From assembly GCA_009781635.1 (NCBI GenBank), contig WQXU01000020.1:1-48140 (forward strand): a stretch of 48,140 bases of DNA, in the 5' to 3' direction. Both the position numbers and the translations under genes were made by a program. The notes beneath the pieces were generated by a model. It was not told where the DNA came from. It worked only from the letters and a program-made list of their open reading frames with translations, and ran no database searches. Numbering within the stretch: position 1 is the first letter of the stretch; every line of letters begins with the position of its first letter. Shown here piece by piece: positions 1 through 48,140 of this stretch. Origin of the DNA: Treponema sp. (GTDB taxonomy: Bacteria > Spirochaetota > Spirochaetia > Treponematales > Breznakiellaceae).

Positions 1-57
1 ATAGATAAGAAAATTATACGAAAGGCTGCTTCGATGAGAGCAGCAAAGTTAAATTAA
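1..57 (+). CDS. 3' end of an unidentified gene (partial)
   Basis: Frame 1 is open from the window edge to a TAA at 55-57 and encodes 18 lysine- and alanine-rich residues. The other two plus-strand frames carry stops near the edge. The position just before a HigA-like antitoxin suggests the tail of a HigB/RelE-type toxin, but the piece is too short to recognise and the 74-base gap to the antitoxin is wider than usual for such pairs. It may be chance reading frame. Confidence 0.3.
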   Translation: MDKKIIRKAASMRAAKLN

Positions 58-63
58 AATAGA

Positions 64-104
64 CTGGTTGATACCAGTTTATATAAAAAATGGGAGATAT
101 CCCA
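64..104. promoter_or_regulatory. two inverted repeats before the antitoxin gene
   Basis: Two short inverted repeats lie between the upstream stop and the antitoxin start: CTGG-N6-CCAG at 64-77 and TGGGA-GATA-TCCCA at 91-104. Antitoxins of the HigA type usually repress their own promoter through such palindromes, so these are candidate operator sites. An A/T-rich TATATAAAA stretch between them could hold a -10 box. Function is inferred. Confidence 0.35.
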
Positions 105-131
105 GTTGACTTTTTATAGGAGATTAAATAA

Positions 132-440
132 ATGAAAACAACTAAATGGAACATTTACGAAGAACTTAAAACAGAAGAAGATATTCAAGCGTTTGTCGAA
201 GCCTCAATAATAGAAGCAGAAAACGATACTGACCCAAGTTTGCTTGCCCATGCATTAGGTGTAGCAGCTAAAGCGCGGGGCATGCTTGCTGTTTCCCGTG
301 ATACAGGTATTGACCGCGCAGGGCTCTACCGTTCCTTTACCAGGGGCGGAGATCCTCGTATCAGTACTTTTGATAAAGTTGCACGCTCTCTTGGTTATCA
401 TCTTACACTTTCTCCTGTTACCGAAGCAGCCAGAAATTAG
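132..440 (+). CDS. HigA-like addiction-module antidote protein (Xre-type HTH)
   Basis: This 102-residue protein resembles the short antidote proteins of HigBA-type toxin-antitoxin modules. The N-terminal part (about residues 10-35) is the family's lead segment, with residues such as EDIQAFVEA, and the C-terminal half (about 40-95) is a helix-turn-helix unit with AAKARGM, TGIDRAGLYRSF and TFDKVARSLGYHL. The length is normal for the family. A good ribosome site, AGGAG at 119-123, precedes the ATG by 8 bases. No complete toxin gene is visible: upstream is only an 18-residue tail of an ORF, downstream a repeat-rich spacer. It would act in the cytoplasm by binding a toxin and DNA. It is either the second gene of a pair cut by the window edge or an orphan. 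Confidence 0.75.
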   Translation: MKTTKWNIYEELKTEEDIQAFVEASIIEAENDTDPSLLAHALGVAAKARGMLAVSRDTGIDRAGLYRSFTRGGDPRISTFDKVARSLGYHLTLSPVTEAARN

Positions 441-735
441 CAGCCAGTTAGTAATTTCCCCATCTTGTATATTCCGTTAGCTGCTACTATCAGTGTTCCA
501 GATATAAACCGCCAGTGACAGGCACCCTTGTGTTTCCACTTTTGCGTCACCACCAAAATGGGGAGTGGGGTTTAGGGAATAGGGTTTGGGGGGCTTGCGG
601 GAGCGCAGAGTTCACGGAGTTGTTGAAAAAGCGGCAGATGTTACTGTTGCACCCACTACGCTATATGCGGTGTAGGCATGACGTGTAACGACACTACGGA
701 AAAGCGGTAGCTGCTACCGCTTGCCCGCTTGCCTA
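441..735. other. gene-free spacer with G-rich dispersed repeat
   Basis: No convincing gene is present. A G-rich stretch at about 558-595 reads as alternating GGGG and TTTAGGG/AATAGGG units, and it is followed at about 605-621 by GCAGAGTTCACGGAGT. Similar sequences recur inside ileS (about 10561-10598) and at 27570-27586. TAGCAGC near 438 and GCTGCTA near 478 form a loose inverted repeat behind the antitoxin gene that could be a weak terminator. Confidence 0.5.
702..722 (-). terminator. probable terminator of the large lipoprotein operon
   Basis: AAGCGGTAGC and GCTACCGCTT form a perfect 10-bp stem with a single-base loop, 13 bases beyond the stop codon of the minus-strand lipoprotein gene. 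Read on the minus strand the stem runs into TTTT. The T-run is short, so termination strength is uncertain. Confidence 0.55.
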
Positions 736-3700
736 TTACGGCCCCCGCAGTACCGGCAAGGTATAATTTGTTCCGCCGATATTAACAGTGCCCATTATCC
801 AGATATTTTGAAAACACCAATCTTCTCCAGTATGAAAAATATCCGTTGAACCAATAATATGATTACTTTTATCCCAGGTTGTGCTTGTCCACCAGTTTTC
901 TGCCGGCGGGAAAGTTATACTTTGACCGCCGGGAAGATTATGTTCACCATTCGTAACAATGCCCATATCATTCCGTGCATAATTTCTAAGAAGCACCGCA
1001 CCAGCCTGATTACCAATCACTCTATGTCTACTAGTCCCGCCAGAAACACTCTGATTCAGGGCTATGCTATTTCGTACAATTGCTCCATCACCACCTTCTC
1101 CCGCTATACCGCCGCCATTAACTGCAGCTGTTACAGTTCCTGCGGCATAGCAATTTTCCACCGCTCCTAAAGAATACCCAACTATACCGCCTGCTGAATC
1201 TCCTTCGATATTACCTGTTGTATAGCAGTTTCTTATAACAGCGTGATTCGTATCTAACCTTCCCGCTATACCGCCTGCTGTATTTCCTTTTACATTGACT
1301 GTTGTATAGCAGTTTTCTATACTCGTTTTATTAGCTGCTTGAAACATAGCATGCGTTTGCGGCAGGAATTTTACTAATCCGGCTATACCGCCGGCAGTCC
1401 CAGCGCCTGTTATGCTGCCTCCTATTAATCTGACATTTCTTATTGAAGCGCCGCTACTATAATAGCCATTACTAATTACGCCGAACATTCCCTGTGGTTT
1501 TGAAGCATCAGTAGAATTAATTGTAAGGTTATAAATATTAAATCCTCCGCCGTCATAGCTGCCGGTGAAGCTACTATGAACAGTTTCATCTGTTCCTATT
1601 GCTGTCCAGTTACTGCCGCCAGCCGTTGGCGGATCTAGTGTAATGGGTTCTGTCTGCTTATAATGTTTGAAAAAGCCACTAGAAGATATGGCATAATCGT
1701 TAAATGCAGCAACGTTAGCCTGATTTACAGGGATGCGCCTGTCATGAGTGCCAGCAGCTGCTGGATTATAATCAACATGCCCGTCAAATACCTTGATGTT
1801 CAGTGTTTGCGCTTTATAGAAACAACCTGGTTCAGTTGCATTGAAGGTTATTGTAATATTTGGATTACTAAATGATGAAGTACCATTGTATGTAAATGTT
1901 TTTGACACAGAGTCATATGTAACGCCTTGCGGAGGATTATTCGTAACGTTCACATTTACGCCGCTGATGTAGATAGCGACAGTTGCAGTGGGGTTTATTG
2001 GCGAGAGTTCTACCGTCCCTGTTACTTCTAATGTCCTTACAACAAATGGTATAGTAAAGTCAGTTGAACCTGGGAAGGAGGTGCCGTAAATATCTGCGTA
2101 TTTTCCTTCGTAAGCGCCATTTGGACTATTACCAGCAGAAGAACGTTGGAAAGCTGCGTTAGTAGGAGCTGTGTTTGGAATTAATGGCTCTGTTGCATTT
2201 ATACCGGCTATAGTTCCGCCTGACATTATAAAACTTCCTTGTTGATAAAATATGCCGCCGCCGCCATTACCTGCACTGTTACCCTGAATAAAACCGCCGT
2301 GCATGTTAAATGTTCCGCTTAAAAGTACGCCGCCGCCGTTTTGGCTTGCATTGTTACCCTGAATAAAACCGCCGTGCATGTTAAATGTTCCAGCTAAAAA
2401 TACGCCGCCGCCGCTGATTGCTGATGTGTTACCCTGAATATAACCGCCGTACATGTTAAATGTTTGTGTTCCTACGTTGTTGATACCTACTCCGCCGCCG
2501 GCGTTATCTGCACTGTTACCCTGTATTAATCCGTCATACATATTAAACGTACCACTTCTTTGAAACACTCCACCGCCAATTAAATGAGCGGTATATCCGT
2601 CTGGGGTTGGAGCAGTTACTCTGTTGTTTAGTATACTACCGCCTCTTAAGTTAAAGGTACCACCATTCAAATTAACACCAGCGCCGCCACCAGTAAGAGA
2701 AAGTTGACTTAGGTGATTTGATTGATTATTATTATTATTGAAATCTCTAACAACTGCAGTAGAGTTCATTGTAAAAGTTGCGTTTGCGCCAAAGATCCTG
2801 ACTCCGCGGCGATAAATTTGAGCTGGTGCATCATTGCCGCTTAAAGTAATTATTCCGCCGGTTGCTTCGCCAAGTGTAAGACTTTTGGGAATATTTGTTG
2901 GATTAGATAATACTGTAAATAAAGCTGCATTTATATCATCGGCTAATGTAATTGTTACATTATTTCCAGTTGCCGCTACAAGTCGTATATGCTTGTTATC
3001 AGGTATTACATAGGGGCTTGTTGTCAAAATATTATTATCAGGAGATCTTGCATTAGGAATATTTCTTAGAATTGTTATTACTGTGGGGTTATCCGGATCT
3101 TCACTTATACCTGGATCATTTATTGCATCAAAAAGCGTTCCTTCAAATCCAGTTGAATCGATTCTTGCTTCCTGTGGAATAGCAGGCAGCCTTTGATTCT
3201 GCATCTCTGCAGGGATGCCCTGCAATGTGGGTAATGGGCCGTTAATTAAAAGAGAAGCAGTTGGGGGGATTGTCCAACTGAATGATGTATTCCAGCCAGT
3301 GAATACACCTGTTAAATATGTATTTTCTCCAACAATAATATTTTCACCATGCGGGCTAGTTGGATCTTGTTCTCCTGCTACCGCAATGTCATTAACCAGC
3401 ATATCATTGCGGGCTTTGTTGTTTCCATTTTGAATACTACTGGTTATTCGTCCTACAGTAGTCTCAACTGATGTAATAGCAGGATTTAATGCAACATTGT
3501 TTGCCAATATACCTGTACCTCTTGCTCCAGCTATACCGCCGACTCGGTTATTTCCGGAGATAATACCGGTTGCATAACAGTATTGTACCGTGCCGTTATA
3601 ATGATAACCGGTAATACCTCCTATGTCATCTCTTCCCCTTATGTTTCCTGTTGTGTAACAGTTAGTAATTTCATTATTTCCGCTAATATACCCTGAAATA

Positions 3701-5283
3701 CCGCCTATGCTATCGTTTCCTGTTATATTCCCTGCAGAAAAACTGTTTTTTACTGAAGATCCGCTGCCAAGAAACCTTCCTATAATACCGCCAATATTAT
3801 TACCGGTTCCGCTGACATTTACCAATGTGCAGCTTCTATTAATCTCAGTTTCTTCAATAGTCCCTGCAATACCGCCTACGCTAGAAGTACCGGAAATTGA
3901 ACCTGTACCGGATACATAGCATAAATCGATTGAACCTCCGTTACGTATTATTCCTGTTATTCCGCCGGTATTTTGACTGCCGGTAATTCCGTCGTCAATC
4001 TCCAGATACAGACTGTCTACTTTACCACCGTCAATTACTCCAAATAGTCCCTGATTATCTGCCTGTCTGTTTATAAAGAGCTTTTTTATTTTTTTTCTGT
4101 AGCCGTCAAATGTTCCGGAGAATGGGTTTACTGCTGTTCCAATCGGAATCCAGCCTTCGCCGTCTGAGTAAGCTTTCAGTGAAATATCATTCTGCAGTTC
4201 GTAGTCTTTACTGTTAAAAGCTGTGTTCCCGGCATTTACCTGCGCTGCAAGATATGCAAGCTGAACTGCATTCTTAATCTCGTAGGGATTTCTGCCATCT
4301 CCATCGCCTTTAAATATGTCGACATTAATTGAATCGGTATGGCTGCCGTTGTATCCGGGCCGTCTTATTGTTACAGAGTAGGCACCGGGTTCTGTTATTA
4401 CATGGTCTTTAAAAGAAGCGCTGATTATTCCGTCTTTGCTCCATGTCATTATTAAATCTTTTTCATCCGCGCCGGTTATGCCGATAGACATAATCTCGCC
4501 TATAACGCCAACGCCGTCTTGTTCATCATCATCTTTCATGTTAATTTCTACAGCACCGGTAAAGACTGCAAAAAAGTTGTTTGCGTTAAAGGTATGATCA
4601 GAAAGACTTGTAAGGTTTCTGTAAATATGCAGAACCTCGCTTTTTACCGCAGTTTGTCCGGCTTTATTGGTCATTGTTGCAACAACCCAGTAATAGCCTG
4701 CGTTAAATGTATCGCTGTCTTTCGGCGATGTCTTTGTAACTCCCGTTCCGCCCTGAAGAGGCGTAATGGTCATGCTGAAACTTTCAAAATCTGCGCTGCT
4801 TGCGTGTTTGTAATCCCAGCTGAATGTTCCCTGTCCGCCGCTGATAACAGGATCTGCAAGCTCTATGCGGCCGGAAGTTTTGTCTCCGTCATTTATAACT
4901 ACTACTCCGCCGTTTTCAAGATATCTACCCAACATGGCATGATCGGGATCACCAATTTTAGTAAAGGCATACACAAATAAATTATATTGCCCTATTGGCA
5001 GAGGCAGGGCCGAAGTCAGATTTTCGCTGTTACGGTCAAACGATTCTGGCTTCCCTCCGGTCTCTTCTAAAGGGGTAAACACAAACCTGAACAATGCAAA
5101 ATCACTGTGCTTAGGCTCCGGTCTTATTATCCTCTGCTCTTCGTCAACTTCAAGCACAAAAAACCCTATGCCGGTCAGAACAGAAGGCTGCTCTTCGACG
5201 GAAGTGAATGGATCGGAGCATCCGGAAAAAATCAATACAAAAATAATTAAATAAAAAGTTATAACCGCCGCTTTATTTTTCAT
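736..5283 (-). CDS. very large GLUG-repeat lipoprotein, surface or adhesin-like
   Basis: A 1515-residue exported protein of unknown specific function. A lipoprotein signal peptide ends in the lipobox FSGC (Cys22). After an N-terminal region of Ig-like character come GLUG-type repeats (about residues 430-590, with repeating GGITG, GGIAG and NCYTTGNI), a central right-handed beta-helix-like zone (about 760-1020) with FNMHGGFIQGN units, and a second GLUG zone (about 1230-1395). GLUG motifs occur in bacterial surface and adhesion proteins. The start is supported by AGGAGCGG upstream of the ATG. It follows the neighbouring lipoprotein gene by 13 bases, so the two probably form one operon ending at the hairpin at 702-722. 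Whether the lipid anchor sits in the inner or outer membrane cannot be read from the sequence. A role in attachment to host, partner cells or fibre is plausible but inferred. Confidence 0.8.
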   Translation of the reverse strand: MKNKAAVITFYLIIFVLIFSGCSDPFTSVEEQPSVLTGIGFFVLEVDEEQRIIRPEPKHSDFALFRFVFTPLEETGGKPESFDRNSENLTSALPLPIGQYNLFVYAFTKIGDPDHAMLGRYLENGGVVVINDGDKTSGRIELADPVISGGQGTFSWDYKHASSADFESFSMTITPLQGGTGVTKTSPKDSDTFNAGYYWVVATMTNKAGQTAVKSEVLHIYRNLTSLSDHTFNANNFFAVFTGAVEINMKDDDEQDGVGVIGEIMSIGITGADEKDLIMTWSKDGIISASFKDHVITEPGAYSVTIRRPGYNGSHTDSINVDIFKGDGDGRNPYEIKNAVQLAYLAAQVNAGNTAFNSKDYELQNDISLKAYSDGEGWIPIGTAVNPFSGTFDGYRKKIKKLFINRQADNQGLFGVIDGGKVDSLYLEIDDGITGSQNTGGITGIIRNGGSIDLCYVSGTGSISGTSSVGGIAGTIEETEINRSCTLVNVSGTGNNIGGIIGRFLGSGSSVKNSFSAGNITGNDSIGGISGYISGNNEITNCYTTGNIRGRDDIGGITGYHYNGTVQYCYATGIISGNNRVGGIAGARGTGILANNVALNPAITSVETTVGRITSSIQNGNNKARNDMLVNDIAVAGEQDPTSPHGENIIVGENTYLTGVFTGWNTSFSWTIPPTASLLINGPLPTLQGIPAEMQNQRLPAIPQEARIDSTGFEGTLFDAINDPGISEDPDNPTVITILRNIPNARSPDNNILTTSPYVIPDNKHIRLVAATGNNVTITLADDINAALFTVLSNPTNIPKSLTLGEATGGIITLSGNDAPAQIYRRGVRIFGANATFTMNSTAVVRDFNNNNNQSNHLSQLSLTGGGAGVNLNGGTFNLRGGSILNNRVTAPTPDGYTAHLIGGGVFQRSGTFNMYDGLIQGNSADNAGGGVGINNVGTQTFNMYGGYIQGNTSAISGGGVFLAGTFNMHGGFIQGNNASQNGGGVLLSGTFNMHGGFIQGNSAGNGGGGIFYQQGSFIMSGGTIAGINATEPLIPNTAPTNAAFQRSSAGNSPNGAYEGKYADIYGTSFPGSTDFTIPFVVRTLEVTGTVELSPINPTATVAIYISGVNVNVTNNPPQGVTYDSVSKTFTYNGTSSFSNPNITITFNATEPGCFYKAQTLNIKVFDGHVDYNPAAAGTHDRRIPVNQANVAAFNDYAISSSGFFKHYKQTEPITLDPPTAGGSNWTAIGTDETVHSSFTGSYDGGGFNIYNLTINSTDASKPQGMFGVISNGYYSSGASIRNVRLIGGSITGAGTAGGIAGLVKFLPQTHAMFQAANKTSIENCYTTVNVKGNTAGGIAGRLDTNHAVIRNCYTTGNIEGDSAGGIVGYSLGAVENCYAAGTVTAAVNGGGIAGEGGDGAIVRNSIALNQSVSGGTSRHRVIGNQAGAVLLRNYARNDMGIVTNGEHNLPGGQSITFPPAENWWTSTTWDKSNHIIGSTDIFHTGEDWCFQNIWIMGTVNIGGTNYTLPVLRGP
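2281..2560 (-). repeat. tandem 75-bp repeats encoding FNMHGG-type beta-helix turns
   Basis: The plus-strand sequence ACCCTGAATAAAACCGCCG recurs at 2281 and 2356, with a near copy at 2431, then a diverged copy at 2518. The spacing is 75, 75 and 87 bases, so each unit adds 25 residues (29 for the last). The first two units are nearly identical, which points to recent duplication and possible length variation between strains. Confidence 0.8.
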
Positions 5284-5296
5284 TTTTTCCGCTCCT

Positions 5297-6952
5297 TTAC
5301 TGCGCTACTTCGAAAGTAACTGTTCTGCTGTAAGGTATGCCGTTTACATCTACCTTAAGCGTAAGCGAGTGAATACCTATACCGTTATAATCAGGATTTG
5401 TAACATTCAACATAAGAGACGAGTTTGTTCCGATTAGGATTCCGTTTATGTACCATTCAGGATTTGCGCCTGCCGTATTGATGGTTGCCGTGCTTGGCGT
5501 ACCTGTATGGCGGATAATAATTCCGGTGTTTATTTCCTGTAGCAAATTTGTTATTTCGGCATACGTTATAATAAAAGCCGGATTTTCAGTCCAGAGAGCC
5601 TGAACAGTAACATTGGCAGTAACAGGCGTATTAAAGTTAAAACTCCAGCCGTTAAATGTAAAACCATCTCTGACAGGGTCTGCAGGACGGCTTGCCGTGT
5701 AACCGGAAACTATATATTGATCTGGTATTTCATTTCCGCCGTTGGTGATAAAGCTTACAGTAAAGACTGCGTGTTTTTCTTTTTCATCGCAGCCGGCGCG
5801 ATCGCAGATCCTTTCCGCTGAATCTCCTTCTATTTCCCAGTTTTCAATAAACAGGTGATTAAGCGCAGGAGCTCCAGGCCGCGTTTGCGTGTGATCTGAA
5901 TTGTGAGCGCAGGTTCTTGTTTCCTCGCCTGGCGCCGTGCATGTGGGAGCAGTTGTTTCTATCCAGGCTCTCCAGTCATGCGCATTTTGGTCTATGGGTA
6001 ATTCATCGTTTGTTTCAGTTATTTCACAAACTGTACATCGCCGCGTGCCGCTGCCTTCTGTTGTACATGTGGCGGGTGTTCCTGATATTTGAACCCATTT
6101 GTGTCCATCGGGGTCTACAGGGCGTGTTTCTGTGTGCTCTTCATTGTAAGCGCAGGTTCTTGTTTCCTCACCTGCTTCTGTGCAGGTGGGAGCTGTTGTT
6201 TCTATCCATTCTCCCCAGTCATGCCCGACATGGTCTATAGGGCGTGTTTCTGTGTGATCTGAATTGTAAGCGCAGGTTCTTGTTTCCTCGCCCGGCGCCG
6301 TACAAGTGGGAGCTGTTATTTCTATCCAGGGTCCCCAGCTATGCGCGTCGTGGTCTATGGGTAAATCGCCTGTTTCAGTTTTTTCACAGACTGCGCATTC
6401 CCGCGTGCCGCTGCCTTCTGTTGTACATGTGGCGGATGTTCCTGATATCTGAACCCAGTTGTGCGCATTGAGATCAATGTCTGTGAAACGTGTTTGTGTT
6501 TCATCGCACTGCTGACAAGTCCTTGTCTCTACACCTTCTTCATTACAGGTTGGAGCTTTTGTCAGTATCCAGTCTCCCCAGATACAGTCTTCCTCTACCT
6601 GAAACATCGTTATCAGTACAAAATTATTTTGCCTTACCCTGACATTCACATAGGCAGAACCTGTGGAATAGCGTATTTCATCAAAGTATGAGTCTACTTT
6701 TACATGCCATTGTACGGCGGCAACAACTACGCTGACAGTTTCGCCGCTGTTCGCTTCACGGTTTATTACCTGTCCATTGCCTGTAAGTGTTATCTTATAA
6801 TTCAAGTTATCAAAAAATTCCTGTCCCTGCGAACGGCCGCTGCTGCTTCCTAAATTTATCGTAATTGTGCCTTCATTATGCAGGGGTTCCATACAGGAGG
6901 AAAAAGCCAATGACAATATTATGGTAAATATTACAATGTATCTGGTTTTCAT
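5297..6952 (-). CDS. lipoprotein with cysteine-rich tandem repeats and an InlB-type domain
   Basis: Exported lipoprotein of 551 residues, function unknown. The frame is open from 6991, but I place the start at 6952 because that ATG follows a GGGGGG ribosome-site-like tract by 7 bases and opens a normal signal peptide ending in FSSC (Cys20). Residues about 125-370 hold six tandem repeats of roughly 40 residues with the cores PTCT-EETRTC and ATCT-GSGTR-C, plus a degenerate seventh. Then comes a Listeria-Bacteroides (InlB B) repeat around VRDGFTFNGW, and a C-terminal Ig-like segment. Such Cys repeats are common in surface proteins of gut bacteria. The gene heads a two-gene operon with the GLUG lipoprotein 13 bases downstream and has a good promoter at 6998-7025. 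Confidence 0.78.
   Translation of the reverse strand: MKTRYIVIFTIILSLAFSSCMEPLHNEGTITINLGSSSGRSQGQEFFDNLNYKITLTGNGQVINREANSGETVSVVVAAVQWHVKVDSYFDEIRYSTGSAYVNVRVRQNNFVLITMFQVEEDCIWGDWILTKAPTCNEEGVETRTCQQCDETQTRFTDIDLNAHNWVQISGTSATCTTEGSGTRECAVCEKTETGDLPIDHDAHSWGPWIEITAPTCTAPGEETRTCAYNSDHTETRPIDHVGHDWGEWIETTAPTCTEAGEETRTCAYNEEHTETRPVDPDGHKWVQISGTPATCTTEGSGTRRCTVCEITETNDELPIDQNAHDWRAWIETTAPTCTAPGEETRTCAHNSDHTQTRPGAPALNHLFIENWEIEGDSAERICDRAGCDEKEKHAVFTVSFITNGGNEIPDQYIVSGYTASRPADPVRDGFTFNGWSFNFNTPVTANVTVQALWTENPAFIITYAEITNLLQEINTGIIIRHTGTPSTATINTAGANPEWYINGILIGTNSSLMLNVTNPDYNGIGIHSLTLKVDVNGIPYSRTVTFEVAQ
5860..6590 (-). repeat. about 120-bp tandem repeats in the Cys-rich lipoprotein gene
   Basis: Six units of about 40 codons are arranged in two subtypes. 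One subtype contains ISGT-ATCTTEGSGTR with a CxxC pair; the other contains ETTAPTCT-EETRTCA and HTETRP, with the second cysteine of the pair replaced. The order is first unit, B, A, A, B, A, which suggests that a B-A block was duplicated. DNA identity between units is high enough to permit unequal recombination. Confidence 0.75.
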
Positions 6953-6997
6953 AAAAAAACCCCCCATTATATAATATGGGAATTTTAACATTCATGT

Positions 6998-7025
6998 ATT
7001 ATAATTGCAATGGCTACCAGATCAA
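6998..7025 (-). promoter_or_regulatory. promoter of the two-lipoprotein operon
   Basis: On the minus strand TTGATC is followed after 16 bases by a perfect TATAAT, about 45 bases before the chosen start codon at 6952. The leader contains CCCAT-N8-ATGGG, a small hairpin just before the ribosome site. Confidence 0.6.
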
Positions 7026-7068
7026 TTTTAAGCCGTCTTTACAATTGCTAAAAATTTTATTGATTTTT

Positions 7069-7992
7069 TTAATTTAATAAAATTGCAAAAAGGCGCAGGA
7101 TGTCTTCTTCGCCCAGCATGGCGGTTTTTATATCGAGGTTTTGGCCGTTTTGTACGGGCGCATTTGCAAGGAAAATGGAAGCTATTGGGTCGTTAGATGC
7201 AAAATTGCCGGCAAGGGCCAGAAGCGCTGCCATGCCCCGCGCCTGCGCCGCGTTTTCCAGCTGAAATCTTAATACAGCTATGCAGCCTTCTTTTCCGTCT
7301 TCTTCCGCCGGGAAAAGATTTATAAAAAATTGCACAACAGGAAACCTTAAAGGCAGTCCCGCCTGACTTAATATACCATTTAAAACAGATCCGGAATTCT
7401 CCAGCCAGCATGACATTGGAGCATCCCTGCGGAAATCGTTGAACCCTTCGGGTATTTCCATGCCGGGCGCAGAGAAAAAGGGTTCGCGGGGAGTGTCGTC
7501 TAACATTGCCATTACAAAGGCCTGCCTTGAACTCATTGCTATGGAAAGTCTGTCTGCGCCGGAGTGCCAGTAGCTGTTTTTGTCTACGCGGTGTTCTTTC
7601 CAGTTTCTGTCCATGGTAAGCGCCATGCCGGCGCGGGAACTTGGGTAATTTCCCGATGCTGCCAGCTGAAAACGCTTTCCGCTTTGCCCGGGAAACATGG
7701 CCGCTGCAAAATGGCTGGTTCTGTCCAGCATCTGCCTTGTCTGAGCGTTTTGCAGTTCCTCTACCGGCAATAACTCAATAATAGAGCGCGCCTTGTTAAC
7801 ATCTGCAAAGATATAAACGGAAGCTCCGGTATCCAGCGGAGCGAAATTTGCGTCTTCCATGAATAAATCAGGAATGCCAGGCGTTGATTGACAGGAGGCA
7901 AAGATAATTACAAATAACAAAGTTATGCAGAGTTTAAGATTCCTGCAGGATGTAATTTTAATTATTTTACTTTTACTATTTTTACTTGCCAT
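7069..7992 (-). CDS. lipoprotein of unknown function
   Basis: A 307-residue protein that I do not recognise. The N-terminus is basic (residues 1-20), followed by a hydrophobic stretch and the lipobox FASC (Cys34), so it should be a lipoprotein. The mature part has no clear motif; it is moderately hydrophobic and ends in LFAILLN. The start follows AGGAGAAGAAAC, a sound ribosome site located inside the last codons of ileS, so the two genes overlap by 31 bases and are probably cotranscribed and coupled. A 9-bp A/T stem downstream of the stop runs into TTTTT and may end the transcript. Pairing of a lipoprotein with ileS is likely just operon organisation. Confidence 0.65.
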   Translation of the reverse strand: MASKNSKSKIIKITSCRNLKLCITLLFVIIFASCQSTPGIPDLFMEDANFAPLDTGASVYIFADVNKARSIIELLPVEELQNAQTRQMLDRTSHFAAAMFPGQSGKRFQLAASGNYPSSRAGMALTMDRNWKEHRVDKNSYWHSGADRLSIAMSSRQAFVMAMLDDTPREPFFSAPGMEIPEGFNDFRRDAPMSCWLENSGSVLNGILSQAGLPLRFPVVQFFINLFPAEEDGKEGCIAVLRFQLENAAQARGMAALLALAGNFASNDPIASIFLANAPVQNGQNLDIKTAMLGEEDILRLFAILLN

Positions 7993-8774
7993 GTTTCTTC
8001 TCCTGCCGCAGGCTCCCCTACAGGGATTTGCCCGTCAATTTTTATCCACTCGTTTTTTACGGCCAGTGTCTCTTCGGCGATTGTTTCAGCAAAGGCTTCC
8101 CAGGCTTCTTTTAAGGAATCACTGCCGTGTATGAAAAGTTCTATGCGATCTGTGACAGCAAGGCCTGTTTCCTTGCGCGTGTTCTGGATACCGCGGATTA
8201 AATCCCGGATATCGCCTTCCATGGAAAGTTCGCGGGTAATCTCCGTGTCAAGGCCGACAGTCAAGGTCCCCTCGTTTAATACGCGCAGGTTGGCTTTCTC
8301 GTTCCGGCGGATATCAAGTTTTTCCGCTGTTATTTCAAGGGCCCTTACGCCGCCTGCTTCGCTTGGTATATCTATGGAAAGCGATGAACCTTCGATGACG
8401 CTCTGAATCTCTGCGTGGCTGAGCGCTTCTATTTTTGCGGCGGCGGCTTTCATGTCCTTGCCAAGTTCCTTGCCGAGGATGCGGAAGTTCGCCTTTACTT
8501 CGTATTCGACAAGGGCCTCTTCGTTATCTGAAAAAATAATTTCCTTTACGTTGAGTTCTTCGCGGATAATATCCGCCATGCTTATAAGGGCTTTCTTTTC
8601 GTCCTGATTGCGCGTAACAAGTTCGGCCTTGCGAAGAGGCTGGCGCATTTTTATGTTGTACTGTGAACGCAATGAACGCCCTATTGAAACTGCGGACATT
8701 ACAACTGCCATGCGGAACTCAAGAGCCTTGTCGCGGCGTTTTTCATCCGGACATGGAAAACAGGCAAGATGCAC
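7962..8774 (-). CDS. ileS: ileS, C-terminal frame (anticodon-binding region)
   Basis: The second frame, open from a GTG at 8774 and in truth from about 8815, encodes the anticodon-binding and C-terminal part: [18 protein letters not shown] is the conserved entry to this region. It has no ribosome site of its own that I can see. The sequence stays well conserved to its natural end, which argues against old decay of the gene. Confidence 0.75.
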
Positions 8775-11233
8775 GGATTCCGGATCTGATGGCAGCCGCA
8801 GATTTTGCCAGATTGCTTTGTTGTAAAGGGCATAAAAGGAGCAGCTATTGTAATAAGCGTTTTTATAGCTTCGTAGAGAGTGCCGTATGCTTCAAGTTTG
8901 TCGCTGTCGTTTTCGCTGCGCCAGAACCTGCGGCGGGAGCGGCGGATATACCAGTTATTAAGAAGGTCTATAAAACGCAGGATTGGATCTATGGCGCGGC
9001 TAAGATCGTAGGCCTCAAGCGCGCCGCCTGTTTTTTCTATAAGAGTCTGCACTTCTGAAAGTATCCATTGATCCAGCGGATTGACGCATCTTCCTTCCGG
9101 GCCTTTTGCGGTAACTTTATCAATATTGGCGTAGGTTACAAAAAAGCTGTAGGCGTTCCAAAGCGGGATGATGATGCTTTTCATTACTTCGCGCACGCCG
9201 TCATCGCTGTAACGAAGATCATCGGCTTTTACCACGGCTGAATGCACAAGAAAGAGGCGAAGCGCATCTGCGCCGAACTGATTTATTACTTCGTTTGGAT
9301 CTGTGTAGTTGCGAAGGCTCTTGCTCATTTTTTTTCCGTCTGATGCAAGCACAAGGCCGTTGACAATGCAGTTTTTAAAAGCAGGTTTTTTAAAAAGGGC
9401 CGCTGCAAGAACAGTGAGCGTATAAAACCAGCCGCGCGTTTGATCGAGTCCCTCGCTGATAAAATCCGATGGAAAGTGGCTGTCAAAAAATTCCCTGTTT
9501 TTAAACGGGTAGTGATTCTGCGCATAGGGCATGGCTCCTGATTCAAACCAGCAGTCAAGCACTTCCGGAACGCGCTTCATTATACTTTTACATTCACATG
9601 GGATTGTTATTTCATCGACAAAGTGTTTGTGAAGATCGTCAGGGTATACGCCGGAGAGTTCTTTTAATTCATCGCGGCTGCCGACGCAGACTGTTTTGCC
9701 GCATTCGCCGCATCTCCAGATTGGAAGAGGGTTGCCCCAATAACGGCTTCTGCTGATTGCCCAGTCGCGCGCGCCTTCCAGCCACTTGCCGAATCTGCCT
9801 GTCTTTATATGTTCCGGCATCCAGTAGATTTGATTGTTTGCATCAATCATATCCTGCTTTATTTTTTCCACGCTGACAAACCAGGAGCCGATAGCTCTGT
9901 AGATAAGCGGGCTTTGACACCGCCAGCAATGGGGATATGCGTGTAGAAGCTGATCCCTCTTTAAGAGTTTTCCCTCTTCTTTAAGTTTTTCTATTATTCC
10001 TTTGTCTGCGTCTTTGACAAAGAGCCCTGCAAAATCCGTGACTTCATTTGTAAAACGGCATTCTGCATCTACAGGACAGATTACAGGAATTCCTGTTCCC
10101 TTAAGTACGCGCGCATCATCTTCGCCGAAGCCGGGAGCTGTATGCACAATTCCTGTGCCGTCCTGTGTGGTGACAAAATCGCCAAGGAAGACGCGGAATG
10201 CGCCGGGCGTATCTTTAAAATACGGAAGGAGGGGTTCGTATTCAAGGCCGGCAAGTTCTGCGCCTTTTTTGTTCCATATTATTTTGTATTCTGTTTCATC
10301 TTTGTAGTAGGCAGATAGTCTTGCCTCTGCGAGGATGTAGCGGGTTGGGGGTTGGGGGTTGGGGGTTAGGGGTTGGGGGGTTTCGATTAGTACGTAGTCT
10401 ATATCTGCGCCCATGGTTAGGGCGAGGTTTGACGGCAGCGTCCACGGCGTTGTCGTCCATGCGAGCAGATACGTGTTGGGGGGCGTTGCGGGGGGCTCCC
10501 CCGCTGAGGGGGGAAGCGTACCTGACCACTCTTGAGTGGTCAGGGTAGCGCGGGGGGAGACTTCCCCACTCCCTATTCCCCGACCCCTACTCCCTACCTT
10601 AAACTTTACAGTGATTGCCGGATCGTGCACGTCTTTGTAGCCGCCAAGATTTAATTCGTGGTTTGAAAGAACTGTGGCGCAGCGCGGGCAATAAGGGAGT
10701 ATGTAATGGCCTTCGTAGAGGAGGCCTTTTTCCCAGAGGGATTTCATGACCCACCAGATTGTTTCCATGTAGCCTGCTTCCATGGTTTTATAGTCGTTGT
10801 CGAAATCGACCCAGCGGCCAAGGCGCGTGATGGTTGCTCTCCATTCATTCACGTAACGCAGGACTGAAGAGCGGCAGGCTTCGTTGAAGTTTGCGATGCC
10901 GAACTCTTCTATTGCGGTTTTTGAATTGAGGTTGAGTTCTTTTTCGATGAGGTTTTCTACCGGCAGTCCGTGGCAGTCCCAGCCGAAGCGGCGTTCTACT
11001 TTTTTGCCTTTCATGGATTTGTAGCGCGGGATTATATCTTTAATGGTGCTTGGGACAAAGTGGCCGAAGTGCGGAAGACCTGTTGCGAAGGGAGGGCCGT
11101 CATAGAAGACGAATTCATCAGCGTCCTTTCGAAGTTCCAGGGATTTTTTAAATATTTGATTCTGCTCCCAGTATTTTAAAACTTCTTCTTCAAGTTTCGG
11201 AAAACTTACTTTTGCGTCAACCGGTTTGTACAC
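8699..11233 (-). CDS. ileS: ileS, N-terminal frame (catalytic and editing domains)
   Basis: This frame gives 844 residues, of which about the first 804 match the family. The Rossmann catalytic core, CP1 editing region, zinc-type cysteines (CxxC-containing segments near PYCPRC and WRCGECGK) and KMSKS loop are present. The last 40 or so residues, starting QSGKICGC, are out-of-frame translation that ends at the first stop and should be ignored if the frameshift is an error. Confidence 0.8.
10342..10380. repeat. G-tract tandem repeat inside ileS
   Basis: Six G-tracts of 3 to 6 bases are separated by TT or TTA on the plus strand, the strand opposite to the ileS message. It is translated in frame as a Pro-rich [14 protein letters not shown]-like loop between DYVLIE and YILAEA of the editing domain. 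The pattern could fold as a G-quadruplex in single-stranded DNA. Confidence 0.8.
10476..10598. repeat. G/C-rich repeat element inserted in frame in ileS
   Basis: About 120 bases of G/C homopolymer runs surround a perfect palindrome, CCTGACCACTC-TT-GAGTGGTCAGG at 10521-10544. It adds roughly 40 residues (about 212-252 of the protein) between KFKV and NTYLLAW, which are adjacent or nearly so in typical family members. The flank CCCCACTCCCTATTCCCC is like the G-rich spacer repeat near 558-590 read on the other strand. Confidence 0.7.
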
Positions 11234-11325
11234 GCTTATGCTCCTGATTTGTATTTAGGCGCAGTATGGCATAAATTGGAGTGTTTTTCTACGGGGAGAT
11301 TAGTAAGAATTGATGTAAGGGAACA

Positions 11326-12075
11326 TCACTCTTTTTCCATCAATATTCGTACGGCTTCCACTGCTGTTTTTATTGCGTTTGTGGTGTCGTGGCTGTGGGG
11401 ATTGCTTAGGCCTGCTTTTTCGCGTTCCTGGTTCCATACAACGCCAAGGACGCAGCCTGCGCGTGCGCCGAGTATCTGGCTTACGATGTAAAGGGATGCG
11501 CTTTCCATTTCTGAAGCAAGGCAGCCTGCCTTTTTCCAGGCTTCCCATTCGTTCAATAACTGATAACCAATGGGCATCCTGCCCGGGCTGTGCTGGCCGT
11601 AAAAGGAATCTTTGCATTGAACAATTCCTGCATGCCATTTCTGCTTGAGCCTTCCGGCGGCTTCTACAAGGGCATTTGTGACATCGAGGTTTGCAACTGC
11701 GGGAAACTCAATCGGGACATATTCCCTTGTTGTTCCCTCATGGCGGATTGCGCCTGTTGCGATAACCAAATCTCCGCCTGTGACATCAATAGCGATTCCG
11801 CCGCAGGTGCCGATTCTTATGAAATTGCGCACTCCGGTTACATAAAGCTCTTCTATTGCAATGGCGGTTGAAGGGCCGCCCATACCGGTTGAAATAACCA
11901 TTACTTTTTTTCCGGAAAGTTCACCTAACCAGCTTGTGTATTCGCGGTTCTGGTTTAAAAAACGCGGATTCTCAAGGAATGAGGCGATCTTCTCCACACG
12001 CTTGGGATCTCCCGGCAGAATCGCATAACGCGCGCCGTGACTGTCATCAATATCGATGTGATACTGTTTTTCCAT
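11326..12075 (-). CDS. udp: uridine phosphorylase
   Basis: Cleaves uridine with phosphate to uracil and ribose 1-phosphate in the cytoplasm. The 249-residue length matches the bacterial enzyme. Family features are the N-terminal YAILPGDPKRVEKIA segment that binds phosphate, STGMGGPS (about residues 62-69), RIGTCGG (about 87-93), and EMESASLYIV (about 186-195), where the Glu-Met-Glu element contacts ribose. A strong AGGAGG lies about 9 bases before the ATG. It is the last gene of the nucleoside importer operon, 15 bases after the second permease, so imported nucleosides would be split directly to feed base and sugar-phosphate pools. A purine-specific role cannot be excluded from sequence alone. 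Confidence 0.88.
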   Translation of the reverse strand: MEKQYHIDIDDSHGARYAILPGDPKRVEKIASFLENPRFLNQNREYTSWLGELSGKKVMVISTGMGGPSTAIAIEELYVTGVRNFIRIGTCGGIAIDVTGGDLVIATGAIRHEGTTREYVPIEFPAVANLDVTNALVEAAGRLKQKWHAGIVQCKDSFYGQHSPGRMPIGYQLLNEWEAWKKAGCLASEMESASLYIVSQILGARAGCVLGVVWNQEREKAGLSNPHSHDTTNAIKTAVEAVRILMEKE

Positions 12076-12090
12076 AACCTGCTTCCTCCT

Positions 12091-13044
12091 TTATCTTCGT
12101 CCTTTATCGTATGGTATGCCTTCGGCTCTCGGCGCCTGCGACATTTTTGAACTGAACGCAAGCACTATTAGAGTTGCAATGTACGGTATCATTTTATAGC
12201 CGTAGGCAGGAATCGGGATTGCCCTCATAAAATCAATTCCTGAATACGAGGATGCGATTGCCTTCATAAGCCCAAAGAAGAATGCGGCGACAAGAATACG
12301 GCCGGGTCTCCACTGGCCGAATATCAATACTGCAAGAGCCAGAAATCCGTAGCCTGAAACTTCCGGGTTAAACTCGATTGATGTCGGTATTACAAACACA
12401 AGTCCTCCAAGGCCTGCAAGAGCGCCGGAAAGCATTACTCCTGTGTAGCGCATGGCGTATACGTTTATCCCCAGTGAGTCAGCGGCCTGCGGATGTTCGC
12501 CGCATGAGCGCAGGCGAAGCCCAAAGCGCGTTTTGTAAAGAAGGAATGCTGCAAACGCTAGTATGAAAAAACCAAGAAATGTAGTGATATATGTATTCCT
12601 GAAAAGCATCGGCCCGAAAAACGGAATGTCGCCTAACGCAGGGACTTTATCAATGCGGAATTGATTTATAAAAGGAATCTGCTGTACGGTGCGGATCATT
12701 CTTGCGATATAAATTGCAAGAGCAGGAGCCAGCATATTGATTGCTGTGCCGCTTATTATCTGGTTGGCTTTTAAGTTGATGCTTGCGTAGGCGTGAAAAA
12801 GGGAAACAACTACTCCCGTTAACGATGATACAAATATAGCCATAATAAGGACAGACTGCCCGGAAATGAACTGCTGGGCAAAGTTGATGAACAAAATCCC
12901 CGAGAATGCGCCGAGGATCATGATTCCCTCCAGCGCGATATTGATTACGCCGGAGCGTTCGGAAAACATTCCTCCCAAAGCGACTATCAAAAGAGGTATG
13001 GAAAAAAACATTGTCTGCTGAACAATAAAGTACAGTAAACTCAT
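12091..13044 (-). CDS. nucleoside ABC transporter, permease 2
   Basis: Inner-membrane permease of 317 residues of the BPD/ribose-type family, the shorter of the two permeases that go with BMP-type nucleoside receptors (NupC/YufQ-like). It is hydrophobic throughout, with conserved features GVINIALEGIM near the N-terminus and RFGLRLRSCGEHPQAADSLG as the cytoplasmic coupling segment. Its start overlaps the stop of the first permease by 4 bases, so translation is probably coupled. With the other permease it should form the nucleoside channel of the importer. Confidence 0.85.
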   Translation of the reverse strand: MSLLYFIVQQTMFFSIPLLIVALGGMFSERSGVINIALEGIMILGAFSGILFINFAQQFISGQSVLIMAIFVSSLTGVVVSLFHAYASINLKANQIISGTAINMLAPALAIYIARMIRTVQQIPFINQFRIDKVPALGDIPFFGPMLFRNTYITTFLGFFILAFAAFLLYKTRFGLRLRSCGEHPQAADSLGINVYAMRYTGVMLSGALAGLGGLVFVIPTSIEFNPEVSGYGFLALAVLIFGQWRPGRILVAAFFFGLMKAIASSYSGIDFMRAIPIPAYGYKMIPYIATLIVLAFSSKMSQAPRAEGIPYDKGRR

Positions 13045-14162
13045 AATTCACCTCTTTTTCTCTTTAAAAGAGATATGATAAATCCCTTGACAAGCAGCGC
13101 AAAAGCGCTGAAGTAAATAATTACTGCGATAATAATTTCGATAATCTGCGGGACAAAATTGTATAACTGCATGTTAAAACCGCCCACATTAAGGTAGGCA
13201 ATAAACAAACCGGAAAATATTATTCCTACAGGATTATTAAGTCCCAAAAGAGCTACAGGAATACCGTTAAAACCTTCCTGCGCAAGCATATCTACAACAG
13301 TTATATTAATTCCCGAACCGGATAAAAACAGAAGCGCGCCGCCTAATCCTGCCAGCGAGCCTGCTATAGTCATGCTGAGAATAATGCTGCGTTTTTCGTT
13401 TATTCCTGCATAGCGCGCTGCATCACGGTTAAAACCGCAGGCTTTTAACTCGTATCCGAAATAGGTTTTTTCAAGAATAACATATATTAATATTGCAATT
13501 ACTACCGCAATTATAATTCCGGAATTAACGCTGGAGACAATAAAACCGTCCCTGAATATTTTATCCATTCCCATTTTGGGAAGATTCGCATTATCCATTA
13601 CGCGCATACTCTGATTTTTCATTGAATCGTATACTGTCTGCGTAACTAAATAATTTACAAGATACATGCCTATATAATTTGTCATAATGCATGCAATTAC
13701 TTCGTTTACATTAAAGAGCGCTTTAAAAATTCCAGGGATAGCTCCCCAAAGAGCGCCTGCAATCAAAGCTGCAAGAAGAGCGGTTATCCAAAGCAAATGC
13801 CCGGGAATAAAATCGCACCTGATACCAACGAGCACAGCAGCATAAGCTCCGACAATAAACTGGCCTGCAGCTCCTATATTAAAAAGCCCTGTTCTTGCAG
13901 CAAAACCAACAGAGAGTCCTGTCAGAATTATCGGAGTTGCAAAGTAAAGAACCTGGCCAAGATCGTTCATTGTAGAGAAGCCGCTTATAAGAATGGTTTC
14001 AAAAGCATACACTGCCTGAGATGCGTTGCTTATTAACAGGATTATAAATCCTGCCAAAAGACCCACAAAAATCGCAGCTCCGGAAGAAATAACATCATGC
14101 ATTGATTCCGGAATAATCAGTTTTTTTTCAGGAAACCACTTTTGAATAATGTTCCATTTCAT
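13041..14162 (-). CDS. nucleoside ABC transporter, permease 1
   Basis: Inner-membrane permease of 373 residues, the longer partner (NupB/YufP-like). It carries GLFNIGAAGQFIVGAYAA and the coupling segment YFGYELKACGFNRDAARYAG, both typical of this family. The start overlaps the end of the ATPase gene by 4 bases, and the end overlaps the next permease by 4, so the three genes are tightly packed. The long N-terminal segment before the first conserved block is normal for this subunit. Confidence 0.85.
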   Translation of the reverse strand: MKWNIIQKWFPEKKLIIPESMHDVISSGAAIFVGLLAGFIILLISNASQAVYAFETILISGFSTMNDLGQVLYFATPIILTGLSVGFAARTGLFNIGAAGQFIVGAYAAVLVGIRCDFIPGHLLWITALLAALIAGALWGAIPGIFKALFNVNEVIACIMTNYIGMYLVNYLVTQTVYDSMKNQSMRVMDNANLPKMGMDKIFRDGFIVSSVNSGIIIAVVIAILIYVILEKTYFGYELKACGFNRDAARYAGINEKRSIILSMTIAGSLAGLGGALLFLSGSGINITVVDMLAQEGFNGIPVALLGLNNPVGIIFSGLFIAYLNVGGFNMQLYNFVPQIIEIIIAVIIYFSAFALLVKGFIISLLKRKRGEL

Positions 14163-15703
14163 GCGGCGGCCTGCCTGGAAGATCCTGCCATATAAAGTCC
14201 AAGTTCCTGGAAGCTGACTTCCTGAGGTTTCACATTCGCAACAAGCTTTCCTTCAAAAATGACAAGTATTCTGTCGCTTACATCCATAACTTCGTCAAGT
14301 TCAAGAGATACAAGCAGCACTCCCCTTCCCTTGTCCCGCTCTGCAATAAGCTGTTTGTGGATATACTCGCAGGCTCCGACATCAAGCCCTCTTGTAGGCT
14401 GAACTGCAACCAGCAGCTTTGATTCACGCGATATTTCACGCGCAATAATTGACTTCTGCTGATTCCCGCCGGACATGCTGCGGGTTATAGTGCGCGAGCC
14501 GTATCCGCAGCGGATATCAAAAGTTTCTATTAAGTTATCTGCAAATTCATTTATCTTTTTAAATCTGAGAATGCCGTTTTTCTGGAACTCTGGTGTATAG
14601 TAGTTTTGTAAAATCATGTTAAAGGCAAGGCTGTAATCCAGCACAAGCCCGTGTTTGTGCCTGTCTTCCGGAATGTGCGCAAGCCCCCTTGAACGGATAC
14701 CGTTATGCGTAATATCCGCGCCTTCCAGAAAAATACCGCCGCTGTCCGGGTTTATCATACCGGCTATTGCCGAGACAAGCTCCTGCTGTCCGTTTCCGTC
14801 TATTCCTGCAATGCAGACAATTTCTCCTGAGCGTACTTCAAAGCTTGCATTGTCTACCAGGGCTTTTCCGTGAGTTTTGCTGTTTACAACAAGGTTTTCT
14901 ACTTTAAGAATTGTTTCTCCCGGCTGCCGCTGCTGTTTATCGACAGTAAAGCTAACCTTGCGGCCTACCATCATTTGCGACAGTTCATCCTTTGAAACGG
15001 GTGCAACATCAACTGTTCCTACGCATTTTCCTTTTCTAAGCACAGTGCAGCGATCTGCGATTGCCTTTATTTCGTTTAATTTGTGCGTAATAAAAAGAAT
15101 CGACTTGCCTTCCGCTACAAGATTTTTCATTATGTGCATGAGCTCTTCTATTTCCTGCGGAGTGAGCACTGCCGTAGGTTCATCGAAAATTAATATTTCA
15201 TTTTCGCGGTAGAGCATTTTAAGAATCTCAACCCTTTGCTGCATCCCGACTGTTATATCGGATACAAGGGCATCCGGATCAATTTCAAGTTTGTAATGTT
15301 TGGATAATTCGATTATCTGCTTGCGCGCGCTGTCCAGTTTTAAAACGCCGTATTTTACAGTTTCAGCGCCAAGAATGATATTTTCCAGTACTGTAAAATT
15401 GTGCACAAGCTTGAAGTGCTGGTGGACCATCCCTATCCCAAGTTTCTTTGCATCCTTGGGTCCGTGGATTCGCACAGCTTCGCCGTTTTTTTTAATTGTA
15501 CCCTTATCGGCCTGATACAGGCCAAAAAGGATACTCATAAGCGTTGATTTGCCCGCTCCGTTTTCACCTAACAGCGCGTGAATCTCGCCGGCTTTTAACT
15601 GGAGCGTGACATCATCATTGGCAATAATGCCGGGAAATACTTTCGTAATCCCGGCCATTTCAATTAAAGGAACCGGTTCAGGGCTCTGGTTCAGATTATC
15701 CAT
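14159..15703 (-). CDS. nucleoside ABC transporter, double ATP-binding subunit
   Basis: ATPase of 514 residues with two ABC domains in one chain, as in ribose and BMP-type nucleoside importers (NupA/YufO-like). The first domain has Walker A GENGAGKST (about residues 46-54), an ITVGMQQRVEIL signature and ILIFDEPTAVL. The second has a degenerate Walker A, GIDGNGQQ, but a good signature SGGNQQKSIIARE and VAVQPTRGLDVG in place of a standard Walker B. One asymmetric active site is usual for this family. It follows the binding lipoprotein by 12 bases and is coupled to the first permease. Confidence 0.88.
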   Translation of the reverse strand: MDNLNQSPEPVPLIEMAGITKVFPGIIANDDVTLQLKAGEIHALLGENGAGKSTLMSILFGLYQADKGTIKKNGEAVRIHGPKDAKKLGIGMVHQHFKLVHNFTVLENIILGAETVKYGVLKLDSARKQIIELSKHYKLEIDPDALVSDITVGMQQRVEILKMLYRENEILIFDEPTAVLTPQEIEELMHIMKNLVAEGKSILFITHKLNEIKAIADRCTVLRKGKCVGTVDVAPVSKDELSQMMVGRKVSFTVDKQQRQPGETILKVENLVVNSKTHGKALVDNASFEVRSGEIVCIAGIDGNGQQELVSAIAGMINPDSGGIFLEGADITHNGIRSRGLAHIPEDRHKHGLVLDYSLAFNMILQNYYTPEFQKNGILRFKKINEFADNLIETFDIRCGYGSRTITRSMSGGNQQKSIIAREISRESKLLVAVQPTRGLDVGACEYIHKQLIAERDKGRGVLLVSLELDEVMDVSDRILVIFEGKLVANVKPQEVSFQELGLYMAGSSRQAAA

Positions 15704-15715
15704 ATAACATGGCTT

Positions 15716-16810
15716 TTATCTGACTTCTGTAACCCTGACAATTCTGACAGGCACCACTCTTGGGCTTCCGTCATCTGAAAGATTATCCATTCTTGGGATT
15801 TCAAGATTTGCAAGTCTGCGGTAGATTGCATCGTAATCAGCCTGTCTGAAGGTCTGAAATTTGGAAGTATTCATTGGAAGGCCTACGCCGTTGTTAGAAG
15901 CTTTGAAAACAAGGGTTTCTCCGCCGGGGAATCTGCCTGCGTAAAAATCTGCGATACAATCATAAACTGATGACTGCAGTCCCTTCATTGCAGAGGTTAT
16001 AACAGTTGGCGACTCGCCTGACTGATCAACGTCAACGCCGATTACTCTTCTTCCTGTCTGTTCAGCCGCCGCCATGACAGAGTTGCCGACCGCGCCGCCG
16101 CAGGCAAAGATTACTTCTATACCGCTGTTGAACCAGGAAGCTGACAGAGCCTGGGCTTCAGGTGTCGCGGCAAAACCGCCTGTATAATGGTAGTTTACTG
16201 TAACTGAACCGTCTGCAAGCCCCAAATCCTGTGCGGCATACTCTGCACCCTGGACAAAACCGTAGCCAAAACGGACAACAGCAGGAACTGCCATTCCGCC
16301 TACAAAGCCGAGCCTTCTGTAACCGTCTTTTACCGCTGCGTAACCGGCAAGGAATCCCGCCTGATCTTCAGCATAAAGAACGCCAACTGCGTTACTGCCT
16401 GTGCGGAAAACCGGATTCGGCCAGTTTCCGTCATTGGGTACGCCGTCTACGAGGATAAAATTAACATTAGGATATCTGTCCTGGGCTACAAAAATAGAAC
16501 CTTCAAAGAGGAACCCCGGAGTTACTACAACCTTCGCACCGCCGCGGACCGCAAGGTCTATGGTCATAAGGTAGGCATTATCGCTTTGCTCGGCTGGCTG
16601 GTAATATTTATGAGAAATATTACGTTCTCTGGCATATTTTACCAATCCTTCCCATGAACCCTGGTTAAAGGATTTATCGTCAATTGTGCCAAGATCGGTT
16701 ATAAGCGCCAATTCGAATGTTTCTACGCTTCTTTGGGTCTGCTGTCTTGTACAGGCAGCCGCCGACAATAATACGATAACCGCAAACAGAATAACAACAA
16801 ATTTTTTCAT
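15716..16810 (-). CDS. pnrA: BMP/PnrA-type nucleoside-binding lipoprotein
   Basis: Binding protein of the importer, 364 residues. The signal peptide ends in the lipobox SAAAC (Cys20), so it is tethered to the periplasmic membrane face. DLGTIDDKSFNQGSWEGL after the linker is the hallmark of the basic membrane protein (BMP) family, which includes the Treponema pallidum purine nucleoside receptor PnrA/TmpC. FVGGMAVP and FACGGAVGNS are further family blocks. It heads the operon pnrA - ATPase - permease - permease - udp and is preceded by GGGAGA and a promoter at 16848-16877. The exact nucleoside range is inferred from the family and from the udp gene. Confidence 0.88.
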   Translation of the reverse strand: MKKFVVILFAVIVLLSAAACTRQQTQRSVETFELALITDLGTIDDKSFNQGSWEGLVKYARERNISHKYYQPAEQSDNAYLMTIDLAVRGGAKVVVTPGFLFEGSIFVAQDRYPNVNFILVDGVPNDGNWPNPVFRTGSNAVGVLYAEDQAGFLAGYAAVKDGYRRLGFVGGMAVPAVVRFGYGFVQGAEYAAQDLGLADGSVTVNYHYTGGFAATPEAQALSASWFNSGIEVIFACGGAVGNSVMAAAEQTGRRVIGVDVDQSGESPTVITSAMKGLQSSVYDCIADFYAGRFPGGETLVFKASNNGVGLPMNTSKFQTFRQADYDAIYRRLANLEIPRMDNLSDDGSPRVVPVRIVRVTEVR

Positions 16811-16847
16811 GATTCTTCTCCCTATGATTTGATTAATTGCTTATTCA

Positions 16848-16877
16848 AAGTTACTTTAAAAGTGCAGAGAGTGTCAA
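16848..16877 (-). promoter_or_regulatory. likely promoter of the nucleoside importer operon
   Basis: On the minus strand a perfect TTGACA is followed after 18 bases by TAACTT, about 37 bases before the pnrA ATG. I see no purine-riboswitch core in the leader, so any control would be at the promoter. Confidence 0.5.
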
Positions 16878-17062
16878 GGGGGGATTTTTGGGATTATATA
16901 AGAATGTTGTAAGAGATATATAATAATTTTTGTTTTTTTTTAAGATTTTATGCAAATTTCATTTTAACACTTAAAATCCTTTTAAATTGTCAATTTTGAT
17001 GCAAAGACATAATTGCGAATAACGCTTCTGAGTTCATGCTGATTTAATAAACATCCGCCGGA

Positions 17063-17090
17063 TTGACATTATTTTATTTATATGCAAAAT
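17063..17090 (+). promoter_or_regulatory. promoter of the TPP riboswitch operon
   Basis: TTGACA at 17063-17068 and CAAAAT at 17085-17090 are separated by 16 bases and lie just before the riboswitch, the position expected for its promoter. The -10 box matches four of six consensus bases. Confidence 0.6.
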
Positions 17091-17103
17091 TTGGATTAAT
17101 TAA

Positions 17104-17245
17104 TCTGGGGTGCTGGATTGATAAAAAATTGCATGCAATTTTTTATCCTTGCCGGCTGAGATTGGGCCTATGCCCGGAACCCTTGTCTGACTCATATGCA
17201 GTCAGGCGCACCTGATCCGGATAATACCGGCGGAGGGAAAGTTTA
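17104..17245 (+). promoter_or_regulatory. TPP (THI-box) riboswitch
   Basis: All conserved blocks of the thiamine pyrophosphate riboswitch occur in order: GGGGTGCTGG, then GCCGGCTGAGA, ACCCTT, ACCTGATCCGGATAATACC and GGCGGAGGGAAA. The pyrophosphate- and pyrimidine-binding segments (CTGAGA and the ACCTGATC helix) are intact. The P3 arm carries an unusually long extension, a perfect 26-base palindrome at 17121-17146 made of ATAAAAAATTGCA and its complement. An intrinsic terminator follows at 17274-17308, so bound TPP probably ends transcription before the uptake genes. Confidence 0.95.
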
Positions 17246-17273
17246 TTCAATATCGTGATAATGAGTAATAAAC

Positions 17274-17308
17274 GCCTTCGCAGGTAAGCCCTGTGGAGGC
17301 TTTTTTTT
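17274..17308 (+). terminator. riboswitch-controlled terminator
   Basis: GCCTTCGCAGG and CCTGTGGAGGC pair with two G-U type mismatches around a TAAGC loop and run straight into eight T. It sits between the riboswitch and the first gene, as expected for TPP-dependent attenuation. Confidence 0.85.
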
Positions 17309-17360
17309 GGACAGGTAAAAAATCAAGGCCGTTTTTACGGTGTTTATTAAGGAAGATAAT

Positions 17361-17663
17361 ATGAAAAGACCGCAGGCAAGTATTGCAATTCAGGTTCTGC
17401 CGAAGATGGCTGAGGGAGATGATGTACTCAGGATAGTTGATAAAGTAATCGGCTACATTAAAAGCACAGGTTTAAAATCGGTTGTGGGTCCCTTTGAAAC
17501 AGTTATAGAGGGAGATTTTGACATGCTCATGGATATCGCAAAAGAATGTCAGCTAATATGCATACGCGAGGGCGCGCCAAGTCTTTTAACATACATAAAG
17601 ATTGCGTATAACCCGAATGGCGGAACATGGTCTATCGATGAAAAAACCGCAAAACATAATTAA
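17361..17663 (+). CDS. thiamine-binding-like protein (MTH1187/YkoF family)
   Basis: Small cytoplasmic protein of 100 residues of the Thiamine_BP (DUF77) family, a ferredoxin-like fold with a GPFETVIEGDFD block that is diagnostic. Some family members bind thiamine or its pyrimidine part. The frame is open from 17340, but the ATG at 17361 has AAGGAAG 5 bases upstream and is the better start. It is the first gene after the TPP riboswitch and overlaps the permease gene, which ties it to thiamine or HMP uptake. Its exact role (buffering, delivery or sensing) is not known. Confidence 0.82.
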   Translation: MKRPQASIAIQVLPKMAEGDDVLRIVDKVIGYIKSTGLKSVVGPFETVIEGDFDMLMDIAKECQLICIREGAPSLLTYIKIAYNPNGGTWSIDEKTAKHN

Positions 17664-18411
17664 TTATCTGCAGGGCAGGGGCAATTTGCTGCCTGTCATT
17701 CCTGTCGCTTTATTATTGCTTGCATGGCAGATTCTAAGCGCAAGCGGGATTGTTCCTCCGTATATGCTGCCCGGCCCCTTGCGTGTAATTTCTGTTTTTA
17801 TTGATGACTTTCCGCTTTTGATGAGTCATCTTCTTTACACATTAATGGAAGCGATGAGCGGGCTTGCCCTTGCTGTAACAGCTGCGTTTGTACTTGCAGT
17901 TGTAATGGATGCCAGCAATATTATCAAAAAATCTGTAACCCCGATACTGCTTATAACCCAAACCATGCCAGTTATCGCGATTGCACCGCTTTTAATTTTG
18001 TGGATGGGATACGGCATTGCTCCGAAGATAACGCTTGTTTTTCTTACATGTTTTTTTCCCGTTACAATAGGCCTTCTCGGCGCATTTGCCTCAGCGGACA
18101 GTGATGCGCTGCGCCTGCTGCAGTCCATGGGCGCTAAAAAATGGCAGTTGTACCGGTATATAAAAATTCCGCAGAGCCTGCCTGCTTTTTTTTCCGGATT
18201 AAAAATAGCGGCCTCTTATTCCATCATCGGCGCAGTTGTCGCAGAATGGCTCGGAGGGGATGCAGGACTTGGGGTTTACATGATCCGCGTAAGAAGATCA
18301 TATTCGTTTGATAAAATGTTCGCGGTAATCATCCTTGTTTCCGTTTTAAGTCTTTTGCTTATAAAACTTGTAACGCTGCTGGAAAAGAAATCAATGCCCT
18401 GGAGAAAGTGA
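17638..18411 (+). CDS. thiX: ThiX-like permease of a thiamine-precursor ABC importer
   Basis: Inner-membrane permease of 257 residues, BPD-type, with the coupling motif LLQSMGAKKWQLYRYIKIPQ-like sequence (about residues 160-178) and several hydrophobic segments. The longer frame begins at 17602, but the ATG at 17638 lies inside the end of the preceding gene (26-base overlap), giving coupled translation and a normal N-terminus. Neighbours are a THI5/NMT1-type binding lipoprotein and an ATPase under a TPP riboswitch, so the substrate is probably hydroxymethylpyrimidine (HMP) or a degradation product of thiamine, as for ThiXYZ. Confidence 0.85.
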   Translation: MKKPQNIINYLQGRGNLLPVIPVALLLLAWQILSASGIVPPYMLPGPLRVISVFIDDFPLLMSHLLYTLMEAMSGLALAVTAAFVLAVVMDASNIIKKSVTPILLITQTMPVIAIAPLLILWMGYGIAPKITLVFLTCFFPVTIGLLGAFASADSDALRLLQSMGAKKWQLYRYIKIPQSLPAFFSGLKIAASYSIIGAVVAEWLGGDAGLGVYMIRVRRSYSFDKMFAVIILVSVLSLLLIKLVTLLEKKSMPWRK

Positions 18412-18470
18412 TGTTTACATATACAAAAACAACCTGGTTGTTTAATTTAAATATTAAGAGAGGAATAAAA

Positions 18471-19439
18471 ATGAGAATAGAAAAAATTATTATTTTAACC
18501 TTGTTACTCGCCATTGCAGTCACAGGCTGCGCTAAAAATGATTCTGCAATCCGCGTATTGCTTGACTGGACGCCGAATACAAATCATACCGGTTTGTTTG
18601 TGGCGCTTGAAAAAGGCTGGTTTGAACAGGCAGGCCTGAATGTAACAATAACCCAGCCGCCGGAAGACGGAGCGCTTATTTTACTTGCATCCGGAAAGGC
18701 CGAGTTTGCAATTAGCTTTCAGGAGTCGATGGGGCCTGCAATCGCAAAGGAAAGGGATGCGCTTCCGGTAAAAGCAATCGCCGGAATTATAAGCCATAAT
18801 ACATCCGGGATTATGTCGTTAAAAGAAAGCGGGATACAAAGGCCTTCTGACCTTTGCGGCAGACGCTTTGCTTCCTGGGATACGCCGCTTGTTACAGCAG
18901 TGGTGCGTCATATAGTAGAAAAAGACAACGGTGATTTTGCTCTGGTAAACGTGATTCCCAATTTCGCAACAGATGCTTTCTCCGCATTAAAGACCGATGT
19001 TGACGCCATATGGATATATTATGCATGGGACGGAATTGCCGCTGAAGTCAGCAGAATAGAAATAGATTATATTGATTTTGGAACCTTTGACAGCAGGCTG
19101 GATTTTTACACTCCGGTACTGGTTACAAATTCCATTTGGGCGGAAGCCAATTCTCAGACAGTAAAAACATTTCTTGCGGCAGTCAGCCGAGGCTATTATT
19201 TTGCAATTGAAAACCCTGAGGAAGCTGCGGAAATTCTATTGCAGTATGCGCCGGAACTTGACAGGCGCCTTGTTGCAAGAAGCCAGGAATTTCTCGCGGA
19301 ACATTACAAAAAAGATGCCGTACGCTGGGGAGAAATAGACCCGCAAAGGTGGGGAGATTTTTACAGGTGGATGTTTGAACACGGCCTGCTTGAAAAGGAC
19401 ATTGGCAGCGGCGGATTTACAAATGAATATTTGCCGTAA
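18471..19439 (+). CDS. thiY: ThiY-like pyrimidine-precursor-binding lipoprotein
   Basis: Substrate-binding protein of 322 residues, NMT1/THI5-like. The signal peptide ends in AVTGC (Cys20). The mature start LLDWTPNTNHTGLFVALEKGWF is the signature of this family, and EFAISFQESMGPA follows. I place the start at 18471 because AGAGGA lies 6 bases upstream and the signal peptide begins there, although the frame is open from 18408. It delivers its ligand, probably HMP or N-formyl-aminopyrimidine, to the ThiX-like permease. The 60 bases after thiX carry only the ribosome site. Confidence 0.87.
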   Translation: MRIEKIIILTLLLAIAVTGCAKNDSAIRVLLDWTPNTNHTGLFVALEKGWFEQAGLNVTITQPPEDGALILLASGKAEFAISFQESMGPAIAKERDALPVKAIAGIISHNTSGIMSLKESGIQRPSDLCGRRFASWDTPLVTAVVRHIVEKDNGDFALVNVIPNFATDAFSALKTDVDAIWIYYAWDGIAAEVSRIEIDYIDFGTFDSRLDFYTPVLVTNSIWAEANSQTVKTFLAAVSRGYYFAIENPEEAAEILLQYAPELDRRLVARSQEFLAEHYKKDAVRWGEIDPQRWGDFYRWMFEHGLLEKDIGSGGFTNEYLP

Positions 19440-20202
19440 TAATTTCTTTTGCTGCGAGGGAATAACAAAAAATTATAATAACGAACCTGTCGTTAAGGGT
19501 ATCAGTCTTGAGCTTCCATGCGGAGGACTCATTTCCCTGGCAGGACCTTCAGGCGCGGGAAAGACCACTCTCTTTAATGTCCTTGCAGGCGTTGACAAAC
19601 CGGATGAAGGCCGTGTACTCCTTGACGGTGAAGACATCACAGGCATATGCGGCAGGGTAAGTTACATGCTGCAAAAAGATTTGCTTTTAGAGTACCGCAT
19701 TGTAATTGATAATGTCATTTTGCCTCTTTTAATACGGGGCGAAAAGAAAAAGACATCGCGCGAATTTGCCGCAGGTTTTTTCTCCATGTTTGGGCTTGAA
19801 GGCTATGAAAATAAATATCCGAATGAATTATCGGGCGGCATGCGCCAGAGAGCTGCACTTCTTCGCACCTGTATAACAACAAAGGCAAAGGGGCAGACAG
19901 ATCGCAGCCCTGTAATTCTTCTTGATGAGCCCTTCTCATCTTTAGATGCAATTACGCGCCGCAGGATGCAGTCCTGGTACTTAAGCATTGCGCAAAAATT
20001 AAATATTTCTACCATCTTTATTACTCACGATGTTGAAGAAGCATTAATTTTATCTGATACAGTTTATATTCTAAACGGCAAGCCCGGAATAATTACACAT
20101 AAGATTGATGTTCAGCCGGAGCGTCCGAGAAAATCAAATTTTTTTGTATCAAGAGAATTTGCAGAGCAAAAAAGTTTTATTCTGGAAGCAATAGAAGATT
20201 AA
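19423..20202 (+). CDS. thiZ: ThiZ-like ATP-binding subunit
   Basis: ABC ATPase of 259 residues or so that energises the ThiX/ThiY importer at the inner membrane. Walker A is GPSGAGKTTLFN, the signature LSGGMRQRAALLRT, Walker B ILLDEPFSSLDA, with the switch histidine in FITHDVEEAL. The ATG at 19423 lies within the last codons of the binding-protein gene (17-base overlap); the frame is open from 19375 but the upstream residues do not look like part of the family. It is the last gene of the operon and converges on the peptide importer genes with 7 bases between stops and no visible terminator. Confidence 0.87.
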   Translation: MNICRNNFFCCEGITKNYNNEPVVKGISLELPCGGLISLAGPSGAGKTTLFNVLAGVDKPDEGRVLLDGEDITGICGRVSYMLQKDLLLEYRIVIDNVILPLLIRGEKKKTSREFAAGFFSMFGLEGYENKYPNELSGGMRQRAALLRTCITTKAKGQTDRSPVILLDEPFSSLDAITRRRMQSWYLSIAQKLNISTIFITHDVEEALILSDTVYILNGKPGIITHKIDVQPERPRKSNFFVSREFAEQKSFILEAIED

Positions 20203-20209
20203 GGCTGTG

Positions 20210-22303
20210 TCAGCTGGAAGCATTGGATAAACAGCATCTTATTTCACGCCCATTGTCATTTTTTAATTGCGGGACAGACTGTCTGCACTCATCCTTTGCC
20301 TGTGAACAGCGCGGCGCAAACGGACAGCCTGCTTCCGGATTGACAGGGTCGCTTACCTTCCCGGGAATTGCAAGCAGCCGTCCGTCTTTATAATGACTGC
20401 CAAAGCGCGGAGACGCTGCCAAAAGAGCTGTTGTGTAGGGATGGCGCGGCTCTGCTGTAATCTGCGCGGCGCTTCCCGATTCCATTACAAGGCCGCCGTA
20501 CATCACCATGATCCGGTTTGAAATTTCAGATACAAGATCAATGTCATGGCTTATAAAAATAATGGAAAGATTTCTTTTACTGCGCAGTGTTTTTAAAAGT
20601 TCAACTATCTGCTTTTGAATAGTAAGATCAAGAGCTGTTGTCGGCTCGTCCGCAATTAATAGTTCGCAGCCCTGCGCCAAAGCCAGCGCAATACCGATGC
20701 GCTGCAATTGTCCGCCGGAAAACTGGTGCGGGAAATTACAAAGCCTTTCTGCGCCGTTACTTAGTCCTGTTTCTTCAAGCAGCGCAGATGCCCTTTTTGC
20801 GGATTCATCCCTTGTAATTTCCCTGTCGCTGTTTCTGAATGTTTCAAAGAATACGCTTCCAATGTTTTGAAGCGGATCGTATGATCTTCCCGGTTCCTGG
20901 AAAATCATTCCGATTTTTTTTCCTCGGTATTCACGTATTTCCGGTCCGTGCTTCCATTCTTTTCCAAGTTCCGCACCTTCATAGCAAATTGAACCTTTCA
21001 AGCTTGCATTCCTTGGCAGAAGCCCCGGAATTGCAAGCGTGCTTACGCTCTTTCCCGAACCGCTCTCTCCTACAATGCCAAGGGTTTCACCTTTTTGCAA
21101 ATCAAAAGATACTCCCCGCACAGCATGAACATTCAAAATATCCCTGCCGCGCAGAATCGAAAAATTGACATGCAAGTTACTGACTGTTAATAGGGCATTG
21201 GAACCTGCCGCAGGCTGAGCGCTGTTATCTGCAATTCCAGAGCCGTTTTTCTTTTTTCTTCTGAAAACAGTGTGATACGGATCAAAAAAGTCCCTAAGGG
21301 CATCCCCTATAAAGTTAAACCCTAAAGTTACACCTAACAGGAACCAGACAGGAGTTAACAGCCACGGAAATGCCTGTAAATTCGCCAAAGTTGAAAGATC
21401 GCGTTTTATAAGAGAACCCCAGCTTACGGCAGGATCTGTAATACCAAGGCCAAGATATGAAAGAACTGTCTCTGTCATAATAAAACCGGGAATACTCAAC
21501 GCTACGCTTACAATTAAAAGGCTTGCTATCTGCGGAATTATATGCCTGAAAATTATCACTACAGACGGAATCATTTCCAGCCTGGCATTAAGGACAAACT
21601 CTTCGCGTTTAATCGCATGAACCATACCGCGGATTGTGCGGGCGGATCCCGGCCAGCCGACAAGGGAAAGTATAAGAGTTATCATCATATAGGTTTGAGC
21701 GGGATCCATGTTAGCTGCTAAAAGCGATCGCAGAAACAGTATCAGGTACAGTGACGGAATAAGCATTAAAAATTCCGCCCCCCTCATGATCGACCAGTCT
21801 GTAAATCCCCCGAAGAAACCTGCAAGCCCTCCTGCCAAACCTGCAAGAGCCAGCGATATAAATGTAGCGACAAACCCTATTGTAAGGGAAACACGCGAGC
21901 CGTATACAATACGCGAGTACAGGCAGCGGCCAAGATTGTCCGCACCCATTAGAAAAACGGGGTATTCATCCTGTCCTGTTGTAAAAAGATGGCGGTCTGA
22001 AGGAATAAATCCCCAAAGAAGATAAGGCTCTCCCCTGCCGAAAAACTTTAACTGCGAGTAATGATCCTTAAGGCGCGCATACGCCCATGTTACGGAGTTT
22101 GTTATGCGAAACTCCTGCGCCTGGAGTTTTCCCTGATAAAAACGGACATTGGGCGGATGATAACTTTTGGCGGCAAACGAAGTGTTAGGTGAATACGGCG
22201 CAAAGAATTCGGCAAAAAGCATCATAATGTACAGAATTGCAAGGCATGCAAGGGCAATCAGGGCTACAGGCCTGGTTTTTATGTAATTGACAAATTTTTT
22301 CAT
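20210..22303 (-). CDS. fused OppC-OppD peptide-type importer (permease plus ATPase)
   Basis: One 697-residue chain joins a DppC/OppC-type permease (about residues 1-345) to an OppD-type ATPase (about 365-697). The permease has an N-terminal helix, a periplasmic insertion, LMGADNLGRCLYSRIVYGSR and the coupling block. The ATPase has Walker A GESGSGKS, IFQEPGRSYDPL, signature FSGGQLQRIGIALALA, Walker B LIADEPTTALD, and the CPFAPRC cysteine motif typical of oligopeptide ATPases. I choose the ATG at 22303, preceded by TGGGGA, over the upstream frame start at 22351. The likely cargo is a peptide, but nickel or sugar uptake uses the same family. No OppF or binding protein is nearby. Confidence 0.85.
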   Translation of the reverse strand: MKKFVNYIKTRPVALIALACLAILYIMMLFAEFFAPYSPNTSFAAKSYHPPNVRFYQGKLQAQEFRITNSVTWAYARLKDHYSQLKFFGRGEPYLLWGFIPSDRHLFTTGQDEYPVFLMGADNLGRCLYSRIVYGSRVSLTIGFVATFISLALAGLAGGLAGFFGGFTDWSIMRGAEFLMLIPSLYLILFLRSLLAANMDPAQTYMMITLILSLVGWPGSARTIRGMVHAIKREEFVLNARLEMIPSVVIIFRHIIPQIASLLIVSVALSIPGFIMTETVLSYLGLGITDPAVSWGSLIKRDLSTLANLQAFPWLLTPVWFLLGVTLGFNFIGDALRDFFDPYHTVFRRKKKNGSGIADNSAQPAAGSNALLTVSNLHVNFSILRGRDILNVHAVRGVSFDLQKGETLGIVGESGSGKSVSTLAIPGLLPRNASLKGSICYEGAELGKEWKHGPEIREYRGKKIGMIFQEPGRSYDPLQNIGSVFFETFRNSDREITRDESAKRASALLEETGLSNGAERLCNFPHQFSGGQLQRIGIALALAQGCELLIADEPTTALDLTIQKQIVELLKTLRSKRNLSIIFISHDIDLVSEISNRIMVMYGGLVMESGSAAQITAEPRHPYTTALLAASPRFGSHYKDGRLLAIPGKVSDPVNPEAGCPFAPRCSQAKDECRQSVPQLKNDNGREIRCCLSNASS

Positions 22304-22356
22304 GATTTTTCCCCATCGGCAGGAATGGACATAAAAGCTGCAAATAAACACATACC

Positions 22357-23463
22357 TTACTCTTTTCCGTATCTGATACGGGGATCAACAAGCGCCAGTA
22401 TAATGTCAGCCAGGGCCATGCCGACAAGCACAAGGAAGGAGATAAACATAATGTTCGCAAGAACAAGATTGATATCCTGCTGGGTAACGGCCTCATACAT
22501 AAGCCTTCCGATGCCGGGATAGGCAAAAATTATTTCAAGGATGAGCGAACCTGAAAAAAGCCCCGCAAGCAAATTCGCGCTGCCTGTAATGTAAGGATTC
22601 AGCGTATTGCGGAAAGCATGAGCAAAATAAATGCGCCATTCTGCAATACCGCGGGAACGAAGCGATGTAATGTACGGCTGCCCGAGCTGATCCAGCATGG
22701 TGGCGCGAATCATGCGCAGAGAGCCGCCAATCCCGCCGAGAAAGGCCGACAAAAGCGGCAGAAAGATATGATGCGCATAAGAGAAAACAAACCGCGCAGG
22801 CGCCTCTGAAAACGGAAAAGGCGGGTATGCTGTAACAGGGAAGAGTCCTGAAACAGAGGCGAAAAGCTGAAGAAGGATAAGAAGCAGAAGCCCGGGAAAC
22901 GCATGAAGCACAAGAGCAAAAAATGTAACTGCAATATCGGCCCTCGTTCCCGCCATGGCGGAAAATATTACACCTAACGCAAAAGAAAAAATGGTAATAA
23001 AAACAAGCGACAGTAAATTTAAAACAAGCGAGTTTACAATACGGCTGGAAATTAAAAATGAAACAGGCGCGCGGGAAATAAGGCTTACTCCCAAATCCTG
23101 GTGAACAATCACGCGGTTAAGCCATCTTAGATACTGCACATAAAACGGCTGATCAAGGCCAAGTTCCGCCCGGCGGGCCGCAAGCTGATCTGCGCTCATC
23201 GCCTGAAAATTCTGCCCGGCCCTTCCTGAACTTTCGCTGAAAAGCTGCTGCAGCATTATCTGATCGACAATGTCTCCGGGCGCAAGAGCCATTAAACCGA
23301 AAACTGCAAGCCCCAGCAAAAAGAGCATTATTGTCATTGTAAAAAGTCTGTTAATAATATATGAAAGCAGCGGAAAACGCCGTTTAAACAAGTGCAGGGG
23401 TTTAAGGATAATATCTAAAATGCCTTGAATATTTATCAGAGTAATTCCCCCTCCTGATCTCAT
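22357..23463 (-). CDS. oppB: OppB/DppB-type permease, possibly with a CTG start
   Basis: Inner-membrane permease of up to 368 residues. After the first helix it has GLDQPFYVQYLRWL, and later RMIRATMLDQL and the coupling segment SRGI-EWRIYFAHAFRNTL, all typical of DppB/OppB. The only ATG (23463) has a poor ribosome site, while a very strong AGGAGGGGG lies at 23447-23455 inside the frame and stands 7 bases before a CTG at 23439. The true start may therefore be that CTG, giving 360 residues. It pairs with the fused OppC-OppD product encoded 53 bases downstream. Confidence 0.83.
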   Translation of the reverse strand: MRSGGGITLINIQGILDIILKPLHLFKRRFPLLSYIINRLFTMTIMLFLLGLAVFGLMALAPGDIVDQIMLQQLFSESSGRAGQNFQAMSADQLAARRAELGLDQPFYVQYLRWLNRVIVHQDLGVSLISRAPVSFLISSRIVNSLVLNLLSLVFITIFSFALGVIFSAMAGTRADIAVTFFALVLHAFPGLLLLILLQLFASVSGLFPVTAYPPFPFSEAPARFVFSYAHHIFLPLLSAFLGGIGGSLRMIRATMLDQLGQPYITSLRSRGIAEWRIYFAHAFRNTLNPYITGSANLLAGLFSGSLILEIIFAYPGIGRLMYEAVTQQDINLVLANIMFISFLVLVGMALADIILALVDPRIRYGKE

Positions 23464-23470
23464 TTTATCA

Positions 23471-23498
23471 TAGACACCTAATTATAATCCAGTATACA
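23471..23498 (+). promoter_or_regulatory. possible uxuB promoter
   Basis: TAGACA and TATACA are spaced by 16 bases and end about 30 bases before the uxuB ATG. The same 64-base gap holds a TATAAT on the opposite strand for oppB, so the two divergent promoters overlap. Confidence 0.45.
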
Positions 23499-23527
23499 AT
23501 TAACGACTTAATGACAGGAGAAAAATT

Positions 23528-25138
23528 ATGAAACTAAATAATGAATCGCTGAAAGATAATGCGTTCTGGGAAAAAGCAATTATAACACTGCCCCGTTTTG
23601 ACCGTGAAAAAATGATTGCAAATACAAAGGCAAGGCCTTCATGGGTGCATTTCGGAGCGGGAAATATTTTCCGCGCTTTTCCTGCAGCTCTGATGCAGCA
23701 GCTGCTTGAGCAGGGACATGAATCAACAGGCATTATAGTTGCGGAAGGTTATGACGGAGAAATAATCGACAAGAGTTTTGCAGCATTCGATGATCTGACA
23801 ATTCTTGTTACATTAAAGTCAGACGGAACAACAAGTAAACAGGTAATAGCATCTGTTGCATCTTCTCTGCGGATGGATACAGAATACGCAGCGCTTAAGG
23901 AAATATTTAAGGCCCCGTCTTTACAGATGGCAAGCTTTACAATCACAGAAAAAGGCTACAGCCTGCAGGGACGGGACGGTTCTCTGCTTCCTGATGCGGC
24001 AGATGATTTAAAAAACGGGCCGGCAGCTCCAAAAAGTTATCTGGGGCGCATAGCAGGCCTCCTGTATGAACGTTTTAAAAACGGCGCGCCCGCCCTTGCA
24101 ATGGTAAGCATGGATAATTGTTCGCATAACGGAGACATTCTCTTCGGAGCGATGGAAGCAATTGCAAAGGGCTGGTGCGAAAACGGCGCTGCAGACAAAA
24201 GTTTTCTGCAATATATAAGCGACAGGAATAAAGTATCCTTTCCCTGGTCAATGATCGATAAAATTACCCCAAGGCCGGATGACAGCGTCCGCAATATGCT
24301 GGCTTCCTGCGGACTTGAAGATATGCAGGGTGTTGTAACATCAAAGAACACCTATGTTGCGCCTTTTGTAAACGCAGAAGAAACCCAGTATCTGATTATA
24401 GAAGACGCTTTCCCCAACGGAAGACCGGCGCTGGAAAAGGCGGGCGTTATGTTTACAGACAGGGAGACTGTTGACAGGGTTGAGAAGATGAAGGTATGCA
24501 CCTGCCTTAATCCTCTGCACACAAGCCTTGCCGTTTTTGGCTGCCTCCTTGGCTATACGCGGATAAGCGAAGAAATGAAAGATGCCGATTTGGTAAAATT
24601 AATTAAAGGCATCGGCTATATAGAAGGGCTGCCTGTAGTGACAGATCCCGGAATCATTAAACCTAAGGATTTTTTGGATCAGGTTATTAATGTACGCCTT
24701 CCCAATCCCTTCATGCCCGATGCTCCCCAGCGCATCGCAATGGACACATCGCTTAAAATACCCATCCGTTTCGGAGAAACTCTGAAGGAATATAAAAAAC
24801 GCGGAAAGGATTTATCTTCCCTCAAACTAATACCTCTTGTTTTTGCAGGCTGGCTTCGCTACCTCCTTGGAATTGATGACAAGGGCAATACATTTGAAGT
24901 AAGCCCGGATCCTCAATATGAAACACTTGCAGCTCATCTGCAGGGAATCAAACCGGGAACCGCAGATTCGCATTTTAGTAAAAATCTGGAACCAATTTTA
25001 TCCAATCCGCATTATTTTGGAATAAATCTGTACGATGAAGGACACTTGGGCGAAAAAGTTGAGGAGTTGTTTACCCAAATGCTTACCGGCCCCGGCGCGG
25101 TAAGAAAAACGCTTGCTAATTCGGTAAATATGGATTAA
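23528..25138 (+). CDS. uxuB: mannitol dehydrogenase family; D-mannonate oxidoreductase (fructuronate reductase)
   Basis: NAD-dependent polyol dehydrogenase of 536 residues, consistent with the UxuB group that interconverts fructuronate and mannonate in hexuronate breakdown. HFGAGNIFRAF (about residues 41-51) is the dinucleotide-binding turn. MDNCSHNGD is the family's SxDN element and KVCTCLNPLHTSLAVFG (about 321-337) holds the catalytic Lys and a His. AGGAGA lies 7 bases upstream of the ATG. No uxuA, uxaC or kdg genes are near, so the pathway assignment rests on the protein alone; mannitol or tagaturonate reduction are alternatives within the family. Confidence 0.8.
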   Translation: MKLNNESLKDNAFWEKAIITLPRFDREKMIANTKARPSWVHFGAGNIFRAFPAALMQQLLEQGHESTGIIVAEGYDGEIIDKSFAAFDDLTILVTLKSDGTTSKQVIASVASSLRMDTEYAALKEIFKAPSLQMASFTITEKGYSLQGRDGSLLPDAADDLKNGPAAPKSYLGRIAGLLYERFKNGAPALAMVSMDNCSHNGDILFGAMEAIAKGWCENGAADKSFLQYISDRNKVSFPWSMIDKITPRPDDSVRNMLASCGLEDMQGVVTSKNTYVAPFVNAEETQYLIIEDAFPNGRPALEKAGVMFTDRETVDRVEKMKVCTCLNPLHTSLAVFGCLLGYTRISEEMKDADLVKLIKGIGYIEGLPVVTDPGIIKPKDFLDQVINVRLPNPFMPDAPQRIAMDTSLKIPIRFGETLKEYKKRGKDLSSLKLIPLVFAGWLRYLLGIDDKGNTFEVSPDPQYETLAAHLQGIKPGTADSHFSKNLEPILSNPHYFGINLYDEGHLGEKVEELFTQMLTGPGAVRKTLANSVNMD

Positions 25139-25162
25139 TATGTAGGGTACTGGAGGTCGCAA

Positions 25163-25555
25163 ATGAAAAAACTCATTTTCGCATTAATCTTATTGGCTTT
25201 AGTTACGCCCGTCTTTGCTATGGACGAAGTTTACTATATTAACGTGCCTGTAGAAAGGATATATCCGTCATCAACTGGCTATGTTGTTCAGTACCGCAGC
25301 AGTTCAAGCGTGATTGCCACTATTGGCATTCCCAATGACTGGTTCAGCGACTCAGCCGGCAGCGCTGAATTAATCCGCCTGCCTTCAGCGGCTGACTGGC
25401 CGACAATGTCGGTATTTTACATAAACGGCGAGTTTAGCCATGTAAGGCTTTATGTACACCGCGTTAAAGGCCATCATACATGGGGTAATATTCCGCAGGG
25501 CACAGATGTAAGCAGGTTCTTTACAGACAAGGAATCGTTTAAACTAGATTTCTGA
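25163..25555 (+). CDS. small secreted protein, unknown function
   Basis: A 130-residue protein with a clear signal peptide (cleavage likely after VFA, residue 19) and no lipobox cysteine. I do not recognise a family. The mature part is about 110 residues, rich in Tyr and Ser, with the segments DWFSDSAGSAELIRLP and HHTWGNIPQGTDVSRFF; its pattern suggests a small beta-sandwich. GGAGGT precedes the ATG. Its stop TGA shares a base with the ATG of the phosphoesterase gene, so the two are coupled, yet one product is exported and the other cytoplasmic. Confidence 0.65.
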   Translation: MKKLIFALILLALVTPVFAMDEVYYINVPVERIYPSSTGYVVQYRSSSSVIATIGIPNDWFSDSAGSAELIRLPSAADWPTMSVFYINGEFSHVRLYVHRVKGHHTWGNIPQGTDVSRFFTDKESFKLDF

Positions 25556-26547
25556 TGAATTGCGCGCCGGTTCCGGCTGAACTTATTGAATACATAAAAA
25601 AGGGTTCCTGTTTTATAATAGCCGGTCATAAAGAACCCGACGGAGACTGCATAGGAAGCCAGCTTGCCCTTCGCAGCGCGCTTTTACGCCTGGGCAAGAA
25701 GGCAATTGTATGCGCCGAAGGCCCCTATAAAAGAACGGAACTTAGAGATTTTATAGGTCAATTAGTATCAAATCCCTTTGACAGCGGACACAATTATTCT
25801 GATGCAAGGGTAATTATTGCAGATTGCTCAGGCAGGGAAAGAACAGGAGAGCTTTATGATTTTCTTGATAAATTTCCCTGCGCTATAATTGATCATCATG
25901 CGGCAGTGACTCATCCGCCTTCAACCTTGCAGGCTCCTGTCTATGTTGATGCAAACTCTCCTTCATGCACATTGTTAGTATATAAAATAATAAAAGCTCT
26001 CGGCCTTGAACTGACAAAGGATGAAGCAACCCTGCTTCTCTTCGGCCTTTGCACAGACACCGGATTTTTCCGGCACATGACTGAAAAAAATGCCGGTGCG
26101 TTTGAAGCTGCGGCAGACATGATCCGCAGCGGTGCAAGTCCAAAAGAAATATTTAATATTATTAACGGCGGAAAAAGTCTTAGTTCCAGAATACTGACAG
26201 GCAATATTCTTTCCAGAACCGAATCTTATTTTGACGGCAGGCTCCTTATAAGCTGGGAAACTCTGGATGAATATAACACCTTTGGGCTTGAAAGCCGGGA
26301 TTCTGACATTTTAAATCAATTGCTTTTATCGGTAAAAGGAGTTGAGGCAACTGTAATTATCCGCCAGGAGTGTGCCGATAACTGTACTGTGAGTTTAAGA
26401 TCTATTGATAAAATTGATGTGTCGCAAATAGCATCTTCCTTTGACGGAGGCGGACACAAAAATGCATCAGGCCTCACAATGAAAGGAACCATTTCATTTG
26501 TAAAACAAAATATGTTAAATTCATTTTCCGCCTTTTTCACCCGTTAA
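25555..26547 (+). CDS. nrnA: DHH/DHHA1 phosphoesterase, NrnA-like
   Basis: Cytoplasmic manganese-dependent phosphoesterase of 330 residues. It has the DHH-family motifs HKEPDGD (His25, Asp29, Asp31), DCSG (about 90), IIDHH (about 112) and the DHHA1 substrate-binding GGGHKNASG (about 298). NrnA proteins degrade very short RNA or linear dinucleotides and dephosphorylate 3'-phosphoadenosine 5'-phosphate. Size and motif order match NrnA rather than the membrane-bound GdpP or RecJ. The start overlaps the preceding stop as TGATG. Substrate preference (nanoRNA, pApA or pAp) cannot be told from sequence. Confidence 0.85.
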   Translation: MNCAPVPAELIEYIKKGSCFIIAGHKEPDGDCIGSQLALRSALLRLGKKAIVCAEGPYKRTELRDFIGQLVSNPFDSGHNYSDARVIIADCSGRERTGELYDFLDKFPCAIIDHHAAVTHPPSTLQAPVYVDANSPSCTLLVYKIIKALGLELTKDEATLLLFGLCTDTGFFRHMTEKNAGAFEAAADMIRSGASPKEIFNIINGGKSLSSRILTGNILSRTESYFDGRLLISWETLDEYNTFGLESRDSDILNQLLLSVKGVEATVIIRQECADNCTVSLRSIDKIDVSQIASSFDGGGHKNASGLTMKGTISFVKQNMLNSFSAFFTR

Positions 26548-26653
26548 CATAAATACTTTTAATATGACTTATATCACATAACATAATATTCATGCGCATG
26601 ATTCTGCATCTGTAATTTAACAGAACCGATACCTGTGATTACAGAGGTTAATC

Positions 26654-27517
26654 ATGCATCAGACAATAAACGAATTATATTTAGGATATCTTGCCGGCAA
26701 TATTGACAGGGCGGATTTTGAAGGATCTGTTTACATTCATCTTATGAACAATAAGGAAAAAACATGCCTTGCCCACTGGAAAAACGATGAGTATGAGGAT
26801 TTTATATCATGGTTTTATCCGCGCCTTAGAAAATCCATCGATTCATACAGGGAGACAGGAGCGTCATTCGAAGCCTTCATGAACAAGTATCTGCTTATAT
26901 CTTCCAGGGAATATCAGACACGCACAGCAACAAATGCAATGACAGAATACTCGGCCTGGAGCGCGCGTATTCCTGAAATGTATGCCCGCGAAGAGCCTCC
27001 TGTGTATGCGCATAAACAAGCCGAAGATTTTTTATCGCTGCTTATTATTGATAAAATGGGAAAAAGAAATTCAAAGCGTATTTTGGCGCTTGTTCTGAAA
27101 TGTTATTATTACGTATCAGCGGACTTTGCGGAAAGAATCGCTCCAAAGATTGGATTAAAAAGCGGTGAATTACTGGAGATGCTGGATAAAATACGGAAGA
27201 CAAGAGAGAAAAAAGACGATAAAATCTACCGGCTTAAAGAAAGAATCTATTGCCAGTATTACAGATGCATTATCTATGATAAAAGACTTTCTGTTATAAA
27301 GGAAAATTCATCTGCTTATAATAAATTAAAACTCCGGCGGGATAAGGCAAAAATAAGACTTGAAAAAATGCGAAACCGCATGATGAACATACGTACAGAA
27401 GCAACAAACAAACAGGTAGCGGATGTAATCGGCATTAAAAAGGGCACTGTAGATTCAAGCCTTCACCAGTTAAAACTAAAGTGGGAAGAGATGGCGAAAA
27501 AGGCGGACTTAAATTAG
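26654..27517 (+). CDS. divergent sigma-factor-like protein
   Basis: A 287-residue protein not assignable to a named family with certainty. Residues about 44-90 look like a sigma-70 region 2 (EDFISWFYPRLRKSIDSY, then SFEAFMNKYL and SSREYQTR). The C-terminus, about 253-280, looks like region 4 with TNKQVADVIGIKKGTVDSSL, a helix-turn-helix as in ECF sigma factors. Between them lies an unusually long, Lys/Arg-rich helical region of about 150 residues. AGAGG precedes the ATG by 6 bases. It may be a spirochaete-specific sigma-like regulator or a DNA-binding protein that reused both ends. It stands alone, convergent with galM, with no obvious anti-sigma gene. Confidence 0.55.
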   Translation: MHQTINELYLGYLAGNIDRADFEGSVYIHLMNNKEKTCLAHWKNDEYEDFISWFYPRLRKSIDSYRETGASFEAFMNKYLLISSREYQTRTATNAMTEYSAWSARIPEMYAREEPPVYAHKQAEDFLSLLIIDKMGKRNSKRILALVLKCYYYVSADFAERIAPKIGLKSGELLEMLDKIRKTREKKDDKIYRLKERIYCQYYRCIIYDKRLSVIKENSSAYNKLKLRRDKAKIRLEKMRNRMMNIRTEATNKQVADVIGIKKGTVDSSLHQLKLKWEEMAKKADLN

Positions 27518-27590
27518 CAGATTGAAACTGTTAAATGTTTACAAAAAAGAACTCTCGCAGAGACGCAGGAACGCAGAGCTCGCGGAGTAA
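27518..27590. other. intergenic stretch with dispersed repeat
   Basis: The 73 bases between the convergent sigma-like and galM genes contain GCAGAGCTCGCGGAGT at 27571-27586, which matches the 606-621 copy (GCAGAGTTCACGGAGT) in 14 of 16 positions. CTCTCGCAGAG just before it is a weak inverted repeat. No clear terminator is seen. Confidence 0.5.
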
Positions 27591-28619
27591 TTACCATGAA
27601 AATGAAAACACTGCTTTTTCGCTGTAGTCCTTGCCCGGAGATGCAATACACGGCGGAAAACTTTTCTGATTCGGCGTGTCAGGGAAGTGCTGTGTTTCCA
27701 GGCAGAAACCGGAATATTTATTGTAAACAGAGCCCTGTTTCCCGGTGACTTCCTTAAGGTGTTTGCCGGTATAAAATTGAACGCCGGGCTGGGTTGTAAA
27801 TACCTTCATGGTACGGCCGGAATCAGGCTCGTATACTTCGGCGCAGGGCCGTAATTTGCCGGGCACTCCATCCACAACAAAGCAATGATCATAGCCTCCA
27901 AAAAAATATCTGTTGGCGCTGATACTCCGGCGTTTTCTAAAATCAAAATTTGTTTCATTAACCGGAATCAGGCGGCCTGTCGGAATACATTGCCTGTCAA
28001 CCTGCACATATAACGAGGAATAAAGAAGAACTTCATGGGATAAGATACTGCCCTTCCCTTCTCCGGCAAGATTAAAGTATGCGTGGTTTGTCAGGTTGAC
28101 AGGGCAGCTTTTGTCAACGCTTGCATGGTAATTGCAGATAACTTCATTGGACTTTGTAAGTCCATAGCTGACAGTTGCTTTTAAATTACCGGGAAAACCG
28201 CAGTCACCGTCTGGGCTTTCAAGTTCGAACCGCACATAGACGCCGTCGTTTTCTTCGTAGCTGTCAGATTTCCACAGAAGCCTGTCAAAACCGCGCGGCC
28301 CTGAATGAAGAGAGTTTCCGTTATCATTCGCAAAAAGAGGGAAAGAGTTTCCAAAGATATTAAAAGATGCGCCTTTTATACGATTGGCAAAGCGCCCGGC
28401 TGTAACGCCGATATATGGTTTGTTATCCAAATAACCGTCAAGACCTGAATAGCCAAGCAGTACATCATTCATTATGCCTTTACTTGAGGGAACAAAAAGG
28501 CTTGTCCATGCTGCGCCGAAATTTGTAAGTGAAAGTTTTAAATCTCCCGCGCTGAGAGTATAAAGCTTAACTTTTCTCCCGTCAGACAGAATTCCGAAAT
28601 TTTGCTTTTTAATTTTCAT
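27591..28619 (-). CDS. galM: aldose 1-epimerase (mutarotase)
   Basis: Interconverts alpha and beta anomers of galactose or other aldoses in the cytoplasm. The 342-residue length is normal. Family motifs are GVTAGRFANRI (about 76-86), the catalytic His in NLTNHAYFNL (about 176-185), YDHCFVVD (about 243-250), and a C-terminal GFCLETQHFPDTPNQ with the catalytic Glu. There is no Shine-Dalgarno sequence; a TATAAT lies 6 bases before the ATG and a perfect 11-bp hairpin spans that box and ends at the start codon. The gene is thus probably read from its own promoter, which overlaps the stop of the outer-membrane barrel gene, and not from the upstream operon. Confidence 0.88.
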   Translation of the reverse strand: MKIKKQNFGILSDGRKVKLYTLSAGDLKLSLTNFGAAWTSLFVPSSKGIMNDVLLGYSGLDGYLDNKPYIGVTAGRFANRIKGASFNIFGNSFPLFANDNGNSLHSGPRGFDRLLWKSDSYEENDGVYVRFELESPDGDCGFPGNLKATVSYGLTKSNEVICNYHASVDKSCPVNLTNHAYFNLAGEGKGSILSHEVLLYSSLYVQVDRQCIPTGRLIPVNETNFDFRKRRSISANRYFFGGYDHCFVVDGVPGKLRPCAEVYEPDSGRTMKVFTTQPGVQFYTGKHLKEVTGKQGSVYNKYSGFCLETQHFPDTPNQKSFPPCIASPGKDYSEKAVFSFSW

Positions 28620-28655
28620 AAGCTGATTATATCCCTAATCAGCTTAAAATCTCAA
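28619..28655 (-). promoter_or_regulatory. galM promoter with an embedded 11-bp inverted repeat
   Basis: On the minus strand TTGAGA (28650-28655, over the stop codon of the barrel gene) and TATAAT (28626-28631) are 18 bases apart. TAAGCTGATTA and TAATCAGCTTA (28619-28629 and 28636-28646) form a perfect inverted repeat with a 6-base spacer that covers the -10 box and touches the ATG. It may be an operator or an mRNA hairpin; with transcription starting near the ATG the operator reading is preferred. Confidence 0.55.
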
Positions 28656-29788
28656 CCTGATCCTTGCGGTGCATCTGAAGTAACTGCCAGCGTTTGCACC
28701 TGGCCGTATTGGGCCGAACTCTCCGCGGTTTTCATCACCTGTAACGAATTGCGATCAAGGGGTATCTGCGCGGAGAGCATTAAAGTTGCTCCCTGAAACA
28801 ATTCGTGATTAAAACTTAAAATTGGCGTAAATGAAATGTCATCAAGGGCGCAGACAAGAGCCAGGTTTATATTTGTAAAATCATTAAAACGCCAGGTAAA
28901 AGCCGATGATAAATAATTGTTATTCATAAAATCGCCGCCTGTTTTTACTGAAGTTGATGAAAGCTTGCCGCTATACAGGTATTCTGCAAGTAAAATTAAG
29001 TTGCCGTCAAAAAATGAATAATCAGCTCCTATACTGAAAGAAAGCCCGTCAATTTCAGTGCCTGCTTCATTGTTGTATGTGTAAAGCGCATCCATTACAA
29101 GGCCAACTTCAACATCGGCCTTTAGTGAAAGTCCCGCGCGGTGTATTCCGCCGGCAGAACCTTCTTTTGGCGTTTCAAATGAATACAAAGTCTGCACACT
29201 TGCCTTGTCCCAGTGCCTGTCAAGCGAGAAGCCGGCAAGCGTGCCGCTGCCGTCATTGGATAATGCGTTGCGCGGCGCGGCATAAAACCCGAGCAGTTTT
29301 ATTTCATCTATTGGAAACCAGCTAAAGGCGGCTCCCAGTATAGCCCGCAGACGGGCATCGGGCTTCAGGGGATTCCTTGGATTAAGAAAATCAGAGGGGC
29401 CCCACACATTTCCGTAGCCAAAGGGAAGGCGAAAAAGGCCGCCGTCAAAATCAATGTGCTCGCCGCGCAGACGAAAATGCAGGCGTTCAAGTTCAATGGC
29501 TGCGATGAAGTTTTCTCCAACCGGAGCTCCCGTATGCGCCAATGCTGCCGCATAATCACCCGAGGCGGCGGTAAAGTTAACAGCGCCGGAAATAGATCCC
29601 CTGTCCCGTATCCTGGATTGAAAGCGCAAATTTGCATACTCTTCTATACCGTAAGAGAATGCATGAGCATCCTGCGCTCCGGCATTCATGGATACTGTAG
29701 AGTCAAGTATGCCGGAAACTGTCATTTGCGCCGCAAGACTGCTTACTGCAAATAAGGCAAGCGCTGTCAATGCAATGATATTTTTCAT
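28652..29788 (-). CDS. outer-membrane beta-barrel protein
   Basis: A 378-residue exported protein predicted to form a barrel. The ATG at 29788 has GGAGAG upstream and opens a signal peptide ending in SSLAAQ; the frame extends to 29866 without coding features. Alternating polar and aromatic residues run throughout (for example HFRLRGEHIDFDGGLF and FSIGADYSFFDGNLILLAEYLYSG). The last residues are SDAPQGSG rather than a terminal Phe or Tyr, so a standard C-terminal sorting strand is absent or followed by a tail. It is the last gene of the SPFH/ABC/LolA-like operon, overlapping nothing but starting just 26 bases after the LolA-like stop would allow coupling; its promoter-distal position suggests it is the outer-membrane partner. 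Confidence 0.75.
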   Translation of the reverse strand: MKNIIALTALALFAVSSLAAQMTVSGILDSTVSMNAGAQDAHAFSYGIEEYANLRFQSRIRDRGSISGAVNFTAASGDYAAALAHTGAPVGENFIAAIELERLHFRLRGEHIDFDGGLFRLPFGYGNVWGPSDFLNPRNPLKPDARLRAILGAAFSWFPIDEIKLLGFYAAPRNALSNDGSGTLAGFSLDRHWDKASVQTLYSFETPKEGSAGGIHRAGLSLKADVEVGLVMDALYTYNNEAGTEIDGLSFSIGADYSFFDGNLILLAEYLYSGKLSSTSVKTGGDFMNNNYLSSAFTWRFNDFTNINLALVCALDDISFTPILSFNHELFQGATLMLSAQIPLDRNSLQVMKTAESSAQYGQVQTLAVTSDAPQGSG

Positions 29789-29813
29789 TATTACTCTCCA
29801 ATGCAAAGGATTG

Positions 29814-30548
29814 CTATCTCTCCAGGTTGCGCATGCTGAACACTGAATCTGCAATCGGCCTGTCAAGCGTTACATTTCTCATAACAAATGTTGTTTTTGA
29901 ATCCCGGCGCAGAAGGTCGCGCATTTCACCCTCTACAGGGAAGCGCCTGCCGCCAATAACTTCTACCCTGCGAAGGTTATAATCTTTAAGCATCGCGCCG
30001 GAGAGAGCAAAAAGTTCATAGCGCAGAACATCCTCCGTTTCCTTATCGATCCAGAGTTTGCGCTTCGGATAACTTTCTGTGCGCCTTATTGCGTTAAGTT
30101 CCAGTATCCATGCATCGCGTCCGTTTAAAATTTCCGAGCCTAAAAGAACCGGATTATAACGGCTTGATAATGATTCATTATTGATGGTGTCTTCGTAGGA
30201 CATGTCGGAGCCCATCATGGATTCACGCAGCATGTGTCCTGATATCAGCATAACGCCTTCGTTATCCGGCGAATAAACCATCAGCCTTCCGTCTCTTCTT
30301 AAATACCTTGTTCCCCTGTCTTCGGGATTTGTAAACTCTATAAAACTGTGCGTATTGCCCCTGCCCCATGCCTTGAATGTTTTTATAAACCGGCGGCCGG
30401 AGTGTTCGATAATAATATCGCCTTCATATTCTATTGTGGTAAATATTTCATTATTATCTACACGGCGCAGCAGTTCCGGCGCTGTCTGGGAAAAAACAGG
30501 AACGGTGTTTATTGCAACTAACGCAATCAATAAAAATCTTTTTAACAT
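29814..30548 (-). CDS. outer membrane lipoprotein-sorting protein, LolA-like periplasmic carrier
   Basis: Periplasmic protein of 244 residues related to the LolA-like (PF17131-type) carriers that go with lipid or lipoprotein exporters. The signal peptide is cleaved near VFSQ (about residue 21). The mature protein has the family pattern: YEGDIIIEHSGRRFIKTFKAWGRG early, RYLRRDGRLMVYSPD in the middle, and DAWILELNA with YPKRKLWIDKETEDVLRYE later. It has no lipobox, so it is soluble. It is encoded between the FtsX-type permeases and the outer-membrane barrel, a good place for a shuttle that accepts a lipid from the ABC transporter and passes it outward. Confidence 0.8.
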   Translation of the reverse strand: MLKRFLLIALVAINTVPVFSQTAPELLRRVDNNEIFTTIEYEGDIIIEHSGRRFIKTFKAWGRGNTHSFIEFTNPEDRGTRYLRRDGRLMVYSPDNEGVMLISGHMLRESMMGSDMSYEDTINNESLSSRYNPVLLGSEILNGRDAWILELNAIRRTESYPKRKLWIDKETEDVLRYELFALSGAMLKDYNLRRVEVIGGRRFPVEGEMRDLLRRDSKTTFVMRNVTLDRPIADSVFSMRNLER

Positions 30549-30569
30549 ATTAATACCTCCATAATATTT

Positions 30570-31928
30570 TTACCGCCGCAGAGCTTCCACAGGTTCCACG
30601 AAAGCGCTTTTTAACGACGGAATCAGCGTAAAAATTGACGCAACTACAACACCCATTATCCATGCGCGCAGTAATATAAAAGGACTGAACGCCAGAAATA
30701 TTGACTGGCTCATCGGCATTTCCGAAAATGTATTTCCGTACAGGTCTCCCATGCGGATCGGATTCTGTGAAAAAAATCCGGCAATAAGCCCGCCGAGAAT
30801 TACTCCTGCAAGCGCCCCGAATGCGGCCATAAAGATCGATTCAAAGAAAAATACTTTTACAATCTCGGCGCGGGTCATTCCAAGGCAGCCCATCATTCCG
30901 ATTTCCTTGATACGCTCATGAATTATCATTACAACCGTATTAATTATAAGGAAACTTGCAACAATCAGAAAAACAAGAAACATCACCGAGTATACAGGCC
31001 CAACCATTCTCATCACAGCTACCCAGTAATTGTCCTGCCACATGGTAACAACGCTGTCTTCACCTAACATATTCTGCACGGCAAAGGCAATATCTGCGCT
31101 TTGCGTTTCATCGTCAGCGTAGATTACAAGGGACTGCGTGCCTCTGGAACGGTTAACGCAATCACACGGCGCCTCGCTGCGTCCGCAGCCGCAGTCTTCA
31201 TCAAGCGATAAAAGCCGCTGCAGGCGTTCGATATCTACGATAATGTACTGCTCGTCAATCTTGATATAGTCAAAATTGATTATGCCGGTAATCTGCGGGC
31301 TCCAGAATCTTTCCGAAAAGTTAGCCGAAATTGTTTTTAAGGAAACGCGATCTCCGATGGTTAATCCCGACTTTTTTGCAAACACATGGCCTACAACGCA
31401 TTCATTTGCATTCGAAGGCCAGCTTCCTTCCAGTAAACCGTCATTGCGGTTAGTCATGTTAAAATTATTTATTGCAATTTCTTTTTCTATGTCCAAACCC
31501 CAAAGCACAGCATGCTTAATCGTGCTCTCCTGCAATGTGGCCATAGCGGTTATCCGCGGCATAACAGCGCGCACGCCGGGGATTTGATAAATATCATGCG
31601 CCATCTGCTTCCAGCTTTTTCCGTCCGCTACAGGATACTGCACAGGCATGAATTCACTTTCCGCTTCATACTGCGATGACACTACCCTGACATGTCCAAG
31701 CTCATAAATCTGCACAGTTTCATTTATGCTTTTGATCATCCCTTCAATCATGGATGAATAAACCACTATAAAAAATACAGCTATTCCTACAGCGGTAAAA
31801 CAAAAAAGCGTGCGTCTTTTGTTACGCCAAATATTACGGAAAGCGATTTTTATCAATGTGCCTGTACCCTGAAAACCAAACCGCACGGATTTGACGGGAA
31901 TTCCGCTTTGTTTATTATTGTTTGCCAT
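30570..31928 (-). CDS. FtsX/LolE-type ABC permease B
   Basis: Inner-membrane permease of 452 residues of the MacB/LolCE (FtsX) class. An N-terminal helix follows FRNIWRNKRRT, then a large periplasmic domain, then three helices near the C-terminus, with MGCLGMTRAEI as the conserved cytoplasmic motif. I use the ATG at 31928 because AAAGGAGA precedes it; the ATG at 31946 overlaps the previous gene. The periplasmic domain carries a short Cys-rich insertion, CGCGRSEAPCDC (about residues 243-254), not usual in the family. It would pair with permease A and the LolD-like ATPase. Confidence 0.83.
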   Translation of the reverse strand: MANNNKQSGIPVKSVRFGFQGTGTLIKIAFRNIWRNKRRTLFCFTAVGIAVFFIVVYSSMIEGMIKSINETVQIYELGHVRVVSSQYEAESEFMPVQYPVADGKSWKQMAHDIYQIPGVRAVMPRITAMATLQESTIKHAVLWGLDIEKEIAINNFNMTNRNDGLLEGSWPSNANECVVGHVFAKKSGLTIGDRVSLKTISANFSERFWSPQITGIINFDYIKIDEQYIIVDIERLQRLLSLDEDCGCGRSEAPCDCVNRSRGTQSLVIYADDETQSADIAFAVQNMLGEDSVVTMWQDNYWVAVMRMVGPVYSVMFLVFLIVASFLIINTVVMIIHERIKEIGMMGCLGMTRAEIVKVFFFESIFMAAFGALAGVILGGLIAGFFSQNPIRMGDLYGNTFSEMPMSQSIFLAFSPFILLRAWIMGVVVASIFTLIPSLKSAFVEPVEALRR

Positions 31929-31938
31929 AAAATCTCCT

Positions 31939-33681
31939 TTATTCAAACCGCAGGCTTTCTGTTATTGGTTTTTTCACCGCTCTTTTTACCGGGAAAAATG
32001 CCATAAATGATGAAAGCAGCGTCGCTGCAATTCCGGAACCTATAATTACAGGTATATCCCACATGCTGCGGAAAACCGCAGTTGTACGAAAACCTATGCC
32101 GCCGTCCATTAAATCTCCCATAGCGCTGAAATCAATTCCTGTTTCAACAAGGGGATAATTTATAATGCAGCCAAGAATTATTCCCAGAACAGAACCTATA
32201 AATCCAAGAAAACCTGCTTCCAGCATATATGTCATGATCATCTGTTTGTCTGTCATGCCCATTGCGCGCATCATGCCGATTTCTTTTGTACGTTCAAGTA
32301 TCGCAAGCAAAATGGTATTGGAAATTCCAAGGAAGGAAAGAAGCAGCAATAAAACTGCAACTACCTGAGGCGCGCCTGTCTGCAGCGCTTCAAACCCAAG
32401 ATAGTCTGCCATTTGATCTTCCCATGTATAAATGCCAAGTTCACCCTGCGGAAAAACATGTCCCATCGATTCCAGACCGCGTACAAGCGCACCTGTAATT
32501 ACAGCGCTGCTTTCGCTTTTTCCGGGAAGCCTTGAATCCGGCACACCCATTTCCCTGATGATTAGTTCTGTTACCGCGCCGTCCAAAGCCATGCCTCTGT
32601 CATCCTGCAGAACATCCAGGGGAATAAAGGCTGTATTGCCGTTCGGAAGCGGAGCCGGAGAGTTTATTACTCCGACAACAACAACATCCATTAACTGGTT
32701 TATATGCCGTACAGCCCCTGCATAACCTGCGCGGATCATTGCAGTTAACACGCTGTCAAGCTGCTGAGGATCTTCCTCCGCAAGAAGGTACATGTTTAAA
32801 AAATCAACATGCTCGTATGCAGATTCAACCAGAGCCCTGTCTTCCGGTCTTAGGGCAGGTATTAATTCTCCGTTCCACTTGTCATCCCTAATCATTTCCG
32901 GCACAGCTTTTATATCGATTACAGCATTAATCCTTACATCGTTGCGGCCGGAAAGAGCTGTCAAATTCCAGTATCGATCCAGGTCTGCTTTCGGAACATT
33001 TCTTTTCAGGATCATCCGCTCATTGCCCTCTGTTATTTTTTCCTCCGGAGAAAATATATCTCCTCCGCTGCGCGGCGATGGTGCAAGATCATAAAGCGAG
33101 CGGATAAAATCCGCATCAGCCCGGTCATTTGCAATAGAGGCAATCAATTCCTCAAGCTCAAGGCGGAAGGGACGTGTTGGTATTCCCACTTTCAGGCGTT
33201 CTGCCGCAACAGTACCGATGGCAATTTCAAATTTGCCGTTTTCCGCAAACCGGCCAAAATCCACATATGGCACATAACGAAGCACTTCTCTTTCAAGTTC
33301 AGGTTCAACGCCGAAAAACATCATGGGCGCAGAACCGGATGCCGAAAACAGGGTGCCGGAAAATGTAAAACGCGGAGCGGAAACATAGCCTTCGTGCAGC
33401 AAAGCCTGTCTGTAGATTTCCCAATCCTTAAAATTTTCATAACTTGGCATCTCGTCTTTTCTTTCAAAGTAAAGATTTGTCTGCAATTTTGCGGCTCCAA
33501 GCTCGAAGTTGACAATATTTCTGCGTGATTCTATTTTCATGCCGCCAAGCCAGCAGCTAAGGAAAATATACATCGCAACGCTTACCATGATTGCCATCGA
33601 AGTAAGAACCGTTTTTACTTTGTGACGCGCAAGATTGCGGAACGCCATCTTTTTTAATTCCCATATACCGGATAGTTTCAT
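31939..33681 (-). CDS. FtsX/LolC-type ABC permease A
   Basis: Inner-membrane permease of 580 residues, same class as its neighbour but with a larger periplasmic domain of about 400 residues. AFRNLARHKVKTVLTSMAI precedes the first helix and MMRAMGMTDKQMIMTYMLEA is the conserved coupling segment before the last helices. These permeases usually move lipids, lipoproteins, peptides or toxins out of the inner membrane rather than importing. The start lies 58 bases after the ATPase gene, and the stop is 10 bases before the ATG of permease B, with the ribosome site between. Confidence 0.83.
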   Translation of the reverse strand: MKLSGIWELKKMAFRNLARHKVKTVLTSMAIMVSVAMYIFLSCWLGGMKIESRRNIVNFELGAAKLQTNLYFERKDEMPSYENFKDWEIYRQALLHEGYVSAPRFTFSGTLFSASGSAPMMFFGVEPELEREVLRYVPYVDFGRFAENGKFEIAIGTVAAERLKVGIPTRPFRLELEELIASIANDRADADFIRSLYDLAPSPRSGGDIFSPEEKITEGNERMILKRNVPKADLDRYWNLTALSGRNDVRINAVIDIKAVPEMIRDDKWNGELIPALRPEDRALVESAYEHVDFLNMYLLAEEDPQQLDSVLTAMIRAGYAGAVRHINQLMDVVVVGVINSPAPLPNGNTAFIPLDVLQDDRGMALDGAVTELIIREMGVPDSRLPGKSESSAVITGALVRGLESMGHVFPQGELGIYTWEDQMADYLGFEALQTGAPQVVAVLLLLLSFLGISNTILLAILERTKEIGMMRAMGMTDKQMIMTYMLEAGFLGFIGSVLGIILGCIINYPLVETGIDFSAMGDLMDGGIGFRTTAVFRSMWDIPVIIGSGIAATLLSSFMAFFPVKRAVKKPITESLRFE

Positions 33682-33739
33682 GGCAGCCCCGCTTTCGCGC
33701 AGTCATAATACAGCGCTTTATAATAATGATGTTTCATAA

Positions 33740-34435
33740 TCACACCCCTGGTTCCTTTACTTCATCGCTTTCGATCTGTCCGTCGCGGATACGTACAAGG
33801 CGGCGGGCATAGTCCATTACCATCTGATCATGGGTTGAAAAGATGAATGTAGTTCCTTCAGACTTGTTCAGTTCCAGCATAAGCTCAAGAATTTCGCGGC
33901 CGATTTTGGAATCCAGGTTTGCCGTCGGCTCGTCCGCTAAAATAAGAGCCGGTTTTTTTACAAGAGCGCGGGCGATTGCAACGCGCTGCTGCTGGCCGCC
34001 CGACATTTCCTTGGGACGGCGTTTTGCCATATCTTCAAGGCCGACATCCCTTAGAACCCTGGCAGTGCGTTCCTTCATTTCTTTTTTTTCAACACCCATA
34101 AGAGTAAGAGGAAATGAAACATTCTCTTCTACAGAAAGCACCGGAATCAGATTATATGCCTGAAAAATAAACCCGATACTGCTGCGTCTTAAAAGAGCCA
34201 GCTTGTCACGCGGCATGTTTGCCGTACTGGAACCGCCGATTATCATGTTTCCGGAAGTAAGAGTGTCAAGGCAGCCTACAAGATGCAGGAATGTCGATTT
34301 CCCGCTGCCTGAGGGGCCTGCGATTGCCGAAAACTCTCCCCCCTTGAATTCCAAATTTACACCGCGCAATGCATGCACTGTTTGTCCATTTAAACCGTAA
34401 TCTTTTACTACGTTTTCAGCTTTTACTACCGTCAT
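33740..34435 (-). CDS. LolD/MacB-type ABC ATPase
   Basis: ATPase of 231 residues that would drive the two FtsX-type permeases. Walker A GPSGSGKST, signature MSGGQQQRVAIARAL, Walker B LILADEPTANLDS and FIFSTHD are all intact. The ATG at 34435 has GGAGG 5 bases upstream and is preferred to the upstream in-frame ATG at 34447. Length and motifs match LolD-like ATPases. It lies in the operon between the SPFH gene (14 bases) and permease A. Confidence 0.87.
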   Translation of the reverse strand: MTVVKAENVVKDYGLNGQTVHALRGVNLEFKGGEFSAIAGPSGSGKSTFLHLVGCLDTLTSGNMIIGGSSTANMPRDKLALLRRSSIGFIFQAYNLIPVLSVEENVSFPLTLMGVEKKEMKERTARVLRDVGLEDMAKRRPKEMSGGQQQRVAIARALVKKPALILADEPTANLDSKIGREILELMLELNKSEGTTFIFSTHDQMVMDYARRLVRIRDGQIESDEVKEPGV

Positions 34436-34449
34436 ATTTTCCTCCAAAA

Positions 34450-35400
34450 TTATTTTTCTTCATTTTTCATTCTTTTAACTTCATTCAGAGCCTTAAGGCC
34501 GAATATGTCTTTTGTTTCAAGCTCTTCAGCAATGGAATTGGGAACCAGCATCATTGAGTTGCCGGCTTTTAATCCCTCATTTAATATTGAAAGAATTTTC
34601 AGCTTCATTGCAGGCTCGTTGCGTAAATAAACTTGCGCAGCTTCTTCCAGTTTGCGCGCAATTTCAATTTCTGCTTCAGCCAGCAGAATGCGTCCTTTCT
34701 TCTCGCGTTCTGCCTGGGCAATCCGTGAAAGGGAATCCTGCAGAGCTTCGGGTATCTGAATATCGATGATCTCGATATGCAAAACCGTTATTCCCCATTC
34801 GGTTGTTTTTTTGTCAACTTCTTCCTGTATCTGTTTTTCGATAATATCACTGCGTTCAAGAAATGTAGAAAGATCGTGACTGGAAATCGAAGTGCGAAGG
34901 GCTGTCTTGGAAGAAAGCACAACTGCATCAACATAATTCTCAACTTCTAAAATTGCCTTCTGCGGATCCCACACAAGCCAGAAGCAGATCGCATCGACAT
35001 TGACGGTGACAGAATCGCTTGTTAGCGTTTTTTGCGTGGAAAAATCGGAAACTCTTATTCTGATATCTACAACTTGCGCAATCCTGTCGGCAAAGGGAAT
35101 TATAAAAAACAATCCCGGCCCTTTTACCTTGCGGAATTTTCCAAAGCGAAGCACTATGGCCCGCTGCCATTCATCGGCCTTGCGAAGCGAAAAAACAAGA
35201 AGCAATACAACAAGAAAAACGGCGACGCCTGCCATCATGTCTTTTATGTCCGCCGGCTGCCATTGAGGGTTCTCCGGTATTTGGTAAACAATGGAAATAA
35301 TTACTATTGTTATAACAAGCACAATGAACCTTAAAAAGAAAAGAGAATAATCCGCCTTCTTTTTCGCTGGAGCTCCTCCGCTCAGATTAAGTAAACTCAT
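34450..35400 (-). CDS. SPFH/band 7 (stomatin-like) membrane protein
   Basis: A 316-residue protein with two N-terminal hydrophobic segments (about 22-42 and 57-73), followed by an SPFH domain (WQRAIVLRFGKFRKVKGPGLFFIIPF is its classic opening, split here only by length) and a helical C-terminal part rich in Glu and Lys (about 215-290). Stomatin-like proteins form large rings on membranes and organise lipid or protein partners. AAGGAGGTGA lies 7 bases before the ATG, and the start overlaps the stop of the GntR gene as ATGA. Its place directly before a lipid-type exporter suggests it organises that complex, which is inference. Confidence 0.87.
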   Translation of the reverse strand: MSLLNLSGGAPAKKKADYSLFFLRFIVLVITIVIISIVYQIPENPQWQPADIKDMMAGVAVFLVVLLLVFSLRKADEWQRAIVLRFGKFRKVKGPGLFFIIPFADRIAQVVDIRIRVSDFSTQKTLTSDSVTVNVDAICFWLVWDPQKAILEVENYVDAVVLSSKTALRTSISSHDLSTFLERSDIIEKQIQEEVDKKTTEWGITVLHIEIIDIQIPEALQDSLSRIAQAEREKKGRILLAEAEIEIARKLEEAAQVYLRNEPAMKLKILSILNEGLKAGNSMMLVPNSIAEELETKDIFGLKALNEVKRMKNEEK

Positions 35401-35855
35401 TTTTCCTTCACCTCCTTAATATATGCATCTATTAATTTGACAAGTTCCCTGTTTTCAACTCCAAGGTCGTGCAGTTCCTGGATAAAACGTTTTAGCACTT
35501 CACGTATCTTGCGGTTTAAACTGTCATCGCCGTAAATGTCATCTTCCATCACAGGTTTTTTATCCGAGATGTAAGTTCCGCTGCCCACCTGCGTTTCAAG
35601 AATCCCTCTTATTTCCAATTCACCGTAGGCCCTGGCGATTGTGTTAGGGTTTGTTTTAAGCTCAACTGCAAGGGATCGAATAGTAGGCAGTTTATCGCCG
35701 CTTTTCATGCGTCCGGAGAGGATGGCATATTCAATCTGCTGGATTATCTGCCTGTAAATTGGCGTCCCGTTTGCAGGATCCAGCGAAAAATTGATTACTT
35801 CCTCATGGACTGCAGTTTTGGCTTCCCTGGCAGTCCTCATGATTGTACTATTCAT
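35397..35855 (-). CDS. GntR-family repressor (YtrA type)
   Basis: Cytoplasmic DNA-binding regulator of 152 residues. A winged helix of the GntR type spans about 27-100, with PIYRQIIQQIEYAILSG, DKLPTIRSLA and NPNTIARAYGELE; the short all-helical tail (about 105-152) without a ligand domain is typical of the YtrA subgroup, which often controls adjacent ABC transporters. The start may be 35855 or 35840; neither has a ribosome site. The promoter carries GTACTAGTAC inside the -35/-10 spacer and related TAGTACAA sequences at and beyond the start, so autoregulation of the entire operon is likely. Confidence 0.85.
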   Translation of the reverse strand: MNSTIMRTAREAKTAVHEEVINFSLDPANGTPIYRQIIQQIEYAILSGRMKSGDKLPTIRSLAVELKTNPNTIARAYGELEIRGILETQVGSGTYISDKKPVMEDDIYGDDSLNRKIREVLKRFIQELHDLGVENRELVKLIDAYIKEVKEK

Positions 35856-35892
35856 CTAGTACAAATATAAATGTACTAGTACAATATGTCAA
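35843..35892 (-). promoter_or_regulatory. promoter and operator of the GntR-SPFH-ABC operon
   Basis: On the minus strand TTGACA (35887-35892) and TATATT (35864-35869) are 17 bases apart. The palindrome GTACTAGTAC (35873-35882) lies in the spacer. A second TTGTACTAG is between the -10 box and the ATG, and a TAGTACAA lies within the first codons. Repeated half-sites around the core promoter are what a YtrA-type dimer would need. The ATG at 35855 is only 8 bases after the -10 box. Confidence 0.8.
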
Positions 35893-35949
35893 GAAAAAAG
35901 ATCAAAAAAATGAGTTTTTTTTTAGTGATTTTTACAATGAAAAAAGACC

Positions 35950-37230
35950 TTAATTCTTCTTTTTAATCACGTCAAATCCGCAGTAGGGTACAAGCGCCCT
36001 GGGGATTCGCACAGAGCCGTCCGCCTGCTGAAAGTTTTCCAGAATGGCAATGATGGCACGGGAAACTGCGATTGCAGTCCCGTTCAGCATATGTACAAAC
36101 TTATTTTTACCGTCCGAGTCTTTAAATTTGATATTCAGGCGCCGTGCCTGGTAATCGGTACAATTTGATGTTGATGTAATTTCGCCCCAATCGCCGCCAT
36201 TGCGTCCCGGCATCCAGGCTTCCAGATCCCACTTGCGGTAGGCCGGCGCACCCAAATCGCCTGTGCAGGTATCCACTACCCTGAACGGGATGTTAAGACC
36301 TTCAAAAATCTCTTCTTCTATAAGGCGAAGTTCCTCGTGAAAACGGCCGGATTCTTCCGGCAGACAAAAGATAAACATTTCAAGCTTTGTAAACTGGTGA
36401 ACGCGGTAGAGTCCCTTGGAAAATTGCCCTGCCGCTCCTGCCTCGCGTCTGAAGCAATGGGAAAGACCTGCCATACGCAAGGGCAGTTTATCCCTTGGAA
36501 TGATTGTATTGGAATAGTATCCGCCAAGGGTTATTTCGGCGGTACCTACAAGGCAGGCATCCTCGCCTTCCAGTGTATAAACATTGGACTCATCTCCCCT
36601 TGGATTAAAGCCAATGCCCTCCAGGATTTCTTCGCGGGCAATATCGGGAGTTATAAAAGGAGTAAAACCCTTCTTTTGCAGTATATCAAGCGCATAACGA
36701 ACAAGGCCAAGTTCCAGATAAACGCCTTCGTTTTTAAGGTAGTAAAATTTGGTGCCGGATACTTTTGTGCCGGCATCAAAGTCTACGATATCAAGGTCAA
36801 CGCCGAGCTTAACATGATCTGCAGGTTCAAAATTAAATTTAGGAACTACGCCGGTTTTTTTTACTTCCAGATTATCCTTGTCTTCTCTGCCGACAGGCGC
36901 ATCAGGATGCGCCATGTTTGGTATCTTCCGCGCTTCCGCCAATAACTCTTTTTCAATTACTGTGAGTTTAGCTTCGGCTTCGGCTATTTCTTCCTTGAGT
37001 TTTTTTCCCTCTTCTATTAAATCAACACGCTGCTGCGGAAGCAGGTTTTTAACCTTCATTGCATCGGCATTTGTATTGCGTTTTTGCTGCAATGCCTGCA
37101 GGCCGGTTGTGAGTTCTGTTCTTTTATTATAAAGACGGGAGACTGTCTCGGCATCGGCTTTCATAAAACGATCTGCAATATTTGCCTGTACTGCCGTCAT
37201 GTTTTCTACGATAAATTTATAGTCCAGCAT
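35950..37230 (-). CDS. serS: seryl-tRNA synthetase
   Basis: Class II synthetase of 426 residues that charges tRNA-Ser (and tRNA-Sec where present). The N-terminal long coiled coil (about 30-105) recognises the tRNA. The catalytic part has GTAEITLGGYY, motif 2 FRREAGAAG (about 260-268) and motif 3 GTAIAVSRAI (about 381-390). The start codon lacks a ribosome site; TATACT sits 6 bases upstream of the ATG, with only a weak -35, so the message may be leaderless. The gene stands between the GntR promoter and a divergent ThuA-like gene. Confidence 0.93.
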   Translation of the reverse strand: MLDYKFIVENMTAVQANIADRFMKADAETVSRLYNKRTELTTGLQALQQKRNTNADAMKVKNLLPQQRVDLIEEGKKLKEEIAEAEAKLTVIEKELLAEARKIPNMAHPDAPVGREDKDNLEVKKTGVVPKFNFEPADHVKLGVDLDIVDFDAGTKVSGTKFYYLKNEGVYLELGLVRYALDILQKKGFTPFITPDIAREEILEGIGFNPRGDESNVYTLEGEDACLVGTAEITLGGYYSNTIIPRDKLPLRMAGLSHCFRREAGAAGQFSKGLYRVHQFTKLEMFIFCLPEESGRFHEELRLIEEEIFEGLNIPFRVVDTCTGDLGAPAYRKWDLEAWMPGRNGGDWGEITSTSNCTDYQARRLNIKFKDSDGKNKFVHMLNGTAIAVSRAIIAILENFQQADGSVRIPRALVPYCGFDVIKKKN

Positions 37231-37321
37231 AAAGGCAGTATAGCAATCTTTAGCGGTTTGTGGCTAGTGGATTGACGAAACACATTATATAAGAACATAT
37301 TTATATACAGGAGGAAACACA

Positions 37322-38002
37322 ATGCGTATATTGATGCTCTGCGATGATTATTACCACCCGGGACAGGTTCCCATTGACGGCATTGCTCCGCTTTCTCAGC
37401 AGGGTTTCCGGTTTGATGTTATTAAGAATGCAAATGATTTTTCCTGCGGTATTTTAAATCAATATCCCGCTGTCCTCCTGTGCAAGATGGATGAGATTTC
37501 GCAAACCGACAAAGGGACATGGAAAACAGCAGCTGTACAAGACGCTTTTAAAGACTATGTTGAAAGCGGAGGCGGGATTTTGGCTGTTCACAGCGCAGTT
37601 GTTTCAAGCAGGGAAATTGCAGCCCTTGATAAAATGCTTGGCTGCCGTTTTCTCGGCCATCCTAACAATAGCCCTGTTACAGTTCAGCCTGTAAAACAGC
37701 ATCCTGTAACAGAAGGCGTCGGCATGTTCTGCGAAACTGATGAACATTACAATATCGAAATATTTGCGCAGGATGCTGATGTTCTTTTGGCGTCATATTC
37801 GCCTGCGCAGGGTGAAGAAAGCAAATACAAGGAAGAGCCGTATTTTAATGCGCCGGCGGCGATTTACCCTGCAGGATTTGTGCGGACACAGGGCAAGGGA
37901 CGCATCTGTGTTCTCTCCCCCGGTCATCTGCCGGATGTGTGGAGTAATCCGCATTTTCAAAAGTTATTGTCAAATGCATTAAAGTGGTGCGCAAACAAGT
38001 AA
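37322..38002 (+). CDS. ThuA-like protein
   Basis: A 226-residue protein of the ThuA-like (trehalose utilization) domain family, a class I glutamine-amidotransferase-like fold. Conserved parts are GGGILAVHSAV (about 83-93), FLGHP, DEHYN (about 139-143) and GKGRICVLSPGHLPDVW near the C-terminus. Family members process or bind sugars, but the biochemical role is poorly known. AGGAGG stands 8 bases before the ATG. It is monocistronic, divergent from serS and convergent on ilvB with only 11 bases between stops. Confidence 0.8.
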   Translation: MRILMLCDDYYHPGQVPIDGIAPLSQQGFRFDVIKNANDFSCGILNQYPAVLLCKMDEISQTDKGTWKTAAVQDAFKDYVESGGGILAVHSAVVSSREIAALDKMLGCRFLGHPNNSPVTVQPVKQHPVTEGVGMFCETDEHYNIEIFAQDADVLLASYSPAQGEESKYKEEPYFNAPAAIYPAGFVRTQGKGRICVLSPGHLPDVWSNPHFQKLLSNALKWCANK

Positions 38003-38013
38003 AATTGTTTTAT

Positions 38014-39666
38014 TTATATTGATTCCCTGCGCGTCATACAGGCCTGTATATCTTTGCCGATAACGGCATCTATCAGCGCAGGCCTGCCGCGCTTTAATAT
38101 TTCCATACATTTGCAAAGAGCTTCATTAAAAGACAGTTCATCTGTTACGCGAAAACCGGCAACATCATAGGCATTTGCAAGTTTGATAAAATCGGGGCAG
38201 TATCCGTCAAGATCAGTTTCGTAATAGCGCTCTTTATAAAAGGAAGCCTGCCACTGACGGAGCATTCCAAGGGTTTTATTATTAAAAATAATGATTAATA
38301 CAGGAAGCCTGTATTTAACAAGCGTTGACATTTCGGCGCTGTTCATGCGAAAGCATCCGTCGCCGGTAAAAAGGACAACAGGCTTTTTTGGATTTGCGAT
38401 TTTCGCTCCCGCTGCCGCTCCAAGTCCAAAACCCATTGTTCCCATGCCTCCGGAACTTAAAAAACTGCGCGGATGTACAAAGGGATAATACTGAGATGTC
38501 CAAATTTGATGCTGGCCTACATCGGTTACAATTACCGCGTTTTCACCCAGGGCTCTGGCTGTTTCCTGTATGACAAAACGCGGATGAAGAGCCGTTTTTT
38601 CTAAACGTTCGTCTTTTACCCCGTTTTTCCATTTGTCAATATCGCCATTCCACTGCGAAGAATAACTGCCGGGTATTTTTTTTATGAGTCCTGTTAACAC
38701 AGCTTTTAAATCGCCTGTTATGCAAACATCAGCTTTTATGTTTTTATTTATTTCTGCAGGATCAATATCTATATGGATAATCTTCGCGCGTTTTGCAAAA
38801 TCCTTAATGCTGTTTATGACCCGGTCTGAAAACCGCGCTCCCAGAACAATTATTAAATCAGATTCCTGCCCCGCTTTATTGGAAGCAATTGTACCATGCA
38901 TGCCTATAAGGCCTGTGCATAAGGGATGTTCGCCGGGAAAAGCTCCCATACCCATAAGAGACAGCGCAACCGGCGCGTTTAAAAGTTCCGCAAGTTTTTT
39001 TACATCATCGCCTGCGCATGAGCGGATAACGCCTCCGCCGGCGTAAAGCATCGGACGCCTGGATTCTTTTATAAGGGATGCAGCCCTTTCAATATCATCA
39101 TCGTTAAAGACCTGCCTTTTTATTGTCCGCACATTAACTGCCGGGACGATATCATCACAGCGGGCGCCGATAATATCCTTTGGAATGTCAATGAGTACAG
39201 GACCCGGCCTGCCGGAAAGAGCTACAATAAAAGCCTCGTCAATAATTTTGGCTAACTGCTTCACGTCTTTAACAATCCAGTTATGTTTTACAACCGGCAT
39301 TGTAATTCCTGCAATGTCAACTTCCTGAAAACTGTCCTTGCCCAGAAAGGGGATGCCGACGTTGCCGGTTATCGCTATTACCGGAACAGAATCAGCAAAT
39401 GCCGTTGCGATACCTGTTACAAGATTTGTAGCGCCGGGACCGGAAGTGGCAAGGCAGACTCCTGCCCTGCCGCTTGAACGCGCATAACCGTCGGCGGCGT
39501 GCGCGGCGTGCTGTTCGTGGCTTACAAGAATATGGCGGATATGTTTTCTGTATTTATAGAGTTCATCGTAAATGTCAAGAACAGCGCCGCCGGGATAGCC
39601 AAAAATGGTATCCGCGCCGTTTCTTAAAAGAGATTCAATTAATATCTTTGCGCCTGTAAGCTTCAT
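38014..39666 (-). CDS. ilvB: acetolactate synthase, large subunit
   Basis: Thiamine-diphosphate enzyme of 550 residues that makes acetolactate or acetohydroxybutyrate, the first common step to valine, leucine and isoleucine. It has GYPGGAVLDIYDEL at the N-terminus, the catalytic Glu in SHEQHAAHAADGYAR (about 49-63) and the TDP-binding GDGCFRMNSAEM to NN segment (about 432-460). The start ATG overlaps the cimA stop as TAATG, so they are coupled. The small regulatory subunit IlvN is encoded 5.6 kb away at 45297 on the same strand. Confidence 0.92.
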   Translation of the reverse strand: MKLTGAKILIESLLRNGADTIFGYPGGAVLDIYDELYKYRKHIRHILVSHEQHAAHAADGYARSSGRAGVCLATSGPGATNLVTGIATAFADSVPVIAITGNVGIPFLGKDSFQEVDIAGITMPVVKHNWIVKDVKQLAKIIDEAFIVALSGRPGPVLIDIPKDIIGARCDDIVPAVNVRTIKRQVFNDDDIERAASLIKESRRPMLYAGGGVIRSCAGDDVKKLAELLNAPVALSLMGMGAFPGEHPLCTGLIGMHGTIASNKAGQESDLIIVLGARFSDRVINSIKDFAKRAKIIHIDIDPAEINKNIKADVCITGDLKAVLTGLIKKIPGSYSSQWNGDIDKWKNGVKDERLEKTALHPRFVIQETARALGENAVIVTDVGQHQIWTSQYYPFVHPRSFLSSGGMGTMGFGLGAAAGAKIANPKKPVVLFTGDGCFRMNSAEMSTLVKYRLPVLIIIFNNKTLGMLRQWQASFYKERYYETDLDGYCPDFIKLANAYDVAGFRVTDELSFNEALCKCMEILKRGRPALIDAVIGKDIQACMTRRESI

Positions 39667-41243
39667 TAAACCTGATCCCTAATCAACATGTATTCAATGG
39701 AGTCCACAAGCGCAGCCCGGCTTGCGTCTATAATATCATCGCTTACTCCAACAGTGTTCCAGCTTCGCTGGCCGTCTGTAGACTCAATCAATACGCGCAC
39801 ATGCGCAGCAGCAGCATCCTTGCCGTCTATTACGCGCACCTTGTAATCCTCAAGCCTTACCTTCGCAAGCCCGGGAAAAAAGCCTGTCAGCGCGCGGCGC
39901 AGAGCAATATCAAGCGCGCCTACAGGGCCTACTCCCTCTGCGGCGGCAACTTCCGAATTCTCCCCTACAAGCACTTTTACCCAAGCGTGCGAACTGACAG
40001 CCGCAGGGTGCTCGCTCATTACCCGGTATGCTTCTATTTTAAAAAATGGCGAATAACGTCCCAGCTCGCGGAGAATCAATATTTCAAAACTTGCATCCGC
40101 TCCCTCGTAAGCCCAGCCGTCAGCTTCAAGCTTTTTAAGTTTTTCAGCCAGCGAAATGATTACAGGATGATCCTTGTGCACAGAAGGCTCTATCTTTTTC
40201 ACGCGCTCTGCAATCGCGGCGCGCCCCCCGACTTCGCTCATTAAAAGGCGGCGGTTATTGCCTACTTCTGCGGGGTTTATATGTTCAAATGATTTTTCTA
40301 TTTTTAAAATACCGTCGGTGTGCGTTCCCGCCTTGTGTGAAAAAGCATGCATTCCAATGTAGGGCATATCATCGCTTAGTATTACATTTGCAATTTCTGC
40401 GACCCTTCTTGTCAATTCGCTTATGCGGACAAGATTCCCCTGCGGAAGGCAGCGCAATCCAAGCTTTAGTTCCAAAGACGGAATCAAAGCCGCAAGGGAT
40501 GTATTGCCGCAGCGTTCGCCGAATCCGACAAGAGTGCCCTGCACATGAGAGCATCCCGCCTGTACAGCGGCAAGGGAAACAGCAAGGGCAAGGCCGCAAT
40601 CGTTATGCGCATGTATGCCGATTGGAATACCGGAATTTAAATTAATAACTTCCTTCACTGCGCGGGCAATCACATCGGGAAAAGTTCCGCCGTTTGTGTC
40701 GCATAACGCAATGCAGTCCGCTCCGGCGTCAAGCGCGTGTTTTACGGCGCAAAGGGCGTAAGAAGGATTCGATACCCAGCCGTCAAAAAAATGTTCCGCA
40801 TCGTAGATAACTGTGCGCCCTTCGGCTTTTAAAAAAGAAACTGTCTCTGCTATCATGTCAAGGTTTTCCTGAAGCTGCGCCTTTAATACCTCTTTAACAT
40901 GCAAATCCCAGCTCTTTCCGAAGATAACAATGCCTTCTGTACCCGCATCAAGAAGAGCGCGAAGATGAATATCACTTGATGTTTTTATACCCTTCTTCCG
41001 CGTTGAACCAAAAGCACATAACTTTGAGTTTTTTAATTTTAATGAAGATGATGCAAGACGGAAAAATTCCATGTCTTTGGGATTGCTGGCAGGGTTTCCC
41101 GCTTCTATCCATGCTGCGCCAAGCTCATCCAGCGTTTCCGCTACAGCAAGCTTGTCGCGCAGCGAGAAAGTAATTCCCTCACCCTGTGCGCCGTCCCGCA
41201 GCGTGGTATCAAGAATCTCTATATCGGGTTTATCATTTTCCAT
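39666..41243 (-). CDS. cimA: (R)-citramalate synthase
   Basis: Joins pyruvate and acetyl-CoA to citramalate, the entry to isoleucine that avoids threonine. The 525-residue length and TLRDGAQGEG (about residues 14-23; LeuA has TLRDGEQAPG) point to the CimA group. GIHAHNDCGLALA is the metal-binding HxH region, GTLVGFGERCGN follows, and a C-terminal allosteric domain spans about 390-525. The ATG at 41243 has GGGGAA upstream; an in-frame TTG 6 bases earlier is less likely. A TATAAT lies at 41282-41287. Distinction from LeuA rests on sequence type and on a second, standard LeuA gene nearby. Confidence 0.88.
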   Translation of the reverse strand: MENDKPDIEILDTTLRDGAQGEGITFSLRDKLAVAETLDELGAAWIEAGNPASNPKDMEFFRLASSSLKLKNSKLCAFGSTRKKGIKTSSDIHLRALLDAGTEGIVIFGKSWDLHVKEVLKAQLQENLDMIAETVSFLKAEGRTVIYDAEHFFDGWVSNPSYALCAVKHALDAGADCIALCDTNGGTFPDVIARAVKEVINLNSGIPIGIHAHNDCGLALAVSLAAVQAGCSHVQGTLVGFGERCGNTSLAALIPSLELKLGLRCLPQGNLVRISELTRRVAEIANVILSDDMPYIGMHAFSHKAGTHTDGILKIEKSFEHINPAEVGNNRRLLMSEVGGRAAIAERVKKIEPSVHKDHPVIISLAEKLKKLEADGWAYEGADASFEILILRELGRYSPFFKIEAYRVMSEHPAAVSSHAWVKVLVGENSEVAAAEGVGPVGALDIALRRALTGFFPGLAKVRLEDYKVRVIDGKDAAAAHVRVLIESTDGQRSWNTVGVSDDIIDASRAALVDSIEYMLIRDQV

Positions 41244-41518
41244 TTTCAATTCCCCAAAAAAGAAGCTAAAAGCTTTTCCTTATTATATGTTTATTTTAAA
41301 ACTTCATCTACATTAAAAATCCCATTCCCGTTTAAATCAGAATACTCTGGCGGAAGTGTTAGATAACCATTAGCACAGTTAAGAATTTGTTAGTAATCAT
41401 TAGAAAACCGTTAACGTACTTTTCACTTACGCATTAACTCTGATACTTAAGGCATATGTTTGCAGGAAAGAAAAAATTGGTCGTTGACTCAAGTCTTTCC
41501 AATAAAGCAGGAGGATCT
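41244..41518. other. divergent intergenic region between cimA and the porin-like gene
   Basis: Holds the cimA -10 box and leader and, from 41358 on, two imperfect copies of GTTAG-CATTAG-GTTAA-type sequence listed as a repeat. No T-box core or leader peptide with branched-chain codons is seen. Confidence 0.5.
41358..41420 (+). repeat. two 31-base-spaced direct repeats before the porin-like gene
   Basis: GTTAGATAACCATTAG at 41358 and GTTAGTAATCATTAG at 41389 are followed by CAGTTAA and CCGTTAA. The period of 31 bases is about three helical turns, so bound proteins would stack on one face. It is a candidate regulatory site for the porin-like gene or cimA. Confidence 0.45.
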
Positions 41519-42682
41519 ATGAAAAAGTTAATTGTAATTTTATTAGTTATGGCAATGGCAGCAGGAGCTGTCTTTGCGCAGAACCTTAGCCTGGGCGGTT
41601 ATTTCAACAGCGGCATCGGAGTTATTATTACTGATGGTGATGAAGACCCAATGATTGGCGCTTTCGGCGTTGATTCAGAACAGCTCGGCTACAGGTTCAG
41701 GTTGAACGGTTCATATCAGAATGAAGAGCGGACATCAGGTTTCAGATTCAGGATTCAGTCACAGAATGAAGTTGCAAGAAGGCAAAACGCCTATTTATCC
41801 ATACCATTTGCGTACGGATTTATGAATTATCTTGACAACAAATTAAGCTTATCTGCCGGCATTGTAGATGACAGTGCATGGCAGACAGCAGACTGGTGGA
41901 TCAATGATGATGTTGGTGAGGGTCTTGGAACCTTAATCAAGCTGAACAGTCTTATTGACGGTTTAAATCTTGGTTTTGGCGCCTATCTTGTTTCCCAGGA
42001 AGGCGGCGGCAGAAATAACCAGTTCAGCAGAACGCTCAATTCAGGTCATTTCATTGATGCCTCTGATGCAAAATATGTAATCAGCGGTTCATATGCAATG
42101 AAAGATACCTTTTATCTGGGCGGCTCCTTCCGTACCGCAAACGATGCCGGTGATGATACTATTAATAACAACAATGCGGGAAGACAGGAAACAAGCCAGT
42201 TCATTGGCGATTTAAGAATCCTCGCAGTAAAAAACCTTACCGCAGTTGTTGCCATCAGTATGGACAGACTTGATGACTTCGATAAAACAGGATTGATGAC
42301 ATTTTCTGAAACCTTTGGTTATAAGGTAAACGATGAAATTAATATCGGGCTTAACGCCGTACAGTTTATTAACAACAGGGATAATACCGATATGAGTATG
42401 CTGTTTAATGTCTGGGGAAGTTATGCTTTAGACAGTATTGTACCGCGCCTTGATATAACATACCTGCTTGGCGGAGATCTTCACAGTAATTTCCATTTCC
42501 GCAGAGGCTATGTTCCCACTTATAACAGCAAGGAAACAGTACTCAGCTTAAGGCCGTCTGTCAGAATAAACCTTGATTCAAGAACACATTTTGAAATCGG
42601 CAATGTCACCCATTTACTCAATGATGATGGCAAAGATTCAATGCTTAATCTTTTCTATCTCGACTTCAGATGGAGCTTCTAA
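41519..42682 (+). CDS. porin-like outer-membrane barrel protein
   Basis: Exported protein of 387 residues. The ATG at 41519 has AGGAGG 4 bases upstream and opens a signal peptide cleaved after VFA (about residue 20); the frame from 41456 adds only a non-signal stretch. Amphipathic strands alternate along the chain, and the last residues, FYLDFRWSF, end in Phe as in barrel proteins sorted by BamA. I see no specific channel family signature. The gene interrupts the branched-chain amino-acid cluster on the opposite strand, and its stop overlaps that of leuA by 4 bases. Confidence 0.78.
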   Translation: MKKLIVILLVMAMAAGAVFAQNLSLGGYFNSGIGVIITDGDEDPMIGAFGVDSEQLGYRFRLNGSYQNEERTSGFRFRIQSQNEVARRQNAYLSIPFAYGFMNYLDNKLSLSAGIVDDSAWQTADWWINDDVGEGLGTLIKLNSLIDGLNLGFGAYLVSQEGGGRNNQFSRTLNSGHFIDASDAKYVISGSYAMKDTFYLGGSFRTANDAGDDTINNNNAGRQETSQFIGDLRILAVKNLTAVVAISMDRLDDFDKTGLMTFSETFGYKVNDEINIGLNAVQFINNRDNTDMSMLFNVWGSYALDSIVPRLDITYLLGGDLHSNFHFRRGYVPTYNSKETVLSLRPSVRINLDSRTHFEIGNVTHLLNDDGKDSMLNLFYLDFRWSF

Positions 42683-44280
42683 AAACAAATATTTAAGCTG
42701 CCTGGAAAACCGGGCAGCTTTTTAATATCATGCAGCATCGCATTAACAGCGGACAGATATGCTTTTATGGATGATTCAATCACGTCTGTAGAAACTCCGC
42801 GCCCGTTCCAGCAGCGCCTGCTTCCATCTATATCCAGCGCAATCCTGACCATAGTCTCCCCCTGAGAAGATGATCCGTCAGCATCCATGCCGTCTGTGAT
42901 AGCGCCAAGTTCGTATAACTCAAGTTCCGGTTCAACCCCTGTAATTTTATTTACCGCTTTAAAAATTGAATCAAGAGGACCATCGCCTTTTACGCTGAAT
43001 ATTTTAGATTCACCGTCTTTATGCAGCAGGCGGATTTCGCCAAAGGCGGCGCTGCGGCGTTTGCTGTCTGCGCCTGTAGTAACAGTCCAGTGATCCAGCC
43101 TCCATGTTTCCGGCACTGAAACTGTATTATCCATTACAAGCGCTTCAATATCGCGATCGCTTACAGTTTTCTTTTTATCAGCCAGATCCTTAAACTGAGA
43201 AAAAACCTTTTTAAATGTTTCTTCATCTATATCGATATTTAATTCCTTCAGGCGCGCTTCAAATGCATGGCTTCCCGAATGCTTTCCAAGAATTATTCTG
43301 CTCTTAGGAATGCCAATCGCTTCCGGCCTCATTATTTCGTAGGTTTGGCGGTTTGCAAGAACTCCATGCTGATGTATTCCCGCTTCATGCGCAAATGCAT
43401 TATCGCCGACTATCGCCTTGTTCGGCTGAATTTTAATTCCCGTTACCTGCGACACAAGGCGGCTTGCAGAATAAACCTGCGTGGTATCGATCCTTGTGTC
43501 CGCATTAAAATAATCGCGCCGGACTTTAAGAGCCATTACAATTTCCTCAAGCGATGCATTACCGGCGCGCTCACCGATGCCGTTTACAGTACACTCAATC
43601 TGATCCGCTCCGTTTGCAATTGCAGCAATACTGTTTGCAACAGCAAGCCCCAAATCGTTATGGCAATGCACGGATAGGCGCGCCCTTTCCATACCGGGAG
43701 TATTTTCTTTCACATAACGGATGCGCCTGCCAAACTCATCAGGCATCGCATAACCTACAGTATCGGGAAAATTAACAGTAAGCGCGCCTGCATTAATTAC
43801 AGCGCCGAACACTTTGCAGACAAAATCAGGATCGCTTCTGAAAGCATCTTCTGCGGAAAACTCAACATCATTGCAAAATTTTTTTGCGTATTTAACGCAG
43901 AAGACGGCCTGTTCCAGAACCTGCGCTTGCGTCATTTTTAATTTGTGTTCCATATGAACAGGGCTTGTCGCAAGAAAAACATGAAGGCGCGGATTTTCCG
44001 CTTTTGAAAGCGCCTGCCAGCCTGCATCAATATCCTTTTCAAGACAACGGCAAAGACAGGCAACAGCGCTGTCTTTAATGCACGCAGAAATTGCCTTTAC
44101 AGCCTCCATATCTCCGGCACTTGAAACAGGAAAGCCGGCCTCGATTATATCAACGCCGAGTTTTTCAAGGCGTTTTGCAACCTCAACTTTTTCATTCAGA
44201 TTCATGGAACAGCCGGGAGCCTGCTCTCCGTCTCTTAAAGTTGTGTCAAATATTTTTATTATGCGCATTTTATCATTCAT
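42679..44280 (-). CDS. leuA: 2-isopropylmalate synthase
   Basis: Condenses 2-ketoisovalerate with acetyl-CoA, the first step specific to leucine. The 533-residue protein has TLRDGEQAPG (about 14-23), the metal site in SVHCHNDLGLAVAN, GERAGN, and KHSGSHAF; the C-terminal leucine-binding domain covers about 400-525. There is no Shine-Dalgarno sequence before the ATG at 44280 (or the alternative at 44268), but TATAAA lies 7 bases upstream and TTCGCA 16 bases before that, so it may have its own promoter and a leaderless message. The final codons include a terminator that serves the facing porin gene. Confidence 0.92.
   Translation of the reverse strand: MNDKMRIIKIFDTTLRDGEQAPGCSMNLNEKVEVAKRLEKLGVDIIEAGFPVSSAGDMEAVKAISACIKDSAVACLCRCLEKDIDAGWQALSKAENPRLHVFLATSPVHMEHKLKMTQAQVLEQAVFCVKYAKKFCNDVEFSAEDAFRSDPDFVCKVFGAVINAGALTVNFPDTVGYAMPDEFGRRIRYVKENTPGMERARLSVHCHNDLGLAVANSIAAIANGADQIECTVNGIGERAGNASLEEIVMALKVRRDYFNADTRIDTTQVYSASRLVSQVTGIKIQPNKAIVGDNAFAHEAGIHQHGVLANRQTYEIMRPEAIGIPKSRIILGKHSGSHAFEARLKELNIDIDEETFKKVFSQFKDLADKKKTVSDRDIEALVMDNTVSVPETWRLDHWTVTTGADSKRRSAAFGEIRLLHKDGESKIFSVKGDGPLDSIFKAVNKITGVEPELELYELGAITDGMDADGSSSQGETMVRIALDIDGSRRCWNGRGVSTDVIESSIKAYLSAVNAMLHDIKKLPGFPGSLNICF
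42695..42723 (+). terminator. terminator of the porin-like gene, inside leuA
   Basis: AAGCTGCC and GGCAGCTT form a stem, with GG-aaaa-CC continuing it, followed by five T. It lies 12 bases after the porin stop and within the last codons of leuA on the opposite strand. Confidence 0.85.
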
Positions 44281-44287
44281 GTTAACT

Positions 44288-44315
44288 TTTATACTATTCT
44301 TTACATCACTGCGAA
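44288..44315 (-). promoter_or_regulatory. possible leuA promoter
   Basis: On the minus strand TTCGCA and TATAAA are spaced by 16 bases; the -35 box lies close to the stop codon of the sugar-kinase gene, and the -10 box ends 7 bases before the leuA ATG. Each box matches four or five consensus bases. Confidence 0.45.
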
Positions 44316-45292
44316 TATGACTCTATTTCTGCCAGGGTTGGAGGCTCCACTCCGTTTTTTGTGCAGACAATACCGGAAGCTTTGCTCGCAAATAAAAGCG
44401 CATTGTATAATTCTTCTTCGCTTAAACCGGCAATGCCGTCATGCGACAATTTGCCGCGCTGTTCCAGCCAGACAAGGAAGGCTCCCTGGAAGGTATCGCC
44501 CGCTCCTACAGTGTCGGTAAAATTTTTAACAAGCAATGCAGGAGCCTGCACTCTTGTTATGTTTCCATTATCCCGCCGCAGCAGAGCTATAGCTCCATCA
44601 GAGCCAAGAGTTACAATTGCAAGACGAGTGCCAAGTTCCAGCGTTTTTCTCAACGCCTCTTCCGGCTCTATGCCGGGAAAGATATATTCAAAATCTTCGC
44701 TTGAAATTTTTGCGATGGTACAGACGCCTGCCAATCTCTTGAATCTTTTCATGTAGGCATCGCGGTCTTTTATAATGAACGGGCGGATATTGGGATCAAA
44801 AGCGATAACCTTATTGGCGGCAGCTTCTTTTAATACAAGTGTTTCTATTGATGTTGCAATCGGCTCCATCGCCATGGAAATAGATCCGAATGAAATACAT
44901 TTAACACAAGAAGGATCAGCTGTCTTGTAACAGGCTTGCAGCTCATCAATTGAAAGCAGGCGATCTGCTGTTCCTTCATCATAGAATGCATATTCAGGCT
45001 GTTTGCCTTTTTCCGTTTTTATAAATGCCAGAACAGGATTTTGCTCACAGCGAAGAAGGAGATCAGATCTTACATTATTTTCACGCAGTCTTTGCACCTG
45101 CAGATTGCCGAAAAAGTTTTTCGATATTCTTCCAATGAATGCAACCTGCGCGCCCAGCCTTCCTATTGCAATGGATGTATTGTATGAACACCCTCCGGGA
45201 AAGGGAAAAAATACTTCGTTAAGATTATCAACCGGCTCGCTTAATGTTTTGTGAAACATATCAATTACAGCTTCGCCGATGCACAGAATCAT
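44306..45292 (-). CDS. PfkB-family sugar kinase, fructokinase-like
   Basis: ATP-dependent kinase of 328 residues. GGCSYNTSIAIGRLGAQVAFIGRI (here in two parts: GGCSYNTSIAIGRLG, then VAFIGRI) is the substrate-binding start of the PfkB family, and DTVGAGDTFQGAFLVW (about 266-281) holds the catalytic Asp and anion hole. The pattern is closest to fructokinases, though ribose or 2-keto-3-deoxygluconate kinases are related. It starts 4 bases after ilvN and precedes leuA by 25, so it rides in the amino-acid cluster without an obvious metabolic tie. Confidence 0.82.
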   Translation of the reverse strand: MILCIGEAVIDMFHKTLSEPVDNLNEVFFPFPGGCSYNTSIAIGRLGAQVAFIGRISKNFFGNLQVQRLRENNVRSDLLLRCEQNPVLAFIKTEKGKQPEYAFYDEGTADRLLSIDELQACYKTADPSCVKCISFGSISMAMEPIATSIETLVLKEAAANKVIAFDPNIRPFIIKDRDAYMKRFKRLAGVCTIAKISSEDFEYIFPGIEPEEALRKTLELGTRLAIVTLGSDGAIALLRRDNGNITRVQAPALLVKNFTDTVGAGDTFQGAFLVWLEQRGKLSHDGIAGLSEEELYNALLFASKASGIVCTKNGVEPPTLAEIESYSQ

Positions 45293-45296
45293 CGTC

Positions 45297-45821
45297 TTAC
45301 ACTGTTTCTTTTAAAGATAAAACGCTTGCGCCGCGTTCAAGGGCAACCATTCCTGTACGCGCAAGTTCAAGGATGCCGTAGGGCCGCAGAAGCAGTAAAA
45401 ACCCGTTTAATTTTTCCATGTTGCCCGTAGCTTCAACTGTAATTGTTGTCTGGGAAACATCGACAACGCGGGCGCGGAAGATCCCCGCAATTTCAAGCAC
45501 TGCAGGGCGGTTTGTCTCATCCGCTGCGATTTTAACAAGCATAATCTCGCGGCGCAGACAGGAAGAACTGTCCAATCCGCGCACCGATATTACATCAACA
45601 AGTTTTTCAAGCTGCTTAATAATCTGTTCAAGTATCCGCTCTTCGCCTGTAACGGCAATTGTCATTCTGGAAATTGAAGCGTCTTCTGTCTCGCCGACTG
45701 TAAGGCTATCGATATTAAACCCGCGCCGGCTGAAAAGACCGGAAACCCTGCTAAGCGTACCAGCCCTGTTTTCTACAAGCACTGCGACAACATGCTGTTT
45801 TATTAACCCTTTTTTGGCCAT
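45297..45821 (-). CDS. ilvN: acetolactate synthase, small regulatory subunit
   Basis: Regulatory partner of IlvB, 174 residues, which gives valine feedback inhibition. An N-terminal ACT domain (about 8-80) begins HVVAVLVENRAGTLSRVSGLFSRRG with the family's NRAGTL turn; the C-terminal part (about 85-165) is the second conserved domain. The ATG is preceded by GCAGGGAA. It lies 7 bases after the DUF4398-like lipoprotein gene, with which it is likely cotranscribed. Confidence 0.9.
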   Translation of the reverse strand: MAKKGLIKQHVVAVLVENRAGTLSRVSGLFSRRGFNIDSLTVGETEDASISRMTIAVTGEERILEQIIKQLEKLVDVISVRGLDSSSCLRREIMLVKIAADETNRPAVLEIAGIFRARVVDVSQTTITVEATGNMEKLNGFLLLLRPYGILELARTGMVALERGASVLSLKETV

Positions 45822-45828
45822 TTCCCTG

Positions 45829-46395
45829 CTATTTTTTCCTGACAGTAACCGCAGATGCGATTGTCTGGTTTATATCCGTGAGTTCCGAGCGCACGACCCT
45901 TGCCCTGTCCAAAGCCTGCTGATACCTGCCCATTGCCTGATCAACTTCCGCCTGGTCGGCAGTATCATATGCGTCTACAATCGCCTTATCCAGCGAATCA
46001 TAATCAAGATCCAACTGTGAGTAACGGGCGCCGTTTATATTGATGCTTGTTTCTTCAATTTCTGTTTTTAAGGTTGATATAAGTGAGTCTGATTCACTGC
46101 CTGCCCTTTGAAGGCCAGCCCTGCCGTCAGCTATTGCCCTTTCTGCCGCTGCAATTGCATCCGCCGCATGAGCCCTGGCTGCATCATATCTTTTGGAATC
46201 GGCTTCCGCCTGCATGCGTCTTAGGGAATCTCTGGCGCGAGCCAAAGTGCCGCCTGCATATTCAACAGCATTGGCATCATTTTCGGCCCTGAAAACCGCT
46301 TCTCTGGCATTTTCCATCTCGGCTATGGGAGGCTTCTCGCACCCAATTATAAGAATTGATACAACAATAAAAATATAGAATAGGTTTATTTTCAT
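45829..46395 (-). CDS. DUF4398-like helical lipoprotein
   Basis: Lipoprotein of 188 residues, function unknown. The ATG at 46395 has AAGGAG 6 bases upstream and opens a signal peptide ending in IIGC (Cys19); the frame continues to 46569 without coding sense. The mature part is alanine-rich and helical, with ARARDSLRRMQAEADSKRY and AIAAAERAIADGRAGLQRA, matching the DUF4398 pattern seen in spirochaete and proteobacterial envelope lipoproteins. It could be a periplasmic coiled coil or TPR-like scaffold. It precedes ilvN by 7 bases. Confidence 0.72.
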   Translation of the reverse strand: MKINLFYIFIVVSILIIGCEKPPIAEMENAREAVFRAENDANAVEYAGGTLARARDSLRRMQAEADSKRYDAARAHAADAIAAAERAIADGRAGLQRAGSESDSLISTLKTEIEETSININGARYSQLDLDYDSLDKAIVDAYDTADQAEVDQAMGRYQQALDRARVVRSELTDINQTIASAVTVRKK

Positions 46396-46455
46396 ATTAT
46401 ACTCCTTGGCAAGGCTCCTTTTATTAATTCTAGTATATTTATGCTTTTTTTTCCA

Positions 46456-46491
46456 GTATTCCGGGAAGGAATTACACCGTATTCCGGAAGG
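46456..46491. repeat. direct repeat upstream of the DUF4398-like gene
   Basis: GTATTCCGGGAAGG at 46456 and GTATTCCGGAAGG at 46479 are near-identical, 23 bases apart. They lie 60 to 95 bases before the lipoprotein start, in a place for a regulator. TTCCGGAA within the second copy is palindromic. Confidence 0.4.
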
Positions 46492-46556
46492 CAGGTAAAA
46501 CGAATATATATGACCAGAAACCCAGGAAATGCCTTTTATTGGAAGCTGCCTGTAAA

Positions 46557-46585
46557 TTGAAGTTTCCAAATTACTATATTACAAT
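46557..46585 (+). promoter_or_regulatory. promoter of the membrane-protein gene at 46594
   Basis: TTGAAG at 46557-46562 and TACAAT at 46580-46585 are 17 bases apart and end 8 bases before the ATG. No Shine-Dalgarno sequence lies between, so the message may start at or next to the start codon. Confidence 0.5.
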
Positions 46586-46593
46586 AATTATGG

Positions 46594-47196
46594 ATGAAAA
46601 ACAAAGATTTAAAAGCGTCTCTTGTAGTGATTTTAGTTATTTTCTTTATTCCGATAAGCGGCGGTATAATAAGCATTTTTCTGAAATTCTCAGATTTTAT
46701 CGGAAATACTGCCTTTGGCAGAGGTTTACATAGTTTTTTATCACCTGTTTATAAATTATTCGGAAATGATTTATTTGCTGATATTTTATACGGAATAATG
46801 ACTTTTATCGGAATTGTGATTATTATAGCAATCCCTATTGCATTCATTATTTTCATAGTATTGGCATTAAAAACACTCAATAGTTTATTTGGCATAAAAG
46901 GAGGAACACCAAAAGAAATTTATAACAGCATTATAGAAAATGATATATCAAAAGCAGCAGACAAAATAATGTTTTATCAAAATAACGCAAAAGACATGGA
47001 TATTGCCGGGCAGCTAAAAATTGAACATAAAAAAATAAACAAGACAAAATTTTTCTTTCTGCCGATTGGACTTAACAAAGATCCATGGGCCTTTTTTAAC
47101 ATACCTAAAGACATGGAAATAAAAGAAGAAAACAATGAGATAATAATTTACTATAAAAATTTTGTTTACAACGTAAATAAGGGAAAATATATTTAG
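46594..47196 (+). CDS. membrane protein, unknown function
   Basis: A 200-residue protein that I do not recognise. Two hydrophobic segments (about 8-30 and 62-92) are followed by a Lys/Asn-rich soluble tail of about 105 residues ending in NVNKGKYI. Its A+T content and Lys/Asn/Ile use are higher than in neighbours, a sign of recent acquisition. The ATG has no ribosome site. It ends in a strong terminator shared with the facing Rpn fragment. Confidence 0.6.
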   Translation: MKNKDLKASLVVILVIFFIPISGGIISIFLKFSDFIGNTAFGRGLHSFLSPVYKLFGNDLFADILYGIMTFIGIVIIIAIPIAFIIFIVLALKTLNSLFGIKGGTPKEIYNSIIENDISKAADKIMFYQNNAKDMDIAGQLKIEHKKINKTKFFFLPIGLNKDPWAFFNIPKDMEIKEENNEIIIYYKNFVYNVNKGKYI

Positions 47197-47235
47197 GCTG
47201 TCCTGTGGAATAAATCCCGGACAGCCCTTTTTTTT
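47196..47235 (+). terminator. intrinsic terminator, possibly bidirectional
   Basis: GGCTGTCC and GGACAGCC form a perfect 8-bp stem around a 15-base loop, followed by eight T on the plus strand. On the minus strand it lies just after the Rpn fragment's stop, though the T-run there is weak. Confidence 0.88.
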
Positions 47236-47237
47236 AC

Positions 47238-47429
47238 TTACGTCGAATTAGTATCAGAGCTTTCTGCCTGCGTTAGACGATTTTTAATTTCTTCCACAGA
47301 GAGCCCCTGAGCCATTAATTCAAAGACTTCTTCTCTGCCCTCGGCTTTGCCTTCTTCACGGCCATCTTCCCGGCCTTCTTTATATCGAATGGCTCCAAGC
47401 CTCTCAACACTTATTTCTTCAAACAGCAT
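47238..47429 (-). pseudogene. duplicated 3' fragment of an Rpn-family gene
   Basis: A 63-residue frame that repeats the C-terminal part of the gene next to it: EEISVERLGAIRYKEGREDG is identical, then the AEGK run is shorter, then VFEL and IKNRLTQAESS. DNA homology begins before the ATG, at 47441, where it reads GAGGTAATAAAT as in the full gene, so this is a truncated copy and not a separate small gene. Its frame stays open, so it could be translated, but no ribosome site is seen. Confidence 0.7.
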
Positions 47430-47692
47430 ATTTATTACCTCATCTATTCCGATTTCATACCAGAGCTTTCTGCCTGCGTTAGACGATTTTTAATTTCTTC
47501 AATCTCATCTTTTGATAATCTTTGTGAAAGTAATTCAAAGACCTCTTCTCTGCCCTCAGCTTTGCCTTCAACCTTGCCCTCAGCTTTGCCTTCAGCTCTG
47601 CCTTCTTCTATGCCGTCTTCCCGGCCTTCTTTATATCGAATGGCTCCCAGTCTTTCAACACTTATTTCTTCAAACAACATATTTATTACCTC
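47255..47692 (-). repeat. tandem copies of the Rpn 3' end
   Basis: Two direct copies, 47255-47441 (187 bp) and 47461-47692 (232 bp), share their ends and differ by 45 bases, mainly three 12-base AEGK-coding units plus 9 bases near the end. The arrangement suggests duplication followed by slippage. Confidence 0.85.
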
Positions 47693-48140
47693 CGAACCGT
47701 GTATTCTAAGAAAATCACCTAGAATGCCATTTTCTATGCAGTATTTTATCGCGGCTTTCATAGATTCATCAAGCGATAATTCCTTATTATACTCCCATAT
47801 CATGGATATGAATACGCTGTAACTGTCCAGCGTCTTACTTTTTGCCAGTATCTGCGTATTACAGCCGTGGTTTATGTTGTATACATGCACCACAAGTTCA
47901 AGAGGAAGGCCGCTGCCTTTTATCAACTTTAAGTCTTCAATATCCTTAAAAGCGGCGGATAGCTTTAACTGATTATATTCAGGATAAGGCTCCTTGCCGT
48001 TATATAAAACGATAAACTCCGGTGTGGGGATTTTTACAAGTTTTCTCTGATATAAATTATCCTGCTCAAGAATTTTTTCGTAAACACGCCCAATATACAT
48101 CAGCAGCCTGACCGGGACATTGTTGTTTATGGAGCTTTGG
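47444..48140 (-). CDS. Rpn-family PD-(D/E)XK nuclease/transposase-like protein (5' end beyond the window)
   Basis: C-terminal part of a recombination-promoting nuclease (Rpn/PDDEXK_2) protein. An ATG at 48100 exists, but the frame stays open to the window edge and reads SSINNNVPVRLL before it, typical of the family, so the gene begins outside. IPTPEFIVLYNG is the usual segment just after the nuclease core, and the C-terminus has RYKEGREDG followed by AEGK repeats and the EEIKNRL end. Rpn proteins resemble transposases and promote DNA rearrangement; the nuclease residues themselves lie outside this window in part. Confidence 0.85.
   Translation of the reverse strand, partial: QSSINNNVPVRLLMYIGRVYEKILEQDNLYQRKLVKIPTPEFIVLYNGKEPYPEYNQLKLSAAFKDIEDLKLIKGSGLPLELVVHVYNINHGCNTQILAKSKTLDSYSVFISMIWEYNKELSLDESMKAAIKYCIENGILGDFLRIHGSEVINMLFEEISVERLGAIRYKEGREDGIEEGRAEGKAEGKVEGKAEGREEVFELLSQRLSKDEIEEIKNRLTQAESSGMKSE

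Follow-up and report, generated by a model that had tools for sequence, protein, structure and literature searches.

The window, a stretch of 48,140 nucleotides from a Treponema genome, carries on its forward strand an intact open reading frame at 26654..27517 (ATG start, 287 codons, end coordinate taking in the stop) which encodes a divergent ECF-type sigma-like protein of 287 residues. A sigma-factor-like gene had been pointed out at this place in an earlier note and is confirmed here as an intact and conserved gene. It starts 106 bases past the gene of a DHH/DHHA1 family phosphoesterase on the same strand (25555..26547, +), itself preceded by a gene for a 130-aa protein with a signal-peptide-like start and no Pfam family over cut-off (25163..25555, +). 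The next gene, on the opposite strand, encodes an aldose 1-epimerase, and the intergenic region before it contains a repeated CGCAGAG-like motif (27545-27592). Promoter- and terminator-like sites around the sigma-like gene occurred at about the level of shuffled sequence, and nothing in the window reached Rfam gathering scores. Eight further sigma-70 matches in the genome of the window exceed the TIGR02937 cut-off, so that the protein would represent an additional factor.

Gene order was compared among 57 loci of the window's class, taken from 61 stretches after four with no called family ORF (L060, L063, L069 and L087) had been left out. The phosphoesterase and the 130-aa protein are upstream syntenic partners, found within three genes of the family gene in 39 and 36 of the 57 loci, respectively. 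The partly conserved row reads small secreted protein, DHH phosphoesterase, sigma-like gene, RdgB-like gene (20/57) and PepF-like peptidase (13/57). An ornithine carbamoyltransferase (OTC)-like gene lies upstream in nine loci and an aldose epimerase gene follows on the other strand, as in the window, in 12; the OTC, RdgB and PepF names are our reading of the sequences. Matches to TIGR00042 adjoin the family gene in three genomes (G166, G252 and G273). In a 1.1-Mb Treponema genome (L291), DHH-like and secreted-protein-like ORFs stand beside a TIGR00042 (RdgB) match of 144.9 bits, just below cut-off, with no sigma-like gene in between.

Distribution of the family in Spirochaetota

With the window protein as single query, matches were obtained in 50 of 59 related genomes and, for the window's own genus, in 34 of 36 (window genome counted). 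One family gene of this genus (L020) contains an in-frame TAA. The family statistics given below are based on 149 distinct members, that is 159 collected proteins minus 10 repeats, the L020 product with its internal TAA stop and a fragment (L099) being excluded. A pattern derived from the family, [LI]G[IVL][PAS]KGTVD[SA], was run on one genome per species in 84,980 species and returned 110 stretches, 97 of which are relatives. Eighty loci were kept, 17 further relatives being left out, and a fragment (L195) was dropped from the 80.

A profile built at the level of the window's order matched 206 of 392 genomes of the phylum and hinted at absence from several Treponema genomes. This absence was rejected in part by a new search with a class-wide profile: among 16 class genomes missed by the order-level profile, nine matched at E≤2.6e-11, three weakly (E 0.007-0.06) and four not at all. 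The earlier note had spoken of a lineage-specific protein, which holds provided that the lineage is taken as roughly the whole phylum: 79 of the 80 loci kept from the pattern scan carry spirochaete names, and the class-wide profile matched 101 of 140 sampled genomes of the phylum (50 of 73 genera) at E≤1e-4, a tally which is approximate because many of the outside-class matches are weak or lie mainly over region 2. Among the genomes shown, the class-wide profile found no match in any of five Borreliaceae-like genomes, in the 1.1-Mb Treponema genome or in one genome from the taxonomic family of the window, and the search comprised 19 more non-matching genomes beyond those shown. In view of the non-matching Borreliaceae-like and 1.1-Mb Treponema genomes, the gene may mark regulation given up by host-restricted spirochaetes. 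In another genome (G135, same genus as the L270 and L272 genomes discussed below), the family match on contig 8, at 1011298-1011942, is interrupted by stop codons (seven TGA, two TAA), which may reflect gene decay or misassembly.

This distribution bears on the possibility that the gene is a late sigma-like gene derived from a phage or plasmid, for which weak PHROG matches to transcription regulators and viral sigma homologues in the viral fold search, the latter without significance, could be quoted. The fact that 47 of the 50 relatives with a match have just one and the conservation of the neighbours argue against it, as does the scan of viral contigs, where eight pattern matches included no relative. 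We regard such an origin as extremely improbable.

Domain anatomy and predicted fold

The AlphaFold2 model of the window protein, obtained with 80 aligned sequences, has a mean pLDDT of 91.0 and is almost all-helical. A sigma region 2 fold, supported by a model of residues 1-112 and by the profile match of residues 43-96, occupies residues 1-103 (26654..26962, +) with helices 5-13, 19-32, 44-64 and 72-103. Its region 2.2-type helix (residues 44-64; 26783..26845, +) keeps Asp49 and has Ser-Trp where ECF sigma factors have the Gln-Glu/Asp pair, and its region 2.3-2.4-type helix (residues 72-103; 26867..26962, +) keeps Phe72 and the aromatic residue at 75. A variable linker follows (residues 104-139; 26963..27070, +), partly of low confidence in the model, then a sigma-4.1/HTH-like unit (residues 140-182; 27071..27199, +) with the motif LxLKC, which comprises helices 140-149 and 156-165 and the start of helix 170-214. 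Next comes a basic antiparallel helical hairpin, defined by the model and the family alignment (residues 183-249; 27200..27400, +). The protein ends with a region 4.2-type helix-turn-helix, assigned from the profile match of residues 240-287 (residues 250-287; 27401..27514, +), whose recognition helix starts with KGTVD (residues 263-267; 27440..27454, +).

Across the family the linker varies from 25 to 71 residues (median 36), with a net charge of 0 in the window protein and a family median of -3. In 143 of 149 members the hairpin is 66-67 residues long; its net charge is +13 in the window protein (family median +9, minimum +1). The earlier description of the middle of the protein, as some 150 residues of charged helix, needs one correction: this part is no single helix and consists of the linker, the 4.1-like unit and the hairpin.

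The predicted fold was compared with known sigma factors, a check that the earlier note had proposed. Region 2 predicted alone (residues 1-112) gave a pLDDT of 80.6. In a Foldseek search against 350,542 PDB chains its best four matches were all sigmaE region 2, at non-significant values (E 0.9-3.4), and nothing reached E≤0.001 either with this model or with the whole one. Upon re-alignment of 19 chains with VIA-align, a procedure in which middling Z values are common for helical models, the first six rows, which include five entries of E. coli sigmaE, were all sigma factors (Z 6.6-7.8), after which Z dropped to 3.6 in the following row. The sigmaE region 2 structure 2map aligned over 93 of 96 residues with Z 7.8 and rmsd 3.7. 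The comparison thus retrieved sigma region 2.

With the whole model, fold searches were populated by many unrelated coiled coils matching the hairpin, and the top row of the re-alignment (9a4r_A) combined Z 8.9 with rmsd 12.6. The sigma-4 end of CnrH, 67 residues (chain positions 123-189), was spread over model residues 118-285, so that about 100 model residues were skipped. On this alignment the skipped residues would be those of the hairpin, in keeping with its being an insert. Most likely the insertion is within region 4, between the 4.1-like unit and the 4.2 helix-turn-helix.

Sequence evidence for sigma identity

Taken singly, the window protein matched no Pfam family at E≤1, found PDB sequences at E 0.066 at best, and reached NCBIfam TIGR02937 with E 0.0021 and 17.7 bits, below the cut-off of 42.9; as these values are near chance, a family profile was needed. 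Among the 80 aligned members, 69 matched TIGR02937 at E≤0.01 and none exceeded its cut-off (best 41.9 bits, L202 from Alkalispirochaeta alkalica). The class member L077 attained 42.8 bits against 42.9 and narrowly passed the Pfam Sigma70_r2 cut-off (24.2 versus 24 bits). Scans of the window protein and of members returned no aligned family with another role over a curated cut-off.

Profile-profile comparisons were evaluated against column-shuffled controls. Residues 43-96 matched ECF region 2 with a score of 24.9 (15 controls, maximum 15.4), the HHalign probability being only 24%, and residues 240-287 matched region 4.2 with 53.9 and 97.0% (control maximum 13.3). The comparison of region 2 with group 1/3 sigma factors gave 20.2 for a control maximum of 19.5. 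The near-invariant positions of 80 members are not restricted to the DNA-binding end and include the region 2 residues Y12, G69, F72 and Y75. The assignment of both ends to sigma-70 regions 2 and 4, made in the earlier note, therefore stands, on the strength of family profiles above shuffled controls and of the region 2 fold. The class-wide profile itself scores 20 ECF sigma factors at 25.9 bits or less and 22 group 1/3 factors at 19.6 bits or less.

For the middle unit, residues 133-190 matched ECF region 4 with 21.5 (22% probability) and group 1/3 sigma factors with 18.2, in the region 3 of the latter, the control maximum being 14.4 in both cases. An identity with region 3, whose 3.1 portion the motif of the unit resembles, was considered and is less preferred than region 4 because of the higher score of the latter. 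A slight likeness exists between the unit (residues 140-182) and the C-terminal helix-turn-helix (66.95%, 21.9 versus a control maximum of 14.4), and a partial duplication possibly lies behind the two. The core of the hairpin (residues 190-250) resembles no sigma region: it scored 11.5 against ECF sigma factors, with a control maximum of 11.9.

Residues of region 2.2 and of the recognition helix

In the recognition helix, K263 is found in 141 and D267 in 145 of 149 members. Among 20 ECF sigma factors the position equivalent to D267 holds K in 13, M in five and R in two; none of 30 relatives from outside the class has Asp there. Two positions further, Arg is present in 14 of the 20 ECF factors versus a single one of 149 members. 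In region 2, of 149 members, 142 have an acidic residue (D or E) at position 49, 139 have Phe72 and 146 have Tyr or Phe at position 75. The Gln-Glu pair of region 2.2, invariably Q (20/20) followed by E (15) or D (5) in the ECF factors, is absent from the family (Q at 52 in 2/149, E at 53 in 4/149). The missing pair was at one stage taken as an argument against core binding, which was dropped: 16 of 16 FliA/WhiG-type spirochaete sigma factors (L110 and L213-L240; among the 22 of group 1/3) have Gly/Ser then Tyr/Phe at this site, and the loss is therefore not countable against core binding.

The chief rival to a sigma factor is suggested by these residues, with the acidic recognition helix as its best argument. 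According to it, the protein of the window's class derives from a sigma factor and has kept the fold without being a sigma factor any longer, its present role being that of a regulator which binds DNA or of an accessory which binds polymerase without selecting promoters. The replacement of a basic or neutral recognition residue by D267, the loss of the Arg two positions on and that of the region 2.2 Gln-Glu would all suit such a protein. So would the place of its gene in a row with that of the DHH phosphoesterase, joined in 20 of 57 loci by an RdgB-like one, and the failure to find an adjoining anti-sigma gene in the class. The near-invariance of Y12, G69, F72 and Y75 in region 2 and the retained acidic residue of region 2.2 weigh against it, and the Gln-Glu pair is equally missing from FliA/WhiG-type sigma factors. 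On balance we judge this former-sigma reading possible but somewhat doubtful.

Relatives outside the class and anti-sigma genes

Twenty-nine genomes of other classes of the phylum, mostly chosen for weak matches to the order-level profile, all matched the class-wide profile at E≤1e-5, and 30 outside-class members were drawn from them. Their class-wide profile scores (40-91 bits) are high by selection, since they were picked with the same profile. They align with the window's family over the whole length (99.79%; residues 133-249, 95.3%), the hairpin alone giving only 28% (18.1, control maximum 7.6). At the hairpin position at least 50 residues are present in 27 of them, 34 residues in two (L305 and L308) and none in L310. 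The middle unit was found in 25 of 30. On an unrooted quick tree, 23 class members form one side of a branch (SH-aLRT 99); this tree has 53 rows (the 23 plus 30 others, one of 24 class picks being missing from the set), SH-aLRT support only, hairpin columns included and many long branches. Five outside-class members (L314, L320, L319, L321 and L313) group together on it with support 99; they have the hairpin, and their middle unit is mostly missing (21-25 residues).

The profile of the 30 relatives matched that of the 20 ECF sigma factors with 98.98% and E 6e-18, region 2 giving 95.95% and the C-terminal helix-turn-helix 97.4%. Their middle unit matched nearly all of ECF region 4 with 58% (25.0 versus 10.8 for the control), and their hairpin had no match in the ECF factors (7.0, control maximum 8.0). 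Curated cut-offs were passed by L272 for TIGR02937 (48.0 versus 42.9 bits) and by L266 for Pfam Sigma70_r4_2 (27.2 versus 25.7); the Pfam scan of L270 and L272 returned no sigma domain.

Zinc-type anti-sigma genes were searched by the HxxxCxxC motif. In the class, no protein bearing it occurred among 429 neighbours within four genes in the 57 loci, a count confined to the motif-bearing type, and the scanned neighbours of the window contained no anti-sigma gene, in agreement with the earlier note, which had seen none nearby. Outside the class, an HxxxCxxC protein is encoded directly downstream in 10 of 30 loci, some of which stop short of a following gene. Pfam scans of 13 downstream neighbours gave six over the zf-HC2 cut-off (L266, L298, L302, L303, L310 and L316); L310 has this neighbour, yet its family member is without hairpin. 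Directly downstream in L272 (765-1259) and L270 (768-1268) lies a gene for a protein of 164-166 aa without zinc motif and without Pfam family over cut-off, whose N-terminus, judged from its sequence, looks like that of an anti-sigma factor minus the zinc motif.

Thus less diverged homologues outside the class score as ECF sigma factors, and some have an adjoining gene for a zinc-finger anti-sigma factor, which suggests the ancestry of the window's family. These relatives already make unlikely that the protein is a nucleic-acid-binding protein with two helix-turn-helix units and a coiled coil, resembling sigma factors by convergence only: they pass curated cut-offs, have zf-HC2 neighbours, match the ECF profile and align with the window's family over the whole length. 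Region 2 and region 4 matches of the family, moreover, are co-linear and above controls. What could be put forward for convergence are the weak single-sequence scores and the numerous matches of the hairpin to unrelated coiled coils; we hold it to be very improbable.

Discussion

The window protein is probably a divergent ECF-type sigma factor of Spirochaetota that has lost its anti-sigma factor. The computations show its region 2 fold and the interruption of its region 4, where a basic hairpin of near-fixed length separates a 4.1-like unit from a 4.2 helix-turn-helix, and we infer from the relatives that the direction of change was loss of the partner in the window's class. Several points were counted against this explanation: the acidic residue at 267 (145/149), the lost Arg two positions on and the absent Gln-Glu; the low HHalign probabilities (region 2, 24%; middle unit, 22%), the want of a significant Foldseek match and a window protein far below curated cut-offs; and finally L270 and L272 without Pfam sigma domain, and L310, which with its zf-HC2 neighbour has no hairpin.

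In established ECF structures region 2 sits on the clamp, the -10 element is opened and the linker passes through the RNA-exit path, and in known complexes region 4 makes contact with both the beta flap and the -35 element. Since the placement of region 2 and of the linker is that of an ECF sigma factor, the simplest inference is that region 2 would dock on the beta' clamp and open the -10 element, and that the linker would thread the RNA-exit path as in other ECF factors. The region 4 unit would lie against the beta flap and the -35 element. Given its basic character and almost constant length, the hairpin most likely grips upstream DNA or polymerase; it would project from region 4 and make extra contacts to either. 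Because no anti-sigma gene was found adjoining the class gene, control must come from elsewhere, and activity could be set through the amount of protein, through the hairpin or through a partner whose gene lies at another locus. Such a protein would regulate transcription, as already supposed in the earlier note.

A more elaborate history can be drawn as well, which we consider rather unlikely: a phylum-wide sigma lineage would have had its region 4 split early by the basic hairpin, and one class would then have dropped the anti-sigma factor and fixed an acidic recognition helix, the hairpin becoming its regulator or main DNA grip. We know of no characterised sigma factor that recognises promoters by such a hairpin.

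Sigma factors direct RNA polymerase to its start sites and set expression programmes in all bacteria. The sigma-like branch described here is old, little-described and, in the window's class, mostly single-copy. As it falls below curated cut-offs in most of the scans, a regulator of this kind could easily be overlooked by annotation, and the series from anti-sigma-paired to unpaired members offers a natural test of sigma-factor rewiring. In the open-access literature, judged by titles and abstract openings, no paper on this family was found.

Textbook ECF sigma factors consist of regions 2 and 4 only, joined by a short linker and without region 3, and an adjacent cognate anti-sigma gene is common among them, although not universal. 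The family resembles these group 4 factors (TIGR02937) by its region 2 fold, its 4.2 helix-turn-helix, their co-linear order and the anti-sigma neighbour of some outside-class relatives. It differs by a hairpin of about 67 residues inside region 4, behind the sigma-4-like unit, and, in the window's class, by the recognition-helix Asp, the lack of the region 2.2 Gln-Glu and the fact that no anti-sigma gene was found. In FliA/WhiG-type sigma factors, region 3 is present and region 4 is continuous. Those of the phylum share with the family the lack of the region 2.2 Gln-Glu (16 examined) and a similar length (261-271 aa), whereas the class-wide profile gives the 22 group 1/3 factors no more than 19.6 bits.

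Non-canonical ECF sigma factors carry extra N- or C-terminal extensions, such as SnoaL, TPR or Cys-rich ones, according to a review (PMC8999054). These factors lack an anti-sigma factor, and no anti-sigma gene was found in the window's class; in both there is extra protein that could take over regulation. The extra part of the window's family is internal to region 4 and is a plain hairpin. The words insertion, coiled and hairpin do not occur in the main text of that review. In Leptospira interrogans, LIC_10225 is listed as an unclassified ECF factor of 301 aa with a sigma-ECF region at residues 21-194 (review, PMC12655853); length and unclassified status fit, and by this description it may be a Leptospira member of the family. 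Borrelia BB0246, at first considered as the orthologue, was ruled out, being an M23 endopeptidase according to PMC13393453. Against this background, the ECF-type regions 2 and 4 are the known part, and a conserved sigma branch with a hairpin inside region 4 is the new one.
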